Assembly (NCBI RefSeq): GCF_900113245.1
Contig: NZ_FOOQ01000002.1
Coordinates: 124,001 to 188,000 of the forward strand
Direction of reading: 5' to 3'
Source of the DNA: Halopelagius inordinatus
GTDB taxonomy: Archaea; Halobacteriota; Halobacteria; Halobacteriales; Haloferacaceae
Length of the DNA stretch: 64,000 nucleotides
Under the pieces are notes generated by a model, which worked only from the letters and a program-made list of their open reading frames with translations, was not told the origin of the DNA and ran no database searches. Below, one piece after another: positions 1 to 64,000 of this stretch. The number at the start of each line of letters is the position of its first letter. Positions within the stretch are counted from its first letter, which is position 1. The translations under genes and the position numbers were made by a program.

Positions 1-2
1 GT

Positions 3-782
3 ACCGAGGTTGGGGACGGTCGGCGCACCGTGTACGCCGACGTCGACGCGATGCTCGAAGGCGCTCGAAACGACTACTGGCGGCTCACCGTCCGCGAGAA
101 CCTTCGATACTTCGCGACCATCGGCGGGGTCGACCCGGATTCGGTGTCGGCGCGGCACGACCGTCTGCTGGAGCGTCTCGACCTCACCGAGAAAGCCGAC
201 ACGCCCGTCAGAGAGCTGTCGCGCGGGATGAAACAGAAGGTGTCGCTCGCGAGCGTGCTCGCGGGCGGTGCCGAACTCGTCTTCCTCGACGAGCCGACGC
301 TGGGACTCGACGTCGAGAGTTCCCGGACGCTCCGGAGCGAACTCCGCCGCCTCGCGGCCGAGGACGGACTCACTATCGTCGTCAGCAGCCACGACATGAG
401 CGTCATCGAGGACGTCTGCGACCGAGTCGTCGTGATGTCCGACGGACGAATCGTCGCCGACGATACGGTCGATGCGCTCCTGCAGAGAGCCGACCGAAAC
501 ACCGTCCGCATCACGAGTCCGGACCTCGACGACGAAACTCTCGCATCGCTCAGAGCGCAGTTCGACGTGCGCGGTTCAGAGCGACGCGGCGACAGCGTTC
601 GCATCGAAGTCGCGGCCGCGGGCGACGAACTGTACGCGCTGATGGACCATCTCCGCGACGCGGACGTCGCGCTCGAACACGTGCGAACCGCCGAACCCGA
701 CCTAGAGGACGTGTTCGTCTCTCTGACCGGGGACGCGAACGGACTGGCAGGGTCGGCCGCCGAGAGCCGGTGGTCGCAGTGA
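3..782 (+). CDS. ABC transporter ATP-binding protein (5'-truncated)
   Basis: ATPase subunit of an ABC exporter, acting at the inner face of the membrane. The gene enters the window already open, so the Walker A loop lies upstream and only the last 259 residues are visible. They hold the signature LSRGMKQK (about visible residue 72), Walker B LVFLDEP (about 92) and the H-loop VVSSHD (about 128). An ABC-2/CcmA-type C-terminal extension follows. A GTG at 30 is in frame, but coding continues upstream of it without a stop. The stop overlaps the start of the permease gene by 13 nt, which indicates co-translation. The substrate cannot be told from sequence. Confidence 0.93.
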   Translation, partial: TEVGDGRRTVYADVDAMLEGARNDYWRLTVRENLRYFATIGGVDPDSVSARHDRLLERLDLTEKADTPVRELSRGMKQKVSLASVLAGGAELVFLDEPTLGLDVESSRTLRSELRRLAAEDGLTIVVSSHDMSVIEDVCDRVVVMSDGRIVADDTVDALLQRADRNTVRITSPDLDDETLASLRAQFDVRGSERRGDSVRIEVAAAGDELYALMDHLRDADVALEHVRTAEPDLEDVFVSLTGDANGLAGSAAESRWSQ

Positions 783-1645
783 CGGCGGGCATCGACACCG
801 AGGACCCGAAATCGGTGCCGTCCGGCGGGCCGAACCCCTCCGACGCGGGCGACGGACGCGACGCCCCGCGCCCGGCGACGTACTACCACCTCGCACGCGC
901 GGTTCTGTACCGCGAATACCTGCTTTTCGTGCGGTACCCGGCCAACGCGGTCGGCGGAATCGTCGTCGCGTTGTTCTTCTTCGGCGTGCTGTTTTACGGC
1001 GGACGGCTGTTAGCCGGGCGAGCACTCACCGACTCGCTCGAAGGCATCGTCGTCGGCTACTTCCTGTGGACGCTCTCTGTCGGCGCGTACTCGTCGGTCT
1101 CGAACGACATCGGAAACGAGGTGCAGTGGGGCACGCTCGAACGCCACATCACCACGCCGTTCGGGTTCGCTCCGGTCGCGCTACTGAAGGGAATCGCGAA
1201 AGTCGTCCGGACGTTTCTCACGTCCGCAGTCGTGCTCGCGGTGATGCTGTTTCTCACGGGGACGACGCTCAGCCTCGACCCCGTCACCGTCGTCGTCGTC
1301 GCGGGGCTAGCGATCACCTCGGTGCTAGGACTCGGGTTCGCCGCCGGCGGCGTCACCGTTCTCTACAAGCGAATCGGCAACTGGCTCAACCTCTTGCAGT
1401 TCGGCTTTATCGCCCTGATATCCGCGCCGGTGTTGGACGCGCCGTGGACTCGATTTCTGCCGCTGGCTCACGGCAGCGCACTACTCCAACGAGCGATGGT
1501 GGACGGGGTCAGACTGTGGGAGTTCGGGGCCGGAGAGCTCGGACTGCTCGTCGCCGTCGCTCTCGGCTACCTCCTCGGAGGCTACGTCGTGTTCCACTAC
1601 GCGACGCGGCGCGCGCGACGACTCGGCGTACTCGGCGATTACTGA
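770..1645 (+). CDS. ABC-2 type transporter permease
   Basis: Membrane subunit partner of the preceding ATPase (291 aa). After a polar, acidic N-terminal segment of about 45 residues there are roughly six hydrophobic segments, beginning with NAVGGIVVALFFFGVLFYGG (about residues 59-78). This is the usual ABC-2 permease arrangement. The GTG start at 770 lies inside the end of the ATPase gene. Exporters of this type move drugs, lipids or polysaccharides, and nothing here picks one substrate. It is probably the last gene of the operon, because the next gene has its own AT-rich promoter-like element near 1732-1745. Confidence 0.9.
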   Translation: MVAVTAGIDTEDPKSVPSGGPNPSDAGDGRDAPRPATYYHLARAVLYREYLLFVRYPANAVGGIVVALFFFGVLFYGGRLLAGRALTDSLEGIVVGYFLWTLSVGAYSSVSNDIGNEVQWGTLERHITTPFGFAPVALLKGIAKVVRTFLTSAVVLAVMLFLTGTTLSLDPVTVVVVAGLAITSVLGLGFAAGGVTVLYKRIGNWLNLLQFGFIALISAPVLDAPWTRFLPLAHGSALLQRAMVDGVRLWEFGAGELGLLVAVALGYLLGGYVVFHYATRRARRLGVLGDY

Positions 1646-1767
1646 CTCGGCTTTCGCCGTGCAACCGCCTCGCGTGGGACGCGTTTTCCACCGTCGAACG
1701 GTAGTTCCGCTGGAGATACGTTCTCCTCTAAGAAAATTTATGAGAGAGGAATCTACAGAACTCGACG

Positions 1768-3324
1768 ATGCTCGCTGTCCTCCGTGCAGGCCTGCGCGTC
1801 GCGTTGAACCGCCAGCGCGTCTTCGGCCTCTCAGTAGGAGTCCTCCTCTTCGAGGGCCTCGTCCGCGTCGCTCTCGCTGCCCTCCACCCGGTTTTGTCTC
1901 TCCTCTGTCCTCCGCTCGTCTCGCTCCTCGCGCTCGGTTCGGCTGCGCCGACCGTTCGCACCGCCGTCGTCGCCCCGGAGGCGACACCCGACTGGACCGT
2001 CCGTTCGACGCTCCGCGAGCGCGGTGCTCGGCTCTGTGCGGTCGCCGTCAGCGGTCACCTCGTCTCGCTCGCTCTCGGCGCGGCCGGGTTTCTCGTCGTC
2101 GATACCGCACTCAGAGCGGTGATTTACGCTGCGGGCGGTACCGTCCCGACGGCCGTCGTCGTCCTGACCCCGTTCGCAGGCGTCGCCGCGGGAACGTTCG
2201 TCGCGTGGGGGCTGATCGCACCGACGGTAGCGCGCGTCGTCTCCGGAACCGGACTCGGCGATGCCGCCACCGCCTCCGTCCGTGCGATAGGTGACCGGCG
2301 GCGAACCAGTCGCGTGCTCTGTCTCCACGCCGCGTGCGTTCTCGTCGCTGCCGGCGCGTTCGGCGTCTGTCTGGTTCTCGGGAGCGACCGCTACGCGACA
2401 CAGGAGGCGGCGGTCGTCGCCCTTCTGGTGGGTGTCGCAGTCACCACCGTCACGCTCACGATTCTCGGTGCGTTCGTCTACCCGATACACGTCGCCCTCG
2501 CCGCCGAACGCGCCGACGAGACGCAGACCGTGCCGGTGCGTCGCGTCGCCCTCGCCGCCGTTCTCGTCGCGGGACTCGTCGTCGGCGCGGCGGCAATTCG
2601 CGTGACCGACGCGCGTCCGTCGACTGGCCCGTCCGCGTCGGCGTCGCTCCCCGGAGACGCGACAGACGCCTACGCAACCGCCCTCGACCGCACGGCCTCC
2701 GAAGACCACCGCGTCGTCGTTCGCGAGGTGAGAGACGGCGAACGGTCGGTTTCGACGACGGTTCTAGAGCGCTCCGCGCGCCGGTACCTGACCGCGCGCA
2801 GGTCCGACGGGCGGACGTCGGTCGGGTACGCCGACAGCGGCGTCAGCTACAACTTCGGCGGCTCCTCCGGCGTTCTCCCGTACGCCGCGAGCGAACGCCG
2901 CGTCGGCGGCGGTGTCGCACGCGCGCTTCCGTACTACTGGTACGTCCGCGACGAGTACAGTCTCAGTCGCGGAATCGGCTACGGCCTTCCCGAATCCCGA
3001 ACCGGGAGGTGGACGACGGTGGCAGCGGAAAACGGGACGCGGACGCTCGAACTGGCGGACGGCCCGGCGGTGTTCGCCGCACTCTACGACGCTCCCGCCG
3101 AGAACGGACGCTACGAGACGGCGGTGATTCGGATGCGCGTCGATACCGACCGCGGCGTCGTCGTCGGTGGCCGTACGCGCCTGAACGCGACGGTCGGCGA
3201 GAGGCGGGTGATTCGAAACGTCAGTTACGCCGTCGAAACCGGAGACGGCGTGGACGCGCGCCGACCGTCCGTCCTCGGACCCCGCTCCGTCGGTGAGTGG
3301 ACGTGGGACCTCTTTGCGTACTGA
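1768..3324 (+). CDS. Polytopic membrane protein with C-terminal soluble domain, function unknown
   Basis: Protein of 518 aa that I do not recognise. Residues 1 to about 285 contain around seven hydrophobic helices. Residues 290-518 are polar, rich in Arg, Tyr and Ser, and probably form an extracytoplasmic domain following the last helix (about 265-282). An AT-rich element (GAAAATTTATGAG, near 1732-1745) lies about 30 nt before the ATG, consistent with its own near-leaderless promoter. The neighbouring ABC genes run in the same direction but end 122 nt earlier. It looks like a haloarchaeal membrane protein of unknown role; no enzyme motif is visible. Confidence 0.8.
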   Translation: MLAVLRAGLRVALNRQRVFGLSVGVLLFEGLVRVALAALHPVLSLLCPPLVSLLALGSAAPTVRTAVVAPEATPDWTVRSTLRERGARLCAVAVSGHLVSLALGAAGFLVVDTALRAVIYAAGGTVPTAVVVLTPFAGVAAGTFVAWGLIAPTVARVVSGTGLGDAATASVRAIGDRRRTSRVLCLHAACVLVAAGAFGVCLVLGSDRYATQEAAVVALLVGVAVTTVTLTILGAFVYPIHVALAAERADETQTVPVRRVALAAVLVAGLVVGAAAIRVTDARPSTGPSASASLPGDATDAYATALDRTASEDHRVVVREVRDGERSVSTTVLERSARRYLTARRSDGRTSVGYADSGVSYNFGGSSGVLPYAASERRVGGGVARALPYYWYVRDEYSLSRGIGYGLPESRTGRWTTVAAENGTRTLELADGPAVFAALYDAPAENGRYETAVIRMRVDTDRGVVVGGRTRLNATVGERRVIRNVSYAVETGDGVDARRPSVLGPRSVGEWTWDLFAY

Positions 3325-3384
3325 GTCCGGTGACGCGGTCCGACCGGCGAGAGTTCGAGGTCCGGCGCTGCCGCGGTTACCCCC

Positions 3385-4389
3385 TCACTCGGTGTCGCCC
3401 GCCGACGGCCACTGCCGCGCGTCGGATTCGACGAGTCCGAGTAACATCCGACGCCGGTCGTCTAACTCGGCGAGGCTGGCCGCGAACTCGTCGTCGGAGA
3501 CCGTGGGAACGCCTGCTTCGCGGAGGGCATCGAGATCCGGAGACGGCGGTGTTCGGTCCGCGGGCTCGACGAACGCTGTTTCGAGGGTTTGCAAGTAGGT
3601 GTGGACGCCCGAACGTGCGTTGTCGATAACGACTTCGTCAGGTCGGTCCTGCTGTGGAACTCCGAATCTAAAGAGCGTCAACGCCTCGTCGAGAACGGCG
3701 ACCCCTATCGTGGGGGCTTGCTCGGCCCGCGGCGTGTGAAAGTAGTGGAGGACGGGGTAGGCCTTGTGATTCGACGTGAGCGTGTTCACCTGAGACACGT
3801 ACGTGTTGAGAGGCAGGTCCAGCCCTCGGAACTCCTCGCCGGTCCATCCCTTCCGAACGATCTCCGTGCCGCGCGTGCCGAACCCGCTCACGCCCATGGC
3901 GAACGCGCGCTTTTGAGTGACCGCGTCTAACACCGAGAGGATGTAGGTGACGGTCAGTGTCACAAAGAGCATCCCGCTCCCCGTCGCGAGGATGGTCGTG
4001 AGCTGCCAGATTCCGCTCCCGGGAACGAAATCTCCGTTTCCCAGCGTAAACATCGTGTATCCCGTGAAGTAGAGCAGGTCGGCCCAAGAGACGGCGCCTC
4101 TGTTCAGCGTATCGACGAGGGCGCCGTCTACGCTCGCATAGATGAGAGTCCACCCGCTCCAGAGGAGCGCAATCCACACCGAGAGGCCGACGACGAAGAC
4201 TAGCGGCCCCGAGAGACTGAGCACGCGCGAGTTCTGCCCCGCTAGCTTCCGTAACGTTCGCCACGACCACGACATCAATCGAGACGTAAGCGGCCCGGCG
4301 CCTCCCTCGACCCAGAGCGTCGTCCACAGAAGGTCCACGACGACGAGTACGAGAAGGAGTGCGCCGAGCGCGAAGTAGACGAGATTCAT
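3385..4389 (-). CDS. Potassium channel-like membrane protein (ion_trans_2 type)
   Basis: Probable potassium-selective pore. The 334-aa product has hydrophobic segments at about 3-25, 58-85 and 128-155. A pore loop precedes the last one and carries TLGNGD (115-120), a variant of the T-x-G-[YF]-G-D selectivity filter. Residues 160-334 are cytoplasmic and do not look like a canonical RCK domain. I chose the ATG at 4389 because the membrane domain starts there and GGTGGTGA precedes it. The same frame stays open for 90 more residues, but that stretch is Arg/Gly-rich and unlike the rest. The gene stands alone. Confidence 0.85.
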   Translation of the reverse strand: MNLVYFALGALLLVLVVVDLLWTTLWVEGGAGPLTSRLMSWSWRTLRKLAGQNSRVLSLSGPLVFVVGLSVWIALLWSGWTLIYASVDGALVDTLNRGAVSWADLLYFTGYTMFTLGNGDFVPGSGIWQLTTILATGSGMLFVTLTVTYILSVLDAVTQKRAFAMGVSGFGTRGTEIVRKGWTGEEFRGLDLPLNTYVSQVNTLTSNHKAYPVLHYFHTPRAEQAPTIGVAVLDEALTLFRFGVPQQDRPDEVVIDNARSGVHTYLQTLETAFVEPADRTPPSPDLDALREAGVPTVSDDEFAASLAELDDRRRMLLGLVESDARQWPSAGDTE

Positions 4390-4763
4390 CGTCTCACCAC
4401 CGCCACCGAGAGCGATTCGCGCCGAGTTTTCCTCCCCGGCGAACTCCGACGGAGCCGATATCGGCGTCGCGCGGACGCCGGGCCCTCGCGCGCCTCGAAG
4501 CCTGTCACGCCTCACAGTTGGGTGCTCTGTCCCATAGCCTTCGGGGCCGATACGACCTCCGTGGAAGACGGTGTTCGACGAGCGAGTCGGTAGCCGCCCC
4601 GTGGTGACTCTTTCCATCCGAACTCCGGGCCACCGAACCGAGTCGCCGAACACTGCCACAGAGTGCCGCTGACGCGTGCGTTTGTCGCTCGGCGGCCGCG
4701 GAAGCGGTCCGGCGCGCCTGCCGAGAAGAATTTGGTCGTGGCGGACGCCTAGACACTATTGCA
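4390..4763. other. Intergenic region between divergent genes
   Basis: A 374-nt gap between the minus-strand channel gene and the plus-strand HalOD1 gene. A weak TATA-like stretch (minus-strand GAAAACTCG, near 4418) sits about 29 nt before the channel start. AAGAATTTGG (4726-4735) lies upstream of the HalOD1 gene. Otherwise I see only GC-rich sequence and reading frames without protein-like composition, and no RNA gene. Confidence 0.5.
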
Positions 4764-5039
4764 ATGGATGACCACCCCGAACGCCGACGCTACTTCCCCG
4801 GCGACGAGGATGTCGCGCTCAGTGAAGTCGTCCTCGAAGCCGTCCAAGCCCACGAGAACGCGTCGTTTCGCGACGACGAGTTCACGCTGTACGACCACAT
4901 CCACCCCGACGCCATCGACATGCTGTTCAAAAACACCTCGGACGTGGAAGTCAGCGTCAAGATTCACCTCACGAACGTCACCGTGAGTCTCTGGAGCGAC
5001 GGCGGAATCGACGTCCGCGTCACCGACAACGTGGGATAG
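4764..5039 (+). CDS. HalOD1 output domain protein
   Basis: A 91-aa protein that is essentially a single HalOD1 domain, a haloarchaeal output domain often found at the end of signalling proteins. The pattern seen is an N-terminal helix (LSEVVLEAVQAHEN), the LYDHIHPDAIDMLF segment (about 43-56), then a strand-rich end (VEVSVKIHLTNVTVSLWSDG). No sensor, kinase or receiver domain is attached and none lies next to it, so its partner is unknown. The start follows GCA at 4761-4763 with no clear Shine-Dalgarno sequence. Confidence 0.82.
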   Translation: MDDHPERRRYFPGDEDVALSEVVLEAVQAHENASFRDDEFTLYDHIHPDAIDMLFKNTSDVEVSVKIHLTNVTVSLWSDGGIDVRVTDNVG

Positions 5040-5159
5040 GTTCGTCGACAGACTGTCGGTCGTTCGGTCATCCGTCGGGTCCGCCGAGAGATAGGCAACG
5101 CAGACAGTAGTCCGCAGGGGGCAAACAGCCTCTTGCCTCTCACGGGCGAACTGCGTATC

Positions 5160-5516
5160 GTGTTTGGTGCGTACACGATAGGCAAGAAAGCGGTACAGTT
5201 CGGGTACAAACGGTACGGCGTCCCGGGGGCAGTCGCGTCGGGCGGGGCGGCACTCGCCGGATACGTCGTCGTGCGACGAGCGCTGAAGTCGTCGACGAAC
5301 TCCGGCGACGTCACGTCGGCCATCGACGCCGGAGAGATAAAGCGCGCGGTCGAAAGAGAGGGACTCGCGGCGGTACAGGACAGAGAGACGCTCGACTCCG
5401 CGATAAACAAAGAGAAGTTAGATTCCGTCGTCGATATGGACGACGTCCAATCGTCGGCGGCCGAGGAGTCCGACGAGATGGCCGATTCGGACGGAGAGAC
5501 GGACACCGACGCGTAA
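5160..5516 (+). CDS. Small membrane-associated acidic protein, unknown function
   Basis: About 118 aa with one hydrophobic segment (YGVPGAVASGGAALAGYVVV, about 20-39) flanked by basic residues. A charged tail follows with a loosely repeating pattern (AIDAGEIKRAVEREGL, then LDSAINKEKLDSVVD) and a Glu/Asp-rich C-terminus. I do not recognise the family. The start is uncertain: GTG at 5160 gives MFGAYTIGKK, which fits a membrane-anchored N-terminus, while an in-frame TTG at 5133 would add nine residues. It follows the HalOD1 gene by 120 nt on the same strand and may share its transcript. Confidence 0.65.
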   Translation: MFGAYTIGKKAVQFGYKRYGVPGAVASGGAALAGYVVVRRALKSSTNSGDVTSAIDAGEIKRAVEREGLAAVQDRETLDSAINKEKLDSVVDMDDVQSSAAEESDEMADSDGETDTDA

Positions 5517-5528
5517 GCGACTCTCGGG

Positions 5529-6164
5529 CTACCGACCGCGACGCCCCTTCGTCTGTCGATAGTCGCGCGCGAAGACGCTTTCTAAGAGGTGGTCGACGAA
5601 CGCCTCGCTCTGTTCGTCGGTCTGACGGTCGAGTTCGACCATCGGCACGAGTTCGAACCCTCGGCCCCGGATGGTCGTGGCGTGTTCCTCGTCCACGTCG
5701 AAACTGTCGGGGCGGCGCGTCGTGTAGTCGATGGCGAGTGCTTCGAGGGCGCGTTGCCCGACGGGGACGATAATCTCGGGGTTTATCATCCGAATCTCGG
5801 CGTTGAGGTACGGTTCGCACGTCAGCACCTCCTCGTCCGTCGGCGGGCGGTCGGGGTTTCGACACCGCGTCAGATAGGTGAGAAAGACGTTCTGGAGGTC
5901 CGGCCTCTCGGAGTCGGGCGGGGACCGAGAGAAGCCCAACTCGCCGAGAACGGCTTGGAGTTTCTCGCCCTCCGCGTCGCCCGTGAAGGGAACGCCCGTG
6001 CGGTCTGCTCCTTCGCTCGGTTGTTCCGCGACGAAGAGGAACTCAGCGCCGACGTCGCCGTATCCGTGCGCGATAGACGTTCGAGTCTCACAGAGTTCCG
6101 GGCAGTTCGTACACCCTTCGTCCATGTTGAACGGATTTTCGAGCGTGTCCTGTTCTGCGTCCAC
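5529..6164 (-). CDS. Uracil-DNA glycosylase superfamily protein (family 4-like, iron-sulfur)
   Basis: Member of the family 4 UDG group, which excises uracil from DNA and carries a 4Fe-4S cluster. In 211 aa I see the N-terminal cysteines of GCTNCPELC (about 17-25) and a second pair in LTRCRNP...VLTC (about 100 and 115). A degenerate version of the glycosylase motif A reads AEQPSEGADRTGVPFTG. The usual C-terminal His motif (HPS/HPA-like) is missing; the region reads LVPMVELDRQTD. So it may bind cluster and DNA without classical uracil excision. The gene is preceded by a GC-rich hairpin in its presumed leader. Confidence 0.8.
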   Translation of the reverse strand: MDAEQDTLENPFNMDEGCTNCPELCETRTSIAHGYGDVGAEFLFVAEQPSEGADRTGVPFTGDAEGEKLQAVLGELGFSRSPPDSERPDLQNVFLTYLTRCRNPDRPPTDEEVLTCEPYLNAEIRMINPEIIVPVGQRALEALAIDYTTRRPDSFDVDEEHATTIRGRGFELVPMVELDRQTDEQSEAFVDHLLESVFARDYRQTKGRRGR

Positions 6165-6221
6165 GTTCGCCCCTCGGGCGCGACGGGGAAAAGCGTCTCC
6201 TCTGGCGGCGCCGCGGGCGGC

Positions 6222-6240
6222 GCGGGCGCACCGCGCCCGC
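6222..6240 (-). other. Perfect GC-rich hairpin upstream of the UDG-like gene
   Basis: An 8-bp perfect inverted repeat with a 3-nt loop: GCGGGCGC, ACC, GCGCCCGC. On the minus strand it lies between a TATA-like stretch (CTTTACTTTC, near 6267-6276) and the UDG-like start at 6164, so it would sit in that gene's leader. It could instead end the mrp operon transcript, although no T-tract follows immediately. Confidence 0.5.
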
Positions 6241-6376
6241 CGAGCGTCGGACTCGGGGGTGCGTAGTGAAAGTAAAGCCGGACGAGACAGTACCGAAACG
6301 GAGGTCTCTCCGACGGAGAGAGGACGTAGCGCCGGTGGGCGCGCCGAGCAAGCGATGAAAGTGAACGCGAACGCGC

Positions 6377-6646
6377 CTACTCCTTCCGGAGGCCGCCCTC
6401 GGCTTTGATGTCCATGATGTGGCGGACGTTGAGATATATCTCCTCGGGCGAGGTGTCCTCGTCGGGGTCGTACAGGTCGCTGACGCGGTAGAGGATGGCG
6501 GCGACCTGCTTGCTCTCTGAGGTGTCGCCGTAGATGTCGTCGGCGATGTCGCGGAGGCGGGCGCGGCGTTCGGCGTCCGCCTCGAAGGCGGCGTCCGAGT
6601 CGGGGGCCATCTCCCAGTCGGGTTCCCCGTCGCCTTTCCTGCTCAT
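6377..6646 (-). CDS. Conserved haloarchaeal acidic protein, unknown function
   Basis: An 89-aa acidic protein starting MSRKGDGEPDWEM. It is probably helical in the middle (ARLRDIADDIYGDTSESKQV, about 29-48) and ends IYLNVRHIMDIKAEGGLRKE. No domain name comes to mind. The start at 6646 overlaps the mrp stop (ATGA), so it is translated directly after mrp in the same operon. This close coupling suggests a role linked to iron-sulfur carrier function, but that is inference from position only. Confidence 0.8.
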   Translation of the reverse strand: MSRKGDGEPDWEMAPDSDAAFEADAERRARLRDIADDIYGDTSESKQVAAILYRVSDLYDPDEDTSPEEIYLNVRHIMDIKAEGGLRKE

Positions 6647-7689
6647 CTGTTCGCGGCCCCGCGTCGGCGGACGACGCCGGTCATGTCCGCGACGTTCTCG
6701 GTGACGAGTCGGAACGCGTCCGCCGTCTCGTTGTCCTCGTCTAAGACGACCGGGTCGCCGCCGTCGCCCCCCGTTCTGACCGCCGGGTCGAGGGGGAGAG
6801 AGCCGAGAAACGGCATGTCGTTCTCCGCGGCGAACGCCTCGCCGCCGCCCGTGCCGAAGATGTCGTGTTCGCCGCCGCAGTCGGGACAGACGAAGGTGGA
6901 CATGTTCTCGACGATGCCGAGGACGTTCGTGTCGTGTTTGCCGAACATCCGGAGTCCCTTCCGGGCGTCGTCCACCGCGACGTCCTGCGGCGTCGTGACG
7001 ATGACCGCGCCGGTAAGCGGGAGGGTCTGGAGGATGGTCAACTGCGTGTCGCCCGTCCCCGGCGGTAAGTCGAGCACCATGTAGTCGAGTTCGCCCCACT
7101 CTACGTCTTCGACCAGTTGCGTCAGAATCTTGTGGACCATCGGGCCGCGCCAGATGACCGGGTCGTCCTCGCCGACGAGAAAGGCCATGGACATCAGTTT
7201 CACGCCGTATCGCTCCGGCGGGATGATGCTCTCCGACGAGGTGGCCTGCGGCGCTTCGTCGGCGGCGACCATCCGCGGGACGTTCGGGCCGTAGACGTCG
7301 GCGTCGAACAGGCCCACTTTCGCGCCCATCTGCGAGAGTCCGGCCGCGAGGTTGACGGCGACGGTGGACTTTCCGACGCCGCCCTTTCCGGAGGCGACGG
7401 CGATGATGTTTTTCACTCCCGGTAACACCGTCTCGTCCGACGAGAGGTCGGAGGGGACGGAAGCCGTGAGTTCGACGTCCAAGTCGGTGTCCGCGAGGGC
7501 CTCCCGCACGTCGGCGGCGATGTCGGTTTCGGTCGGCGAGTACGGCGCGCCGAGTGCGAGTGAGATGCGGACGACGCCGGCGTCCTCGTCCACGTCCACG
7601 GCGTTGACGAGTCCGAGAGAGACGATGTCGCCGCCGAGGTCGGGGTCCTCGACCGCGCGGAGACGGTCGCGTACCGCTTCGTCGTTCAT
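6643..7689 (-). CDS. Mrp/ApbC (Nbp35-type) iron-sulfur cluster carrier ATPase
   Basis: P-loop ATPase that carries and delivers 4Fe-4S clusters to apoproteins in the cytoplasm. The 348-aa protein has an N-terminal MIP18/DUF59-like domain (about 1-80). The deviant Walker A motif GKGGVGKST (about 101-109) follows, with DLPPGTGD (about 212) and the cluster-binding CPDC (about 270). Length and layout are typical. It is the first gene of a two-gene minus-strand operon. The start lies about 200 nt from the divergent moaA gene, whose product is itself an iron-sulfur enzyme. Confidence 0.95.
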   Translation of the reverse strand: MNDEAVRDRLRAVEDPDLGGDIVSLGLVNAVDVDEDAGVVRISLALGAPYSPTETDIAADVREALADTDLDVELTASVPSDLSSDETVLPGVKNIIAVASGKGGVGKSTVAVNLAAGLSQMGAKVGLFDADVYGPNVPRMVAADEAPQATSSESIIPPERYGVKLMSMAFLVGEDDPVIWRGPMVHKILTQLVEDVEWGELDYMVLDLPPGTGDTQLTILQTLPLTGAVIVTTPQDVAVDDARKGLRMFGKHDTNVLGIVENMSTFVCPDCGGEHDIFGTGGGEAFAAENDMPFLGSLPLDPAVRTGGDGGDPVVLDEDNETADAFRLVTENVADMTGVVRRRGAANR

Positions 7690-7809
7690 GCTTCACACGT
7701 CGGGTGAAACGCCGATAAGGGTTGTGAAGGGGGAGGGTCGTCGGGGCCGCGTCGGCGGGCCGGTTTCGGGGCGTCGGTCTCCGCGGACCGTTTCCGACCG
7801 CCGCCGAGA

Positions 7810-7848
7810 GCGGGGGGTGCGTAACCGTCTTCGGTTACGGTCCCCCGC
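7810..7848. other. Long near-perfect hairpin between mrp and moaA
   Basis: Inverted repeat with an outer 7-bp stem GCGGGGG/CCCCCGC (7810-7816 with 7842-7848). Two GT wobble pairs and one bulged G come next, then an inner 8-bp stem CGTAACCG/CGGTTACG closing on a TCTT tetraloop. It lies between two divergent genes, upstream of the presumed moaA transcription start, so it is not an ordinary terminator. Its role is unknown. Confidence 0.6.
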
Positions 7849-7893
7849 GGTGCGACAGCGAATTTATCAACGACGGCGGCCAGGGTTGGGTAT

Positions 7894-8853
7894 ATGCTCG
7901 TGGACGACTTCGGACGTGAGGTTACGGGCGTCCGCATCTCCCTCACCGACCGGTGTAACTTCGACTGCGTCTACTGTCACAACGAGGGACTCGGCGACAC
8001 GCGGGGACCGATGGAACCGAGCGACGACGAGATGAGTGCCGACGACGTGGTGCGATTTCTCGAAGTCGCAGCGGAGTTCGACGTGGGGAAGGTGAAGTTC
8101 ACCGGCGGCGAACCGATGCTCCGGCAGGACCTAGAGGAGATTATCGAACGCACGCCCGACTCGATGGAGACGTCTTTGACGACGAACGGGACGTTCCTCC
8201 CCGGGCGCGCGGAGGCGTTGAAGGACGCCGGTCTCTCGCGGGTGAACGTCTCCCAAGACGCACTCGACCCAGACGAGTTCGCGGAGATAACCAAATCCGG
8301 CGCGTACGAGAAAGTCATCGAAGGCGTCGAGGCGGCACTCGACGCCGGTCTGGACCCGGTGAAACTGAACATGGTCGTCTTCGAACACACCGCCGGGTAC
8401 GTAGAGGGGATGGTCGACCACGTCGCGGAGAACGCCGGTCTGCAACTCCAACTCATCGAGTACATGCCCGAACTGACGGGGAAACCGGAGTGGAACATCG
8501 ACATCGGACGCGTCCACGACTGGCTCGAAGAGAAAGCGGACCGAGTCGAGAGACGAGAGATGCACCACCGCCGTCGGTACTTCGTCGGCGAGGGGATGGT
8601 CGAAATCGTAGACCCCGTCGGCAACGCCGACTTTTGCGCGAACTGCCACCGCGTGCGCGTCACGCACGAGGGGTACCTGAAGGGGTGTCTGAACCGCAAC
8701 GACGACCTGCGGGCGATGGGCGAGATGACGAAACCCGAGATTCGCGAGGCGTTCCGCGAGGTGGTGGCGAACCGCGTCCCCTACTACGGGGAGTATCTCG
8801 TCGAAGACGACGAGGACGGATGGGTCGTCAACGAGGAGTACATCGGGGCGTGA
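7894..8853 (+). CDS. moaA: GTP 3',8-cyclase MoaA (molybdenum cofactor biosynthesis)
   Basis: Radical SAM enzyme that turns GTP into 3',8-cyclo-7,8-dihydro-GTP, the first step of molybdopterin synthesis. The N-terminal cluster motif is CNFDCVYC (about 21-28), the CX3CX2C signature. The C-terminal second cluster has C-A-N-C followed 13 residues later by another Cys (near residues 248-265), the CX2CX13C spacing of MoaA. The length of 319 aa is normal. AATTTATC (about 7861-7868) is centred some 27 nt before the ATG, indicating a leaderless transcript. No other moa gene is in the window. Confidence 0.95.
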
Positions 8854-8936
8854 GGCGTCTCTCCGTCACCGGCCGATAGCGCGGCACCTCCGTGCGAACC
8901 GTCCGCGAAAATGCGGCGGTACGACCGCGGGGAGGC

Positions 8937-9161
8937 TCAATCCTCCACCCAGTAGAACAGTTCCTCTCGCGCGGCGTCGCACCCCGGACACCGTTCCGGG
9001 AGGGCGTCGCGAATCCGCCCCATCTCCCCGCACTCGCCGCACCGCCACATGGCGTTACTCCGCGTCTCGATGTCCTGTACGTCGCCTATCGGGTACTCCA
9101 TCTCGTCTTTGTTGCCGTCCAACAGGTCGTCCACGTAGGACTGGTCGTTTTCGGAACTCAT
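8937..9161 (-). CDS. Rubredoxin-like zinc-ribbon protein
   Basis: A 74-aa protein ending in a CxxC...CxxC knuckle pair: WRCGECGEMG (about 40-49) and ERCPGCDAAREE (about 57-68). The layout resembles rubredoxin or a zinc ribbon and could bind one Fe or Zn. The acidic N-terminal half has no known motif. I prefer the ATG at 9161 (MSSENDQSY) to an in-frame GTG one codon upstream. The gene stands between moaA and a thioredoxin-like gene, so a small redox role is plausible but not shown. Confidence 0.82.
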   Translation of the reverse strand: MSSENDQSYVDDLLDGNKDEMEYPIGDVQDIETRSNAMWRCGECGEMGRIRDALPERCPGCDAAREELFYWVED

Positions 9162-9244
9162 CACGTTCTACCTACGCCCTGTGGTATGTTAAATCATGGC
9201 GTGGCCGAGACGACGGACCGCGTCGTCCGAGCGAAGCGAACGCG

Positions 9245-9619
9245 TCACCGCCTGCTTTCGGTGCGGGCGTCGCGAACGAACTCGACGATGGCCTCCGCGC
9301 CTCGGAACCCCTCTGCGAGTCGTCCGACCGCGTCGCCGTCTTCGAACAGAAGCAGCGTCGGAACGCTCCGGACGTCGAATCGTTCCACCAACGAGAGGTC
9401 GTCGCGCGGGTTGCACATCGCGACGACGAGGTTCTCCTCGGCGCGGGCGACGTTCCCCAAGACGGGTTCGATGCTCTGACAGAGCGTACAGCCCTTCGTG
9501 TAGAAATCCACGAGGACGAGTTCGTGGTCCGCCACGAGGGCGTCGAGTTCGGCTTCGCTCTCGACGTGGACGGGTTTCGTCGGCGGTTCGGCGTCCGAGG
9601 AGGGAGTGTCTGCGCTCAC
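9245..9619 (-). CDS. Thioredoxin-like protein with CTLC active site
   Basis: Thioredoxin-fold protein of 124 aa. Core elements are VLVDFYTKGCTLCQSIEPVL (about 35-54) with the dithiol CTLC in place of the canonical CGPC. The cis-proline segment RSVPTLLLFEDGD (about 84-96) and the closing GFRGAEAIVEFV follow. It likely reduces or isomerises protein disulfides in the cytoplasm; no signal peptide is visible. I took the GTG at 9619 (VSADTPSSDA). The frame stays open to 9904, but the extension is Arg-rich and overlaps the tRNA-Ser gene and its promoter. Confidence 0.85.
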   Translation of the reverse strand: MSADTPSSDAEPPTKPVHVESEAELDALVADHELVLVDFYTKGCTLCQSIEPVLGNVARAEENLVVAMCNPRDDLSLVERFDVRSVPTLLLFEDGDAVGRLAEGFRGAEAIVEFVRDARTESRR

Positions 9620-9783
9620 ACGCACGATACGTCCACGACGGGTAAAGCGATTCTGTGGACTGTCGGAGTCGGCGCACGCCCGCCGAACGCGAGCACGCGG
9701 CGCGGGTCGTTCGGTATCGTATCGCAAGCCGTCACGCTCGCGAAAACCGACGCGTAGAGGCCCTCTCTCCCGCGGGGGTATCG

Positions 9784-9797
9784 TGATGTTTAAGTAA
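9784..9797 (+). promoter_or_regulatory. TATA-like promoter of the tRNA-Ser/rps13 operon
   Basis: An AT-rich stretch, TGATGTTTAAGTAA, in a GC-rich surround, 84-97 nt before the tRNA-Ser gene. A start about 25 nt downstream would give a transcript carrying tRNA-Ser and then the ribosomal protein genes. A second AT-rich candidate is GTTTTGTTTCG (about 9804-9814). Confidence 0.5.
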
Positions 9798-9879
9798 TCA
9801 CCACGTTTTGTTTCGACTGCGATAGATACACTGTAGGGGCGGACGCCCCGAGTCCTACCGGGCGAAAGTGAATGAGCGT

Positions 9880-9965
9880 GTTGCGGTAGCCAAGCCTGGC
9901 CCAAGGCGCTGGGTTGCTAACTCAGTGGCGTTAATGCCTCCGGGGTTCGAATCCCCGCCGCAACG
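9880..9965 (+). tRNA. tRNA-Ser (anticodon GCT)
   Basis: Class II tRNA reading AGC/AGU codons. The acceptor stem GTTGCGG pairs perfectly with CCGCAAC, and the discriminator base is G (CCA not encoded). The anticodon arm is CTGGG/CTCAG around the loop TTGCTAA, giving GCT. A long variable arm follows (TGGCGTTAATGCC region). The T arm is CGGGG, TTCGAAT, CCCCG. No intron is present. It sits 20 nt before rps13, so it is probably cut from the same primary transcript. Confidence 0.97.
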
Positions 9966-9985
9966 CTGATCGCGACTTTCCAGTC

Positions 9986-10510
9986 ATGAGTGCAGAAGAA
10001 CCACAGGACGACGCTCCCGACGAGGAGGAAGACCTCCGATACTTCGTCCGGATAGGTCAGACCGACCTTGACGGAACGAAATCGGTAGAGCGGAGTCTCA
10101 CAGACATGAAGGGTATCGGCAAGCGCACGGCGCGTATCGTTGTCGACGCCGCGGGTGTGGACCGAACGGCAACCTTCGGTCTTCTCGACCAAGAGGAAAT
10201 CGATGCCGTCATCGATGCCGTCGAGAGCTACGACAGTCACGCCCCCGAGTGGATGGTCAACCGCCGCGAAGACTTCTACAGCGGAGAGACCAGCCACGAA
10301 ACCGGCTCCGACCTCGAACAGTCGCGCCGCCACGACATCAACCGGATGAAGATGATAAGCTCCTACAAGGGCGTCCGCCACCAGCGCGGACAGAAGGTCC
10401 GCGGACAGCGGACCAAGTCCACGGGCCGGTCCGAGGGCACCATCGGTGTGAACGTGGAAGCCATCAAACAAGAGCAGGCAGAGGAAGCAGCGGAGGATGA
10501 GGACGAATAA
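9986..10510 (+). CDS. rps13: 30S ribosomal protein uS13
   Basis: Protein of the small-subunit head that contacts 16S rRNA and the tRNAs. The 174-aa product has an acidic haloarchaeal N-terminus (residues 1-18), then the S13 core with the helix-hairpin-helix [13 protein letters not shown] (about 41-53). The basic motif [20 protein letters not shown] lies at about 131-150. The C-terminus is acidic. It is the first protein gene of the operon, 20 nt after tRNA-Ser, and its stop overlaps the rps4 start by one base (TAATG). Confidence 0.97.
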
Positions 10511-11037
10511 TGGCGACTGGTAACAACACGAAGTTCTACGAGACGCCGAACCATCCGTGGCAGGGCGAACGCATCGCCCAAGAGTCCGACCTTCTCGGCC
10601 GCTACGGCCTCAAGAACAAAGAGGAACTCTGGCGCGCGCAGTCGGAACTGCGCGACTACCGCCGCGAGGCCCGACGCCTCATCGGCGAAGCGCAGGGAGA
10701 CTTAGACGTCGCAGAGGAGGCAGGCGAGGAGTTCCTCGCTCGCCTCCGCCGTCTCGGCATCCTCTCCGAGAACGACAACATAAACCGCGTCCTGCGACTG
10801 GACGTGTCCGACATCCTCGAACGTCGTCTCCAGACCGTCGCGTACCGCAAGGGTCTCGCACAGACCCCCCAGCAGGCGCGACAGTTCATCACGCACGGCC
10901 ACGTGGTCGTCGACGACGCTCGCGTCACCGCGCCCTCGAAGAAGGTCGAAGTGACAGAAGAGGATTCGGTCGCGTTCGACGAGACGAGCGTTCTCTCGGA
11001 CGACCTTCACCCCGCACGCGCGGAGGGACAGGAGTAA
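10510..11037 (+). CDS. rps4: 30S ribosomal protein uS4
   Basis: 16S rRNA-binding assembly protein of the small subunit (175 aa). It has the N-terminal helical region (about 1-95) and the S4 RNA-binding domain (about 100-150), seen in [20 protein letters not shown]. The archaeal acidic tail follows. The start shares a base with the rps13 stop and the rps11 start is 4 nt after its stop, so translation is tightly coupled. Confidence 0.97.
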
Positions 11038-11040
11038 CCA

Positions 11041-11436
11041 ATGAGCGACTCTGAGACCACCCAAGACAAGTGGGGAATCGCCCACGTCCACGCATCGTTC
11101 AACAACACGCTCATCACCGTCACCGACCTGACCGGCGCAGAGACGATCGTCAAGTCGTCCGGCGGGACCGTGGTGAAGCAGAACCGCGACGAGGCGTCCC
11201 CGTACGCCGCGATGCAGATGGCCGAGACGGTGGCAGAGGAGATCAAAGCCGCCGGCATCGAGGGCCTCCACGTTCGCGTGCGCGGCCCGGGCGGAAACGG
11301 TAACAAAAGCCCCGGCCCCGGCGCGCAGGCGACGATTCGAGCGCTGGCCCGCGCCGGACTCGAAATCGGTCGCATCGAGGACGTCACGCCCATCCCGCAC
11401 GACGGGACCCGAGCGCCGAAAAACAGCCGACTCTGA
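11041..11436 (+). CDS. rps11: 30S ribosomal protein uS11
   Basis: Small-subunit platform protein (131 aa). Recognised by [20 protein letters not shown] (about 11-30), the [18 protein letters not shown] stretch, and the conserved C-terminal part [20 protein letters not shown] (about 79-98) to [13 protein letters not shown]. Length and order (S13-S4-S11-RpoD) are standard for archaea. The rpoD gene starts 12 nt downstream. Confidence 0.97.
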
Positions 11437-11448
11437 GGATACAGATAC

Positions 11449-12231
11449 ATGGCACACGACTTCGAGGTCGAGTTCATCGAACGCGACGAGCGATCGGCCA
11501 GATTCCTCGTACGAGGCCTGACCCCGGCGGTCGCAAACGGCATCCGCCGAGCGATGATCGCGGACGTGCCGACGTTCAGCGTCGACACCGTCCGGTTCGT
11601 CGAGAACTCGTCCGTGATGTTCGACGAGATGATCGGACTTCGACTCGGCCTTGTTCCGCTCACGACCCCCCTCGACGACTTCGAGGAGGGCGACGCCGTG
11701 ACGCTGTCTCTCGACGTCGAGGGCCCCGCCACGGCGTACTCGGGGGACATCCAGTCTGCGGACCCGATGGTGCAACCCGCAGACGACAACGTCCCCATTA
11801 TCGAACTCAAGGAGGGCCAACGCCTCGAACTGGAGGCGGACGCCGTCCTCGGGCGCGGCAAGGAACACGCAAAGCACCAGGGCGGAGTCGCAGTCGGCTA
11901 CCGACACCTCCAACGCGTGGAGGTCGTCGGCGACGCCGGCGAGTTCGAAGAACAGGACTCGAACATCCTCCGTGGCGTCATCGAGGAGCAGGCGGCGGAC
12001 CACGCCGCAGACGACACCGCCACAGACGGTGACCTCGTCGCCACGGACGAGTTCGAAAACGACCTCACGAAACGGTACCCCGGCAAGGACGTCGAGGTAA
12101 CCGACGTGCCCGACGCGTTCGTCTTCAACGTGGAGACGGACGGGTCGTTCACGGTCGAGGAACTCGTTCGCCGCGCCGCCGAGAGTCTCGGCGCGCGCGC
12201 GGCCGAACTCGAAGAAAAGGTCGCTATCTAA
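11449..12231 (+). CDS. rpoD: DNA-directed RNA polymerase subunit D (Rpo3)
   Basis: Archaeal homologue of Rpb3/alpha, which pairs with subunit L to nucleate polymerase assembly. The 260-aa sequence begins with the dimerisation domain ([27 protein letters not shown], from about residue 17) and continues through RLGLVPLTT and the insert domain. The ferredoxin-like cysteines of some archaeal D subunits are absent, as usual in haloarchaea. It is the last gene of this operon; the next transcription unit begins with tRNA-Leu after a gap of 193 nt. Confidence 0.96.
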
Positions 12232-12385
12232 GAACCGATGACTGTCCCTTCACCGCAGACACGGCGTTCGTCCGCTTCGACTCGCGGAGCGAGAGCGTCG
12301 TCTCCCGCGAACGAATCCCGCGGACTCGACTGCCGGACCATCTCCGGCGCGTCGCCGAGTATCCCTCGGCGCAACGGCCAGACCG

Positions 12386-12399
12386 AAACAGGTTTGAAG
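12386..12399 (+). promoter_or_regulatory. TATA-like promoter of the tRNA-Leu/rpl18e operon
   Basis: CCGAAACAGGTTTGAAGG, centred near 12393, has the purine-rich BRE followed by a T-rich box typical of haloarchaeal promoters. It lies about 30 nt before the tRNA-Leu gene. Confidence 0.5.
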
Positions 12400-12424
12400 G
12401 GGCACGCAGTAAGTCGGAGTGCGA

Positions 12425-12509
12425 GCAGGGATAGCCAAGTCTGGCCAACGGCGCAGCGTTCAGGGCGCTGTCTCGTAGGAGTCCGCAGGTTCAAATCCTG
12501 CTCCCTGCA
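12425..12509 (+). tRNA. tRNA-Leu (anticodon CAG)
   Basis: Class II tRNA for CUG codons. The acceptor stem GCAGGGA pairs with TCCCTGC, and the discriminator is A. The anticodon arm CAGCG/CGCTG encloses TTCAGGG, giving CAG. The long variable arm is TCTCGTAGGAGTCC. The T arm is GCAGG, TTCAAAT, CCTGC. It stands 27 nt before rpl18e. In Haloarcula marismortui the S9 operon is known to be cotranscribed with a tRNA-Leu and enolase, and the same layout is seen here. Confidence 0.97.
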
Positions 12510-12536
12510 CTCCACTTTCTCGAAAGGAGGTAGACA

Positions 12537-12887
12537 ATGAGTAAGACCAATCCGAGACTCAACAGTCTCATCGCCGAGCTGAAGGCGGTTTCTCGCGATT
12601 CCGGTGCCAACGTATGGCAGGACATCGCAGACCGTCTCGAAAAGCCCCGGCGCACCCACGCGGAGGTCAACCTTGGGCGCATCGAACGGTATGCCAAGGA
12701 AGACGAGACCGTCGTCGTCCCCGGCAAAGTGCTGGGCAGCGGTGTGCTGGAGAAGAACGTCACCGTCGCTGCGGTTGACTTCTCTTCGTCCGCGCGTAAG
12801 AAGATCGAACAGGTCGGAGACGCGGTGGCGCTGGAACAGATCGCAGAGAACAACCCCGAAGGATCCAACGTGCGGGTGATTCGATGA
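12537..12887 (+). CDS. rpl18e: 50S ribosomal protein eL18
   Basis: Archaeal/eukaryal large-subunit protein (116 aa). Recognised by the start [15 protein letters not shown], the [20 protein letters not shown] segment (about 24-43) and [19 protein letters not shown] (about 61-79). A GGAGGT sequence lies 4 nt before the ATG. The stop overlaps the rpl13 start by 4 nt (ATGA). Confidence 0.97.
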
Positions 12888-13321
12888 ATCTAGCGGAGTT
12901 CGACGCCGACGTCGTCGTCGACGCCCGGAACTGCATCGTCGGCCGCGTCGCCAGCGAAGTCGCACAACGTGCGCTCGCGGGCGAGAAAGTCGCCGTCGTC
13001 AACGCCGAAGACGCCGTCATCACGGGATCGGAAGACGACGTGATGGGCGTCTACCGCAAGCGCGTGGAAGTCGGATCGGACCGCGGGCCGTACTACCCGA
13101 AGCGTCCGGACCGAATCTTCAAGCGCGCCATCCGCGGTATGGTCCCCTACAAGACGACCGACGGGCGCGAGGCGTTCGAGAACGTGCGCGTCTACGTCGG
13201 CAACCCGTTCGACGAGGACGGCGACGTCATAGAGGACACCTCGCTGGACCGCCTCTCGAACATCAAGTTCATCTCGCTCGGAGAGATTTCCCAGAAGCTG
13301 GGTGCTAACGTCACATGGTAA
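12884..13321 (+). CDS. rpl13: 50S ribosomal protein uL13
   Basis: Large-subunit protein (145 aa), identified by [20 protein letters not shown] (about 13-32), the [20 protein letters not shown] stretch (about 67-86) and the C-terminal [17 protein letters not shown]. The start overlaps the rpl18e stop and the end overlaps the rps9 start by 7 nt, so the three genes form one translationally coupled block. Confidence 0.97.
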
Positions 13322-13713
13322 CGAACACGTCCGGTAAGAAGAAGACCGCCATCGCCCGCGCCACCGTGCGCGAGGGCAAAGGGCGCGTCCGAATCAACTC
13401 CCAACCCGTCGAACTCGTCGAGCCGGAGATGGCCCGTCTGAAGATGCTGGAGCCGTTCCGCATCGCAGGCGAGGACCTCCGCTCGCAGGTCGACATCGAC
13501 GTCAGCATCTCCGGTGGCGGTTTCGCCGGGCAGGCTGACGCCGCTCGTACGGCCATCGCACGAGGGCTGGTGCAGTATCTCAACGACGCGGAGCTCCGCG
13601 ACGCGTACATGGAGTTCGACCGATCGCTCCTCGTCAACGACGTCCGTCAGTCCGAACCCAAAAAGTGGGGCGGACCGGGCGCTCGTGCTCGCTACCAGAA
13701 ATCCTACCGCTGA
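13315..13713 (+). CDS. rps9: 30S ribosomal protein uS9
   Basis: Small-subunit protein whose basic tail reaches the P-site tRNA. The 132-aa product starts [20 protein letters not shown] and contains [20 protein letters not shown] (about 63-82). It ends [14 protein letters not shown], the conserved C-terminal tail ending in Arg. It overlaps rpl13, and rpoN follows after 12 nt. Confidence 0.97.
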
Positions 13714-13725
13714 GGTGATCTAGCC

Positions 13726-13920
13726 ATGATGATACCTGTCCGGTGTTTCACCTGTGGAAACGTGGTGGGCGAACACTGGGAGGAGTTCAAAGCTCGCGCC
13801 CGAGAGGGCGACGAAGACCCAGCCGAGGTCCTCGACGAACTGGGCGTCGAGCGGCACTGCTGCCGCCGGATGCTCGTCTCGCACAAGGACCTCGTCGACG
13901 TCGTAGCACCGTACCAATAA
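13726..13920 (+). CDS. rpoN: DNA-directed RNA polymerase subunit N (Rpo10)
   Basis: Zinc-binding small subunit of archaeal RNA polymerase, homologous to Rpb10 (64 aa). The full zinc set is present: [15 protein letters not shown] gives the CxxC pair, and ERHCCRRML gives the paired cysteines. Two ATG codons are adjacent, at 13726 and 13729, and either could be used. The stop shares one base with the rpoK start. Confidence 0.97.
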
Positions 13921-14099
13921 TGCAACAGCGCTACAATCGGTACGAGAAGGCACGCATCCTCGGCGCGAGAGCGCTGCAGGTGTCGTACGGGGCCCCGGTC
14001 CTCATCGAGACGGACCAGAGCGAACCCATCCTCGTCGCGGCAGAGGAGTACGACGCGGGCGTCCTTCCGTTCACGGTAAGACGAGAGGGCAAAACATGA
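13920..14099 (+). CDS. rpoK: DNA-directed RNA polymerase subunit K (Rpo6)
   Basis: Archaeal homologue of Rpb6/omega, which stabilises the polymerase clamp region (59 aa). The family core is clear: [20 protein letters not shown] (about 5-24), then [20 protein letters not shown] and PFTVRREGK. The start overlaps the rpoN stop (TAATG) and the stop overlaps the eno start (ATGA), so rpoN, rpoK and eno are co-translated. Confidence 0.95.
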
Positions 14100-15301
14100 C
14101 ACTCATCGAAAACGTTTCGCTCCGACGCGTACTCGACTCTCGTGGTAACCCCACGGTCGAGGCCGACGTGCTCACGCAATCCGGCGGTTTCGGCCGCGCG
14201 GCAGCGCCGAGTGGCGCGAGCACGGGCGAGTACGAGGCGATAGAACTGCCGCCCTCGGAGGCCATCGCATCGGCGCGGCGACACGCCATCCCGCGCCTCG
14301 TCGGCGAGGTCCACGCGGGCAACCAACGGGAAGTCGATTCGACGCTCCGGGCCGCCGACGGCACGGACGACTTCTCCGAAATCGGCGCAAACAGCGCTGT
14401 CGCCATCTCGATGGCGGCTTCGAAGGCCGGTGCCGACGTGCTCGGTGCACCCCTGTACCAGCATCTCGGCGGCGCGTTCCGCGGGGACAACTTCCCCGTA
14501 CCGCTCGGGAACATCGTCGGCGGCGGCGAACACGCAAAAGAGGCGACTCACATCCAAGAGTTCCTCGCCGCGCCGGTCGGCGCGCCGAGCGTCTCCGAAG
14601 CCGTCTTCGCCAACGCGGCGGTCCACGCTCGCGCCTCGGAGATTCTGGACGAACGCGGCACGCCCGCGGCGAAGGGCGACGAGGGCGCGTGGGCGCCGCC
14701 CATCTCGGACGCGGAAGCGTTCGAGGTGATGGACGAGGCCGTCTCCGACGTGGCGGACGAACTCGGGTTCGAGATTCGCTTCGGCCTCGACGTGGCCGCG
14801 GCGGAACTGTACGACGAAGACGAGGACGGCTACGTCTACGGCGACGAGGTCAAATCGACCGAAGAGCAGATCGACTACGTCGCAGACCTCGTCGACGAGT
14901 ACGAACTCGTCTACGTCGAAGACCCCCTCGACGAGAACGATTACGAGGGCTTTGCGGAACTCACCGACCGCGTCGGTGACCGCACCCTCGTCTGCGGTGA
15001 CGACCTGTTCGTCACCAACGTCGAACGACTGCAGGACGGCATCGACGCCGACGCCGGGAACTCCATTCTCGTCAAGCCGAACCAGATCGGGACGCTCTCG
15101 GACGCGTTCGACGCCATCGAACTCGCGAACAAGAACGGCTACGAGTCGGTCATCTCTCACCGGTCCGGTGAGACCGAAGACACGACCATCGCACACCTCG
15201 CCGTCGCCACCGACGCCGCGTTCATCAAGACCGGCACGGTACAGGGCGAGCGAACCGCCAAACTCAACGAACTCATCCGCATCGCGGACGACGCAGTATG
15301 A
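14096..15301 (+). CDS. eno: Enolase (phosphopyruvate hydratase)
   Basis: Glycolytic and gluconeogenic enzyme converting 2-phosphoglycerate to phosphoenolpyruvate, with magnesium. The 401-aa protein shows [18 protein letters not shown] near the start, the [10 protein letters not shown] loop, [13 protein letters not shown] with a metal-binding acidic pair, GDDLFVTN, and the catalytic Lys region LVKPNQIGT plus [18 protein letters not shown]. Length is normal. It overlaps both rpoK and rps2, the usual archaeal arrangement linking it to translation genes. Confidence 0.97.
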
Positions 15302-16122
15302 CAGACAACGATAACGACGCGGTCGAAGTCGTGAACGAAGACGAACCCGAGGCCGAAGACACGGCCGAAGCGGAGTCCGAAACGACCGAGACCGAAGCCG
15401 AGACGACGGAAGAAGTCGCCGAGGCCGCCGAGGACGAGGCCGCCGCCGCCGAGGAGGGCGCGGCCGAGGACGAGGCCGCCGAGGCCGAAGAAGAGGAGGA
15501 GGCCGAACCGGTCTTCGACGAGGACGTCATGCCGGACGAGGAGGCAGACCTCCTCATCCCGGTCGAGGACTACCTCGGTGCCGGTGTCCACATCGGTACC
15601 CAACAGAAGACCAAGGACATGGAGCGGTTCATCCACCGCGTCCGTGACGACGGTCTGTACGTCCTCGACGTGAGTCAGACCGACTCGCGCATCCGGACGG
15701 CCGCGAACTTCCTTTCGGGGTACGACCCAGAGCAGATTCTGGTCACCAGTTCCCGTCAGTACGGCCGGTTCCCGGCCAAGAAGTTCGCCGACGCCGTCGG
15801 CGCGCGCGCCCGGACGGGCCGCTTCATCCCGGGGACGCTGACGAACCCCGACTACGCGGGCTACATCGAACCCGACGTCGTCGTGGTCACGGACCCCATC
15901 GGGGACTCCCAGGCGGTCAAAGAGGCCATCACGGTCGGCATCCCGGTCATCGCGATGTGCGACTCCAACAACCAGACGAGCAACGTCGACCTCGTCGTTC
16001 CGACGAACAACAAGGGTCGACGCGCGCTATCGGTCGTCTACTGGCTCTTGGCCAACGAGACGCTCGACCGACGCGGCTCCGAACCGGCCTACGCCCTCGA
16101 AGACTTCGAGGCCGAGGTCTAA
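15298..16122 (+). CDS. rps2: 30S ribosomal protein uS2
   Basis: Small-subunit protein (274 aa) with a long haloarchaeal acidic N-terminal extension (about residues 1-80, Glu/Ala-rich). The S2 core follows: [20 protein letters not shown] (about 93-112), [32 protein letters not shown] and [20 protein letters not shown]. It is the last gene of the operon. A T-rich stretch (CGATTCTCATTTCTC, 16139-16153) beyond the stop may terminate it. Confidence 0.97.
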
Positions 16123-16222
16123 CGCCGCGAGCAGTTTCGATTCTCATTTCTCGGCGTGCGCTCGTCCGACGAGTCGCACGACCGCAAAAACGGTTATCCG
16201 CGTCGTCGGCGTACTCCGACGC

Positions 16223-17383
16223 ATGTGTGCGCTCCTCCACCAGACGACAGTCGAAGAACTGGCCGAGTCGCTCGATTCGGAAGCGTCCGCCACAGTCGTC
16301 GACACGCGACCCGCCGAGAGTTTCGACGCGTGGCACGTCGGCGGCGCGGTGAACGTCCCCTACCACCCCGAGGACGGACTCGGCGACGACTGGGACTGGG
16401 ACCGAGTCGAGGAACGTCTCGGTGACGGGCCGGTTCTCGCTCTCTGCGGGAAGGGAATCACCTCTACCGTGTTCGGGCTCGAACTCCAGAAACGCGGCTA
16501 CGAAGACGTGAGCGTCCTCAAAGGCGGCATGCAGGAGTGGAGCAAACTGTACGAGGTAGCCGAGGTGCCCACCGACGACGACGACCTGTTCGTCGCACAG
16601 ATACAGCGCCGGGCGAAAGGCTGTCTCGGATACGTCGTCGGGTCCCGGTCGGCGGGCGAAGCGTTCGTCGTGGATCCGACGAGACAGCACCACGAGTTCG
16701 AACTCGTCGCGGCCGACGAGGGGATGACCGTCTCGCGCGTCTTCGACACCCACGTTCACGCCGACCACATCTCCGGGGGCGCGGCGTTGGCAGAGAGAGT
16801 GGCCGCCCCGTACCACCTCGGCGAACGCGCCGCCGAACGGGACGTCGCGTACGACTACCGACCGGTCGAAGACGGCGAGACGTTCTCCGTCGGCGACGTG
16901 GAAGTCGAGGTGTTGGCCGCTCCCGGTCACACGACGGAGATGGTGAACTTCCTCGTCGGCGGCGAACTCCTGCTTTCGGGCGACACCCTGTTCGTGGAGT
17001 CCGTCGGACGGACGGAACTGCAGTTCGGCGACGACGACGCGGCGAGAGGGGCGGAACTGCTCTACGAGACGCTTCACGAGTCGATTCTCGAACTCCCAGA
17101 CGAGACGCGGGTCCTCCCTGGTCACGTCACCGTGGCCGAAGACGGCGCGTACGCCGTCGCCTCGCCCGGCGAACTCGTCTCGGCGACGCTCGGAGAGTTG
17201 CGCGACGAACTGACTCTGTTGGGACTCGACGAATCGGAGTTCGTCGCGCGCCTCACCGACGAGACGCCGGAGAAACCCTCGAACTACGAGACGGTCATCG
17301 CCGTCAACACCGGCCGGGAGACGCCCGAGGACGAAGACTCCGCGACGGAACTCGAACTCGGACCGAACAACTGCGCGGCCTGA
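16223..17383 (+). CDS. Rhodanese-metallo-beta-lactamase fusion protein (persulfide dioxygenase-like)
   Basis: Two-domain cytoplasmic sulfur protein of 386 aa. Residues about 8-112 form a rhodanese domain with active-site Cys75 in LALCGKG. From about 120 on is a metallo-beta-lactamase fold with THVHADH (His177, His179, Asp181, His182), AAPGHT (His236), SGDTLF and LPGHV. The hydrolase part resembles ETHE1-like persulfide dioxygenases. In many bacterial fusions the rhodanese follows the MBL domain; here it comes first. A TATA-like GGTTATCC is centred 27 nt before the ATG, so the gene is probably leaderless. The activity is inferred. Confidence 0.88.
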   Translation: MCALLHQTTVEELAESLDSEASATVVDTRPAESFDAWHVGGAVNVPYHPEDGLGDDWDWDRVEERLGDGPVLALCGKGITSTVFGLELQKRGYEDVSVLKGGMQEWSKLYEVAEVPTDDDDLFVAQIQRRAKGCLGYVVGSRSAGEAFVVDPTRQHHEFELVAADEGMTVSRVFDTHVHADHISGGAALAERVAAPYHLGERAAERDVAYDYRPVEDGETFSVGDVEVEVLAAPGHTTEMVNFLVGGELLLSGDTLFVESVGRTELQFGDDDAARGAELLYETLHESILELPDETRVLPGHVTVAEDGAYAVASPGELVSATLGELRDELTLLGLDESEFVARLTDETPEKPSNYETVIAVNTGRETPEDEDSATELELGPNNCAA

Positions 17384-17389
17384 CTCGAC

Positions 17390-18229
17390 TCACCGACCGA
17401 CGACGCCGAGTCGCCCGCGGAACGCGTCGTCGTCGAACCACGCGACTCTGCTTTCGCCCTCGGGTCCGAACGCCTCGGCGTCGGTGAGAGCGAACCGGTC
17501 TGCGGCGGCGTCGAAGTCGTTCGCTTCGAGGAGAACGGCGCAGGGCCCTTGGCCGACTCGACTGACTCTGTCGGCCAGTCCGTCTCCATCGCCGCCCGCC
17601 GCCGCGAGTGCGACGGGCGACCCCGGTAGCACGTCGAACTCGTCGAACGGCCCCGCCGCCTCGACGGCCGACGGGAGGCGGTGGCGTCGCGTCAGGAGGT
17701 CGGACGTCGCCGCGCGGTCCGAGACGGCGAGGACGACGCTTCCGACGCCCGAGAGAGGCGACTCCGCGAGTTCGGGGTGCGGGCGGACGCGGTACGTCCG
17801 CGGTGTCCGGTCTGCGATGACGAACGGGAGGCGTTCGTCGCCCTCCTCGCCCTCGAAGCACATGTCCCACTCGACGCGCGCGCCGTCGGGGCGCGTCCGA
17901 GACGCCTCGCGAGGGCCGTCCACGCGAACGCCGGCGTCTATCGCCCGTTTTGCTTCGTCTGCGACGCGCGGAACGTCGAGACACCACCCCGCCGGACCGG
18001 CGTCCGCCGCGAGATGCGCCGGCCAGAACCCGGCGTCGTCCGGGTCGGTCCCCAGCGTGGGGGCGAGAAGTTCGAGGTACGCGCCGTCCGGCAGGCCCAC
18101 CACGGCCATCTCCGTCGTGCCGGTGCCGTGTTCGCCGCCGTACTCGGTCGGGAGGCCGACGTTCGCCGCGGCGTCGCGAAGTTCGTCGAGACTCCGCCCG
18201 CCGAACGCGACGTGGTCGATATCGATCAT
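17390..18229 (-). CDS. VOC family protein (glyoxalase-like)
   Basis: A 279-aa protein with the start MIDIDHVAFGGRSLDELRDA and AYLELLAPT (about 50-58), typical of the glyoxalase_3-like VOC group. A second half (GVGSVVLAVSDRAATSDLL, about 161-179) looks like a repeat of the same beta-alpha fold. Metal ligands may be His6 and Glu53, but the substrate is unknown. The stop lies 7 nt from the converging rhodanese-MBL gene. The frame is open far upstream in both directions, but codon 1 at 18229 begins the recognised domain. Confidence 0.82.
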   Translation of the reverse strand: MIDIDHVAFGGRSLDELRDAAANVGLPTEYGGEHGTGTTEMAVVGLPDGAYLELLAPTLGTDPDDAGFWPAHLAADAGPAGWCLDVPRVADEAKRAIDAGVRVDGPREASRTRPDGARVEWDMCFEGEEGDERLPFVIADRTPRTYRVRPHPELAESPLSGVGSVVLAVSDRAATSDLLTRRHRLPSAVEAAGPFDEFDVLPGSPVALAAAGGDGDGLADRVSRVGQGPCAVLLEANDFDAAADRFALTDAEAFGPEGESRVAWFDDDAFRGRLGVVGR

Positions 18230-18278
18230 CGCGTCCACGGACGGACGCCCGAGGCATATACTCGGCCCTCCGGCGTCC

Positions 18279-18302
18279 GGCCGTCCGGCCGTCCGGCCGT
18301 CC
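18279..18302. repeat. Three tandem copies of GGCCGTCC
   Basis: Perfect 8-bp tandem repeat, three copies, preceded by the imperfect GGCGTCC and followed by GTCGG. It lies between the divergent VOC and DUF2342-like genes. Replication slippage is the simplest origin. Confidence 0.8.
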
Positions 18303-18364
18303 GTCGGGGTCGAACCGCGCCGACCGGAACAAGGGTTTTGTCTCCCCGTCTCCGACCAATTCAC

Positions 18365-19348
18365 ATGAATCTCCTCCGTAGCGTCCGTGCAGTCGCGGGC
18401 GCAGAGGGCGACGGCGACGGAACCGGCAGCATCGACTGGGTCGCCGTGGCCGATGCGGCGAAGAACGCTGTAGACCCCGGGTCTCTCGAACTGACCGACG
18501 AGGACCGCGAGGGGTACGCCGCGGACGTGCGAGACGCGCGGCGACGTCTCCGAGAGGTCGGCGAGGTGGAGTTCGAGGTGCCGGGGACGATAGAGGTGCA
18601 GAACCGGCACCACTGGATAGACGCAAACATCCGGACCTTCGAACGCGTGATGCGTCCAGTCGAGATGCGCGGGCGCGTCGCCCTCCCCGGCGTCACTCGC
18701 GTGATAAACACCGGGACGATGGCGTTCATGCTCTCGTTTCTCGGGAAGAACGTCCTCGGGCAGTACGACCCGTTGCTCTTGGCCGAACCGCCGGACGAAG
18801 ACGAGGCGGCGGAACACGGCCTCTACTTCGTTCACCCGAACATCGTCCGCGTCGCGGAGATGCTCGACGTGGACTACCCCCGGTTTCGCCGGTGGATAGC
18901 GTTCCACGAGGTGTCTCACGCCGCCGAGTTCGGCGCCGCGCCGTGGCTCTCTGACCACCTCGAAACTCGGATGGAAGACGGGTTGGAGGCTCTCGCCGAG
19001 GGCCAGTTCGACCGCGCGGCGTTCAAAGACCTCGACACGGCGATGACGGCGGTCGAGGGATACGCCGAACTGCTCATGGACCGCGCGTTCGACGACGACT
19101 ACGAGGACCTCCGCGAGAAGTTAGACGAGAAGCGAAACAGCGCAGGCCCCCTCGGAACCCTCGTGCGTCGTCTCCTCGGATTGGGGCTGAAGCGACGGCA
19201 GTACGAACGCGGTGCGGCGTTCTTCGAGACGGTCGCAGACGAACGCGGCGTGGCCGCGGCCTCCGTCGTCTGGGACCGGCCGGAGAACCTCCCGACCGAC
19301 GAAGAACTGGACGACCCCCGGGCGTGGATTCGCCGCGTCGACCCCTAA
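18365..19348 (+). CDS. DUF2342-type zinc-dependent metalloprotease-like protein
   Basis: Protein of 327 aa with an HExxH zinc motif, HEVSH, at 181-185. A downstream Glu in VEGYAELLMD (about 220-229) could be the third ligand. The surrounding sequence (RRWIAFHEVSHAAEFGAAPW) matches the DUF2342 group, known from actinobacteria and haloarchaea and often annotated as zinc-dependent metalloprotease or F420-associated. Its substrate is unknown. A TATA-like GGGTTTTG is centred about 28 nt before the ATG, fitting a leaderless transcript. The gene stands alone. Confidence 0.85.
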   Translation: MNLLRSVRAVAGAEGDGDGTGSIDWVAVADAAKNAVDPGSLELTDEDREGYAADVRDARRRLREVGEVEFEVPGTIEVQNRHHWIDANIRTFERVMRPVEMRGRVALPGVTRVINTGTMAFMLSFLGKNVLGQYDPLLLAEPPDEDEAAEHGLYFVHPNIVRVAEMLDVDYPRFRRWIAFHEVSHAAEFGAAPWLSDHLETRMEDGLEALAEGQFDRAAFKDLDTAMTAVEGYAELLMDRAFDDDYEDLREKLDEKRNSAGPLGTLVRRLLGLGLKRRQYERGAAFFETVADERGVAAASVVWDRPENLPTDEELDDPRAWIRRVDP

Positions 19349-19352
19349 ACTC

Positions 19353-19580
19353 TCAACGACCCGGCGGGCGGCGGCCGGTGTCCGGTTGGAACTCACGGGC
19401 CCACCGTATCAGAAAGGCCAAAAGCAGCAGTCCGACGACTAAGCCGCCGACAAAGCCCGCCGCGACGACCGAGAGGTCGCCGCCCGCCTCGACCGCGACG
19501 AGCGCTCCTGAGGCGGCGACGAGGAGAACGAACCCCGTTCGCAGGCGGCGGTTGGCGTCGTCTCGTTCCTCGTCGGTCAT
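19353..19580 (-). CDS. Small two-helix membrane protein
   Basis: A 75-aa protein with two hydrophobic segments: TGFVLLVAASGALVAVEAGG (about 15-34) and AAGFVGGLVVGLLLLAFLIR (about 40-59). The ends are charged. No family is recognised. Two starts are possible: ATG at 19580 (MTDEERDD, preferred) and ATG at 19595, which lies 3 nt after the stop of a short upstream reading frame. The stop is 4 nt from the end of the converging DUF2342-like gene. Confidence 0.72.
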   Translation of the reverse strand: MTDEERDDANRRLRTGFVLLVAASGALVAVEAGGDLSVVAAGFVGGLVVGLLLLAFLIRWAREFQPDTGRRPPGR

Positions 19581-19598
19581 GCTCGGTCCGACCATCCG

Positions 19599-19679
19599 TC
19601 AGCCTCCGTCCCCGCGTGCGCGTTCTGCGACGGCGCTCTCGACGATGCCGTCGGGTGCGACGGCGGCCCCTGCGATCAT
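19599..19679 (-). CDS. Candidate 26-aa leaderless mini-ORF upstream of the membrane protein
   Basis: Translates as MIAGAAVAPDGIVESAVAER plus a short acidic/Gly end, then TGA. It is too short for ordinary ORF calling. Support comes from position: the box TTTCAAATCC (minus strand, centred near 19706) is about 27 nt before the ATG, the spacing of leaderless haloarchaeal promoters. The stop is 3 nt before an in-frame ATG of the next gene. It may be a leader peptide or a true microprotein. Confidence 0.35.
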   Translation of the reverse strand: MIAGAAVAPDGIVESAVAERARGDGG

Positions 19680-19759
19680 ATCTCTGTTCTGGGAACGGAG
19701 GGATTTGAAACCGCGGTTCGCGAGTGACGCCGTGGGGGTCTGTGACCCGCACTCGGCGA

Positions 19760-20059
19760 CTAGGTGGTCTCGCTGAACGTCGCGGTGCCGTTCTGTTCGA
19801 CGGCGATTCGGTATCCCTCGTAGGTGAACTCGACTCGCATCCGCGCCTCCGGCGACGGCGGATTCGAAAAGAGGTCAGCGAGGACATTGTCGATGCAACC
19901 GTGTATCGCCGGCAAGTCGGCGGCGTCCCGTCCCTCGATACCGGCGACGGCCACCGCGACTTCGACGCCCGGGCTCTCCGCGTCGGTGTCGAGTTCTCGA
20001 CTGATCGTCTCGCGGTCGGTATCTTCTCCCATACGGGCCGATTCGGCTTCCGCCGCCAT
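19760..20059 (-). CDS. HalOD1 domain protein
   Basis: A 99-aa protein matching a single HalOD1 domain, better seen in the second half (DLPAIHGCIDNVLADLF, about 48-64; then ARMRVEFTYEGYRIAVEQNG, about 72-91). The first 30 residues are acidic and less conserved. The start could instead be the ATG at 20032, shortening the product by nine residues. No sensor or kinase lies beside it. With the protein at 4764-5039 it is the second free-standing HalOD1 protein in the window. Confidence 0.78.
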   Translation of the reverse strand: MAAEAESARMGEDTDRETISRELDTDAESPGVEVAVAVAGIEGRDAADLPAIHGCIDNVLADLFSNPPSPEARMRVEFTYEGYRIAVEQNGTATFSETT

Positions 20060-20107
20060 AGATAGTACGGCGACGCGAGGAGCGACAGAACGCAGAAGCG
20101 ATACCGG

Positions 20108-20662
20108 CTACTGGAATCCGCGTCCGACGCCGTCGTCTTCGACCAAATCGTCTAAGTCCTCGGTCAGCAGTTCGTCGGCGTCGGCGAACTCGTCGGTCAG
20201 GTCGTCCAACGCGTCCGGTCGCCCGTCGAACTCGTACTCCATCGGCCCGAACGCCGGACTTTCGACGGCGTCCATCACGTCTTCGACGAAGTCGTCCGGC
20301 GTCGTCGGCGCTTCCGCGTGGACTTTCACCGTCTCTTCGAGGCGCGTCGCCATCTCGGAGGCGTGGTCTTCGTCCTCCGGCGGGGTCCGGACGGCGAACA
20401 GGCCGTCCTCGCCGTTTCGGCCCGGAAGAAGCGGTTCGATGTCGTCGTCGATTCGGCGGGCGACGCGCCCCCCGACGCCGCGAACCTCGTAGGGGTTCTT
20501 CGTGTACGTCTTCAGTTCGTAGACGCCGACGTCGGGGTGGCCGAGAAAGAGGTCCTCGCCGAGTCCGCGGCGGCGGTCACCGGCGACGGCCCGCCAGCCC
20601 TCGGGGTCGGCGTCCGACTCCGCGACGTCTTCGAGGATGTCGTGCCAGTCTCTGACGCGCAT
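20108..20662 (-). CDS. Conserved haloarchaeal protein, unknown function
   Basis: A 184-aa acidic soluble protein. The N-terminal part is the more ordered: MRVRDWHDILEDV, then AVAGDRRRGLGEDLFLGHPD (about 25-44), VGVYELKTYTKNPYEV and GVGGRVARRIDDDIEPLLPG (about 62-81). The last 50 residues are Asp/Glu-rich and probably flexible. I recognise it as a type found across haloarchaea but cannot name a function. The conserved ELK-TYTKNP segment recalls nuclease-like ELK motifs, which is only a suggestion. It is divergent from the Dna2-like gene, about 100 nt away. Confidence 0.75.
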   Translation of the reverse strand: MRVRDWHDILEDVAESDADPEGWRAVAGDRRRGLGEDLFLGHPDVGVYELKTYTKNPYEVRGVGGRVARRIDDDIEPLLPGRNGEDGLFAVRTPPEDEDHASEMATRLEETVKVHAEAPTTPDDFVEDVMDAVESPAFGPMEYEFDGRPDALDDLTDEFADADELLTEDLDDLVEDDGVGRGFQ

Positions 20663-20761
20663 GCCCGCCGGTACCGCCCGAGAGAGAAAGAGCGTGACGG
20701 TCCGAGGCGGGCGACAGCCGTGACCGACAGCGTTTTTCGCGCCGACGCGCACGGTTCTGTC

Positions 20762-23500
20762 GTGAACCTCCGCGGCCGCATCGTCGACGTGGGAGACGAA
20801 CGAGAAGTGGAGACGTCGCACGGTACACGCTCTCTCGCGGAGTTGTCGGTGGTCCGGACCGACGGCGACTCGGACCCCGACGCGGGCGCGGAACTCGCAG
20901 ACTCCGACTCGGACGCCGACTCGGTTCGGGTGACGCTGTGGGGCAAGTGGACCCAGAGCGCCGAACTCGCCGAACCGGGGATGGACGTTCTCGTGACGGA
21001 GATAGAGGAGTCCGAGTACCGCGGCGAGACGACGTACGGCACGTCCAAGGAGTCGTACGTCGTCCTCGAACCGGGGTTTCTCGTGGACGTGACGAACATC
21101 CGGTCGTGGGTGCAGTGCCCGCGGATGTACTACCTCAACAAACTGTCCGGCATCCCGCTGAACTACCCGGTGGTGAAAGGGACCATCGTCCACGAGGTGT
21201 TCGGCGACTTGCTCCGCCGAAGCGACGCCGACGAGGCTCTCGACGAAGGCGTCCTGGCGGACTCTATCGACGAACGCGTCCGGGAGGCGGGCCTCCAACT
21301 CGGCCTGTTGGGGTACGAAGCCGACGAAGTGCGTGACGAGGTGCGGCGGAACGCCGCCGCCATTCAGGGCTGGCTCGCGCAGGGAACGCTGACGGAGACG
21401 GACGAGTGGCGCTCGGAGTACACGCTCATCTCGCCGACGTTCGGCGTCAAGGGACGCGCGGACGCCCTCCGCCGCGGCATGCCGGTCGAACTGAAGACGG
21501 GCAAGAACACGAACCGCGAGCCGCGGTTTCAGGACAAGATTCAGGCCGCCGCGTACGCTCTCGTCCTCGACGAGCGCGGCGTTCCCGCCGACACGGGGAC
21601 GCTGCTGTACACGAAAAACACCGCGCTCGAACGCAACGAGGAGGCGGGCGACCTCTCGCCCGCAAAGGAGTTCGCAATCGGGAAGGGACTGCTCGATTTC
21701 GTCGTCCGGCAGCGAAACGAAATCGCCGCCATGGAGTTCGACATGTCGGTTCCGACCGGGTTCGAAGCCGACGCGAAATGCGAGTACTGCTTCGAAAAAG
21801 ACACCTGCATGGTCGTCTCCGGACGCCTCGACCAAGAGTCGAAAGCCGGGCAGATAGGCACCCCGCTCCCGGAGGCGGAACGCGACTACTTCGACCGAAT
21901 CTACCGCGCGATAGAGGAGGAACGCCGCGAGACGCACAGCGAGTACCGGAAACTGTGGGAACAGACCGCAGCGGAACGCGCCGAGGACGACAGAGCGCTC
22001 ATCGACTTAGAGCCGCACCCCGAACCCGACGACAAGCGCGAAATCGAGGGCGGCCGGTGGGAACTCCGCGCTCGGAAACCGAACGATGCGGTGTCGAAAC
22101 TCCGCGAGGGCGACATCGCACTCGCCAGCGACGGCGACCCGGTCCGCGGACACGCCGAACTCGCGCGAATCGAGCGACTCGACGACGAGGTGGTCGTCAC
22201 CGCCGACGAACCGGTGACGCTCCGCCGCCTCGACGTCTACCCCTCCGAACTCTCCGTCGACCGGATGCTCACCGCCGTCCACGACGCCTTGCTCAAGGGC
22301 GACCCCGACCGCAAGGACGTGCTGTTCGGGCGACGAGAACCCGAGTTCTCCGCGCGGAGCGCGGAGACGTACATCGACAACAACGGCGCGCAAAACGAGG
22401 CGGTGAAACTCGCGGTGGACGCCGACGACTTCGCCCTCGTCCACGGGCCGCCGGGAACGGGTAAGACGTACACCATCGCCCGCATCGTCCGCGCTCTCGT
22501 CTCCGAGGGGAACCGCGTGCTGCTCTCCGCGTTCACGAACCGCGCGGTTGACAACGCGCTCGAAGCCCTGCGGGACCAAGGCTTCGAGGGGGCCGTCCGC
22601 GTCGGCACCGAGAACGGCGTCCGCGAGGACATGATGGACGTCCGACTCGAACGCGCGGGCGACCCGAACGAACGCGCGGCGGCGCTGCGGGACGCGCCCG
22701 TCGTCGCCGCGACGACGGCCACCTGCGGGTCGCGCGTCGTCCGCGAACAGGCCTTCGACGTGGCACTCGTCGACGAGGCGTCGCAACTCACCGAACCCGG
22801 GACGCTCGCGGCCGTCAACCTCGCAGAGCGGTTCGTCCTCGTCGGCGACCACGAACAGCTCCCGCCGGTCGTTCGCGCGGAGAACGACCTGCAGACCTCG
22901 CTTTTCGAGCGTCTGGTGACCGACCACCCCGACGCGTCGGTGATGCTCGACCGCCAGTACCGCATGGCACAGCGGATTCAGGCGTTCTCCTCCGCGGAGT
23001 TCTACGACGGGACGCTCCGCCCCGCGACGGGTGCGGTGGCCGCCCAGCGACTCTCTGACCTGCCGGGCGTCGAGGAGTCGGCGCTCCCGGCGGAACTCCG
23101 GGACCCGGTGTCGTTCGTGGACCCCGACGGCGACCGAGTCGGCAACACGAACCCGGCGGAGGCGGACCGAATCGCGGAATTGGTCGACGCCTACGAGGCG
23201 GCCGGCGTCGAGTCGGAAGATATCGGCGTCATCGCGCCGTTCCGCGCGCAGGTCGCGGAAATCTCCCGTCGGACGGACGTGACGGTGGACACGGTAGACC
23301 GCTTTCAGGGCTCCTCGAAGGAGGTCATCCTCGTCTCGTTCGTCGCGAGCGGTAGCTTAGACGGCCCGATATTCGAGGACCACCGGCGAATCAACGTCGC
23401 TCTCACGCGCGCGAAGAAGGCGCTGACGCTCGTCGGCGACGCCGACGCCCTCGCTTCGGACCCGTTCTACCGCCGGATGCTGGAGTGGGCCAGACGGTAG
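20762..23500 (+). CDS. Dna2-like nuclease-helicase (Cas4-type nuclease plus SF1 helicase)
   Basis: DNA-processing enzyme of about 912 aa. An N-terminal OB-like region (1-105) leads into an iron-sulfur PD-(D/E)XK nuclease. Cys119 in WVQCPRMYYL and Cys340, Cys343 and Cys349 (CEYCFEKDTC) form the cluster set. The catalytic residues are Asp233 and the Glu243-Leu-Lys245 motif. The C-terminal half is an SF1B Upf1/Dna2-type helicase with Walker A GPPGTGKT (about 561), VDEASQ, GDHEQLPPV, DRQYRM and TVDRFQGSSKEV. It probably acts in end resection or Okazaki fragment processing. Start choice: GTG 20762 fits a leaderless box (TTTTTCG); GTG 20720 is an alternative. Confidence 0.9.
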   Translation: MNLRGRIVDVGDEREVETSHGTRSLAELSVVRTDGDSDPDAGAELADSDSDADSVRVTLWGKWTQSAELAEPGMDVLVTEIEESEYRGETTYGTSKESYVVLEPGFLVDVTNIRSWVQCPRMYYLNKLSGIPLNYPVVKGTIVHEVFGDLLRRSDADEALDEGVLADSIDERVREAGLQLGLLGYEADEVRDEVRRNAAAIQGWLAQGTLTETDEWRSEYTLISPTFGVKGRADALRRGMPVELKTGKNTNREPRFQDKIQAAAYALVLDERGVPADTGTLLYTKNTALERNEEAGDLSPAKEFAIGKGLLDFVVRQRNEIAAMEFDMSVPTGFEADAKCEYCFEKDTCMVVSGRLDQESKAGQIGTPLPEAERDYFDRIYRAIEEERRETHSEYRKLWEQTAAERAEDDRALIDLEPHPEPDDKREIEGGRWELRARKPNDAVSKLREGDIALASDGDPVRGHAELARIERLDDEVVVTADEPVTLRRLDVYPSELSVDRMLTAVHDALLKGDPDRKDVLFGRREPEFSARSAETYIDNNGAQNEAVKLAVDADDFALVHGPPGTGKTYTIARIVRALVSEGNRVLLSAFTNRAVDNALEALRDQGFEGAVRVGTENGVREDMMDVRLERAGDPNERAAALRDAPVVAATTATCGSRVVREQAFDVALVDEASQLTEPGTLAAVNLAERFVLVGDHEQLPPVVRAENDLQTSLFERLVTDHPDASVMLDRQYRMAQRIQAFSSAEFYDGTLRPATGAVAAQRLSDLPGVEESALPAELRDPVSFVDPDGDRVGNTNPAEADRIAELVDAYEAAGVESEDIGVIAPFRAQVAEISRRTDVTVDTVDRFQGSSKEVILVSFVASGSLDGPIFEDHRRINVALTRAKKALTLVGDADALASDPFYRRMLEWARR

Positions 23501-23556
23501 CCGACGACTCCCGCCGCGACGACGCCTTCTTATCTGCCGCCCGAGAATCGCCTGCG

Positions 23557-23742
23557 ATGGGACTCAGAGAACGCCTCTCGGAGGACGAGACGCTCCGACG
23601 CGGCGCCATCGGCGCGGTGGCGGGCGCAGTCGCCGGACTCACGGCCGCATCGCTGAACTCGGGAGGAACGATAGAACGGTTCTTGGTGGCGATATTCGTC
23701 GGCGGCGTTCTCTACGTCGCACTGTGGCTTCTGACGAGTTAG
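23557..23742 (+). CDS. Small membrane protein, unknown function
   Basis: A 61-aa protein with a charged N-terminus (MGLRERLSEDETLRRG) and two hydrophobic segments: AIGAVAGAVAGLTAASL (about 17-33) and FLVAIFVGGVLYVALWLLTS (about 42-61). No family is recognised. It begins 56 nt after the Dna2-like gene on the same strand, so it may be cotranscribed. Its stop overlaps the end of the converging helicase gene by 4 nt. Confidence 0.7.
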   Translation: MGLRERLSEDETLRRGAIGAVAGAVAGLTAASLNSGGTIERFLVAIFVGGVLYVALWLLTS

Positions 23743-26564
23743 TCGTCGTCCGTCGAGACGGCCGGATGCTCCGCCTTCTCGTCGCCGATTTCGTCGAGGA
23801 CGCGAGCGTGGAAGTCTCGGAGGGCCGCGTTCTCGTCTTCGGCGAGGACCACGTCGCTCGCCATGAGCGTCGCGAGGCCGAACGACCGGGGCGTCGGCGA
23901 ATCGACGCGGGTGGACGCCACCTCGATATCGCCCGCCCGCACGTCGCCGAACACCTCTCTCAGCCCCGCCACGTCGAGTTTGTCTTCGAGTATCTCGCGG
24001 TACGTCTCTTCTATCACGGCAAAGGAGTCTAACCCCTGTGCGAACGAGAGGAGCATCTCCGAGGACACCTGCTGTTGGGCGGCGGACTTCTCGTACCCCT
24101 TGTAGCGTTTCAGAATCATGAGCGACCGCGTGGCGTTGATACGGAAGTAGCGCTTCAGGAGGTCCGTCCCGTTCAGCGCGGCCCGCAGGTCGGCGTCGAC
24201 GTCCGCGGGGTCGATATCGGTCACGATGGATTCGATATCCACCTTGCGGTTCAACGGCATCGAGACGGTGAAGCCGTTGTCCGCGACGGCGAGTTGGACG
24301 TTCGTGTCGGCCCGCCGCGAGCAGTGGTACGCGACGAGTCGGGAGAACCCCTCGTTGAACTTCCGCCCGTAGTTCGAGTGGACGTAGAACTGCCGTCGGT
24401 ACTCCTCGCGGTTCAGATGCTCTTCGATGGCGATTCGCTCGTCGGTCGAGACGCTCTCCGTACCGGCGTATCGCACCTGTTCGTCGAACATCCGCGCGAT
24501 GGCGCGGACGCTGTTTTCGTCCAACGGGAACCCGCGAAGCCACTCGCGGGCCGCCGGTCGCCCGCCGTTCTCCAAGCGCTCTACCAGCGTTCGCTGGAAC
24601 GACGTAATCTCGCGCCCCAGGTCGTAGGAGAGAGGAAGTCGTTCTGAGAACCACGACGGCACCGTGGGCCGGGCACTCGTCCGGTCGACGTACACCTTCG
24701 ACCCGCGGCGGTAGCGGTACTCGAAGTGGTCGCCGCCGAGGACGAACACGTCGCCTTTCTCTAAGGTGTCGAGGTAGTTCTCGTCTAAGTTGCCGACCCA
24801 CTCGCCGGACCCGCGCGTCTTCACGTCGCAGGTGAACGAGTCGGGGATGGTGCCGACGTTCGTCATGTAGATGACCCGCGCGAGTCGTCCGCGCTTGCCT
24901 ATCAACCGCTCTCCCACGTCGAACTCCTCGTAGTGGTGTTCGCCGTCGGGCGGGTCGTTCGCGTCGCGCCACACCTTCGCGTAGACGTTCTTCTCCTCCA
25001 GTCCGCCGTAGTCGGCGGTGAGATAGCGGAATAGCTGTTCGAACTCCTCGTCGCCGAAGTTCCGGTACGGATACGCCCGCGTCAGCGTCCGCCGCACGTC
25101 CGCCTCGCGTATCGGCCCGTTTATCGCCATCCCGTATACGTGTTGTGCGGCGACGTCGCGGGCGTTCTCGGGGACGAACACCCGGTCTACGAACCCCTCT
25201 TCGGCCTTCTTCAGCATCACCGCGCACTCGACGAGTTCGTCTCTGTCGAGGGCGATGACCCGCCCTTCGACGGTCTGACCGAGCCTGTGACCCGACCGAC
25301 CGACGCGTTGGAGCAGCGAGGCGACGGATTTGGGCGACCCCACCTGTATCACCAAGTCGATGTGCGGCATGTCGATGCCGAGTTCGAGACTCGTCGAGGT
25401 GGTCACCACGTCCAACTCGCCGTCTTTCAACTGCGATTCTATCTGCTGTCTGCGCTCTTTCGAGAGGCTACCGTGGTGACAGCCCGAGTTCTCCTCGTTG
25501 TAGCCGTCGTACTCCTCGCGGAGGTTGTGGAGGACGCGTTCTGCCCCCGACCGGGTGTTCGTGAACACGAGCGTGTTCGTGTGCGACCGCACGAGTTCGT
25601 CCACCCGGTCGTAGAAGCGCGACTGGACCACGTCGTGCGGCGCGTCTATCAGGTCGTCCGTCGGACACTCGAGTTGGAGGTCGAAATCGCGGACGAATCG
25701 CGTGTCCACGAGTTCGTAGTCGCGGGTCGCTCCCGAATCGTCGCCAGACTGCGTCTGGCTGCCCGACGAGTTCCGCTCGTCGATGTCTTGTCCGACGAGG
25801 AACTCCCCCATCGTCGAGAGCGGTTCGACGGTCGCAGAACAGCCGATTCGGGTGGGGGACTCGCGTGTGAGATTCTCCAGTCGTTCGAGAGAGACAGACA
25901 GATGCGTGCCGCGTTTGTTCTCCGCGAGGCTGTGTATCTCGTCGACGACGACGTACTCGACGGTGCGGAGTTTCTCCTTGAACTTCGGTGAGTTCAGCAG
26001 GATAGAGAGCGTCTCGGGCGTCGTGTTGAGGATGTGCGGCGTCTCCGAGAGCATCTTTCGGCGGGCGGCGTCGTCGGTGTCGCCGTGGCGGATGGCGTGG
26101 CGGATGTCCACCGCGTCGCCTCTCTCGTCCATCCTGTCTGTGATGCCCGAAAGCGGTTCCGTGAGGTTCCGGTGGATGTCGTTCGCGAGCGATTTCAGCG
26201 GCGAGATATAGAGGCAGTAGACCGAGTTCTCCAAGCCGTCTTCTCGCTCTCTGTCCCGCCGGAACAGTTCGTTTATGATGGCCGTGAACGAGGCGAGCGT
26301 CTTTCCGGACCCGGTCGGAGCGCAGATGAGCGCGTTCTGTCGGTCGTCTATGAGGGGAATCGCCTCGCGTTGCGGCGGCGTGAAAAAGCCGCCGTTGCCC
26401 TCGACGTACCGACCGAACTGCGCTACCCACCACTCTCGAACCGACGGTTCCAGTCTCTCCAAGACGGCTTCGTCCTCGATTCCGACCGTCTCGGGGTCGA
26501 AGTCGTACGGGTCGTCGGCGTCCGCCGCGGCCGCCGCGAGGAGTTCTCGTCCGCGCCCACTCAT
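23739..26564 (-). CDS. Lhr-like ATP-dependent DEAD/DEAH helicase
   Basis: Large SF2 helicase of about 941 aa, likely in DNA repair. Motifs in order: Q-like FFTPPQREAIPLI (about 60-72), Walker A APTGSGKT (82-89), VVDEIHSLA (motif II), CSATVEP (motif III), GCHHGSLSKE, LELGIDMPHIDLVIQVGSPK and VGRSGHRLGQ (motif VI). A winged-helix and Lhr-core-like C-terminal half follows. The ATG at 26564 opens the conserved region, and a minus-strand CACTTACCCC is centred about 28 nt upstream of it. The open frame extends 96 residues further but is Arg/Pro-rich and not protein-like. Confidence 0.92.
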   Translation of the reverse strand: MSGRGRELLAAAAADADDPYDFDPETVGIEDEAVLERLEPSVREWWVAQFGRYVEGNGGFFTPPQREAIPLIDDRQNALICAPTGSGKTLASFTAIINELFRRDREREDGLENSVYCLYISPLKSLANDIHRNLTEPLSGITDRMDERGDAVDIRHAIRHGDTDDAARRKMLSETPHILNTTPETLSILLNSPKFKEKLRTVEYVVVDEIHSLAENKRGTHLSVSLERLENLTRESPTRIGCSATVEPLSTMGEFLVGQDIDERNSSGSQTQSGDDSGATRDYELVDTRFVRDFDLQLECPTDDLIDAPHDVVQSRFYDRVDELVRSHTNTLVFTNTRSGAERVLHNLREEYDGYNEENSGCHHGSLSKERRQQIESQLKDGELDVVTTSTSLELGIDMPHIDLVIQVGSPKSVASLLQRVGRSGHRLGQTVEGRVIALDRDELVECAVMLKKAEEGFVDRVFVPENARDVAAQHVYGMAINGPIREADVRRTLTRAYPYRNFGDEEFEQLFRYLTADYGGLEEKNVYAKVWRDANDPPDGEHHYEEFDVGERLIGKRGRLARVIYMTNVGTIPDSFTCDVKTRGSGEWVGNLDENYLDTLEKGDVFVLGGDHFEYRYRRGSKVYVDRTSARPTVPSWFSERLPLSYDLGREITSFQRTLVERLENGGRPAAREWLRGFPLDENSVRAIARMFDEQVRYAGTESVSTDERIAIEEHLNREEYRRQFYVHSNYGRKFNEGFSRLVAYHCSRRADTNVQLAVADNGFTVSMPLNRKVDIESIVTDIDPADVDADLRAALNGTDLLKRYFRINATRSLMILKRYKGYEKSAAQQQVSSEMLLSFAQGLDSFAVIEETYREILEDKLDVAGLREVFGDVRAGDIEVASTRVDSPTPRSFGLATLMASDVVLAEDENAALRDFHARVLDEIGDEKAEHPAVSTDDD

Positions 26565-26715
26565 CACCGAAGAGAGGGGCGCGAGGGGTAAGTGGGTTGT
26601 GTCGCGCGCCGGTCGAACGCGGAGTTCGAGCCCGGAACGCGGCCGAAATACGCCGTCCGGCGTCCGTCGGTCGATACCCCGAACGCCTAACCGCGCGGTG
26701 AGAGTAGACGGACGC

Positions 26716-27468
26716 ATGCGCGTCACGTTTCTCGGAACCGGGAGCGCGATGCCCCTCCCGGACCGCGCCCAGACCGGACTCCTCCTCGAATCGGACGACA
26801 GAGCGCTCCTCGTCGACTGCGGGAGCGGCGTCCTCGGTCGACTCAGCGCCACCGACGCGGGGTACGAGGGCGTCGGAACGGTCCTTCTGACCCACCACCA
26901 CCTCGACCACGTCTCGGACCTCTTTTCGCTCTTGAAAGCGCGGTGGTTGGCCGGCGAGGAGCATCTCGAAGTCGTCGGCCCCGAGGGGACGAAGTCGCTC
27001 GTGGACGGCCTGTTGGACGTCCACGACTACCTCCAGGGTCGGATGGACCTCACGGTGCGGGAGGTGACCGCCGGAGGCGACTCCTTCGAGGTGGCCGGAT
27101 TCGAAATCGAGGCGATGGAGACGCGGCACTCGGTTCCGTGTCTCGCGTATCGGTTCAGCGGAGACGAGGGGTCGGAGGAGTTCGTCTTCTCGGGCGATTC
27201 GGAGGCGTTCGAGGGACTCGCGAACTTCGCAGAGGGCGCGGCCGTCCTCGCGCACGACTGTTCGTTCCCCGACGACGTGGACGTGTCGAATCACCCGACG
27301 CCGTCGCAGTTGGGCGAGGCTCTCGCCGGGCACGACATCGGACGGGTGTACCTCACGCATCTGTACCCGCACACCGAGGGCAGACACGAGGAGATGCTCG
27401 ATTCGATAGGGTCGGCGTACGACGGCGACGTTCGGTTCGCGCGCGACGGTCTGCGGGTGGACATCTGA
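26716..27468 (+). CDS. MBL-fold metallohydrolase (RNase Z-like)
   Basis: A 250-aa metallo-beta-lactamase fold protein. It starts MRVTFLGTGSAMPLPDRAQT and contains LLTHHHLDHVSDLF (about 56-69) with the HxHxDH metal motif, METRHSVPCLAYRF, FVFSGDSEAF and LAHDCSFPD. YLTHLYPHTE near the end gives the last His ligand. The layout resembles RNase Z/beta-CASP-free hydrolases; whether it processes tRNA ends or is a general phosphodiesterase cannot be said. It probably is leaderless (CCTAACC centred about 27 nt upstream) and diverges from the Lhr-like gene. Confidence 0.87.
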   Translation: MRVTFLGTGSAMPLPDRAQTGLLLESDDRALLVDCGSGVLGRLSATDAGYEGVGTVLLTHHHLDHVSDLFSLLKARWLAGEEHLEVVGPEGTKSLVDGLLDVHDYLQGRMDLTVREVTAGGDSFEVAGFEIEAMETRHSVPCLAYRFSGDEGSEEFVFSGDSEAFEGLANFAEGAAVLAHDCSFPDDVDVSNHPTPSQLGEALAGHDIGRVYLTHLYPHTEGRHEEMLDSIGSAYDGDVRFARDGLRVDI

Positions 27469-27506
27469 CCTGAAAGTACTTGTGCGGCGACGGGAACGGA
27501 CGAACC

Positions 27507-28121
27507 GTGAACCGCCGCACGTACCTCGCCGCCCTCCCCCTCGTCGCGTCCGCGACGGCCGGATGTCTCGGCTCCGTCGGGTCGCCTCCGTTCTCCGACT
27601 CTCACCCCGACCGCAGCGTCGCGCTCTCCGCCGTCGATTCCCTGCCCGACGATATCGGGTTCACCGTCGACGCGGCGGTGAGCGTCTCTGACGTGACGGA
27701 GCGACACCCCGCCGAGGTCGTCCTCACCGCGACGAACGAGGGCCAACGGCGCGACGTGAGCGTCGGGACGGAGATGTGCCACCCGTTCGACCGCTCCGAC
27801 GGACGGAGCGAGAACGGGGGTCTGTGGCTCTATCCGGCCGACGACGAACCCGACGACCGGGTCGAGGGGCGGTGGGAGTACGACGCCGACGGCCCGGTGG
27901 GCTACCCCGCCTACGGGTGTACCGGACGGACGTGGGACGCCGGCGAGTTCCGGGAGTACGTCTACGCGGTGTGGGACGACTTCGAGACGGAGGGGTACCA
28001 CGAACCCGGAACGTACCGCTGGGAACATCTCGTCACCGTCGCGCCGCCGGAGAGCCATCTGGACGGGGAGGCGACGGCCGAAGCGACGTGGGCGTTCGAG
28101 TTGACCGTCGAGGACGCCTGA
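27507..28121 (+). CDS. Predicted Tat-exported lipoprotein, unknown function
   Basis: About 204 aa. The N-terminus VNRRTYLAALPLVASATAGC has a twin-arginine pair, a hydrophobic stretch and a lipobox-like ATAGC, so it is probably exported by Tat and anchored by lipid at the Cys (about 20). The rest is a beta-rich domain resembling the proteinase inhibitor-type (BsuPI-like) Ig folds, with segments such as VVLTATNEGQRRDVSVGTEM. I chose GTG at 27507 over GTG 27480: the AAGTACTT box near 27478 is about 29 nt before it, and the Tat motif starts there. Confidence 0.75.
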   Translation: MNRRTYLAALPLVASATAGCLGSVGSPPFSDSHPDRSVALSAVDSLPDDIGFTVDAAVSVSDVTERHPAEVVLTATNEGQRRDVSVGTEMCHPFDRSDGRSENGGLWLYPADDEPDDRVEGRWEYDADGPVGYPAYGCTGRTWDAGEFREYVYAVWDDFETEGYHEPGTYRWEHLVTVAPPESHLDGEATAEATWAFELTVEDA

Positions 28122-28257
28122 CGCTCCCGCGGTAACCGGAGAGTCGGCCTCGTTACGTAGCTGTTCGGGCTGAACGATAGTGGCGACGGCTATTGCTGCG
28201 GAAGACACTTCTCAGAAGGCCCGAAAACGTTCGTCCGTCCGGACGACGCTCTCACCC

Positions 28258-28476
28258 ATGCCCTCCGTAATTCCCGGTTATTCGACTCGCACGAAGGTAA
28301 TCCAACTCGGATTCTGGATACTCGTCCTCTCCGAGTTCGTGAACGCCGTGCGGGGATACCGTACCGTGGTCACTTTCGCCGGTGCCGTCGTCGGTGGTAC
28401 GATTATCGCCGGTGTGGTCGTCGTGGCGGTCATCGACCGTTTCGACCTGTGGCCGTCACTCGATGTCCGTTTCTGA
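28258..28476 (+). CDS. Small membrane protein, unknown function
   Basis: A 72-aa protein with two hydrophobic segments: VIQLGFWILVLSEFVNAV (about 14-31) and TFAGAVVGGTIIAGVVVVAVI (about 39-59). It ends in a short polar tail. No family is recognised. GAAAACGTTCG, centred about 28 nt before the ATG at 28258, supports a leaderless start. An in-frame start at 28180 would add 26 residues without protein-like composition. Confidence 0.65.
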   Translation: MPSVIPGYSTRTKVIQLGFWILVLSEFVNAVRGYRTVVTFAGAVVGGTIIAGVVVVAVIDRFDLWPSLDVRF

Positions 28477-28570
28477 CGCCGCTGCGAGTGACGAAAGCGC
28501 ATCGCGAACGGCCGGCACGGGACGACGCCGGGAACGTCGGAGACGGCTCTCTCGAACGGACGTCCGACCG

Positions 28571-29338
28571 CTACCCGCGAATCACGGTGCCCGCGTCCTC
28601 GCCCGCCAAGAAGTCAGAGAGCGAGTCGGGGCCGAACACGTGTGCCGGCGCGCCGAGTTCCAACAGGGCGCGCACCTTCGCGGCCATCCCGCCGGTCACG
28701 TCCGTCGCGTCGGACTCGCCGAGGGCGTCGGCGGCGTCCGAAAACGCCGTAATCTCCGGGATGACCTCCCGGTTCTCGTCGTAGACGCCCGGAACGGTCG
28801 AACAGAGACCCACCCTGTCGGCCGAGAGGCCGCGGGCGAGTCGCGTCACGAGTTCGTCGCCGCTTACGACCGTCGCGCCCTCGCCCGCGTGCGCGACCAC
28901 GTCGCCGTGGAGAACGGGGACGAACCCCTCGCCGAGCATCGCCGCCGTCGAATCGAGGGGAAGCGAGAGGACGGCGTCCCCGTCTCGCGCGCCCGCAGAG
29001 AGGGGGTGAACCGGAAGCGCGGGCACGCCCGCGTCCTGCAGTCGGCCGACGACGGCGTCGTTGAGGCGGCGCATGGCGTCGTGAATCTCGTAGACGCCGC
29101 GGGCGTCGCGCGTCCCCGCGGTGGAACTGACGCCGTGTCTCTCGGCGTTGTGGTGGCCGAAACTCCCGCCGCCGTGGACGACGACGAGGCTCTCTACCCC
29201 GGCCGCCGCTATCGTCGAGACGGCGGCGTCGAGTGCCGCCTCGTCCAGCGTCTCCGGCGAATCCTTCTCCGTGACGACGCTCCCGCCGAGTTTGAGAACG
29301 ACCGGCGCGGGCGATTCGGTCGAGGGCGACGACGGCAT
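28571..29338 (-). CDS. Isopentenyl phosphate kinase
   Basis: Phosphorylates isopentenyl phosphate to isopentenyl diphosphate in the archaeal mevalonate route. The 255-aa amino acid kinase fold shows LKLGGSVVTEKDSPETLDEA (about 15-34), the VVHGGGSFGHHNAERHGV region with the family's catalytic His (about 60), the TVPGVYDENREV loop, and DVTGGMAAKVRALLELG near the end. The start is 3 nt from the stop of the mevalonate kinase gene, so the two are one operon feeding archaeal lipid synthesis. Confidence 0.95.
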   Translation of the reverse strand: MPSSPSTESPAPVVLKLGGSVVTEKDSPETLDEAALDAAVSTIAAAGVESLVVVHGGGSFGHHNAERHGVSSTAGTRDARGVYEIHDAMRRLNDAVVGRLQDAGVPALPVHPLSAGARDGDAVLSLPLDSTAAMLGEGFVPVLHGDVVAHAGEGATVVSGDELVTRLARGLSADRVGLCSTVPGVYDENREVIPEITAFSDAADALGESDATDVTGGMAAKVRALLELGAPAHVFGPDSLSDFLAGEDAGTVIRG

Positions 29339-29341
29339 CGT

Positions 29342-30358
29342 CTACGCCTCCTCCACGCGGACGCCCTCTCTGTCGAGTTCCGCGCGGAAGGCGTTCTCGC
29401 ATTCGGCCGTGTAGCGAAGCGCCGTCTCCGTCTCTCGCGTGTCGTCGAGGGCGACGATGCATCCGCCGCCGCCCGCGCCGGTGAGTTTCGCGCCGTGCGC
29501 GCCCGCCTCGCGGGCGGCCCAGACCATGTTGTCCAGCGTCCGCGAGGAGACGCCGAGCGCTTCCAACAGACCGTGGTCGAAGTTCATCAGGCGACCGAGT
29601 TCGGTCAACAGGTCCTCGGTCGGGTCCGCACCCGGGTCCGCCGCCGACAGAAGCGTCTCGCCGCGTCGGACGATGTCGCCGATGTTCTCTACGGTGTCCG
29701 CGGCGAAGCCGTACTCCTCGCGCAGGGCGCGGACGCCGGCGACGAGTTCGCCCGTGTCGCCCGCGCCGCCGTCGAATCCGACGACGAACGGGAGGTTCGG
29801 CGTATCGATGCGGCGGCAGTCGTCGCCCTCGATGCGGACGGCCCCGCCCATCGTCGAACAGAACGTGTCGGCGCGGGACGCCTCGCCGTCTTGCACCTCG
29901 TACTCGGCGCGGTACGCTCGGTCCGCGAGTTCCGTCTTCTCCAGTTCGACGCCGAGTTCGCGCGTCGCGGCGTCGATACCGGCGACGACGACGGCGGCCG
30001 AAGAGCCGAGTCCCGCGCCGAGGGGGATGTCGCTCTCGATTGTCACGTCGAACCCGGCGTCGGGCGCGTCGGCGGCGTCGCGGGCCTGTTCGACCGCCGC
30101 GTCGATGTAGCCGGTGGCGGCGTCGAGAAGCGACGCGGGCACGTCCACGTCCGGTCGCCTGTCCGCGGTGCCGCCGTACTCGACTGTGAACCCGTCGAGG
30201 CTCAGGTCGCTGGCTTCGACGCGGATACGGTCGTCGTCGCGCGCCTCCACGGTCACTGCGGCCCGTCGCTCTACGGCGCACGGGACCGCCGGTTCCCCGT
30301 AGACGACTGCGTGCTCCCCGAACAGGTAGACCTTCCCGGGAGCGCTGGAGACGGTCAT
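29342..30358 (-). CDS. mvk: Mevalonate kinase
   Basis: Phosphorylates mevalonate at the start of the isoprenoid pathway used for archaeal lipids. GHMP kinase family, 338 aa: SSAPGKVYLFGEHAVVYGEP (about 4-23), the ATP loop DIPLGAGLGSSAAVVVAGID (about 110-129), DTFCSTMGG, and KLTGAGGGGCIVAL near residue 290-304. A minus-strand CTTAAG box near 30388 lies about 30 nt upstream of the ATG. It is first gene of the mvk-ipk pair. In many archaea this pair directly follows rps2, whereas here it lies about 12 kb away in the opposite orientation. Confidence 0.96.
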   Translation of the reverse strand: MTVSSAPGKVYLFGEHAVVYGEPAVPCAVERRAAVTVEARDDDRIRVEASDLSLDGFTVEYGGTADRRPDVDVPASLLDAATGYIDAAVEQARDAADAPDAGFDVTIESDIPLGAGLGSSAAVVVAGIDAATRELGVELEKTELADRAYRAEYEVQDGEASRADTFCSTMGGAVRIEGDDCRRIDTPNLPFVVGFDGGAGDTGELVAGVRALREEYGFAADTVENIGDIVRRGETLLSAADPGADPTEDLLTELGRLMNFDHGLLEALGVSSRTLDNMVWAAREAGAHGAKLTGAGGGGCIVALDDTRETETALRYTAECENAFRAELDREGVRVEEA

Positions 30359-30425
30359 GTTCGTGGAATTTCACGGCCGCCGCTTAAGACTATCCGACCG
30401 AGTCGGGGGCGGCGTCGTCGCGCCG

Positions 30426-30431
30426 AAAAAA
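30426..30431 (-). terminator. T-run terminator of the 30476-30901 gene
   Basis: Six consecutive T on the minus strand inside CGCTTTTTTCGG, 44 nt past the stop of the upstream minus-strand gene. Short T-runs are usual archaeal terminators. Confidence 0.5.
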
Positions 30432-30475
30432 GCGGGATCGAACGATGCGGGTCCGACCGACCGGGCGTCGCCGAG

Positions 30476-30901
30476 TTACTGGCCGGACTCGACGTCCATC
30501 TCCGAGAGGTCGTCGAGTTCGTCGAGTTCTTCGGCGTCCTCGTCGCTTCCGCCCAGAAGCGTTCGCACCGCGACGGCCAACACGGCGAGAGCGACGAGAC
30601 CGAGAAGCGGAACGGCCTTTCCGCCGCCGGACTCCGAATCGGCGTCGGCGTCGGCGTCGAATCCGGAGTCGTCGGCCTCGAACTCGGACTCCTCTGACTC
30701 TTCAGACTCGAACTCGGAGTCGTCGGACTCGGAGTCGTCGTCGCCCTTCTCGGTTATGCTGCCGATTTCGAGGCTGGGCGACCCCGAGGAGTCCTCGGAG
30801 TCGTCCTTTCCTTTCCGACCGCCGATGAACGGCGCTTCGTTGCTCGCGTTGAACGACGTCCCTTCCGGAAGATTGATCTCGAAAAACGTGATGTCTACCA
30901 T
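30476..30901 (-). CDS. Acidic single-pass membrane protein, unknown function
   Basis: A 141-aa protein. Residues 1-30 form a small ordered part (VDITFFEINLPEGTSFN). The middle (about 33-93) is extremely rich in Asp, Glu and Ser. A hydrophobic segment AVPLLGLVALAVLAVAVRTLL (about 96-116) is followed by an acidic tail. The polar part could lie outside the cell or in the cytoplasm; no signal peptide is visible, so the topology is a guess. It is a single gene between mvk and the M42 peptidase. Confidence 0.72.
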   Translation of the reverse strand: MVDITFFEINLPEGTSFNASNEAPFIGGRKGKDDSEDSSGSPSLEIGSITEKGDDDSESDDSEFESEESEESEFEADDSGFDADADADSESGGGKAVPLLGLVALAVLAVAVRTLLGGSDEDAEELDELDDLSEMDVESGQ

Positions 30902-30983
30902 AGCAATATCACTACGCCGACAAGTGTCTTAGAGGTTGTGCCCGACCGGTGCGTTAATCCCCCGTTTCTTCGAACCGTCTCTC

Positions 30984-32069
30984 ATGGACGACGAGCGACG
31001 AGCGTTCCTCGACGACCTGTTGACGACGCCGAGTCCCTCCGGGTTCGAGACTCGCGGCCAACGCGTCTGGGTGGACTACGTCGAACAGTTCGCGGACGAG
31101 GTCGTGATCGACGCTTACGGTAACGCCGTCGCGGTTCACCAGGGGGCCGACGACGCCCCCGAAATCGCATTCACCGGACACGCCGACGAAATCGGCTACA
31201 TCGTCCGCGACGTGACGGACGACGGGTTCCTCCGCATCGGTCCCATCGGCGGCGCGGACCGGACCGTCTCGCAGGGGCAACACGTGACCGTCCACGCCGC
31301 CGTAGGCGGTGAAAGAACGGAAACGGAGGGCGTCCCGGGCGTCGTCGGGCAGACGGCTATCCACCTCCGAGAGCAAGGCGAGGAGTCCTACGAGGACTTA
31401 GAAGAGCAGTTCGTGGACGTGGGAGCCGAGAGCGAGGCGGAAGCGACGGACCTCGTGGAAGTCGGCGACCCCGTCACGGTCGAGACGCGCGTCCGCGACC
31501 TGCACGGGACGCGCGTCGCCGCCCGGGGGATGGACAACCGCGTCGGGACGTGGGCCGCCGCCGCGGGTCTCCGCCACGCCGTCGAATCCGATGCCGAGGC
31601 GACCGTGTACGCCGTGAGCACCGTCCAAGAGGAGGTGGGCGTACAGGGCGCGAAGATGGTCGGCTACGACCTCGACCCCGACGCCGTCGTCGCCGTGGAC
31701 GTGACGCACGCGACGGACAACCCGGACGTTCCGGGCAAACGCAAAGGCCCCGTCGAACTCGGCGGCGGTCCAGTCGTCTCTCGCGGGAGCGCGAACCACC
31801 CCGCCGTCGTGTCTCTCGCGCGAACGGCCGCGGAGTCGGCGGACGTTCCGGTCCAACTGCAGGCGACTGGCATCCGGACGGGAACGGACGCCGACGCGTT
31901 CTACACCTCCCGAAGCGGCATCCCCTCGTTGAACGTCGGCATCCCGAACCGCTACATGCACACGCCCGTCGAAGTCGTCGATACGGAGGACTTAGACGGC
32001 GTCTCGACGCTTCTGGGCGCGATGGCGGAGGCCGCCGCCGACGCCGCGCCGTTCGAGGTCGAACTCTGA
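30984..32069 (+). CDS. M42 family metallopeptidase (glutamyl aminopeptidase/tetrahedral aminopeptidase type)
   Basis: Cytoplasmic aminopeptidase of 361 aa that trims peptides, with two metal ions. Ligand regions seen: FTGHADEIGYIV (about 64-75; His and Asp), ARGMDNRVGTWAAAAG (Asp, about 178), TVQEEVGVQGA with the catalytic Glu pair (about 214), VDVTHATDNP, and the C-terminal His in NRYMHTPVEVV. The start at 30984 follows a TATA-like GCGTTAATC centred about 28 nt before it. An in-frame start at 30936 lies upstream of that box. The gene stands alone upstream of rpl11. Confidence 0.93.
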   Translation: MDDERRAFLDDLLTTPSPSGFETRGQRVWVDYVEQFADEVVIDAYGNAVAVHQGADDAPEIAFTGHADEIGYIVRDVTDDGFLRIGPIGGADRTVSQGQHVTVHAAVGGERTETEGVPGVVGQTAIHLREQGEESYEDLEEQFVDVGAESEAEATDLVEVGDPVTVETRVRDLHGTRVAARGMDNRVGTWAAAAGLRHAVESDAEATVYAVSTVQEEVGVQGAKMVGYDLDPDAVVAVDVTHATDNPDVPGKRKGPVELGGGPVVSRGSANHPAVVSLARTAAESADVPVQLQATGIRTGTDADAFYTSRSGIPSLNVGIPNRYMHTPVEVVDTEDLDGVSTLLGAMAEAAADAAPFEVEL

Positions 32070-32135
32070 GGCGGCGGTCGCTCCGGGCCGCGTCCCCCGC
32101 CGCTCCCTGTGTCCGTATGGCACGGCCGTTCGCCC

Positions 32136-32158
32136 GAAAGAAAACCGTTAAAAGTCGC
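32136..32158 (+). promoter_or_regulatory. rpl11 promoter block (shared 23-mer)
   Basis: GAAAG followed by AAAACCGTTAAAAGTCGC, ending 18 nt before the rpl11 ATG. The TTAAAA box is centred about 27 nt upstream, so the transcript is probably leaderless. The block matches 36453-36475 at 22 of 23 bases. Confidence 0.7.
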
Positions 32159-32176
32159 CGCTGGGTCCTTTGAGGT

Positions 32177-32656
32177 ATGGCTGGAACTATCGAAGTGCTC
32201 GTTCCCGGCGGGGAGGCCAATCCCGGTCCGCCGCTTGGTCCCGAGCTCGGCCCGACGCCCGTAAACGTGCAAGATGTCGTTCAGGAGATAAACGACCAGA
32301 CCGCCGCATTCGACGGCATGGAGGTCCCCGTCACCGTCGAGTACGACGACGACGGCTCCTTCAGCATCGAAGTCGGCGTCCCGCCGACTGCGGCACTCAT
32401 CAAAGACGAAGCCGGGTTCGACACCGGCTCCGGCGAACCGCAGAAGGACTTCGTCGCCGACCTGAGCGCCGACCAGGTGAAGAAAATCGCGGAGCAGAAA
32501 TCGACCGACCTGCTCGCGTACGACTCGCTCAACGCGGCGAAGGAAGTCGTCGGAACGTGTACGTCTCTCGGCGTCACCATCGAAGGCAACAACCCGCGCG
32601 AGTTCAAGAAGCGCATCGACGACGGCGAGTACGACGACGTCTTCGTCGACGAGTAA
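32177..32656 (+). CDS. rpl11: 50S ribosomal protein uL11
   Basis: Stalk-base protein that with uL10/P1 forms the factor-binding centre (159 aa). Recognised by the N-terminal GGEANPGPPLGPELGPTPVN (about 11-30), the VPPTAALIKDEAGF segment and the C-terminal rRNA-binding part ending REFKKRIDDGEYDDVFVDE. It has its own leaderless promoter and is followed by a hairpin plus T-rich stretch, so it is probably monocistronic. The L1-L10-L12 genes have a separate promoter, as reported for halobacteria. Confidence 0.97.
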   Translation: MAGTIEVLVPGGEANPGPPLGPELGPTPVNVQDVVQEINDQTAAFDGMEVPVTVEYDDDGSFSIEVGVPPTAALIKDEAGFDTGSGEPQKDFVADLSADQVKKIAEQKSTDLLAYDSLNAAKEVVGTCTSLGVTIEGNNPREFKKRIDDGEYDDVFVDE

Positions 32657-32670
32657 CGCTCTCTGCATCT

Positions 32671-32700
32671 CGCTCGGGACCAACGAGCGGTTTTCCTCTT
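32671..32700 (+). terminator. Hairpin and T-rich terminator after rpl11
   Basis: CGCTCG (32671-32676) and CGAGCG (32684-32689) form a 6-bp stem with a 7-nt loop. GTTTTCCTCTT follows immediately. It lies 15 nt after the rpl11 stop, separating it from the next operon. Confidence 0.6.
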
Positions 32701-32850
32701 CGGAACCTTACGCCAGTAGCCGCGCGTCTCTTCGCCGGTGCGCGCCGCTCTGTCTCGCCCGTCGGACGTCGGCTTCGACGTGCGGGACGTTCACACGGAA
32801 ACGGGCGTTTCCGCCGGGAAACCCGCCGAAAACGAGCGATTGCTTCGACG

Positions 32851-32946
32851 GACTTAAGGCCGAAACTCTCCTCGCGTCGTACGAGGCAGGCAGTAGCCTG
32901 TTTCACTGACCCGTAGGAGCAATCCTGCGTACTACGGAGGTGAATA
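32851..32946 (+). promoter_or_regulatory. rpl1 operon promoter and structured leader
   Basis: The GACTTAAG box (32851-32858) predicts a transcript start near 32880, giving a leader of roughly 67 nt. The leader has a helix GTAC/GTAC and GCAGG/CCTGC (32879-32882, 32886-32890 with 32924-32932) with a 3-nt bulge, and a GGAGGTGA before the ATG. In halobacteria the L1 mRNA leader is known to mimic the 23S rRNA site of L1 and serve autoregulation. This leader is a candidate of that kind; the match was not computed. Confidence 0.55.
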
Positions 32947-33585
32947 ATGGCAGATACGATAGTTGACGCAGTCTCTCGCGCACTCGACGAGGCCCCCGAG
33001 CGGAACTTCCGTGAGACGGTGGACCTCGCAGTCAACCTGCGCGATTTAGACCTAAACGACCCGTCGCAGCGTGTCGACGAAAGCGTCGTTCTCCCATCCG
33101 GTACCGGCCAGGACACACAGATTGTGGTGTTCGCTACCGGAGAAACCGCACTTCGCGCGGAGGACGTAGCTGATCAAGTACTGGACGGTGACGACCTCGA
33201 GGACCTCGGAGACGACTCCGACGCCGCAAAGGACCTCGCGGACGAAACCGACTTCTTCGTGGCGGAAGCCAATCTGATGCAGGACATCGGTCGGTACCTC
33301 GGTACCGTCCTCGGTCCTCGCGGTAAGATGCCGACGCCGCTCCAGCCCGACGACGATGTTGTGGAGACCGTGAACCGTATGAAGAATACGGTCCAACTCC
33401 GCAGCCGTGACCGCCGGACGTTCCACACCCGCGTGGGTGCAGAGGACATGTCCGCCGACGAAATCGCGGAGAACATCGACGTCATCATTCGCCGTCTGGA
33501 AGCGGACCTCGAGAAAGGCCCGCTCAACATAGACGGCGTCTACGTGAAAACCACGATGGGACCATCGGTGGAGGTTCGCGGATGA
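32947..33585 (+). CDS. rpl1: 50S ribosomal protein uL1
   Basis: L1-stalk protein that guides E-site tRNA release and in archaea represses its own mRNA (212 aa). Features: [20 protein letters not shown] at the start, [20 protein letters not shown] (about 116-135) and the end [11 protein letters not shown]. It is the first gene of the rpl1-rpl10-rpl12 operon. GGAGGTGA stands a few bases before the ATG, supporting translation from a leadered transcript. Its stop overlaps the rpl10 start by 4 nt. Confidence 0.97.
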
Positions 33586-34637
33586 GCGAATCCGAATCGG
33601 TCCGCAAGACCGAGACCATCCCGGAGTGGAAGCGAATCGAAGTCGACGAACTCGTCGATTTCCTCGAAAACTACGAGTCCGTCGGCGTCGTCGGCGTCGC
33701 GGGCATCCCGAGCCGCCAGCTTCAGGCGATGCGGCGCGACCTTCACGGCAGCGCCGAAGTCCGGATGAGCCGGAACACGCTGACCGTCCGCGCACTCGAA
33801 GAGGTCGACGACGGTCTGGCGGAACTCGTCGACTACGTCGAGGGACAGGTCGCGCTCATCGGCACGAACGACAACCCGTTCGGCCTGTACAAGGACCTCG
33901 AAGCGTCGAAGACGCCTGCTCCGATCAACGCGGGCGAAGTCGCGCCCAACGACATCGTCATCCCCGAGGGCGACACCGGCGTCGATCCCGGTCCCTTCGT
34001 GGGTGAACTGCAACAGGTCGGCGCGAACGCTCGCATCATGGACGGGTCCATCCAAGTCACGGAAGACTCCCACGTCCTCGACGAGGGCGAGGTGGTCTCC
34101 CAGGACCTCGCCAACGTGCTGAGCGAACTCGGCATCGAGCCGAAAGAGGTCGGTCTCGACCTGCGCGGCGTCCACTCGGAGGGCGTGCTGTTCGAGCCCG
34201 ACGAACTGGCCATCGACGTCGAGGAGTACCGCGCGGACATCCAGTCGGCCGCGGCCGGCGCGCGGAACCTCTCGATCAACGCGGTCTACCCGACGACCGA
34301 GACCGCGCCCGCGCTTCTCGCCAAAGCGACCGGCGACGCCAAGGCCCTCGGCCTGTTCGCCGCCATCGAGGACCCGGACCTCGTTCCGGACCTCGTCGCG
34401 AAGGCGGACGCGCAACTCCGCGCGCTCGCGGCCCAGATCGACGACGAGGAGGCCCTCCCCGAGGAACTCCGCGGCGTCGAAGCCCCCGCAGCCCAGCCGG
34501 ACGACGAGGCTGACGCGGCGGAAGACGAATCGTCTGACGAAGATGCGGAAGCCGAGGCGGACGCCGAACCCGAAGCCGACGACGACGACGAAGACGACGG
34601 CGACGGTGGCGAAGGTCTCGGAGCGATGTTCGGATAA
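33582..34637 (+). CDS. rpl10: 50S ribosomal protein uL10 (P0)
   Basis: Stalk base that carries the L12/P1 dimers (351 aa). The N-terminal L10 domain has [34 protein letters not shown] and RNTLTVRAL (about 10-70). An archaeal insert and a helical spine for P1 binding follow. The C-terminal tail (about 295-351) is Asp/Glu-rich and ends [10 protein letters not shown], the same terminal motif seen in L12. Translationally coupled to rpl1 (ATGA). Confidence 0.97.
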
Positions 34638-34655
34638 CTACGGAGGTACACAACA

Positions 34656-34991
34656 ATGGAATACGTTTACGCAGCTCTCATCCTGAACGAGACGGGCGAA
34701 GAGATCAACGAAGACAACGTCACCGCGGTCCTCGAGGCCGCCGGTGTGGACGTCGAGGAATCCCGCGTCAAGGCGCTCGTCGCCGCGCTGGAAGACGTCG
34801 ACATCGAGGAGGCCGTCGAGACGGCCGCCGCCGCTCCCGCGCCCGCTTCGGGCGGTAGCGCCGGTGGCGACGTCGAGACCGCGGACGACGACGACGAGGA
34901 AGAAGCCGACGCCGGTGCCGACGAAGCCGAAGCCGACGAGGAAGAAGAAGACGAAGAGTCCGGCGAAGGTCTCGGCGAACTCTTCGGCTAA
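34656..34991 (+). CDS. rpl12: 50S ribosomal protein P1 (archaeal L12)
   Basis: Stalk protein that recruits translation factors (111 aa). It starts [20 protein letters not shown], has a helical dimerisation domain to about residue 60, an Ala/Pro/Gly hinge and an acidic tail ending [15 protein letters not shown] lies 9 nt before the ATG. Last gene of the operon; a T-rich stretch (GATTTCTTTC, 35028-35037) follows and may end the transcript. Confidence 0.97.
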
Positions 34992-35147
34992 CGCCGGAGT
35001 TCGCGCCTCGAATCGTCTCGTAATCCCGATTTCTTTCGACGCTCTCCCGAGTAGCGGCCGCTCTCTCCGCGTCGTCGAACCGAACCTCGCGTCGTCGAAC
35101 GCGGCCCGGCGAACGTTCAAGTAGGATGCGGCGGCCACTCAGCCGCG

Positions 35148-36449
35148 ATGCCCGCATCGGCCGCCGGTCAGGCGACTGCCGTACTCGCGTCCGCGAGCGC
35201 CGCGTTCGGTCCAGCGGCGACGACGCTCTCGTTCGCGCTCGGCGGCGTCGCCCTCGGGTCGGTGAGCGGACTCGTCCCCGGCCTCCACGCCAACGCCTTC
35301 GCGCTCGCACTCGCGGCGGCCGCGCCCGCACTCCCGGGGCCGCCGACGGCAGTCGTCGCCGCGATTCTCGCCGCCGGTGTCGTCCACACGTTCCTCGACG
35401 TGATTCCGGGACTCGTCCTCGGCGTCCCCGACGCGGCGACGGCCCCGGCGTCGCTCCCCGGTCACAGACTCGTCCTCGCGGGGCGCGGTACCGAGGCGCT
35501 GCGACTCTCCGCGCTGGGGAGCGTCGCCGCCCTCGTCGTCGCCGTTCCGCTCTCGGTTCCCCTCTCGCATCTCGTCGCCGAGGGGTCGAACCTCCTTCGG
35601 ACGTGGCTTCCCGTCTTGCTCGCCGCCGTCGTCTGTCTGCTCGTCCTCTCGGAACCCACCCGGCGGGCGCGCGTCGCCGGCGTCGGCTGTTTCCTCCTCG
35701 CCGCCGCACTCGGCTTCGTGACGCTCGATCTCTCCCCGACGCGGGCGGTGGTCCCCGCGGGCGTGGCGTCGATGCTCGCTCCGCTCTTCGCCGGTCTGTT
35801 CGGCGCACCGGTCGTGTTGGACGCCGTCGACTCCGCGGGGCCGATTCCGCCCCAAGCGGACGGCCGCGTGGGCCTCTCGCCGGGGGCCGTCCTCCGTTCG
35901 GCGCTCTCGGGTGTCGGCGGCGGCGTCCTCGTCGGCTACCTGCCGGGCGTCTCCGCGGGCGTCGCCGCGGTGTTAGCACTCGGAGGGCGCGGCGGGGCGA
36001 CGCCGAACGCGGAGGGGACGACCGACAGAGCGTACGTCGTCGCCACGAGCGGAGCCAACACCGCGACGGCCGTATTCGCGCTCGGGTCGCTGGCGGTGGT
36101 CGGGACGCCACGAAGCGGAGTCACCGTCGCTGTCGCGTCCGCCGCGCCCGGCGACGCTCCGTTCGGATTGGCGGGTTTTCTGGCCGTCGCCGTCCTCGCG
36201 GGCGGGGCGGGCGCGGTTCTCGTCCCCCTCCTCGGGGACCGGTATCTCCGCGTCGCCCGGTCGGTCTCTCACCGGCGACTCTCGCTTTCGGTGCTCGCGC
36301 TCCTGTGGGCGTCGTCGTTCGCGTTCGCCGGTGTCGTCGGCGTCTGCGCGTTCGCCGTCGCCGCCGTCGTCGGCCTCCTCCCGCCTCGGTTCGGCACGCG
36401 GCGCGTCCACCTGATGGGCGTTCTCGTCGGTCCGGTGGTCGTCGGCTGA
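35148..36449 (+). CDS. TctA/DUF112-like transport permease
   Basis: Membrane protein of 433 aa with around ten hydrophobic segments. The conserved region near the start, VALGSVSGLVPGLHANAFAL (about 34-53), is a TctA-type (tripartite tricarboxylate transporter large permease) signature. A related GYLPGVSAGVAAVLALGG (about 264-281) repeats it. No TctB or TctC partner is in the window, so it may work alone; the substrate is unknown. CGTTCAAG lies about 28 nt before the ATG and supports a leaderless transcript. The sequence is unusually rich in Ala, Val, Leu and Gly. Confidence 0.8.
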   Translation: MPASAAGQATAVLASASAAFGPAATTLSFALGGVALGSVSGLVPGLHANAFALALAAAAPALPGPPTAVVAAILAAGVVHTFLDVIPGLVLGVPDAATAPASLPGHRLVLAGRGTEALRLSALGSVAALVVAVPLSVPLSHLVAEGSNLLRTWLPVLLAAVVCLLVLSEPTRRARVAGVGCFLLAAALGFVTLDLSPTRAVVPAGVASMLAPLFAGLFGAPVVLDAVDSAGPIPPQADGRVGLSPGAVLRSALSGVGGGVLVGYLPGVSAGVAAVLALGGRGGATPNAEGTTDRAYVVATSGANTATAVFALGSLAVVGTPRSGVTVAVASAAPGDAPFGLAGFLAVAVLAGGAGAVLVPLLGDRYLRVARSVSHRRLSLSVLALLWASSFAFAGVVGVCAFAVAAVVGLLPPRFGTRRVHLMGVLVGPVVVG

Positions 36450-36452
36450 CGG

Positions 36453-36475
36453 GAAAGACAACCGTTAAAAGTCGC
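36453..36475 (+). promoter_or_regulatory. Promoter block of the zinc-ribbon/aEF-1beta operon (shared 23-mer)
   Basis: GAAAG then ACAACCGTTAAAAGTCGC, nearly identical to the rpl11 promoter block. The TTAAAA box is centred about 27 nt before the ATG at 36495. Confidence 0.7.
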
Positions 36476-36494
36476 GGACGGCTTTATCGACTAC

Positions 36495-36674
36495 ATGAGC
36501 GAGTCCGAACAGCGACACGCCCACCAGTGCGTGTCCTGTGGCATCAACATCTCGGGTATGTCCGCCGCGACGTTCGACTGCCCAGACTGTGGCCACGAAA
36601 TTTCGCGTTGTTCCAAGTGCCGCAAGCAGAGTAACCTCTACGAATGCCCCGACTGTGGCTTCATGGGACCCTGA
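36495..36674 (+). CDS. HVO_2753-type zinc-ribbon microprotein
   Basis: A 59-aa protein with four CxxC knuckles: CVSCG (13-17), CPDCG (29-33), CSKC (about 39-42) and CPDCG (about 51-55), enough for two zinc sites. It matches the haloarchaeal family represented by HVO_2753 of Haloferax volcanii, which is conserved next to the elongation factor 1-beta gene. Position in a promoter shared with rpl11 suggests a translation-linked, possibly RNA-binding role. It lies 3 nt before the aEF-1beta gene. Confidence 0.92.
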
Positions 36675-36677
36675 ACG

Positions 36678-36944
36678 ATGGGAAAAGTTGCTGCGAAACT
36701 CAAGGTCATGCCGAGTAGCCCCGAAATCGACCTCGACGAGCTCCAAGAGCGTCTCGAGGACTCTCTGCCCGAGGGCGCGAAGATAAACGGCTTCGAGCGC
36801 GACAACGTCGCGTTCGGCCTCATCGCCCTCCTGCCGACGGTCATCGTCCCCGACGACGCGGGCGGGACGGAAGCCGTCGAAGAGGCGTTCAACGGCGTCG
36901 AGGACGTAGAGAGCGTCTCCGTCGAGAACGTCGGCCGTATCTGA
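36678..36944 (+). CDS. Elongation factor 1-beta (aEF-1beta)
   Basis: Guanine nucleotide exchange factor for elongation factor 1-alpha (88 aa). The whole protein is the catalytic ferredoxin-like domain: [20 protein letters not shown] at the start, [20 protein letters not shown] (about 36-55), and the end [20 protein letters not shown]. It is cotranscribed with the zinc-ribbon protein. Confidence 0.96.
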
Positions 36945-36956
36945 GGGCGCGGACCC

Positions 36957-37172
36957 CTATTCTCCGCGTTCCGAGAACGCGATACCCGCGAGCGGAGCGA
37001 CCAGGAATCCGACACCGACCGCGACGATGAGCGCCTCCCCCGTGGTCACTCCGAGCAGCGACGTCGCGACGACGCCGACGAACGCACCGAGTACCACCGC
37101 CGCGGAGACGCCCGCGCCGAACTTTTCTGCGAGATGACTCGTGTCTGGATGGGCGATATCGGACTGTGACAT
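36957..37172 (-). CDS. Small membrane protein, unknown function
   Basis: A 71-aa protein with two hydrophobic segments: GVSAAVVLGAFVGVVATSLL (about 21-40) and GEALIVAVGVGFLVAPLAGI (about 45-64). The N-terminus is polar (MSQSDIAHPDTSHLAEKFG). I do not recognise the family. It ends 12 nt from the converging aEF-1beta gene. Confidence 0.7.
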   Translation of the reverse strand: MSQSDIAHPDTSHLAEKFGAGVSAAVVLGAFVGVVATSLLGVTTGEALIVAVGVGFLVAPLAGIAFSERGE

Positions 37173-37256
37173 GTCTTCGAATAGGCGCGCCGACGTGTTA
37201 TCTTTTCCCGTATCCCTCCGTCACGTAAGCGTCGGCCGGTCAGCGCGCGACGCCGG

Positions 37257-38420
37257 TTACAACGCCGCCTCGAACGCCCGTTCGAGGTCCGTCTTCAGGT
37301 CGTCTACGTGTTCGACGCCGACGCTGACGCGGACGAGTCCGTCCGAGAGGCCCGCCGCGACCCGTTCCTCGCGGGGAATCGCGGCGTGGGTCATCGCCGC
37401 GGGCTGTTCGATGAGGCTCTCGACGCCGCCGAGACTCTCCGCGAGGGTGAACACGTCCGTCTCGGAGACGAGCGTGGACGCCTGTTCGAGCGTCCCGTCG
37501 AGTTCGAAAGAGAGCATGCCGCCGAAGTCGTCCATCTGCTTTCTCGCCACGTCGTGTTGCGGATGTGACTCCAGTCCGGGGTAGTAGACGGCGTCGACGG
37601 CGCCGTGGTCGTCCAACCACCGCGCCAGTTCGTCCGCGTTCTCGCAGTGGCGGTCCATCCGCACGGGGAGCGTTTTCGTCCCGCGGAGGACGAGAAAGCA
37701 GTCGAACGGCGAGGGCGTCGCGCCGACGGAGTTCTGATAGAAGCCGAGTCGCTCGTCCAACTCCTCGTCGTCCGTGACGAGCACACCGCCGACCACGTCC
37801 GAGTGGCCGCCGAGATACTTCGTCAGCGAGTGCGAGACGACGTCGGCGCCGTGGTCTAACGGTCGCTGGAGGTACGGCGTCGCGAACGTGTTGTCCACGG
37901 CACAGAGCGCATCGTGTTCGTGGGCGATGTCCGCGAGGGCCTCTATGTCGTTGACGCGCATCAGCGGGTTCGTCGGCGTCTCGACCCACAGCAGTTCGGT
38001 CTCCTCGCGCACGGCGTCTTCGACGGCGTCGTGGTCCGTGGTGTCGACGAAGTCGAACTCCACGTCGTAATCCTCGTACACCTGCGTGAAGATGCGGTGG
38101 GTCCCCCCGTAGACGTCGTCGCCGGTGACGACGTGGTCGCCCGATTCGAGCAGGTTCAACACGGTGTTGATAGAGGCCATCCCGGAGGCGAACGCGCGGC
38201 CGTACTCGCCGCCTTCGAGCGACGCGACGTTCGCTTCGAGGTCCGTCCGCGTCGGGTTGCCCGTCCGGGAGTACTCGTACCCGCGGTGGTCGCCGGGGCC
38301 GTCTTGGACGTACGTCGAGTTCGCGAAGATGGGCGACATCAGCGCGCCCGTCTCTTCGTCCGGCTCTTGGCCGGCGTGGATGGCGCGCGTCTCGATTCGC
38401 TCCTCGCTTTCGTCGGTCAT
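37257..38420 (-). CDS. Cystathionine gamma-synthase/lyase family PLP enzyme
   Basis: PLP-dependent enzyme of transsulfuration or methionine synthesis (387 aa). Motifs: [20 protein letters not shown] (start, about 9-28), [47 protein letters not shown] and the cofactor Lys in [17 protein letters not shown] (about 198-214). GGAATTTGG on the minus strand is centred about 29 nt before the ATG at 38420. Whether synthase, gamma-lyase or homocysteine synthase cannot be separated by sequence. The MetE pair 5 kb away may belong to the same pathway. Confidence 0.92.
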
Positions 38421-38561
38421 GGGTTCACTCGGTGGACCGTCCCCAAATTCCTTCCCGTCTGCGAGCGGGCGTCGTCCTCGCTCGCCCACGTGGGTGTGAC
38501 ACACGCTCCGGACGGGAACGTGTCTTTTATAACTTCGACAGCTGTATTCGTCTTCACGACT

Positions 38562-38852
38562 ATGCCGAGTTCCAACGGTCCGCTCAAGGGTACGCGAGGA
38601 AAGCTCTCGAACAGTGCACGCGAGCGCGGCACTTCCCCGCCGCAGCGCGCGATTCAGGACTACGAGGAGGGCCAGAAAGTCCACCTCCACATCGACCCCA
38701 GCGTCCGCGGCGGGCGCTTCCACCCGCGTTTCAACGGGCACACGGGCGAAGTCCTCGGGAAACAGGGCCGCGCGTTCAAGGTCCAGATAAACGACGGCGG
38801 AAAGGAGAAAGTCGTCATCGCAAAGCCCGCTCACCTCCGCGCACAGCAGTAG
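38562..38852 (+). CDS. rpl21e: 50S ribosomal protein eL21
   Basis: Archaeal/eukaryal large-subunit protein (96 aa). The family pattern is clear: [20 protein letters not shown], then [20 protein letters not shown] (about 34-53), and [27 protein letters not shown], centred about 33 nt upstream, is one of the clearest TATA boxes in the window and drives rpl21e-rpoF and possibly the DUF655 gene. Confidence 0.97.
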
Positions 38853-38864
38853 GTCCCTACGCCG

Positions 38865-39221
38865 ATGACCATCTTCAAACAGAAGGTAGACGAGGAATAC
38901 CTCACCGTCTCCGAGGTCAAATCGCTCCTCCAAGACGTGGAAGCGGAACGCGCCGCGGACGAAGAGCGTGAGATCCGCTACGAGCTCGCACGCGCCATCG
39001 AACACGTCAACCGCTTTGCCATCCTCGACCCCGAGGAGTCGCGCGAACTCGTCGAGGACCTCCTCGAACTGGAGAAGGTAGACGAGACGACGGCGTTCAA
39101 AATCGCCGACCTGCTTCCGCAGAGTCGAGACGAACTTCGCTCGCTGTACGCACAGCAGCGGTACGCCCTGAGCGGCGACGAACTCGACGAGATTCTGAAC
39201 GTGGTCGCGAAGTACGCCTGA
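38865..39221 (+). CDS. rpoF: DNA-directed RNA polymerase subunit F (Rpo4)
   Basis: Archaeal Rpb4 homologue that with subunit E forms the polymerase stalk (118 aa, no zinc). Features: MTIFKQKVDEEYLTVSEVKS at the start and LLPQSRDELRSLYAQQRYAL (about 83-102), both typical of this family. It starts 12 nt after rpl21e and is followed by DUF655, a gene order conserved in haloarchaea. Confidence 0.93.
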   Translation: MTIFKQKVDEEYLTVSEVKSLLQDVEAERAADEEREIRYELARAIEHVNRFAILDPEESRELVEDLLELEKVDETTAFKIADLLPQSRDELRSLYAQQRYALSGDELDEILNVVAKYA

Positions 39222-39263
39222 GACGGCCAACTTTTTAAATACGGCGTCGGCGTATCTACTGAC

Positions 39264-39884
39264 ATGACGCCCCCTGACAGCGGAGACGCCGACGCCGAGA
39301 CCGACCCGGCAACCGGCGACGACTCGGGTCCAGATGTCCGCTACGCCGTCATATTGGACTATCTCGCTCACGGCAGAGCCGAGGACCGCAACTACGATCA
39401 ATCGCCCTTGGCGTACGCACTCGGCCTCCGCGACTTCCGCCTCTTCGAACTCCGCCTCGACGAAGAGGCGGGCCTCGGCATCGGGGACCGAGTCGCCGTC
39501 GGCCCGCCGGGCGAACGCGCCGCGGTAGAGGAGTTATACGAGATAGAGTACGACGACCTCTCGAACACGGCGAACGCCGAACTCGAGTACGTGGTCGAAG
39601 AGATAGTCGAAGACCAAGAGCGTCGGTTCGTCGACTTCTACAACGACGCCCAGCCGATCACTCTCAGGCTCCACCAGTTGAATCTGCTTCCGGGAATCGG
39701 GAAGAAACTCCGAAACAACATCTTAGACGAACGGAAGCGCGGTCCCTTCGAGAGCTTCGAGGACCTAGAAGAACGGGTCTCCGGCCTCCACCACCCGAAG
39801 GAGGTTCTCGTCGAACGCATCATGGAGGAACTGCGCGACGACGACCTGAAGTACAAAGCGTTCGTCGGTCGAAACGAGCAGTAG
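39264..39884 (+). CDS. DUF655 family protein (helix-hairpin-helix, predicted RNA-binding)
   Basis: A 206-aa protein of the archaeal DUF655 family. An S1/OB-like N-terminal part (about 25-90; ILDYLAHGRAEDRNYDQSPL) precedes a helix-hairpin-helix region LLPGIGKKLRNNILDERKRG (about 144-163) and EDLEERVSGLHHPKEVLVER. The family is predicted to bind RNA. The box CTTTTTAAATAC (39230-39241) centred about 28 nt before the ATG suggests its own leaderless promoter besides read-through from rpoF. ksgA follows after 75 nt. Confidence 0.9.
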   Translation: MTPPDSGDADAETDPATGDDSGPDVRYAVILDYLAHGRAEDRNYDQSPLAYALGLRDFRLFELRLDEEAGLGIGDRVAVGPPGERAAVEELYEIEYDDLSNTANAELEYVVEEIVEDQERRFVDFYNDAQPITLRLHQLNLLPGIGKKLRNNILDERKRGPFESFEDLEERVSGLHHPKEVLVERIMEELRDDDLKYKAFVGRNEQ

Positions 39885-39959
39885 CGAACCTCTTCTTCGG
39901 TATCGTCGCCGACGGACCGACCCGGGACGTTTACACTCGCGCGGACGAAACGGCGACCA

Positions 39960-40832
39960 ATGACAGAGCAGCAGTCGGACGCGGAACCGGGCGACCTGAC
40001 ACGCCCGTCGCGCGACCCGGACGAACTCCTGCGTCGGGCGGGCGTCCGCGGCGACCCGGACCAAGACCAACATTTTCTCGTCGACGACCGAGTCCTCGAC
40101 CGGGTCCCCGGCTACCTCCCCGCCGACGCGGACCGCTCGCACGTCCTCGAAGTCGGCGGCGGAACCGGAGCGCTCACCGACAGACTGCTCGGCGTCGCGG
40201 ACCGGGTGACCGTGATCGAACGGGACCGGCGACTCGCGGCGTTCCTCCGCGAGGAGTTCGCAGACGACGTAGCGAGCGGTCGGTTGACCGTCCTCGAGGG
40301 TGACGCGCTGTCGGTCGAACTCCCCGAGTTTACGGCGTGCGTCTCGAACCTCCCGTACGGCATCTCGTCGGAGATAACGTTCCGGTTGCTCCCGCGGGGG
40401 AAACCGCTCGTGTTGATGTTTCAAAAGGAGTTCGCAGAGCGGATGGCCGCCGACGCGGGCACCGACGACTACGGCCGCCTCTCCGTGAGCGCACAGCACT
40501 ACGGCGACGTGGACGTCGTCGAGACCGTTCCGCGGGAGGCGTTCTCCCCGAAACCGGCGGTTCAGAGCGCTATCGTCCGCGTGACGCCGCGAGCGCCCGA
40601 CTACGAGGTGGCGGACGAGGAGTTCTTCCTCGACTTCGTGAAGGCGCTTTTCACCCAACGGCGCAAGACGATACGGAACGGCATCCGAAACACGGCGCAC
40701 ATCTCCGGACTCGACGACCCCGAAGCGGTCGTCGAGGCGGCCGACGAGGCGGTCCTTCGGAAGCGCGCCGGTAACATGGAACCGGCCGACTTCGCCGCCT
40801 TGGCGACGCTCGCGGACGAGCACGGTAGATAG
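39960..40832 (+). CDS. ksgA: 16S rRNA dimethyladenosine transferase (KsgA/Dim1)
   Basis: Dimethylates two adjacent adenosines near the 3' end of 16S rRNA, using SAM (290 aa). Motifs: DQDQHFLVDDRVLDRV (about 36-51), SAM site VLEVGGGTGALTDRLL (about 62-77), and the catalytic NLPYGIS with the family's NLPY signature (about 129). A C-terminal helical domain with FTQRRKTIRNGIRN is present. GTTTACAC is centred about 27 nt before the ATG, so a leaderless transcript is likely. mscS starts 4 nt after the stop. Confidence 0.96.
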   Translation: MTEQQSDAEPGDLTRPSRDPDELLRRAGVRGDPDQDQHFLVDDRVLDRVPGYLPADADRSHVLEVGGGTGALTDRLLGVADRVTVIERDRRLAAFLREEFADDVASGRLTVLEGDALSVELPEFTACVSNLPYGISSEITFRLLPRGKPLVLMFQKEFAERMAADAGTDDYGRLSVSAQHYGDVDVVETVPREAFSPKPAVQSAIVRVTPRAPDYEVADEEFFLDFVKALFTQRRKTIRNGIRNTAHISGLDDPEAVVEAADEAVLRKRAGNMEPADFAALATLADEHGR

Positions 40833-40836
40833 CGAG

Positions 40837-42072
40837 ATGCAGCCTCAGACACCGATCACCGCGACGGCGACGGCGTCCGCGGAGAGCCAGTTTCCCCTCG
40901 CGGTCCTCCAGTCGTTCGTCCCCCAGTTGGCGGTGAAAATCACCGTCACCGTCCTCGCGATAGCCGCCGCCGGGTTCGTGCTGAGTCGGACGAACGCGTT
41001 CCACGACCGGGTGCCTCCGCGGGTTCCGGCCGCGGCGTGGCACGTCGCGGTCACCGTCGCGACGATGGGACTGACCGTCGGCGCGGCGGCGGTAATCGTC
41101 GCCGTCTGGGGGTTCTCCGGGCAACTGGTCGACCTCTACGACCAGTACAAGTTCGGGCGGCGGGTGGTCGTCCAAATCGCCCTCTCTGTGCTGTTCGTCG
41201 TCGGGGCGTACACGATGACGGGACTCGTCCACCAACTGACGAACGAGGTGGCGAGCACCCAACCGAACGTCAGCGACCACCAACGAGAGGTCATCTACCG
41301 CCTCGCGCAACTGTCCGTGTACTTCGTCGCTCTCGTGGTGATACTCGGCGTCTGGAACGTCGACCTCGGGGGACTCCTCGTCGGGGCCGGATTCCTCGGC
41401 ATCGTCGTCGGTATGGCCGCGAGACAGACGCTCGGGTCGCTCATCGCGGGGTTCGTCCTCATGTTCTCGCGGCCGTTCGAAATCGGCGACTGGATAGAGA
41501 TCGGCGAGTACGAGGGTATCGTCACCGACATCACCGTCGTCAACACCCGCATTCAGTCGTTCGACGGCGAGTACGTGATGGTGCCGAACGACGTCATCTC
41601 CGCGGAGACGCTCGTAAACCGGAGCCGAAAGGGGAGGCTCCGCATCGAAGTCGAAGTCGGCGTCGACTACGACGAAAACCCGACGCACGCCGCCGAGGTG
41701 GCACAGGAGGCCGTCTCGGAACTGGAGGACGTACTCGGCGTGCCGTCGCCGCAGGTCGTTCTCAAGGAGTTCGGCGACTCCGCGGTGGTCCTGGGCGTTC
41801 GGGCGTGGATAGACAGACCGAGCGCCCGCCGTCGGGCGCGGACGCAGACTGCCATCGTCGGCGCGGTCAAAGAGGCGTTCGACCGCGAGGGAATCAAGAT
41901 ACCTTACCCGCAACAGGAACTCATGGCACGCGAAGAAAAGGAAGGGTTCGTCCTCGCGGGCGACCGGGACGGAGACGCCCCGCGAGACTCGTCACGGACG
42001 GCCGCGACCGACGGAAGCCTCGACGACGAGACGGCGCGTCACACCGAAACGGACGGAGGCGACGAGTCGTGA
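40837..42072 (+). CDS. mscS: MscS-type small-conductance mechanosensitive channel
   Basis: Osmotic safety valve of 411 aa. Hydrophobic helices lie at about 30-55, 75-100, 112-135 and 160-185. The pore-lining helix and beta domain contain VGAGFLGIVVGMAARQTLGS (about 183-202), IAGFVLMFSRPFEIGDWIEI (about 204-223) and the FDGEYVMVPNDVISAETLVN stretch. The C-terminal tail (about 365-411) is Asp/Glu-rich and disordered. It is coupled to the methyltransferase gene by a 4-nt overlap (GTGA). Confidence 0.93.
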   Translation: MQPQTPITATATASAESQFPLAVLQSFVPQLAVKITVTVLAIAAAGFVLSRTNAFHDRVPPRVPAAAWHVAVTVATMGLTVGAAAVIVAVWGFSGQLVDLYDQYKFGRRVVVQIALSVLFVVGAYTMTGLVHQLTNEVASTQPNVSDHQREVIYRLAQLSVYFVALVVILGVWNVDLGGLLVGAGFLGIVVGMAARQTLGSLIAGFVLMFSRPFEIGDWIEIGEYEGIVTDITVVNTRIQSFDGEYVMVPNDVISAETLVNRSRKGRLRIEVEVGVDYDENPTHAAEVAQEAVSELEDVLGVPSPQVVLKEFGDSAVVLGVRAWIDRPSARRRARTQTAIVGAVKEAFDREGIKIPYPQQELMAREEKEGFVLAGDRDGDAPRDSSRTAATDGSLDDETARHTETDGGDES

Positions 42073-42677
42073 CGGGCGACGACCTGGCGGACCGACGCGG
42101 GATGGAGACGGCGGTGTACCAACCGGCCGAAGACTCCGGACTGCTCGCGGAGGCGGTCGTCGAACGCGGTCACGGCCGGTTTCTGGAGGTCGGTACCGGG
42201 TCCGGGTGGGTCGCACAGAAGGCGGTGACGGACGCCGACGACGTAGAGAGCGTCGTCGCCACCGACGTGAACCCCCACGCGTGCCGGAGTGCGCGCGAAC
42301 GCGGCCGAGAGGTGGCGTCGGCGGGCGGCATCGACGTGGTTCGAGCGAGCCTCTTGGACCCCTTCGCGGACGACGCGTTCGACACCGTCGCGTTCAACCC
42401 GCCGTATCTCCCGACGGACCCCGAAAACGAGTGGTCCGACTGGATGGAACGCGCCCTCTCGGGCGGCGAGACGGGCCGAGAACTCATCGACCCGTTCGTG
42501 GACGACGTGGGCCGCGTACTCGCGCCCGGCGGCGTCGTCTTGCTTCTCGTGAGTTCGCTGACCGGATACGACGACGTCGTCGAGAGAGTCGAACGCCGGG
42601 GATTCGACCACGAGGTGGTCGTCCGAGAGTCGTACCCCTTCGAGACGCTCAGCGTCCTCGCGCTCTCCGTGAAATAA
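42069..42677 (+). CDS. HemK/PrmC-type N5-glutamine methyltransferase (Mtq2-like)
   Basis: Rossmann-fold SAM methyltransferase of 202 aa. Motif I is FLEVGTGSGWVAQKAV (about 37-52) and the catalytic NPPY is in VAFNPPYLPTDPEN (about 112-125). This is the PrmC/HEMK2 group, whose archaeal members methylate the GGQ glutamine of release factor aRF1. I used GTG 42069, which overlaps the mscS stop. METAVYQPAEDSGLLAEA, where conservation begins, starts at residue 12 and offers ATG 42102 as an alternative. Confidence 0.88.
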   Translation: MTGDDLADRRGMETAVYQPAEDSGLLAEAVVERGHGRFLEVGTGSGWVAQKAVTDADDVESVVATDVNPHACRSARERGREVASAGGIDVVRASLLDPFADDAFDTVAFNPPYLPTDPENEWSDWMERALSGGETGRELIDPFVDDVGRVLAPGGVVLLLVSSLTGYDDVVERVERRGFDHEVVVRESYPFETLSVLALSVK

Positions 42678-42700
42678 CCAGTAAGCATTAGACGCATTAG

Positions 42701-42710
42701 CAAATATTAA
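42701..42710 (+). promoter_or_regulatory. TATA box of the metE pair
   Basis: CAAATATTAA in an AT-rich patch, centred 26-31 nt before the GTG/ATG starts at 42731 and 42737. Confidence 0.6.
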
Positions 42711-42736
42711 GCAGCGGCATTTCTAACGGTGTGACG

Positions 42737-43744
42737 ATGACAGAGTTCGTCGCGACGACGCCCGGGTTGTATCCCCTCCCCGACTGGGCGAAGTCAGACC
42801 TCTCGGACCTGAAAGGCCACCAGAAACACGACCTCATCTCCGGAGACGAGTCCGGCGACATCGTCGCCGCCTACGAGGAGGCGCGCGCGGAAGTCGTCGG
42901 CGACCAACTCGACGCCGGGTTAGACCGTATCGTCGAGGGGCAACTCCGCTGGGACGACATGCTCGCACACCCCCTCACCGTCCACGAGAACGTCGAGACG
43001 GGCGGCATCGTCCGATACTACGACAACAACAACTTCTACCGCGACCCGCAGGTCGTCGGCGAACTCACCTTCTCCGGCGACGTCGCAGAAGAACTGAACG
43101 CGGCCGCGGACCACCTCGACGGCGAACCGCTTCAGGGCGTCCTCCCGGGGCCGTACTCGCTTTCGGAACTCGCTTCGGACGAACACTACGGCGACGACGC
43201 GGACTTTCTCGACGCCGTCTCCGAGTTCCTCGCGGCCGAAGTCGACGCGTTCCCCGACCACGAGACGCTCTACCTTCTGGAACCCTCTCTCGTCACCGAC
43301 GCGCCCGACGACGACATCGCCGAACGCGTCCCCGACGCGATAGACGCCGTCGCCGACGCCACGGACGCCGACGTCGTCGTCCACACCTACTGGGAGGCGT
43401 TCGACGAGAAGACGTACGCCCACCTGATGGACGCGGACGTCGATGCCATCGGCTTCGACTTCGTCGAGGCCGACAGAGAACAGACGCTGTACAACATAAA
43501 CGAGTACGGGACGAAAGAGTCGATTTCGCTCGGCCTCGTCGACGGCCAGAACACGCTGGTCGAAGGCGCGGAGACGGTCCGCGAACGCGCCGAGTGGGTA
43601 CTCGACCAAGTGCAGATGTCGACGTTCGACACGACGTATCTGACGACGAACACCGAACCGTTCTACCTGCCCGTGAACAAGCACAAAGAGAAACTCGCCG
43701 CCCTCGCAGAGGCGGCCGACGTCGAGACGGAGGTGGAGGCATAA
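42737..43744 (+). CDS. MetE-like protein lacking the zinc ligands
   Basis: A TIM-barrel of the cobalamin-independent methionine synthase (UROD/MetE_C) group, 335 aa. It has MetE-like segments (VLPGPYSLSELASDEHYGDD, about 135-154; LYLLEPSLVTDAP, about 178-190). At the zinc positions it reads His216-Thr-Tyr218 and NTEPFYLP where the partner has HxC and DCGVKLLP. It is therefore probably not catalytic alone. It may bind the folate substrate or correspond to the inactive N-terminal half of bacterial MetE. The ATG at 43744 of the partner overlaps its TAA. A GTG at 42731 could be the true start. Confidence 0.87.
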   Translation: MTEFVATTPGLYPLPDWAKSDLSDLKGHQKHDLISGDESGDIVAAYEEARAEVVGDQLDAGLDRIVEGQLRWDDMLAHPLTVHENVETGGIVRYYDNNNFYRDPQVVGELTFSGDVAEELNAAADHLDGEPLQGVLPGPYSLSELASDEHYGDDADFLDAVSEFLAAEVDAFPDHETLYLLEPSLVTDAPDDDIAERVPDAIDAVADATDADVVVHTYWEAFDEKTYAHLMDADVDAIGFDFVEADREQTLYNINEYGTKESISLGLVDGQNTLVEGAETVRERAEWVLDQVQMSTFDTTYLTTNTEPFYLPVNKHKEKLAALAEAADVETEVEA

Positions 43745-44829
43745 TGGCACGACACGCGGACAACCGCGAGCAGTTCCGACCGAACGGCCACGACAACGAC
43801 AACTTCCTCCTGACCACGGTGGTCGGGAGTTACCCGAAGCCGAAGTGGCTGAACCGTTCGAAGGAACTCGCGGACGACGAGTCCTCGAAGTTCGACGACG
43901 ACGACTTAGCGGAGGCGTACGACGACGCGGCGCGCGTCATCACGCACGAACACGAGAACTCCGGCCTCGACACCGTCGTAGACGGCGAGATGCGCCGCGA
44001 GGAGATGGTCGAGTACTTCGCCCACCGCATCCCCGGCTACGAGTTCAACGGCCCGGTGAAGGTGTGGGGACACAACTACTTCGACAAACCCTCCGTCGCG
44101 AGCGAAGTCGAGTACGACGAACCGTGGTTGGTCGACGAGTTCGAGTTCACCTCCGACGTGGCCGAAAAGCCCGTCAAGGTACCCATCACCGGCCCGTACA
44201 CCCTCGCTCGCTGGTCGTTCAACGAGGCGTACGACACCGAGGAGGAACTCGCCTACGACCTCGCGGACCTCGTGAACACGGAAGTCGAGAAACTCGTCGA
44301 GGCGGGCGCGCGGTACGTCCAGATAGACGAACCCGCACTCGCGACGACGCCCGACGACCACGCCATCGTCGGCGAGTGTCTCGAACGCATCGTCGACGGC
44401 ATCGACGACGAGGTGCGCATCGGCCTGCACGTCTGTTACGGCGATTACTCGCGCATCTACCCCGAACTCAACGACTACCCCATCGACGAGTTCGACGTGG
44501 AACTCTGTAACGGCGGGTACGAACAGATAGACGTGTTCACAGACCCCGAGTTCGAACCCGACCTCGCACTCGGCGTCGTGGACGTCCACACCGCCGAGGT
44601 GGAGTCCGTCGAGGAGATAAAAGAGAACATCAAGGAGGGGCTGAAGGTGGTCCCGCCGGAGAAACTCACCGTCTCGCCCGACTGCGGCGTCAAACTCCTC
44701 CCCCGCGAAGTCGCCTACCGAAAGATGGAGAACATGGTCACGGCCGCCCGCGAAGTCGAGGCGGAACTCGACGACGGCGAGATAGACGTCGCCGGTCTGC
44801 GTCGCAGTCCGGCGGGCAGTCAGGCGTAG
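43744..44829 (+). CDS. Methionine synthase, cobalamin-independent, catalytic half (MetE C-terminal type)
   Basis: Transfers a methyl group to homocysteine to make methionine, using a zinc thiolate. The 361-aa barrel has the start LLTTVVGSYPKPKWL (about 22-36), VQIDEPALAT (about 192-201), and all zinc ligands: His229-Val-Cys231 (GLHVCYGD), Glu253 (FDVELCNGG) and Cys314 (SPDCGVKLLP). It overlaps the preceding paralogue by one base (TAATG), so a two-subunit enzyme made by coupled translation is likely. The methyl donor may be a pterin rather than polyglutamyl folate; not resolvable here. Confidence 0.93.
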   Translation: MARHADNREQFRPNGHDNDNFLLTTVVGSYPKPKWLNRSKELADDESSKFDDDDLAEAYDDAARVITHEHENSGLDTVVDGEMRREEMVEYFAHRIPGYEFNGPVKVWGHNYFDKPSVASEVEYDEPWLVDEFEFTSDVAEKPVKVPITGPYTLARWSFNEAYDTEEELAYDLADLVNTEVEKLVEAGARYVQIDEPALATTPDDHAIVGECLERIVDGIDDEVRIGLHVCYGDYSRIYPELNDYPIDEFDVELCNGGYEQIDVFTDPEFEPDLALGVVDVHTAEVESVEEIKENIKEGLKVVPPEKLTVSPDCGVKLLPREVAYRKMENMVTAAREVEAELDDGEIDVAGLRRSPAGSQA

Positions 44830-45033
44830 CCTGACGACGCCGACGCCCGTCTGCGGTCGGTAAACCGCCGACCGCCGGCCGTCGTTCGTATCGAATTCTA
44901 AACTATTCGGCGTACATTTTCCTTCTCGGGCGGTTCGTCGGAGCCGAGAGGCCCCATCGACGGTTCCAGAGAATGTCACGAATACGCCACCATCCGTAGG
45001 ATTATGTCTCTCAGAATTCATATCTGGTGTGGT

Positions 45034-46050
45034 ATGGCACCACAGACAGACGACGAGACGAAGGGAGACGGACAGGGTGAATCGACGGCGCGGCGGTTCC
45101 CGCGCCGGACGGTGCTGCGCGTCGCGGGGGCTTCGGCGGCGCTTTCGCTCGGGTCGGGTGCGGTGACGGCGTCGGGAGACGACGATTCAGACGACGACCA
45201 CGGGTACGGGTCGGACGGTCCGGCGGCACCGAAGCATCCCGAGGAGATAGACCCCATCTTCGGGTACGCGTCCGCGGCGGAGAACCCGTGTTCCGGCGAG
45301 GCGTCGGACGACTGCTTCGAGTCGTTCGCGAACCCGGTCCGCCCGGCGCACGAAGTCGAGATGCAGATAGACATCCCGGAACTCCTGTTCGCCCTCGTGG
45401 AGGGAGGCGGCCTCTCGGAGGGGACGACGGGGAACGTCACCGCCGCCGTCGAAGACGGGTCCGTAGACGAGGGAGAACTCGACAGGCCCGACGCCGGTGT
45501 GTCGGTTCGGACCCCCGAGGGAGGGGAGACGGTGACAGTCCGCGAAATCGCCCACCTGCTCGCCGACACGACCGGGTTCCGTTTCGAACCGGCGGGACTG
45601 CGGGTCAGTCCGGGTGACGTGGTTCTGTACAGCGCGGAGACGCCGGACCACGCCGTGACGGCCTACCACGAACGCCACGGGCGACAGAACCGCGTGCCCG
45701 ACGGCGTCGAAGCCGTCTCGTCGCCTCTCGTTCCGGTCGGCGGGTACTGGCTCTACCGCTTCGAAGAGGAGGGCGTCTACGACTTCAACTGCCCGCCGCA
45801 CGAACCGTTCGGGATGGTTCACCGCGTCGTCGTCACCGACGAGGAGGACGACGCGGCGGAACTGAGCGTCGAGGACACCGGTCGGCCGCCCGAGGAGGAG
45901 AACGCTCTCGGGTCGATACTCGGCGGACTCGACCCGAACGTCCCGAGCGCACACGACGCCCTCGAGAGCGACGCACTCCACCCGGAGCGAATCGCCTCGC
46001 GAGGAACGGTGTCGTGGGACGACGTCGTGGAGGAACACCGAACCGACTGA
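45034..46050 (+). CDS. Tat-exported cupredoxin (plastocyanin/halocyanin-like) domain protein
   Basis: Secreted blue-copper-type protein of 338 aa. The N-terminus FPRRTVLRVAGASAALSLGS (about 22-41) is a twin-arginine signal. The cupredoxin fold is in the second half: DVVLYSAETPDHAVTAYHER contains the first His ligand, and FNCPPHEPFGMVHRVVV (about 252-268) gives the Cys, His and Met of a type 1 copper site. Two cysteines near residues 89 and 97 (NPC, DDC) could form a disulfide. The C-terminal 70 residues are extra. The role, electron transfer or substrate-bound oxidation, is unknown. Confidence 0.85.
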   Translation: MAPQTDDETKGDGQGESTARRFPRRTVLRVAGASAALSLGSGAVTASGDDDSDDDHGYGSDGPAAPKHPEEIDPIFGYASAAENPCSGEASDDCFESFANPVRPAHEVEMQIDIPELLFALVEGGGLSEGTTGNVTAAVEDGSVDEGELDRPDAGVSVRTPEGGETVTVREIAHLLADTTGFRFEPAGLRVSPGDVVLYSAETPDHAVTAYHERHGRQNRVPDGVEAVSSPLVPVGGYWLYRFEEEGVYDFNCPPHEPFGMVHRVVVTDEEDDAAELSVEDTGRPPEEENALGSILGGLDPNVPSAHDALESDALHPERIASRGTVSWDDVVEEHRTD

Positions 46051-46076
46051 GGGCGGACGCGGGGGCCGACGCCGAA

Positions 46077-46613
46077 TCAGGCGCGTTCGGTCTCTCTCGT
46101 CGCCCCTCTCGCGAGCGAAGGTATCACCCACTGCCCGTCGCCCGCGTAGTCGAGTGGTAGTTCCCGGCCGACGGCGTCTGACACCCGCGTCGGGTCGACG
46201 CCGCAGGCGGCGGCGACTCGTTCGAGTTCCGTCTCGCCGGTCAAGCGGTCCGGCGTCGGTACCCACACCGTCGCCACCCGACTCTCCGTGGAGTCGAGGG
46301 GGAGAGCCACGTCGAACCGGACGCCGGGCGCCCGCCGGACCCACGAGTCGCCCCCGCCGCGACGCGCCTCGGGAACCACCTCGCGGACGACGCCGCTATC
46401 GACTCGCGGCGCGTCCCGGAGGTCGGTGAGATGCCGTTCGACGTCGCGTATCGCGGTCGGTTCGGCGGTCACCGTGGGCGCGAGCACCGCACTCGCGGCC
46501 TTCAGGAGGCGCGTCGCGGCGACGACGGTGACGGACACCGCGACGAGAAGCGCGATGCCGCCCGCGAGGAGGCCGCCCGCAAACAGCCACAGCAGTAGTT
46601 CCAGTTCCGTCAT
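46077..46613 (-). CDS. Membrane-anchored protein, unknown function
   Basis: A 178-aa protein with one or two hydrophobic segments at the N-terminus (LELLLWLFAGGLLAGGIALL, about 3-22, running to about residue 42), then a soluble domain. The domain ends VGRELPLDYAGDGQWVIPSL, with no recognised fold. The start at ATG 46613 is chosen because the membrane segment follows directly; the frame is open nine residues further. It lies between the converging cupredoxin gene and the ndk operon. Confidence 0.7.
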   Translation of the reverse strand: MTELELLLWLFAGGLLAGGIALLVAVSVTVVAATRLLKAASAVLAPTVTAEPTAIRDVERHLTDLRDAPRVDSGVVREVVPEARRGGGDSWVRRAPGVRFDVALPLDSTESRVATVWVPTPDRLTGETELERVAAACGVDPTRVSDAVGRELPLDYAGDGQWVIPSLARGATRETERA

Positions 46614-46762
46614 CGAACCGGGCTTGGTACTCGGTCCCAATACGGTTTTTCTGCCCCGACAGAGACCATCTCCGCGAGGTGAGAGTTAGATTCGCAGACC
46701 GTATCCGGGCCGGAGCGACGGGGCGCGTCGTCGGACGACGGCGTCGCTCTCGGCGTCGCGAC

Positions 46763-46774
46763 GAAAGAGAAAAC
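46763..46774 (-). terminator. T-rich terminator of the rpl7ae-ndk operon
   Basis: Minus-strand GTTTTCTCTTTC, about 22 nt past the ndk stop. No strong hairpin precedes it, as is common in archaea. Confidence 0.5.
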
Positions 46775-46795
46775 TGCGCGGAGTCGGCCGTCGGT

Positions 46796-47275
46796 TCAGT
46801 GGTCTTCTTCTTCGTAGAGCCACGTCTCGTCGACGCGGTCGTACGCGACGAGTTCGTCGTCGTCGAAGAACAGCGAGATTTCGCGCTCGTTTGCGCCCTC
46901 GTCCTCGTGGTCCGAGGCGTGGATGACGTTCCGACCGAGGTCCAGACCGTAGTCGCCGCGGATGGTACCCGGTGCGGATTCGGCGGGGTCGGTTTCGCCG
47001 ACCATCGAACGGACCTGACGGGTCGCGTCGGCGCCCTGCCAGACCATCGCGAAGACGGGGCCGGACGTGATGAACTCCACGAGGTCCTCGAAGAACGGCT
47101 TGTCCTCGTGTTCGCCGTAGTGTTCTTGCGCCAGGTCGTCGTCTATCTGCATGAACTTGCCCGCGACGAGCTTCAGTCCTCGGTCCTCGAACCGAGAGAC
47201 GATGTCGCCGATGAGTCCTCGTTGGACGCCGTCGGGCTTGACCATCACGAAGGTGCGCTCGTCGTGGTGGCTCAT
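46796..47275 (-). CDS. ndk: Nucleoside diphosphate kinase
   Basis: Balances nucleoside triphosphates by transferring phosphate via a His intermediate (159 aa). Motifs: [20 protein letters not shown] at the start (about 6-25), the active-site [20 protein letters not shown] (about 121-140) and the end TWLYEEEDH. Haloarchaeal acidic composition. The start overlaps the rpl24e stop by 4 nt, so it is translated as the last gene of the rpl7ae-rps28e-rpl24e-ndk operon. Confidence 0.97.
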
Positions 47276-47478
47276 TCGTTGTCCCCGTGGGCGGGGCCGC
47301 TCTCGGCCTGTCCTTCGGCGGTCCACTCCACGTCGCGGGGCTCGCGACCGAGGAAGTAGTTCTTCTCGGCCTTCGAGTCCTTGAAGTGGAGGATGGTACC
47401 GTCGTTTTTCACGTACATCGTGCCCGTTCCGGGCTCGATCTCCTGTCCGCTGAAGTCACAGGTTCGCTTTTCGACCAT
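47272..47478 (-). CDS. rpl24e: 50S ribosomal protein eL24
   Basis: Small zinc-type large-subunit protein (68 aa). Recognised by [20 protein letters not shown] (about 2-21) and [20 protein letters not shown] (about 30-49). Only one Cys of the usual zinc set is evident (Cys7), so zinc binding may be lost. The gene begins 3 nt after the rps28e stop and overlaps ndk. Confidence 0.95.
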
Positions 47479-47481
47479 GAG

Positions 47482-47706
47482 TTACTGCCCTCCGATGGAG
47501 TCGGCGTCGCGTTGGGTCTCGCGAAGCTGCAGGATGTCGCCCTCTCGGACGGGGCCCAGCACGTTCCGCGTGATGATGCGGCCCTGATTCGAGCCCTCGC
47601 GGATGCGGCACTTGACCTGCATGGCTTCGCCATGCATCCCGGTCTTGCCAACGATCTCGATGACCTCTGCGGACGTCGAGTCGCTGGCAGTCTCTTCTGC
47701 GCTCAT
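47482..47706 (-). CDS. rps28e: 30S ribosomal protein eS28
   Basis: Small-subunit protein of archaea and eukaryotes (74 aa). Identified by [20 protein letters not shown] (about 14-33) and [20 protein letters not shown] (about 36-55). It ends in [15 protein letters not shown]. It starts 6 nt after the rpl7ae stop. Confidence 0.96.
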
Positions 47707-47712
47707 GGTGGA

Positions 47713-48075
47713 TTACTGAAGTTCCTCGACCTTCGAGCCGATGTCCTCGACCTGCTCTTCCGCCTCGCCAGCGTCGACGATGGCTGCGGCGGCGGAGCCG
47801 ACTTCGAGGCCTGCGGCCTGACCGACTTCGTCCTGCGTCTCGATGAAGATGTACGGAATGCCCTTCTCCTCTGCGAGTTCGGGCAGGTGCATGACGATCT
47901 CCTCGGGGGAGACGTCTTCCGCGATGAGGACGAGTTCGGCGTTGCCGCGCTCGATGGACTTGGTCGTCTCGTTGGTTCCTTTCTTCACTGTACCGGTGTC
48001 TCGTGCGACCTCGAGCGCCTCGAGGGCGTTCTCTGCGAGGTCGGCTGGGACGTCAAATTCTACGTAGACTGGCAT
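47713..48075 (-). CDS. rpl7ae: 50S ribosomal protein eL8 (L7Ae)
   Basis: K-turn-binding protein, part of the ribosome, box C/D RNPs and RNase P in archaea (120 aa). Recognised by [20 protein letters not shown] (about 31-50), [20 protein letters not shown] and the [20 protein letters not shown] stretch. It heads the operon and is preceded by an unusually structured leader, which fits the known autoregulation of archaeal L7Ae through K-turns in its mRNA. Confidence 0.97.
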
Positions 48076-48182
48076 GGGTTGTTCACCTATCCTGCTCGCG
48101 GGCTCGACTGCCCCGCCGGCTGACCACATTGGTCGCGGTCTTCCCTGACGGCGGGGAGAATCATCAACCCCGGGCAGGCTGT
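48076..48182 (-). promoter_or_regulatory. Structured 5' leader of rpl7ae, candidate autoregulatory element
   Basis: From a start predicted near 48182 by the TATA box at 48204-48213, the leader is about 107 nt. GGGTTG (48170-48165) pairs with CAACCC (48081-48076), which directly precedes the ATG. An inner helix CCCCGCCG/CGGCGGGG (48156-48149 with 48118-48111) and a small GACCA/TGGTC hairpin lie within. A C-box-like TTGATGA straddles the 3' end of the first outer strand, and GGTGA lies before the second. This could form a K-turn, but the fit is not perfect. Confidence 0.6.
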
Positions 48183-48203
48183 ACACCTCGATAGCGTCGG
48201 ACC

Positions 48204-48213
48204 CCATAAAAGC
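48204..48213 (-). promoter_or_regulatory. TATA box of rpl7ae operon
   Basis: Minus-strand GCTTTTATGG, about 130 nt before the rpl7ae start. The rest of the gap up to 48378 holds the divergent tmcA promoter (GGAAACGGCCTTACG, 48342-48356), about 27 nt before the tmcA ATG. Confidence 0.6.
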
Positions 48214-48378
48214 GCTTTCAATGCCCGCCTGCCGTGGTATCCGAACACACACGCCGGTTCGGCCGAAATTGCCGGTTCGTACCGTGTCGATTCCGCGCGA
48301 ACGAGGCAGCCGTTCTCAGTCGTCGTCCGCCCGGCGAGAACGGAAACGGCCTTACGTCGCCGCGGGCAACCGCGGTGC

Positions 48379-50631
48379 ATGGATATCGCCGCCCTCGCCG
48401 CCGACGCACGGGCGGCGGCGACGCGGGCGAACCACCGACGACTGGTCGTCCTCGCGGGCGACCGAGACGCCTGCGTCGACGCCGCGTTCGACGTTCTCTG
48501 CGGGGCCGACGTTCCGGACGAGGAGACCACCATCGTCAGTTCCCGAGAGGGCTTTCGCTTCGAACGTCTGCATCCGAAGCAGGCGGGCGAACTCCTCGGT
48601 TCGACGCGAACCGCCGTCGTCTGCGACGCCCACGAGGAGTTCTCGCCGAACGTCGTCGGCCGACTCGTCGGCGCGGTGGACGGCGGCGGCCTGTTCGTCC
48701 TCCTCGCGCCGCCTCTCGACGAGTGGCCCGCCCGCGTCGGGTCGTTCGAGAAGTCGCTCGCCGTCCCGCCGTTCTCCGTCTCCGACGTGACCGGACGGTT
48801 CCGCGAACGCCTCGTTTCGACGCTCCGAGACCACCCCGGCGTAGCCATCGCGAACGTGGACGACGGCGTCGTCGAACGCGACGGCTCCGCCCCGTCACCG
48901 CCGGACGTCGGCGACCGGTCGCCGTCGGTTCCGCGCGAGCACTCCTTTCCCCGCCTCGCCTACGAGTCGTGTCTGACCGGCGACCAGTCGAGAGCGCTCC
49001 GGGCGTTAGAACGGCTCTCGCATCCGGGCGAGGCGGTCGTCGCGGAGGCCGACCGCGGGCGCGGGAAGTCCGCCGCCGCCGGTCTGGCCGCCGCCTCCCT
49101 CGCCGCCGCCGGACGCGACGTGGTGGTGACCGCGCCGTCGTATCGCAGCGCCGAGGAGGTGTTCGTCAGAGCGGAGACGCTTCTCTCCGACCTCGACGCA
49201 CTCGCCGGTCACGATGCGGAGGCCCACCTCCTCCGGGCGACACCGACGAACGCGGAGTCCGGCCGCGTTCGCTTCGCGGACCCGCCGACGGCGGCGACGC
49301 TTCCGGACGACCCGGACGTCGTGCTCGTAGACGAGGCGGCGGCGCTTCCCGTTCGCCTCCTCTCGTCGTTCCTCGACGCGCCCGCGGCGGGCTTTTTCAC
49401 CACCGTCCACGGCTACGAGGGCGCGGGCCGCGGGTTCTCGGTTCGCTTCCGCGATACGCTCGACGCGAGCGACTTCACGGTCACCGACGCGCAGTTGGAC
49501 GAACCCATCCGGTACGCCCGCGGCGACCCGGTGGAGTCGTGGGCGTTCCGCGCCCTCCTCTTGGACGCTCGCCCGCCCGTGGACCCACTCGTGGAAGACG
49601 CGACGCCCGACACCGTCGAGTACCGCGCCGTCTCCCCGTCGGAACTCCTCGCGGACGACCACCTCCTCTCGGAGGCGTTCGGCCTCCTCGTGTTCGCGCA
49701 CTACCGGACGGAGCCGAACGACCTGGCCCGCCTGTTGGACGCGCCGAACCTCGAACTCCGTGCGCTCCTCCACGAGGGGCACGTCGCGAGCGTCGCCCTC
49801 CTCGCCCGCGAAGGCGGTTTGAACGCGGAGACGCGCCGAAGCATGTACGACGGCGCTCGCGTCCGCGGGAACATGCTCCCCGACGTGTTCACGAGCCAAC
49901 TCCGCGACGAGGAGGCGGGCGTCCCCGTCGGCTACCGGGTGATGCGCATCGCCACCCACCACGCCGTTCGCTCTCGGGGACTCGGGTCGCGACTCCTAGC
50001 GGAGGTGCGACGGGAGTTCGACGATTCGGCGGACTACCTCGGCGTCGGCTACGGCGCGACGCCCGAACTCCTCTCGTTTTGGGAGGCGAACGGCTACTCG
50101 ACGGTCCACCTCTCGACGACTCGAAACGCGACGAGCGGCGAGTACTCCGCGTTGATGCTCCGTCCCCTCTCTGCGGCGGGCGCGGCCCTCCGCGACAGAC
50201 ACGCCGAGTGGTTCCTCGACCGGATCTCGGCCGTCCTCTCTGACCCGCTCCGCGACTTAGACCCCGACGTGGCCCGGGCGGCGATTCGCGCCTGCGGCGG
50301 CGCGAGAGACCCCTCGCTCTCGGACCGCGAGTGGCGCGTCGTCGTCGGTGCCTCCTACGGACCCGGCATCTACAGCGCCGCCCCCGAAGCGTTCCGCCGA
50401 CTCGCGCTCGCGCACCTCGTGTCGCCTGACCGCGCGCCCCTCGACGCCAGAGCGGAGCGACTGCTCGTGCGGAAGGTGTTACAGGGCCGCCCGTGGACGC
50501 CCGTCTCCGAGGAACTCGGCTACGTCTCGGAGGGCCAGTGCATGCGTGCCCTCGGCGACGCGTACAAACCGCTGGTCGACGAGTACGGGACCGAGAGCGC
50601 CCGTGAGGAGCGTGCGCGGTACACGGAGTGA
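48379..50631 (+). CDS. tmcA: tRNA(Met) cytidine acetyltransferase TmcA
   Basis: RNA helicase-acetyltransferase that makes N4-acetylcytidine (archaeal NAT10/Kre33 type), 750 aa. Order: N-terminal TmcA domain (about 1-200), ATPase with Walker A EADRGRGKSAAAG (about 222-234) and VLVDEAAALP (about 315), then a GNAT domain with VGYRVMRIATHHAVRSRGLG (about 516-535) and the tRNA-binding C-terminal tail. The GVRS-like motif HHAVRSRGLGSRLL matches acetyl-CoA binding. It is a single leaderless gene. In archaea this family modifies rRNA and tRNA at many sites. Confidence 0.94.
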   Translation: MDIAALAADARAAATRANHRRLVVLAGDRDACVDAAFDVLCGADVPDEETTIVSSREGFRFERLHPKQAGELLGSTRTAVVCDAHEEFSPNVVGRLVGAVDGGGLFVLLAPPLDEWPARVGSFEKSLAVPPFSVSDVTGRFRERLVSTLRDHPGVAIANVDDGVVERDGSAPSPPDVGDRSPSVPREHSFPRLAYESCLTGDQSRALRALERLSHPGEAVVAEADRGRGKSAAAGLAAASLAAAGRDVVVTAPSYRSAEEVFVRAETLLSDLDALAGHDAEAHLLRATPTNAESGRVRFADPPTAATLPDDPDVVLVDEAAALPVRLLSSFLDAPAAGFFTTVHGYEGAGRGFSVRFRDTLDASDFTVTDAQLDEPIRYARGDPVESWAFRALLLDARPPVDPLVEDATPDTVEYRAVSPSELLADDHLLSEAFGLLVFAHYRTEPNDLARLLDAPNLELRALLHEGHVASVALLAREGGLNAETRRSMYDGARVRGNMLPDVFTSQLRDEEAGVPVGYRVMRIATHHAVRSRGLGSRLLAEVRREFDDSADYLGVGYGATPELLSFWEANGYSTVHLSTTRNATSGEYSALMLRPLSAAGAALRDRHAEWFLDRISAVLSDPLRDLDPDVARAAIRACGGARDPSLSDREWRVVVGASYGPGIYSAAPEAFRRLALAHLVSPDRAPLDARAERLLVRKVLQGRPWTPVSEELGYVSEGQCMRALGDAYKPLVDEYGTESAREERARYTE

Positions 50632-50688
50632 GTCGGGCCGAACGACTCGGACGGTACACCGAAGCGTCTCGGCGTCGTAATCTTCGCC

Positions 50689-50853
50689 ATGGCGCAGTGT
50701 AGCCAACCGGACTGTGAGAACGAGGCGTCGGTCAGATTGTACGTCCCGTGGGACGACGACAGAGACGTCTGTGCGGCCCACGGTCGGGCACTCGTCCAAC
50801 GGGACGGCGTGGTCGCCGAACCGTTGGCGGGCGAGAGCGACGAGTGGCGGTAG
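50689..50853 (+). CDS. Short Cys/His zinc-finger-like microprotein
   Basis: Reads MAQCSQPDCENEASVRLYVP and on to a stop at 50853 (54 aa), in the same direction as tmcA. Cys4, Cys9, Cys28 and His31 in the spacing C-x4-C-x18-C-x2-H could hold one zinc. No family is recognised with certainty. It is short for ordinary gene calling, but the frame has an acidic haloarchaeal composition and ends just before the converging GNAT gene. Confidence 0.72.
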   Translation: MAQCSQPDCENEASVRLYVPWDDDRDVCAAHGRALVQRDGVVAEPLAGESDEWR

Positions 50854-50862
50854 AGCGTCGTC

Positions 50863-51597
50863 TCAGCGGAGTTCCACGCCCATCATCACCTCGTCGACGT
50901 ACTCGCCGTCTATCTTGTAGTGGTCCTCGCGGACCGCTTCCGTCTCCCAGTAGTGGGCTTCGAGGAAGTCGATGGCCTCCTCGTTGGTCGCGGGAACGCT
51001 GTTGTACAGTTTCTCGTACTCGTGTTCGCGCGCCCAGCGAACGCCGCGTTCGAGGAGCGCAGCGCCGATACCGTTCCCTCGGTGCTCCGAGCGCACGCCG
51101 ACCGTGAGGACGGCGGTGTGGCTCAGTTTCGCCGTCTCCGGGAGGTCGAGGTGAACCCAGCCGACGAGTTCGTCGCCGACGGTGGCGACGAAGAACATCC
51201 GCGAGTGAACGTCGTTGTGCCGGATGATGACCTCCTCGTGGTCCACCACGTCGGCGACGGTTTCGGCTTCGATGTACGTCCCCTCTTGGGCCACCTCGCG
51301 GATGGCCTCGACCAGACTCTCTAAATCGACCTCTTGGGCCATCCGGATGGTGTATTCGGTCCCCTCCGATTCGTGCATCTCCGCGTCGTCTCGCTGATAG
51401 GCGACTTCGTACTTGTCGCCGACCTTCCTGACGTAGCCGTCGCGCCGGAGGATGGTCAAATGCGTCCCCAGCGCCCCGGGGTCGAAGTTGAGTTTCCGGC
51501 GCAGGTCGTCCTCGCGGACGATTCCGTGCCGTTCGATGTACTCGTAGATGTCTTTTCTGTCTCCGTGGTCGAAGTCGAGCGCCTCTGTTACCTCCAT
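50863..51597 (-). CDS. Winged-helix and GNAT acetyltransferase fusion protein
   Basis: A 244-aa protein joining two domains. Residues about 10-66 form a winged helix (DRKDIYEYIERHGIVREDDL and GALGTHLTILRRDGYVRKV). From about 84 to the end is a GNAT domain with the acetyl-CoA loop VRSEHRGNGIGAALLERGV (about 168-186). The target is unknown; the fusion suggests a DNA-binding acetyltransferase or a self-regulated one. ATG 51597 (MEVTEALDFDH) is preferred; an in-frame start 9 codons upstream (51624) is possible. Confidence 0.85.
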   Translation of the reverse strand: MEVTEALDFDHGDRKDIYEYIERHGIVREDDLRRKLNFDPGALGTHLTILRRDGYVRKVGDKYEVAYQRDDAEMHESEGTEYTIRMAQEVDLESLVEAIREVAQEGTYIEAETVADVVDHEEVIIRHNDVHSRMFFVATVGDELVGWVHLDLPETAKLSHTAVLTVGVRSEHRGNGIGAALLERGVRWAREHEYEKLYNSVPATNEEAIDFLEAHYWETEAVREDHYKIDGEYVDEVMMGVELR

Positions 51598-51670
51598 GCT
51601 ACCGAATACCACATACCGAACCATAACGTTTATTCGGCAACATAGAACGGTCGCCCGAACGGACGGCTCG

Positions 51671-52096
51671 CTACCGTTCCGGGACGCGCGTGAGGAGTTG
51701 GACGGTATCGTGGACGTCGTGCGTCTCCACGAGCAGTTCGGCCGCCGCGCGAACCGCGAAGTCGGCGTCGAGTTCGACGCCGTGACACCGCGCGTACAGC
51801 GTCAGCCAGTCGTTCAGCGCGCGGCGAAGCAGTCGGTGCTCCGCCGCGGAGAACGCGACGTCCGCCGCCGCCGTCCGCGCCTCGACGTAGACGGAGAGAA
51901 CGGGTCCGACGCCGTCTCGGGCGCACTCCGCGGCCCTCTCGACCCTCTCGTCACCTTCGGGCGCGTCGAACGCCTCGCGCTTCCGCCGCGCTTCCGCCGC
52001 GAGTTCGCGGATTCGCTCGGCGTAGACCGACTCCGCTTCGGCCCGCGCCTCGGGCCCGTCACCGCCACCGCCCGCGGCCGACTCCTCCGTCGCCAT
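51671..52096 (-). CDS. Helical acidic protein next to fixCX, unknown function
   Basis: A 141-aa soluble protein, mostly helical: ARAEAESVYAERIRELAAEA (about 17-36) and EHRLLRRALNDWLTLYARCH (about 87-106). I do not recognise it. It begins 4 nt after the fixCX stop, on the same strand, so it is very probably the last gene of the fix operon and may be an assembly or docking factor. That role is inference from position. Confidence 0.75.
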   Translation of the reverse strand: MATEESAAGGGGDGPEARAEAESVYAERIRELAAEARRKREAFDAPEGDERVERAAECARDGVGPVLSVYVEARTAAADVAFSAAEHRLLRRALNDWLTLYARCHGVELDADFAVRAAAELLVETHDVHDTVQLLTRVPER

Positions 52097-52100
52097 CCGC

Positions 52101-53771
52101 TTACCCCTCCTCGAACTGGACGCCTTTGCCGCCCGCGGGGTGCGTCCACTCCGTGTCGGCGACGACGGCGCAGGTGCCGCACTCGATGCACGGTTGGGTG
52201 TCGAGGCTGACGACGCGTTCCTCCTGACCGTTCGTCCGTCTCAGCTCCTCGCGGTAACAGCCGCCGCCGAACTCCTCGGCGCTGACCGGACAGGCCGAGA
52301 CGGCGGCTCCGCTCGCCTCGTAGGACTCGTCGCGGAGTTCGATGTGGGGGTTCCCCACGTCGGTGTCGTACGTCAAGTCGCCGATTCGCGCTTCGAGGCT
52401 CGGCGGTTCGATTCGGTTCCGCTCCGTGACGCGCGTTCCCAACTCCTCTGCGATGACCGTCGGGAGCGTGACGTACGGCGTCTGCGTGTCCGGGACCAAA
52501 GCCGAGAGCGTCGGCGACCCGTACAGCTCTTCGAGTCGCCCGGACAACGCCCGCACGCCCATCCGTCCGACGCGAGAGGTGAGCACGCTGTCGGCTATCT
52601 CGGTCATCGACTCGCGTTCGCCGAGGCGTCCGAGGAGTTCGTACCCCCGCGGCCGGAGTTTCCCCATCACGCCCTCGTCGCGGAGTTTCTTCGCGTACAG
52701 CCTCCCGGCGAGTTCCGGCTTCCCCCCGGCTTTGGCCTTCCCGAACGCCTCGGCGGCGAGTGCGCCCGCGGTGACGGCGTGGTTCATCCCCTTGATGATG
52801 GGGCCTTGCGCCTGCATCTGCCCCGCCGCGTCGCCGACGACGAGCAGTCGGCCCTCGTGCGGTTCGCGCAGTGCCACCTTCTTCGAGTCAGGGACGAGTT
52901 TCGCGCTGTACTCGCGTTCGCGGTAGTCGTCGCCCAACCACTTCGCGAGGAGCGGGTGCGTGAGAAGGGCGTCGAGCAGTTCGTGCGGTTCCGCCTCGCG
53001 GGCGACGAGGCTATCGAGGTGAAACACCGTCCCGATGGAGAGCGAATCGCGGTTCGTGTAGAGGAAGCCGCCGCCGCGGACGCCCTCGAACAGGTCGCCC
53101 GAGAACAGGTGCGCGACTCCGTCGTCCGCTCGGACGGCGAAGCGGTCCTCTATGATCTCTTCGGGCATATCGACGACGGCTTTGACGCCTTGGAACCACT
53201 CGTCGGGTTCTTCCCAGTCCATCAACCCCGCGTCGCGCGCGAGTTCGGAGTTCACCCCGTCGGCGGCGACGACAACGTCCGCGCGTATCGGGTCGAGTTC
53301 GTCGCAGGTGACGCCCACGATGTCGCCGCCCTCTCTGAGCAGTCCGTTCACGCGAACGTCGGTCAACAGGCCGCCGCCCGTCTCGCGGGTCATCTCGTGG
53401 ACTCTGTCTTCGAGCCACGAGTCCATCTTCCGGCGCAGGACGGCGTCGGCCCACGCCGTGTCGTGGTCGTGAAGCGAGGTGATGTCGAACGTTTCCACCA
53501 TCTCGCCCGCGACGTTGTGGAGGTAGTACCGCGTGACCGGACGCTCCGTCGCCTCCTCGCGGAAGCCGTCGAAGATGTCGTCTATCGTGTACGGCGCGGA
53601 CTCCTCGGCGTAGATGAGGCCGCCGGAGACGTTCTTCGACCCCGCCTCGACGCCGCGTTCGAGCACCAACGTCTCGACGCCGTAGTTCGCGAGTGTCGCC
53701 GCCGCGGCGGCACCGCCCGGTCCCGCGCCGACGACGACTGCTTCGTAGTGTTCGTCGGGAGTCTCACTCAC
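52101..53771 (-). CDS. Electron-transfer flavoprotein:quinone oxidoreductase fused to a FixX-like ferredoxin (FixCX)
   Basis: Membrane-associated flavoprotein (556 aa) that passes electrons from the ETF to quinone. The FAD site is VVVGAGPGGAAAAATLANYG (about 11-30), with KNVSGGLIYAEES and GDAAGQMQAQGPIIKGMNHA (about 309-328). The C-terminal about 65 residues form a FixX-like iron-sulfur part: Cys in SACP and GGCYRE, then CIECGTC, and the FixX end WTHPAGGKGVQF. GTG 53771 is preferred because GGGAGGTGA lies just before it; the GTG at 53780 is inside that Shine-Dalgarno. It overlaps fixB by 8 nt. Confidence 0.92.
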   Translation of the reverse strand: MSETPDEHYEAVVVGAGPGGAAAAATLANYGVETLVLERGVEAGSKNVSGGLIYAEESAPYTIDDIFDGFREEATERPVTRYYLHNVAGEMVETFDITSLHDHDTAWADAVLRRKMDSWLEDRVHEMTRETGGGLLTDVRVNGLLREGGDIVGVTCDELDPIRADVVVAADGVNSELARDAGLMDWEEPDEWFQGVKAVVDMPEEIIEDRFAVRADDGVAHLFSGDLFEGVRGGGFLYTNRDSLSIGTVFHLDSLVAREAEPHELLDALLTHPLLAKWLGDDYREREYSAKLVPDSKKVALREPHEGRLLVVGDAAGQMQAQGPIIKGMNHAVTAGALAAEAFGKAKAGGKPELAGRLYAKKLRDEGVMGKLRPRGYELLGRLGERESMTEIADSVLTSRVGRMGVRALSGRLEELYGSPTLSALVPDTQTPYVTLPTVIAEELGTRVTERNRIEPPSLEARIGDLTYDTDVGNPHIELRDESYEASGAAVSACPVSAEEFGGGCYREELRRTNGQEERVVSLDTQPCIECGTCAVVADTEWTHPAGGKGVQFEEG

Positions 53772-55506
53772 CGGCCTCACCTCCCGTCCGTCGCGCGTCC
53801 GAGTCGGGTGTCGTCCCCGCGGGTCGGCCGCCGTCCGTGGCGGCGGCGTCGCCCGCGGCGGCGACGGACGCGAAGTCCGTGCGCCCCTCCTTCAACGCCT
53901 CCGTCAGTCGGGGGAGTACCTCGAACAGGTCGCCCTCGACGAAGTAATCGGAGAAGTCGCGGATGCGCGCGTCGGGGTCGGTGTTGACGGCGACGATGGT
54001 GTCTGACTCGTCCATACCGACTTTGTGCTGGACGGCCCCCGAGATGCCCGCGGCGACGTACAGGTCCGGCGCGACGACCTGTCCCGTCTCGCCGATTTGG
54101 CGGTCCTCGGTCGTGTACCGTTCGACGTGGCCCTCGAACTGGTACGAACCGGTGACGATGCCGCGAGAGACGCCGACGTCCGCCTCCTCGAACTGGTCTG
54201 CGAGTTCGAGAGCCAGTTCCATCCCGCGCGTCGGCGCGTCGCCGATACCGCGCCCGACGGCGACGACGACGTCGTTGCCCGTCAGGTCCACGCCCTCGTC
54301 CAACCGGTCGTGGTCCGTTACGGAGACGCGGAACCACTCGTCGTCGAGTGGGACGTCGTGTTCGACCACCTCGCCGTCGCGTTCGGCGTCGGGTTCGGGC
54401 ACGTCGAAACTTCCCGGGATGACCGACGCGCCCTGCGGGTGGAACTCGCGGGTGGGGTTGTCGAGACAGAGAATCGTCGAGTACTCGAACCCCGAGAAAT
54501 CCGGCCGCTTCATGTGCAACACGCGCTCGAAGTTCTTCTTGTCGCCCGCCGCGCCGGTCTTGACGGGGTTCGAGATGACCTCGTCTTCGATGTAGAGACC
54601 CGAGCAGTCGCTCGCGAGACCCGAATCTAACTCGGCCTGCACCAACGCCGACAGGTCCCGGCCGTTGTTCGTCGCCGGGAAGAGGACGTACCGCGGTTTG
54701 TCGTAGTCGCGCCACGCCTCGTCTCGGCCGCCGCGCGACTCGCCGTCCTCGTGCGTCGCGCCCGCGCGGGCCATGTCGCAGAATATCTCCGTGTACGGCT
54801 TGTGCTGGAACCGCGACAGTCGCGCGTCCTCGTGGGAGACGACGACGTCCGCGCCGTAGGCTATCACGTCGTCGGTATGTTTCTCGACGTCGTCGCCGAT
54901 GAGAACGGCCACGACGCGTTCGTCTCCGCCGTACTCCTCGTTGTAGCCGTCCATCAGTTCGCGGGCCTTCCCGAGCATCTCCTTGGACACGTCGACGAGG
55001 TCGCCCGCCTGCGTCTCGCAGTACACCCACATGTCGCGGTAGACGCCGCCCTCCAACGCTCTGACGTGTCGCTTGTCGTTCGTCGGATGGTCGAGTTCGG
55101 GATGTCTCTCCTCGGGCGGTTCTCGCTCCTCGCGTTCGCCTCCTTCCTCGCTTCCGCGAACGGAGTCGAGGCGGTTCTCCACGAGTCGCTTGACGCCGTC
55201 TCGGTTCTCTCCGGACTCCTCGCGTTCGAGGATGGACTCTAACTCCGCCGGGTCGTCGATGTCGGTGAGAGCGTTGCCCACCTCCGCCGTGCTCATCTCC
55301 GTCAGGTCGAGAGCGTCGGCGTCCGTCTCCCCGTCGTCGCCCTCGAACTTCTCGATGCGGCTCTCGACGAGCGAAATCACGGCGTCGCGGTCCTTCCCGT
55401 CGCGTTCGGCCGCGAGAATTTCTCTGAGTTCCTCGGCGTCCTCTATCTCCCGCAGTTCCGGGCCGAGCGCCGAGATGTCGTACTCGCCGGGGTCGATTGC
55501 GGGCAC
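53764..55506 (-). CDS. fixB: Electron transfer flavoprotein alpha subunit with repeat-bearing N-terminal extension (FixB)
   Basis: ETF alpha, which pairs with FixA to carry electrons (580 aa, over 200 more than usual). Residues about 150-550 are the ETF alpha fold with RYVLFPATNNGRDLSALVQA, FAD site GRGIGDAPTRGMELALELAD (about 417-436) and PDLYVAAGISGAVQHKVGMD (about 486-505). The extension (1-130) has two copies of an approximately 38-residue helical unit: LREIEDAEELREILAAERDG (about 18-37) and LTDIDDPAELESILEREESG (about 80-99). A Glu-rich linker follows. GTG start; overlaps fixCX. Confidence 0.92.
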   Translation of the reverse strand: MPAIDPGEYDISALGPELREIEDAEELREILAAERDGKDRDAVISLVESRIEKFEGDDGETDADALDLTEMSTAEVGNALTDIDDPAELESILEREESGENRDGVKRLVENRLDSVRGSEEGGEREEREPPEERHPELDHPTNDKRHVRALEGGVYRDMWVYCETQAGDLVDVSKEMLGKARELMDGYNEEYGGDERVVAVLIGDDVEKHTDDVIAYGADVVVSHEDARLSRFQHKPYTEIFCDMARAGATHEDGESRGGRDEAWRDYDKPRYVLFPATNNGRDLSALVQAELDSGLASDCSGLYIEDEVISNPVKTGAAGDKKNFERVLHMKRPDFSGFEYSTILCLDNPTREFHPQGASVIPGSFDVPEPDAERDGEVVEHDVPLDDEWFRVSVTDHDRLDEGVDLTGNDVVVAVGRGIGDAPTRGMELALELADQFEEADVGVSRGIVTGSYQFEGHVERYTTEDRQIGETGQVVAPDLYVAAGISGAVQHKVGMDESDTIVAVNTDPDARIRDFSDYFVEGDLFEVLPRLTEALKEGRTDFASVAAAGDAAATDGGRPAGTTPDSDARRTGGEAGE

Positions 55507-55508
55507 GG

Positions 55509-56381
55509 TCAGTCACCCCCCGCGGCCGCCGCGTCGCCCGCGGCGTGCGACTGCATCGTCTCCAGTACCTCGGTCATCCCTTCCGCGTCTCCGGGGTCTA
55601 CCATCGTCGCCTCGCGTTCGGCGGGCGCTTTCGGGATGGGGTCCACAGAGGAGACGATAGTCGGAGAGCCGTCGAGGCCGATGTAGTCCGGGTCGAGATT
55701 CAAATCGGCGTGGTCCCACACCGTCAGATGTTCTTCGTACTCCTCGGCGCGGGCCGCCGCCTCGGCGCGTTTGTCCTTCAGCGTGAGTCTGTGTTCGGCC
55801 GTGCGATACGACGGTTCGAACTCGGGGTCGGCGACGACGAACGCCGGAAGCGACAGTTCGACCGTCTCCATCTCCGCGATGTCGCCCTCGACGAGGCGTC
55901 TCGCGCGGAGCGTCTCGCTTTCCTCGTCGACGTCCAACGAGACGACGTGCGTCACGATGGGCATGTCGAGACACCACGCCGTCTGCGGGCCGGTGTGACC
56001 CGTCTCGCCGTCGGCCGTCTTGAACCCCGCAAAGACGATGTCGGGGTCGCCGAGCCTCTCGATTCCGGCGCTGAGCGTGATGGCCGTCGCCCACGTGTCC
56101 GCCGCGGCCATCTCTCGGTCCGAGACGAGAAGCAGGTCGTCGGCGTACGCCGTCTCCATCGCCTCCCGAAGCACGTCTTTGTACCCCGGCGGACCCATGC
56201 TCACGACGCTCGCACGGCCGCCGTGGCGGACGTGCGTCTGGAGGGCCGCGTCGAGGGCGTGCGAGTCGTTCGGATTCATCACCGTCGGTGTCTTCCCTCG
56301 TTCGAGGTGGCCGTCCTCGTCGAACGATACCTGTCCCTCTCGAAAGTCGGGGACGCCCTTGGTCAGAGTGACCACGTGCAT
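55509..56381 (-). CDS. fixA: Electron transfer flavoprotein beta subunit (FixA)
   Basis: ETF beta subunit, 290 aa. Recognised by VTLTKGVPDFREGQVSFDED (about 4-23), MNPNDSHALDAALQ (about 35-48), ASVVSMGPPGYKDVLREAME (about 57-76) and AGFKTADGETGHTGPQTAWC (about 116-135), typical of ETF beta. Last residue region is Ala/Gly/Asp-rich. It is first gene of fixA-fixB-fixCX, with fixB starting 2 nt after its stop. The quinone partner downstream suggests a bifurcating or beta-oxidation-linked ETF. Confidence 0.94.
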   Translation of the reverse strand: MHVVTLTKGVPDFREGQVSFDEDGHLERGKTPTVMNPNDSHALDAALQTHVRHGGRASVVSMGPPGYKDVLREAMETAYADDLLLVSDREMAAADTWATAITLSAGIERLGDPDIVFAGFKTADGETGHTGPQTAWCLDMPIVTHVVSLDVDEESETLRARRLVEGDIAEMETVELSLPAFVVADPEFEPSYRTAEHRLTLKDKRAEAAARAEEYEEHLTVWDHADLNLDPDYIGLDGSPTIVSSVDPIPKAPAEREATMVDPGDAEGMTEVLETMQSHAAGDAAAAGGD

Positions 56382-56418
56382 TGGTACTAACTCCCACGGT
56401 AACTGCCACTAGGTATTT

Positions 56419-56434
56419 ATAATAATCTTTTGTG
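56419..56434 (-). promoter_or_regulatory. fixA promoter motif CACAAAAGATTATTAT
   Basis: Minus strand, 38 nt before the fixA start and next to AT-rich boxes (TATAGC, 56436-56441, and TTATAAATA). The same 16 bases with two transitions occur before the ferredoxin gene, so it may be an operator read by one regulator. Confidence 0.55.
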
Positions 56435-56490
56435 AGCTATACGAAACAGTCAGGGAGAGGAGAACGAGACCCGCGCGCCGGGTGGACGCT

Positions 56491-57403
<913 letters not shown>

Positions 57404-57407
<4 letters not shown>

Positions 57408-58018
57408 ACCGCCGCGACGACGCGGGCGGGCGCGCCGTCGGCGTCCACCCGTATCGGGAACGCGAGCATCTCGAACCGTTCCGGCACGGAGTCGAGGTTC
57501 CGGAGGTTCTCGACGACGAGTCGTCCCGCGCCGAGTATCGCGCGGTGTGCGGGCACCCCGTCGCCGCCCGTCGGGTCCGGACTCAACGCGTCGGTCGCCA
57601 CCGCGTACCCCCGGTCTGCGCACAGTCGCGCCGTCTCGGGCGCGAGGGCGGGATGGTCCGTCATCCGGTCTGTCCCCCACTCCGTCTCCCACCCCGTCCG
57701 GAAGACGACCATCTCGATGGAGGGGTCGTCCGGCACCGCGTCGGGTCCGACGAGCCCGTTTTCGCCCGCGTCGCGGCAGTCTGCGAGTCGCGCGTCGAAC
57801 CGGAAGTCGTCGGCGTCGAACGCGCCCAGAGAGTCCCCGTCGGGTTCGGTGTGCGAGGGCGCGTCCACGTGCGTCCCGGCGTGCGTCCCCAGTTCGAGTC
57901 GAGAGACGCGGTAGCCGTCCGCCTCGAAGTCGGCGTGCGGTTCGACTTCGACGTCGGGGTCACCGGGGTAGACGGGCATTCCCGATTCCACCCGCCGGGT
58001 GAGGTCCACGAGCGTCAT
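57404..58018 (-). CDS. Cyclase family protein (kynurenine formamidase-like)
   Basis: Metal-dependent hydrolase of 204 aa in the cyclase (PF04199) family. The metal-binding motif is GTHAGTHVDAPSHTEP (about 44-59), with the HxGTHxDxPxH pattern. The start MTLVDLTRRVESGMPVYPGD and the AHRAILGAGRLVVENLRNLD segment (about 157-176) fit. Members hydrolyse N-formylkynurenine, arylformamides or isatin; the substrate here is unknown. AGCTTTGCC on the minus strand is centred about 28 nt before the ATG. Confidence 0.88.
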
Positions 58019-58087
58019 GCGAGAGGATGGCCCACCCCGCGGCAAAGCTCTACCGCCTCCGAGGAGAACCGCGAGACGCGACTGCGA

Positions 58088-59803
58088 CTACTTGTGCGCC
58101 CAGTAGACGACCGTCTCGTCTTCGCCCCGTTCGTCCACGCGGACGAACCCGAGGCGTTCGAACTGAATCACCTCGTCCACCTCGGCGTCCGTGAAGTCGG
58201 GTTCCGCGACGCCCGCCACGTCGCCATCGGGCGTCCGCATGCGGACGGGGACGTTGTCGGTGGCGGGCGCCCAGTGAATCACGTCCACCTCGCCGGAGCG
58301 AACCGCCGCTATGTCGTCGCCGGTGTGGACGAACGTCTCTCCCTCGCGACGGACGCATCCGTAGCCTTTCAGCCAGACGCGTTCGTCTTCCGCGGGCACG
58401 TCTTCGGATTCGACGACGACGCCGCCCGCCGCGGGGACGGTCCGGTCGCCGCGTTCCTCGTGGTCCGGATGGAGTGCCGGGTGTCCCGCCTCGGGTCCGC
58501 CCTCGACGGCGAACACCTCGCCCTCGCGGACGAGGAAGTACCGGTCCGACTCGTCGTCCACGAGTTCGCGATTGTTCGCGTAGATGGCGGACATAGAGAG
58601 GTCGACGTTCGAGGTGGAGGTGCCGAGTCCGACCATCGCATCGACGATGGCCTCACCGCGGATACCCCGCCGCCGGAGGCTCTTGAGCGTCGGCGCGCGC
58701 GGGTCGTCCCACCCGTCGAGTTCGCCCTCGTCTATGAGTTCCTTGATGGTCGAGGTGGAGAGTTTCACGTCGTACTCGTCGACTTGGACGTGGCCCCAGT
58801 GGATGACCTCGGGGTACTCCCACCCGAAGTAGTCGTAGACGAACTGCTGGCGCTTGGCCGAGTCCTGCAGGTCGATGCCGCGGACGATGTGCGTGACGCC
58901 CGTGAGGTGGTCGTCGACGCCGGACTGGAAGTCGAGCATCGGCCACGCGCGGTACTCTTCGGCCTCCTCGCGGGGGTGCGGCGTATCGACCATCCGGAAC
59001 GCCACCCAGTCGCGGAGGGCGGGGTTCTTGTGTTCGATGTCCGTCTTCACCCGCAGGACCATCTCGCCGGAGTCGTACTCTCCGTCGACCATCGCCTCGA
59101 ACTCGGACAGCGTCGTCTCTGCGTCTTTGTCCCGGTGCGGGCAGGCCTCCGCGGAGTTTTTCAACTCCGAGAACGCCTCGCCCGAACACGAACAGGTGTA
59201 CGCGCCGCCCGCCTCGATGAGGTCCCGAGCGTACTCGTAGTACGTCTCCACTCGGTCGGAGGCGAGGAGGACGTCGTCCGGTTCGAAGCCGAGGTAGTCG
59301 ATGTCGTCGAGGATGGCGTCGTACGCCGAGAGGTCCGGACGCTTCGTCTCCGGGTCGGTGTCGTCGAAGCGGACGATAAAGGACCCGTCGTAGAGCTCTT
59401 TGTACGTCCCGATGACCGCGGGCATCCGCGCGTGGCCGACGTGCCACGGGCCGTTCGGGTTCGGGGCCGCCCGCATCCGAACCTCGTCGTACTCCTCTGC
59501 GTTCGGGAGGTCCGGAAGCACCGCCTCCTCGCTCTCGTCGTCGGCTTCGAGTTCCGCGAGTTCCTCGGGCGCGAGTTCGGCGAGTCTGTCGCGCTTTTCT
59601 TCGGTCGAGAGGTCGTTGACCCGCGCGACGACGCCGCCGATGACTCCCGGAATCTCGTCTCCGTGGGGCCGAAAGTCCGGGTTCTCTCCCATGAGCGGTC
59701 CCATCACCGCACCCACGTCGGCGTCGCTCTCGTATTTGACCGCGTTGAGCAGGGCGTGCTTCTCTGCGGCTCGCTCGACGCGTTCGCGTAACTCGTCGTT
59801 CAT
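58088..59803 (-). CDS. gltX: Glutamyl-tRNA synthetase
   Basis: Class I aminoacyl-tRNA synthetase, archaeal type with a eukaryal-like beta-barrel anticodon domain (571 aa). The HIGH-like motif is in APNPNGPWHVGHARMP (about 116-131), the DDTDPETKRP motif follows, and the KMSKS-like loop is KLSTSTIKE (about 348-356). In archaea it usually charges both tRNA-Glu and tRNA-Gln, later amidated. TTTTTATCC is centred about 27 nt before the ATG. The frame extends 29 residues upstream without support. Confidence 0.96.
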   Translation of the reverse strand: MNDELRERVERAAEKHALLNAVKYESDADVGAVMGPLMGENPDFRPHGDEIPGVIGGVVARVNDLSTEEKRDRLAELAPEELAELEADDESEEAVLPDLPNAEEYDEVRMRAAPNPNGPWHVGHARMPAVIGTYKELYDGSFIVRFDDTDPETKRPDLSAYDAILDDIDYLGFEPDDVLLASDRVETYYEYARDLIEAGGAYTCSCSGEAFSELKNSAEACPHRDKDAETTLSEFEAMVDGEYDSGEMVLRVKTDIEHKNPALRDWVAFRMVDTPHPREEAEEYRAWPMLDFQSGVDDHLTGVTHIVRGIDLQDSAKRQQFVYDYFGWEYPEVIHWGHVQVDEYDVKLSTSTIKELIDEGELDGWDDPRAPTLKSLRRRGIRGEAIVDAMVGLGTSTSNVDLSMSAIYANNRELVDDESDRYFLVREGEVFAVEGGPEAGHPALHPDHEERGDRTVPAAGGVVVESEDVPAEDERVWLKGYGCVRREGETFVHTGDDIAAVRSGEVDVIHWAPATDNVPVRMRTPDGDVAGVAEPDFTDAEVDEVIQFERLGFVRVDERGEDETVVYWAHK

Positions 59804-59909
59804 TGCAAGTCGATTCTCCGCCGCGGATAAAAACAGGCCCGGATTAGGGTCACGGGCAGGGGTACGGTAGACAGTACCACACGCAGACACATATGGGTTT
59901 CGCGCCGAC

Positions 59910-60683
59910 TCACTCGACGAACGCAGAGAGCGGAGTGCCGTCCTCGAACCGGTCGATAAAGCGCGACTCGGCCCACTCGACGGCGTCCGGGCGGGCGTTT
60001 TCGACCTGCGCGACCAACGACCCCCGGTCGTCGTGGACGAGGAGGTGCGCCACCGTCCGGCCGTCCACGTCGAGGAGAATCAGACCGAACGGGAGCGTCT
60101 CGCAGACCCGAATCTCGTACCCGTCCGCGGCGAGGTACTCGTCGAACTGCTCTGCGTACTCCTCGATGATGTACTCCGCCATCGGGCGGGTGAGAGCGAT
60201 ATCGGCCCTCATCGCCCCCGACGCCGCCCGTTCGTGTAGCGTCCGGGTCCATCGGGGGTCGTTGTCGGTGACGGAGAATCCGCGGATACGGTCGGCCCGC
60301 CGGAGTCTGTCGAACAGGTCGTCGATGCCCGAGTAGGGCGCGGCCGAATCTCCGGCGGCGACGTCCGCCCCGACGAGAAACCGGTGCGAGACGGACGCAT
60401 CGACGGGGACGTTCGAGAGCACGTCACTCCACTCCTCTATCGTCCGCATCGTCTCTGTCGCCTCCACCACCACCCCCAATGAGAGTCGCCCGGGCGTCGT
60501 CGTCCGGAACCCGCCCTCGACTCGTTCGACCAACCCGAGCGACGAGAGTTCGGAGATGGCGCGGTTGACGGTCGAACGCGACGAATCCGTCGCCGCGACG
60601 ATATCGCGCTTCGACGCCGTCCGGTCCGAGAGATATTCGAGGATGCGGCGGCGTCGCCGGACGACGGTCAGTGCATCCGCCAT
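59910..60683 (-). CDS. HTH transcriptional regulator with FilR1-type ligand domain
   Basis: A 257-aa regulator. N-terminal winged helix (about 8-65): RRILEYLSDRTASKRDIVAA and SRSTVNRAISELSSLGLVER. The rest is the FilR1 middle/ligand domain (methanogenesis regulator family) common in haloarchaea (ADIALTRPMAEYIIEEYAEQ, about 161-180, is typical). Its target is unknown. Its promoter contains the palindrome GGTATATACC (60705-60714), centred 27 nt before the ATG, which is the TATA box and might also be an autoregulatory site. gltX, rnj and idsA flank it. Confidence 0.87.
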   Translation of the reverse strand: MADALTVVRRRRRILEYLSDRTASKRDIVAATDSSRSTVNRAISELSSLGLVERVEGGFRTTTPGRLSLGVVVEATETMRTIEEWSDVLSNVPVDASVSHRFLVGADVAAGDSAAPYSGIDDLFDRLRRADRIRGFSVTDNDPRWTRTLHERAASGAMRADIALTRPMAEYIIEEYAEQFDEYLAADGYEIRVCETLPFGLILLDVDGRTVAHLLVHDDRGSLVAQVENARPDAVEWAESRFIDRFEDGTPLSAFVE

Positions 60684-60704
60684 ACACCGGGGACGGGTTC
60701 CAGC

Positions 60705-60714
60705 GGTATATACC
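60705..60714 (-). promoter_or_regulatory. Palindromic TATA box of the FilR1-type regulator
   Basis: GGTATATACC is a perfect palindrome at the leaderless-promoter spacing. Palindromy could allow self-binding by the regulator, but TATA boxes are often symmetric by chance. Confidence 0.5.
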
Positions 60715-60747
60715 TTCGATGCGTCGGGATTTCCGACCGTCCGGCGA

Positions 60748-60755
60748 CAAAAAAA
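60748..60755 (-). terminator. T-run terminator of the rnj-idsA operon
   Basis: Minus strand GGGCTTTTTTTGTCG with seven T, about 20 nt after the idsA stop. It separates the operon from the regulator gene. Confidence 0.65.
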
Positions 60756-60775
60756 GCCCGACTGCAGCGCCGACG

Positions 60776-61822
60776 TCAGTAGCCGCGCGTGATGAGGTAG
60801 TCGGCGATGTCGCGCAGGAGCGACCGAGCCTCGTTGTCGGGGAGGACTTCGAGGTGGTCTTTCGCTCTGTCGGTGAGTTCTTGGGCCTTCTCGCGGGCGA
60901 AGTCGATAGAGCCGGCGTCGTCGAGTTCGGAGACCGCCTCTTCGACCGCCGCTTCCGTCACGTCGTCGATGTCCGACGCGTCGAGGAGGCCGTCGACGTC
61001 GACGCCCTGTTGCCGGGCGTGGAGCGTGATCATGGTCTCTTTGTTCTCGACGAGGTCCGAGCCGCGCTGTTTGCCGAGTTTCTCCGACGGCACCGTCAGA
61101 TCCAACACGTCGTCTTGAATCTGGAACGCACAGCCCGAATCGATGCCGTACCGGTAGAGCGCTTCGACCACGTCGTCGCTGGCGCCCATCAAGACGCCCG
61201 CCGTCGCCGCCGCGGCGCCGTAGAGGACGGCCGTCTTCAGCTCTATCATCTCGAGATACTCGTCGGGCAACACCTCGGTCCGTCGTTCGAACTCGACGTC
61301 GATGGCCTGCCCCTCACAGATCTGCGTACAGGTGGTCGCGAGCATGCGGACGGCCTCGAGTCCGTTCTCGGGGTCTGCGCCCGTGTGCGTCATCAGCTCG
61401 AACGCCTTCGCGTAGAGCGTGTCACCCGCGAGGATGGCCGTCTCCGTGTCGTACTCTTTGTGAACTGCGGGGACGCCGCGACGGAGGTCGTCGTCGTCCA
61501 TGATGTCGTCGTGGATGAGCGTGAACGACTGGATGACCTCGATGCTCGCGGCGGCGGTCATCACGTCTATCTCGCGGGAGTCGAGTGACGGAAACGCACG
61601 GTAGTCCGCAGAGAGGGGTTCGACGTCCGCGAGCGCCTCCGCCGTGAGGAGCGTCACGGTCGGTCGGAGGCGCTTGCCGCCCGCCTGAAGCAGGTAGCGC
61701 GTCGCCTCGTAGAGCCGCTGTGGCTCTTCCAGCGGGATATCCTCGTCCAATGCGTCGTTGACGAGTTCGCGCCGCTGTTTGACCGCTTCGAGCACCCGTT
61801 CCTCCGTCGCTTCCGAGTTCAT
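60776..61822 (-). CDS. idsA: Geranylgeranyl/farnesyl diphosphate synthase (IdsA)
   Basis: Prenyltransferase making the C15-C25 chains of archaeal lipids (348 aa). The first Asp-rich motif is LIHDDIMDDDDLRRG (about 103-117), with four acidic residues after the first DD. The second is QIQDDVLDL (about 233-241). FTLIHDDIMDDDDL, GGKRLRPTV (about 48-56) and GDTLYAKAFELM fit. It lies 1 nt from the RNase J stop and shares its operon. This pairing is conserved in several archaea. Confidence 0.96.
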   Translation of the reverse strand: MNSEATEERVLEAVKQRRELVNDALDEDIPLEEPQRLYEATRYLLQAGGKRLRPTVTLLTAEALADVEPLSADYRAFPSLDSREIDVMTAAASIEVIQSFTLIHDDIMDDDDLRRGVPAVHKEYDTETAILAGDTLYAKAFELMTHTGADPENGLEAVRMLATTCTQICEGQAIDVEFERRTEVLPDEYLEMIELKTAVLYGAAAATAGVLMGASDDVVEALYRYGIDSGCAFQIQDDVLDLTVPSEKLGKQRGSDLVENKETMITLHARQQGVDVDGLLDASDIDDVTEAAVEEAVSELDDAGSIDFAREKAQELTDRAKDHLEVLPDNEARSLLRDIADYLITRGY

Positions 61823-61823
61823 C

Positions 61824-63176
61824 TTACTCCACCAGCTGGATCATGTTCCCGTTGCGCGTGACGTGAAGGTCACGACCCAACGCGTAGCCCTGCGACTCAC
61901 AGAGGTCCACGTACGGCGCGAAGCCTTTGAGGTTCTGGTGAGCCGGGATGATGTGCTGGGGCTGAAGCGCGTCGAGCATCTCGAAGTGTCCCTCCTCGCG
62001 CAGGTGGCCCGAGACGTGGATTTCGTCGTAGATGCGAGCGCCCTGCATCTTCAGGAGGCGTTCGGACTGGTAGCGCTGGCCCTCGTTCGTCGGCTCCGGG
62101 ATGACGCGCGCCGAGAAGATGACCTTGTCGCCGTTCTCGATTTCGTACGGCGTCTCGCCGCGGCCCATCCGAGTGAGCATCGCGCGCGGTTCGCCCTGGT
62201 GGCCCGTGACGATGGGCAGGTAGTTCTCTTTGCCCTCCTTCATGATTCGCTTGAACGCCCGGTCGACGGACTTACGGTGGCCGTACATGCCGACGTCGTC
62301 CGGAATGTCGACGAAGCCGAGGCGTTCTGCGGTTCCGGAGTACTTCTCCATCGACCGACCCAAGAGGACGGGCTGGCGGCCGATGTCCTTCGCGAACTCG
62401 ACGAGGGACTTCACGCGGGCGATATGAGAGGAGAACGTCGTCGCCACGATGCCGCCGTCGTAGTCCTCGATGCTCGTCATCACGTCTTTGAGGTGACGGC
62501 GCGCGACGGACTCGGAGGGCGTTCGACCCTTCCGTCCGGCGTTCGTGCAGTCCTCGATGTAACAGAGGACGCCCTCGCCCTCGCGACCGATTTCGCGGAA
62601 GCGCTTCATGTCGATGGGGTCCCCGAGGACCGGCGTGTGGTCCATCCGCTTGTCGAGGCCGTAGACGACGGCTCCCTCCGGCGTGTGGAGGACGGGGTTG
62701 ATGGCGTCGATGATGGAGTGAGTCACGTTGACGAACTCCAGTTCGACCTGCTCCGAGTCCCCGATGGACATCGTCTCGCCCGCGCTCATCTTCACCAGGT
62801 CGTTGCCGACGTTGAACTTGTTCTCGCCTTCGACCTGCTGTTTCACCAGTTCGATGGTAAAGGGCGTGGCCACGATGGGCGCATCGTAGCGGTGGGCCAG
62901 TTTGGAGATGGCACCGATGTGGTCGAGGTGGCCGTGTGTCGGAACGATGGCCTTCACGTCGCCCTCTAAGTCCGACATGATGCGGTCGTCCGGAATCGCA
63001 CCCATGTCGATGAGGTCGAGACTGTGCATCTTTTCGGTCTCCACGTTGTCGTGGATGAGAACCTGAGACAGGTTCAGGCCCATGTCGAAGACGACGACGT
63101 CGTCGCCCGCGCGAACGGCCGTCATCTGTCGACCGACTTCTTCGTATCCGCCGATTGTCGCAATTTCGATTTCCAT
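61824..63176 (-). CDS. RNase J family beta-CASP ribonuclease
   Basis: 5'-3' exoribonuclease of archaea, with endonuclease activity in some members (450 aa). MBL motif [12 protein letters not shown] (about 76-87), conserved [31 protein letters not shown], then the beta-CASP motifs [11 protein letters not shown] (about 249-259), [15 protein letters not shown] (about 317-331) and [16 protein letters not shown] 63176 gives [18 protein letters not shown]; the frame extends five codons further upstream. It is the first gene of rnj-idsA. Confidence 0.93.
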
Positions 63177-63390
63177 TGTTGGTCCGAGCATTGAAAGCCA
63201 CAGTCGTGGCGCGGTTGCTCACGTAAACGTCCCGTCGGTGGGCGTCGTCCAGCCGCAAATCGGCCGGACGCTCCCGTGGGACCGAACGGCCCCGGCGTCT
63301 TACAGCGCGTCGGTCGTCGGTCCCGCGTGCGGCGGTCGCATCCGCCGCACTTACCCGCGGGAATCTCGGTACGTGAGGCTACACGCCGGG

Positions 63391-63400
63391 GTATTAAAAA
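63391..63400 (+). promoter_or_regulatory. Orphan TATA-like box upstream of a candidate small ORF
   Basis: GTATTAAAAA in a GC-rich gap, about 21 nt before the GTG at 63417. Its spacing fits a haloarchaeal leaderless promoter. Confidence 0.45.
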
Positions 63401-63416
63401 CTACGTGGGTTGTCTC

Positions 63417-63575
63417 GTGCGCGTCGACGACCTGTTCGACCAGTTTCCGGTCATGTTCGTCGTCACCCGGCCCGAGTCGTCCGACGACACACGCGGGCGA
63501 ACACGTCTCCGTGACCGACCGAGAGGGGGCGGAAGCGTCGTCACGCTCCGAATACCGGCTCCAGGCGGCGACTGA
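63417..63575 (+). CDS. Candidate small protein, 52 aa
   Basis: GTG start at 63417, reading VRVDDLFDQFPVMFVVTRPE and then a basic, Gly-rich tail. The first 20 residues look protein-like, with a hydrophobic segment after an acidic turn, while the tail does not. It lies about 75 nt before lsm on the same strand. It could instead be a leader RNA or noise. Confidence 0.3.
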   Translation: MRVDDLFDQFPVMFVVTRPESSDDTRGRTRLRDRPRGGGSVVTLRIPAPGGD

Positions 63576-63620
63576 ACCGGTATGCGCGAACGAACGTCCG
63601 GTATCGTCGGGTTCGGCACA

Positions 63621-63627
63621 TTTAATA
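63621..63627 (+). promoter_or_regulatory. TATA box of lsm-rpl37e
   Basis: TTTAATA centred 27 nt before the lsm ATG at 63651, with a purine-rich GGCACA before it. The transcript is probably leaderless. Confidence 0.6.
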
Positions 63628-63650
63628 CCGAAACGGGATGCGTCTGTGTC

Positions 63651-63887
63651 ATGAGCGGACGACCCCTAGACGTGCTCGAGGCTTCTCTGACGGAGCCTGT
63701 CACGGTCAATCTCAAGGACGGGAGCGCATACTACGGCACACTCGCCGGGTACGACCAACACATGAACGTCGTTCTCGAACCGCCCGAGGCGGACGAGGAA
63801 GACGACGTTCTCGGCGAGATAGAGCTCACCCCGGTCGAAGACACAACGATTATACGCGGCGATAACGTCGTCACAATCAAAGCATGA
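63651..63887 (+). CDS. lsm: Sm-like archaeal protein (Lsm)
   Basis: RNA-binding Sm-fold protein (78 aa), which forms rings and binds U-rich RNA, tRNA and sRNAs in haloarchaea. Sm1 motif: [20 protein letters not shown] (about 16-35), [13 protein letters not shown]; Sm2: [14 protein letters not shown] (65-78) with the IRGxxV motif. ATG 63651 is preferred; the frame extends 23 residues further but lies upstream of the TATA box. The stop overlaps the rpl37e start (ATGA), a pairing known in haloarchaea. Confidence 0.95.
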
Positions 63888-64000
63888 CGGGCGCAGGAAC
63901 CCCAAGCCAAGGCAAGAAGAACAAGACGACGCACGTGAAGTGCCGTCGCTGCGGCGAGAAGTCCTACCACAGCAGAAAGAAGGTCTGTTCGTCTTGCGGC
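63884..64000 (+). CDS. rpl37e: 50S ribosomal protein eL37 (3'-truncated by window end)
   Basis: Zinc-binding large-subunit protein. The first 39 residues are visible: [20 protein letters not shown], then [19 protein letters not shown], giving two CxxC pairs. It overlaps lsm by 4 nt and would be cotranscribed. The rest lies beyond the window. Confidence 0.95.

Follow-up and report, generated by a model that had tools for sequence, protein, structure and literature searches.

The window, a stretch of 64,000 nucleotides from the genome of Halopelagius inordinatus (G000; 3.53 Mb in 14 contigs, 99.9% complete), contains two adjacent forward-strand genes for methionine synthase proteins of the MetE type. 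The first (42737–43744) encodes a 335-amino-acid N-subunit, predicted to be a zinc-less (β/α)8 barrel, and ends with a TAA stop codon at 43742–43744. The second (43744–44829, stop codon at 44827–44829) encodes a catalytic C-subunit of 361 amino acids in a different reading frame. As the first-pass annotation of this DNA had stated, the two open frames overlap by a single base: at the junction, GCATAATGGC, the final A of TAA doubles as the A of the second ATG, creating a TAATG stop/start overlap (43742–43746, forward strand) through which translation of the two genes is presumably coupled. An alternative GTG start for the first frame lies six bases 5′ of its ATG, at 42731. Profile searches revealed no further PF01717 or PF08267 match in the genome beyond the pair and no match to PF02574 (MetH/BHMT type), to which neither protein is related at E ≤ 1; a second methionine synthase was thus rejected as far as these three profiles reach. 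Approximately 4.3 kb upstream of the pair, on the opposite strand, the window also encodes a cystathionine gamma-synthase (37260–38420, minus strand; PRK07811, above cut-off).

The arrangement is common in haloarchaea. We detected the N-subunit gene in 58 of the 60 genomes of the family, the present one included, with three of them matched in pieces. Besides the window, 44 pairs were extracted from these 58 genomes, using start codons chosen by closeness to the homologous start; 13 genomes were left out, among them G033, which was counted in a second set. All 44 pairs are adjacent on the same strand, with an overlap of four bases in 31, of one base in 12 and a one-base gap in the remaining case. 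In other genomes, 27 of 27 additional pairs likewise consist of neighbors on one strand, with match ends 3–96 bases apart, bringing the total to 71 of 71 further haloarchaeal pairs, and the same adjacency holds for four of four pairs from outside the order.

The C-subunit matches the Pfam family Meth_synt_2 (PF01717) with 187 bits (E = 7.1e-55), scores 546.5 bits with the NCBIfam methionine synthase model PRK04326 (cut-off 406) and aligns with the C-terminal half of T. maritima MetE at E = 4e-42. Both window subunits were aligned to E. coli MetE as reference, and equivalences between E. coli and T. maritima residues derive from our own alignment together with motifs quoted in PMC539065. The complete set of zinc ligands that had been proposed for the second protein is present at exactly the positions named, with His229 and Cys231 encoded at 44428–44436, Glu253 at 44500–44502 and Cys314 at 44683–44685. 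The homocysteine residues are present as S29, E82 and D195. For residue numbers of E. coli MetE beyond those covered by Price et al., the roles used here are the ones we take them to have. The four ligands are retained in 44 of 44 other haloarchaeal C-subunits, in four of four split forms from outside the order and in two of two fused MetE proteins, and the zinc residues are conserved throughout all 65 aligned rows, including the lone relatives and core enzymes described below. Three further positions concern the methyl donor. Trp157 (44212–44214) corresponds to the pterin-stacking tryptophan (E. coli W561, T. maritima W539), His282 (44587–44589) to the candidate proton donor (E. coli H694, T. 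maritima H672), and Glu87 (44002–44004) takes the place of the aspartate in the DMV motif (E. coli D489). At these places the window, 48 of 48 other split C-subunits and both fused MetE proteins have tryptophan, histidine and aspartate or glutamate, respectively, the last being glutamate in all 44 haloarchaeal and all four other split C-subunits.

The N-subunit is less conserved than its partner, with a mean column identity of 70% versus 82% in the catalytic subunit. Nevertheless, 89 columns are invariant across 45 N-subunit sequences, which argues that the protein is under strong constraint. It scores higher with Meth_synt_1 (PF08267; 55.6 bits, E = 7.7e-15, against a cut-off of 27 bits in the Pfam copy used) than with PF01717 (48.9 bits), and the E-values of both subunits with their best families put these matches well outside chance. 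Consistent with the earlier description of a half without zinc, the protein lacks cysteine altogether: the HxC place reads H216-T217-Y218 and the DCG place N305-T306-E307, with Tyr218 (43388–43390) in place of the zinc cysteine of HxC and Thr306 in place of the last cysteine. Tyr218 is found in 43 of the 45 sequences and His216 in 30. According to Pejchal and Ludwig (PMC539065), the N-terminal barrel of MetE arose from the C-terminal one and lost its zinc site, and the cysteine became Tyr232 in T. maritima; Tyr218 is the equivalent of this residue and thus a known feature of MetE.

Basic residues of the N-terminal barrel are also preserved. The segment from Lys19 to Lys26 (codons 42791–42814) aligns with E. 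coli MetE Arg17 and Lys20, and the motif R93-YYDNNNFYR-D103 (43013–43045) begins with Arg93, the counterpart of E. coli Lys117, which we equate with T. maritima Lys104, a residue in contact with the pterin O4. Arg93 occurs in all 45 N-subunits, N98 and Y101 in 44 of 44 others, and Lys19 and Lys26, like Arg93, each in all 44 other haloarchaeal N-subunits. Outside the order, arginine occupies the places of E. coli residues 17 and 117 in all four N-subunits aligned, and lysine occurs at the place of residue 20 in none of them. In genus g9, N-subunits are longer (359 and 370 amino acids; L038:3089–4165 and L039:3200–4309, both minus strand) and carry an insertion near window residue 125.

An AlphaFold2 monomer model of the N-subunit, built from the 45 sequences, reached a mean pLDDT of 87.8 and a pTM of 0.89 and looks like a (β/α)8 barrel. 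The closest Foldseek matches to the model were MetE structures and 3rpd, a protein classed as MesD by Price et al. (PMC7857596), with E-values from 1.5e-13. VIA-align returned Z-scores of 28.4–31.7 over 309–316 residues for the best 23 matches, MetE barrels ranging from 28.4 to 30.1. Since the N- and C-terminal barrels of MetE were level in this comparison, fold alone leaves the assignment to one half undecided, and we relied on sequence motifs instead. Lower-ranked matches included barrels of the URO-D type and a methyltransferase from M. mazei, as expected within this superfamily. The least certain part of the model is the stretch 93–101, where pLDDT falls below 50 although most positions are invariant; one reading of the model is that this loop would need the partner or folate to become ordered.

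Taken as a class, the pair is a split MetE, i.e., a cobalamin-independent methionine synthase encoded in two genes, and no new kind of enzyme. The suggestion that a MetE had been divided into a zinc-less N-terminal and a catalytic C-terminal half thus agrees with a form already described by Price, Deutschbauer and Arkin in 2021 (PMC7857596), according to whom most halophilic archaea have no methionine synthase other than split MetE. They report it in 107 genomes; in 106 of these, 73 of which belong to Halobacteria, no other methionine synthase is known. For the homologues from P. furiosus, these authors cite the formation of a complex, and their predicted donor is methyl-THF or another methyl-pterin (PMC7857596). 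With the P. furiosus prototype PF1268/PF1269 the window genes share adjacency, an N-part that matches PF08267 best, a C-part of the PF01717 family and lengths below 400 amino acids for both products; by its PF08267 score above cut-off and above that of PF01717, and with 335 residues against an upper limit of 400, the N-part falls within the published definition. There are no differences of substance from other archaeal split MetE proteins, and the window holds one more haloarchaeal copy. Our search for literature on split MetE in archaea yielded nothing besides the 2021 study. With the class in print, the pair itself adds little; its interest is that most haloarchaea have no known methionine synthase other than split MetE and that we infer the donor of this enzyme and the roles of its subunits.

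Neighboring classes differ in recognizable ways. Fused MetE, as in E. coli, T. maritima and Haloquadratum, likewise has two barrels, the zinc set, the homocysteine residues, the pterin tryptophan, the DIH-type histidine and a tyrosine for cysteine in the N-terminal barrel, but is a single chain where the window has two; the best score with the fused-MetE model TIGR01371 is 175.6 bits, against a cut-off of 929.95. Core synthases of the MesA type share the catalytic barrel with its zinc and homocysteine residues but function without an N partner. Eight such enzymes in our alignment, MesA-like by Gln484 and Cys643 and from genomes without an N-subunit match (read from their non-membership among the 44 N-matched genomes), have glutamine at the place of E. 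coli Glu484 and lack the tryptophan and the histidine, while the aspartate is kept in all eight. The window C-subunit instead has Glu82 at the Glu484 place and an N partner gene. It also has Cys231 at the place of Cys643, where most, albeit not all, MesC proteins carry histidine (PMC7857596). Fused and split forms can occur side by side: genome G005 contains an open frame of 768 amino acids for a full-length fused MetE (L040, 2620–4923 of the reverse complement) besides its split pair, and the same combination is known from Haloquadratum walsbyi (Price et al., PMC7857596).

We are highly confident of an overall reading in which the pair is a haloarchaeal split MetE with a catalytic C-subunit, an N-subunit completing the methyl-THF cleft and methyl-THF as methyl donor. 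By homology, the C-subunit would bind homocysteine as a zinc thiolate through H229, C231, E253 and C314. The zinc-less N-barrel, of the same ancestry, probably faces its catalytic partner and contributes the remaining part of the methyl-THF cleft. Homocysteine would receive its methyl group directly from methyl-THF, the proton being donated in all likelihood by His282. Such a scheme presupposes that the two proteins form a complex, that methyl-THF serves as donor and that the pair is catalytically active, each of which we infer. An obligate heterodimer, as had been proposed from the sequence, is plausible by analogy. The folate pocket cannot, however, equal that of bacterial MetE, since several of its residues are replaced. 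The pterin-binding Glu583 of T. maritima corresponds to Thr201 of the C-subunit, the tail-binding Arg493 and Arg496 to Asn111 and Asp114, and His111 to Phe100 of the N-subunit.

The idea of an unusual methyl donor, also raised in the first-pass annotation, is not supported by the data. The pterin tryptophan, the candidate proton-donor histidine and the basic residues of the N-barrel are all kept, and the genome encodes a homologue of the Mer-type reductase (TIGR03555) at E = 3.1e-84. This residue conservation and the co-occurrence of a Mer-type reductase make methyl-THF the most likely donor as judged from sequence, in line with the prediction of Price et al. It has been proposed that haloarchaea use THF and that their Mer homologue HVO_1937 is a methylene-THF reductase (Pfeiffer and Dyall-Smith, PMC8305020), and methyl-THF for the window pair would probably come from such an enzyme encoded elsewhere in the genome. 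MetF was considered as the source and set aside for this organism, which has the Mer homologue and no PF02219 match.

An informative contrast is provided by six haloarchaeal genomes (G015, G038, G067, G118, G254 and G264), each with one protein of the catalytic type that is 41–48% identical to the window C-subunit. These lone proteins are encoded at L036:8724–9749 and L037:8323–9348 (both minus strand) and, as open frames, at L103:7622–8704 (minus), L104:7337–8419 (plus), L105:5760–6794 (plus) and L106:7505–8539 (minus). An N-subunit was not found in G015, G038, G067 and G118, which are approximately 99% complete, nor in G254 and G264, which are 76–78% complete and for which the absence is based on a single match and on loci of 15–16 kb rather than on an N-profile search. 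All six proteins retain the zinc and homocysteine residues shared with the window C-subunit, yet phenylalanine replaces the tryptophan, glutamine the histidine and glycine the aspartate or glutamate. With PRK04326, the enzymes at L036 and L105 score 331 and 312 bits, respectively, below the cut-off passed by the window protein.

In a phylogenetic tree, the six lone enzymes form one clade (100/100) that groups with the haloarchaeal split C-subunits (100/96), and split C-subunits from outside the order lie beyond the branch joining the two. The lone form is therefore probably derived from the split form, with the proviso that the tree is unrooted, has several long branches and recovers the haloarchaeal split C-subunits as one group only at 93/86. 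A scan of named genomes for the lone enzyme kept 80 loci, the first two of which are the haloarchaeal enzymes of G254 and G264. The other 78, from bacteria and one Thermoplasmata archaeon, are at most 34% identical, and nine of them were included in the tree without assignment to a group.

Genomes with the lone enzyme also differ in their methyl-transfer genes. RACo (PF14574) is present in all six; among the 146 genomes of the order it occurs in exactly four, G067, G118, G254 and G264, and in none of the other 142, including that of the window. DUF1638 (PF07796) adjoins RACo in G015, G038, G254 and G264, a corrinoid protein (PF02310 and PF02607) is encoded nearby in G015, G254 and G264, MttB-like genes in G015, G118, G254 and G264, and MtrH-like genes in G015 and G118. 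G254 has a compact run of approximately 6 kb (L105:4239–10325), in which a divergent MttB-like gene is followed by the lone enzyme and then by RACo, DUF1638 and the corrinoid protein. Linkage to RACo is not tight in G067 and G118, where ATP synthase genes adjoin the lone gene and more than 60 kb separate it from RACo.

Mer-type reductases show the opposite distribution. At E ≤ 1e-60, a threshold of our own choosing, 139 of the 142 genomes in the order that lack the lone enzyme contain a match, versus none of the four with it (Fisher p = 1.9e-6, with the 146 genomes treated as independent of kinship), the larger group being defined by absence of the lone enzyme and not throughout by an N-subunit search. 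The searches for the lone enzyme, RACo and Mer each covered 146 genomes of the order at the same settings, and we take the sample to be identical because sizes and listed genomes agree. As none of the Mer matches in the order reaches the 348.7 bits that NCBIfam sets as cut-off, we regard them as homologues and not as certified members. The three genomes without a strong match are G249 (81% complete), G272 (a partial match) and G173, of which G249 and G272 have the pair. Among lone-enzyme genomes, G067 and G118 gave no match, G254 and G264 matched at 1.6e-45 and 3.5e-18, and G015 and G038, in a separate search, at 4.4e-44 and 7.9e-51, in the range of second copies in the split genomes G008 (4.6e-53) and G006 (2.3e-50). 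MetF-type matches (PF02219) occur in five of 13 split genomes and in all six lone-enzyme genomes; hence, a missing Mer there does not mean missing methyl-THF, which these organisms may make or oxidize via a MetF-type route.

These patterns bear on a different account of the window pair, in which a methyl-corrinoid protein methylates the C-subunit, as is thought for MesA, MesB and MesC, and the N-subunit acts as a docking platform. That a lone haloarchaeal relative lies beside corrinoid-protein and RACo genes speaks for this account. Against it, every one of the 48 other split C-subunits keeps the pterin tryptophan and the histidine, both of which have been lost from all 14 relatives in which no N partner was detected, and RACo is confined to genomes with the lone enzyme, making a corrinoid donor for the pair very unlikely. 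Pair genomes keep the folate residues and nearly all encode a Mer-type reductase, while lone-enzyme genomes have lost both and contain corrinoid-reactivation genes, a contrast that provides a clear test of the donor inference.

For the lone enzymes themselves, residues and gene context point to a corrinoid donor, which suggests that the six haloarchaea have swapped to a corrinoid-fed core enzyme. On balance, we favor a donor switch within haloarchaea, in which split MetE was replaced in some lineages by a lone and possibly transferred descendant of its own C-subunit that dispenses with the pterin tryptophan, the proton-donor histidine and the N-subunit and would receive its methyl group from a corrinoid protein belonging to a system that demethylates betaine or methylamine (MttB-like, corrinoid protein, MtrH-like, RACo, DUF1638). 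If this is true, the folate form represented by the window pair is ancestral in haloarchaea, and comparison of the two forms makes the role of the N-subunit testable. In marine bacteria, glycine betaine demethylation has been tied to methionine synthesis through a corrinoid protein (PMC12478193). Judging by gene order, HTSR_1805 of Halodesulfurarchaeum, listed as methionine synthase in a methyl-THF scheme (PMC5437934), probably belongs to the lone homologues. We found no description of a corrinoid-linked lone MetE in haloarchaea in the literature searched, in which subscription papers were mostly not included; this result is newer than the pair, and its novelty concerns the lone relatives and not the window. 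As a separate observation, MtrH-like and short MetF-like genes lie side by side near RACo in G118 (L233:12492–14333) and G015 (L235:2055–3922) and resemble a set for glycine betaine demethylation.

Least probable of all is that the N-subunit serves a different pathway by itself or is a functionless paralogue in decay: its lack of cysteine, its retention of only a poorly conserved histidine from the zinc set and the presence of an N-relative in G173 without a detected catalytic subunit would fit, but the 89 invariant columns indicate constraint, and a catalytic gene adjoins the N-gene on the same strand in 72 of 73 further N-bearing haloarchaeal loci (44 of 44 and 28 of 29). The exception is G173, in which we found neither a PF01717 match nor a strong Mer match. 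Its N-relative (L240:4052–4972, minus strand; 43% identical) lacks the K19/K26 region and the RYYDNNNFY motif, as if these mattered only with a partner, which fits the view that those residues serve the pair.
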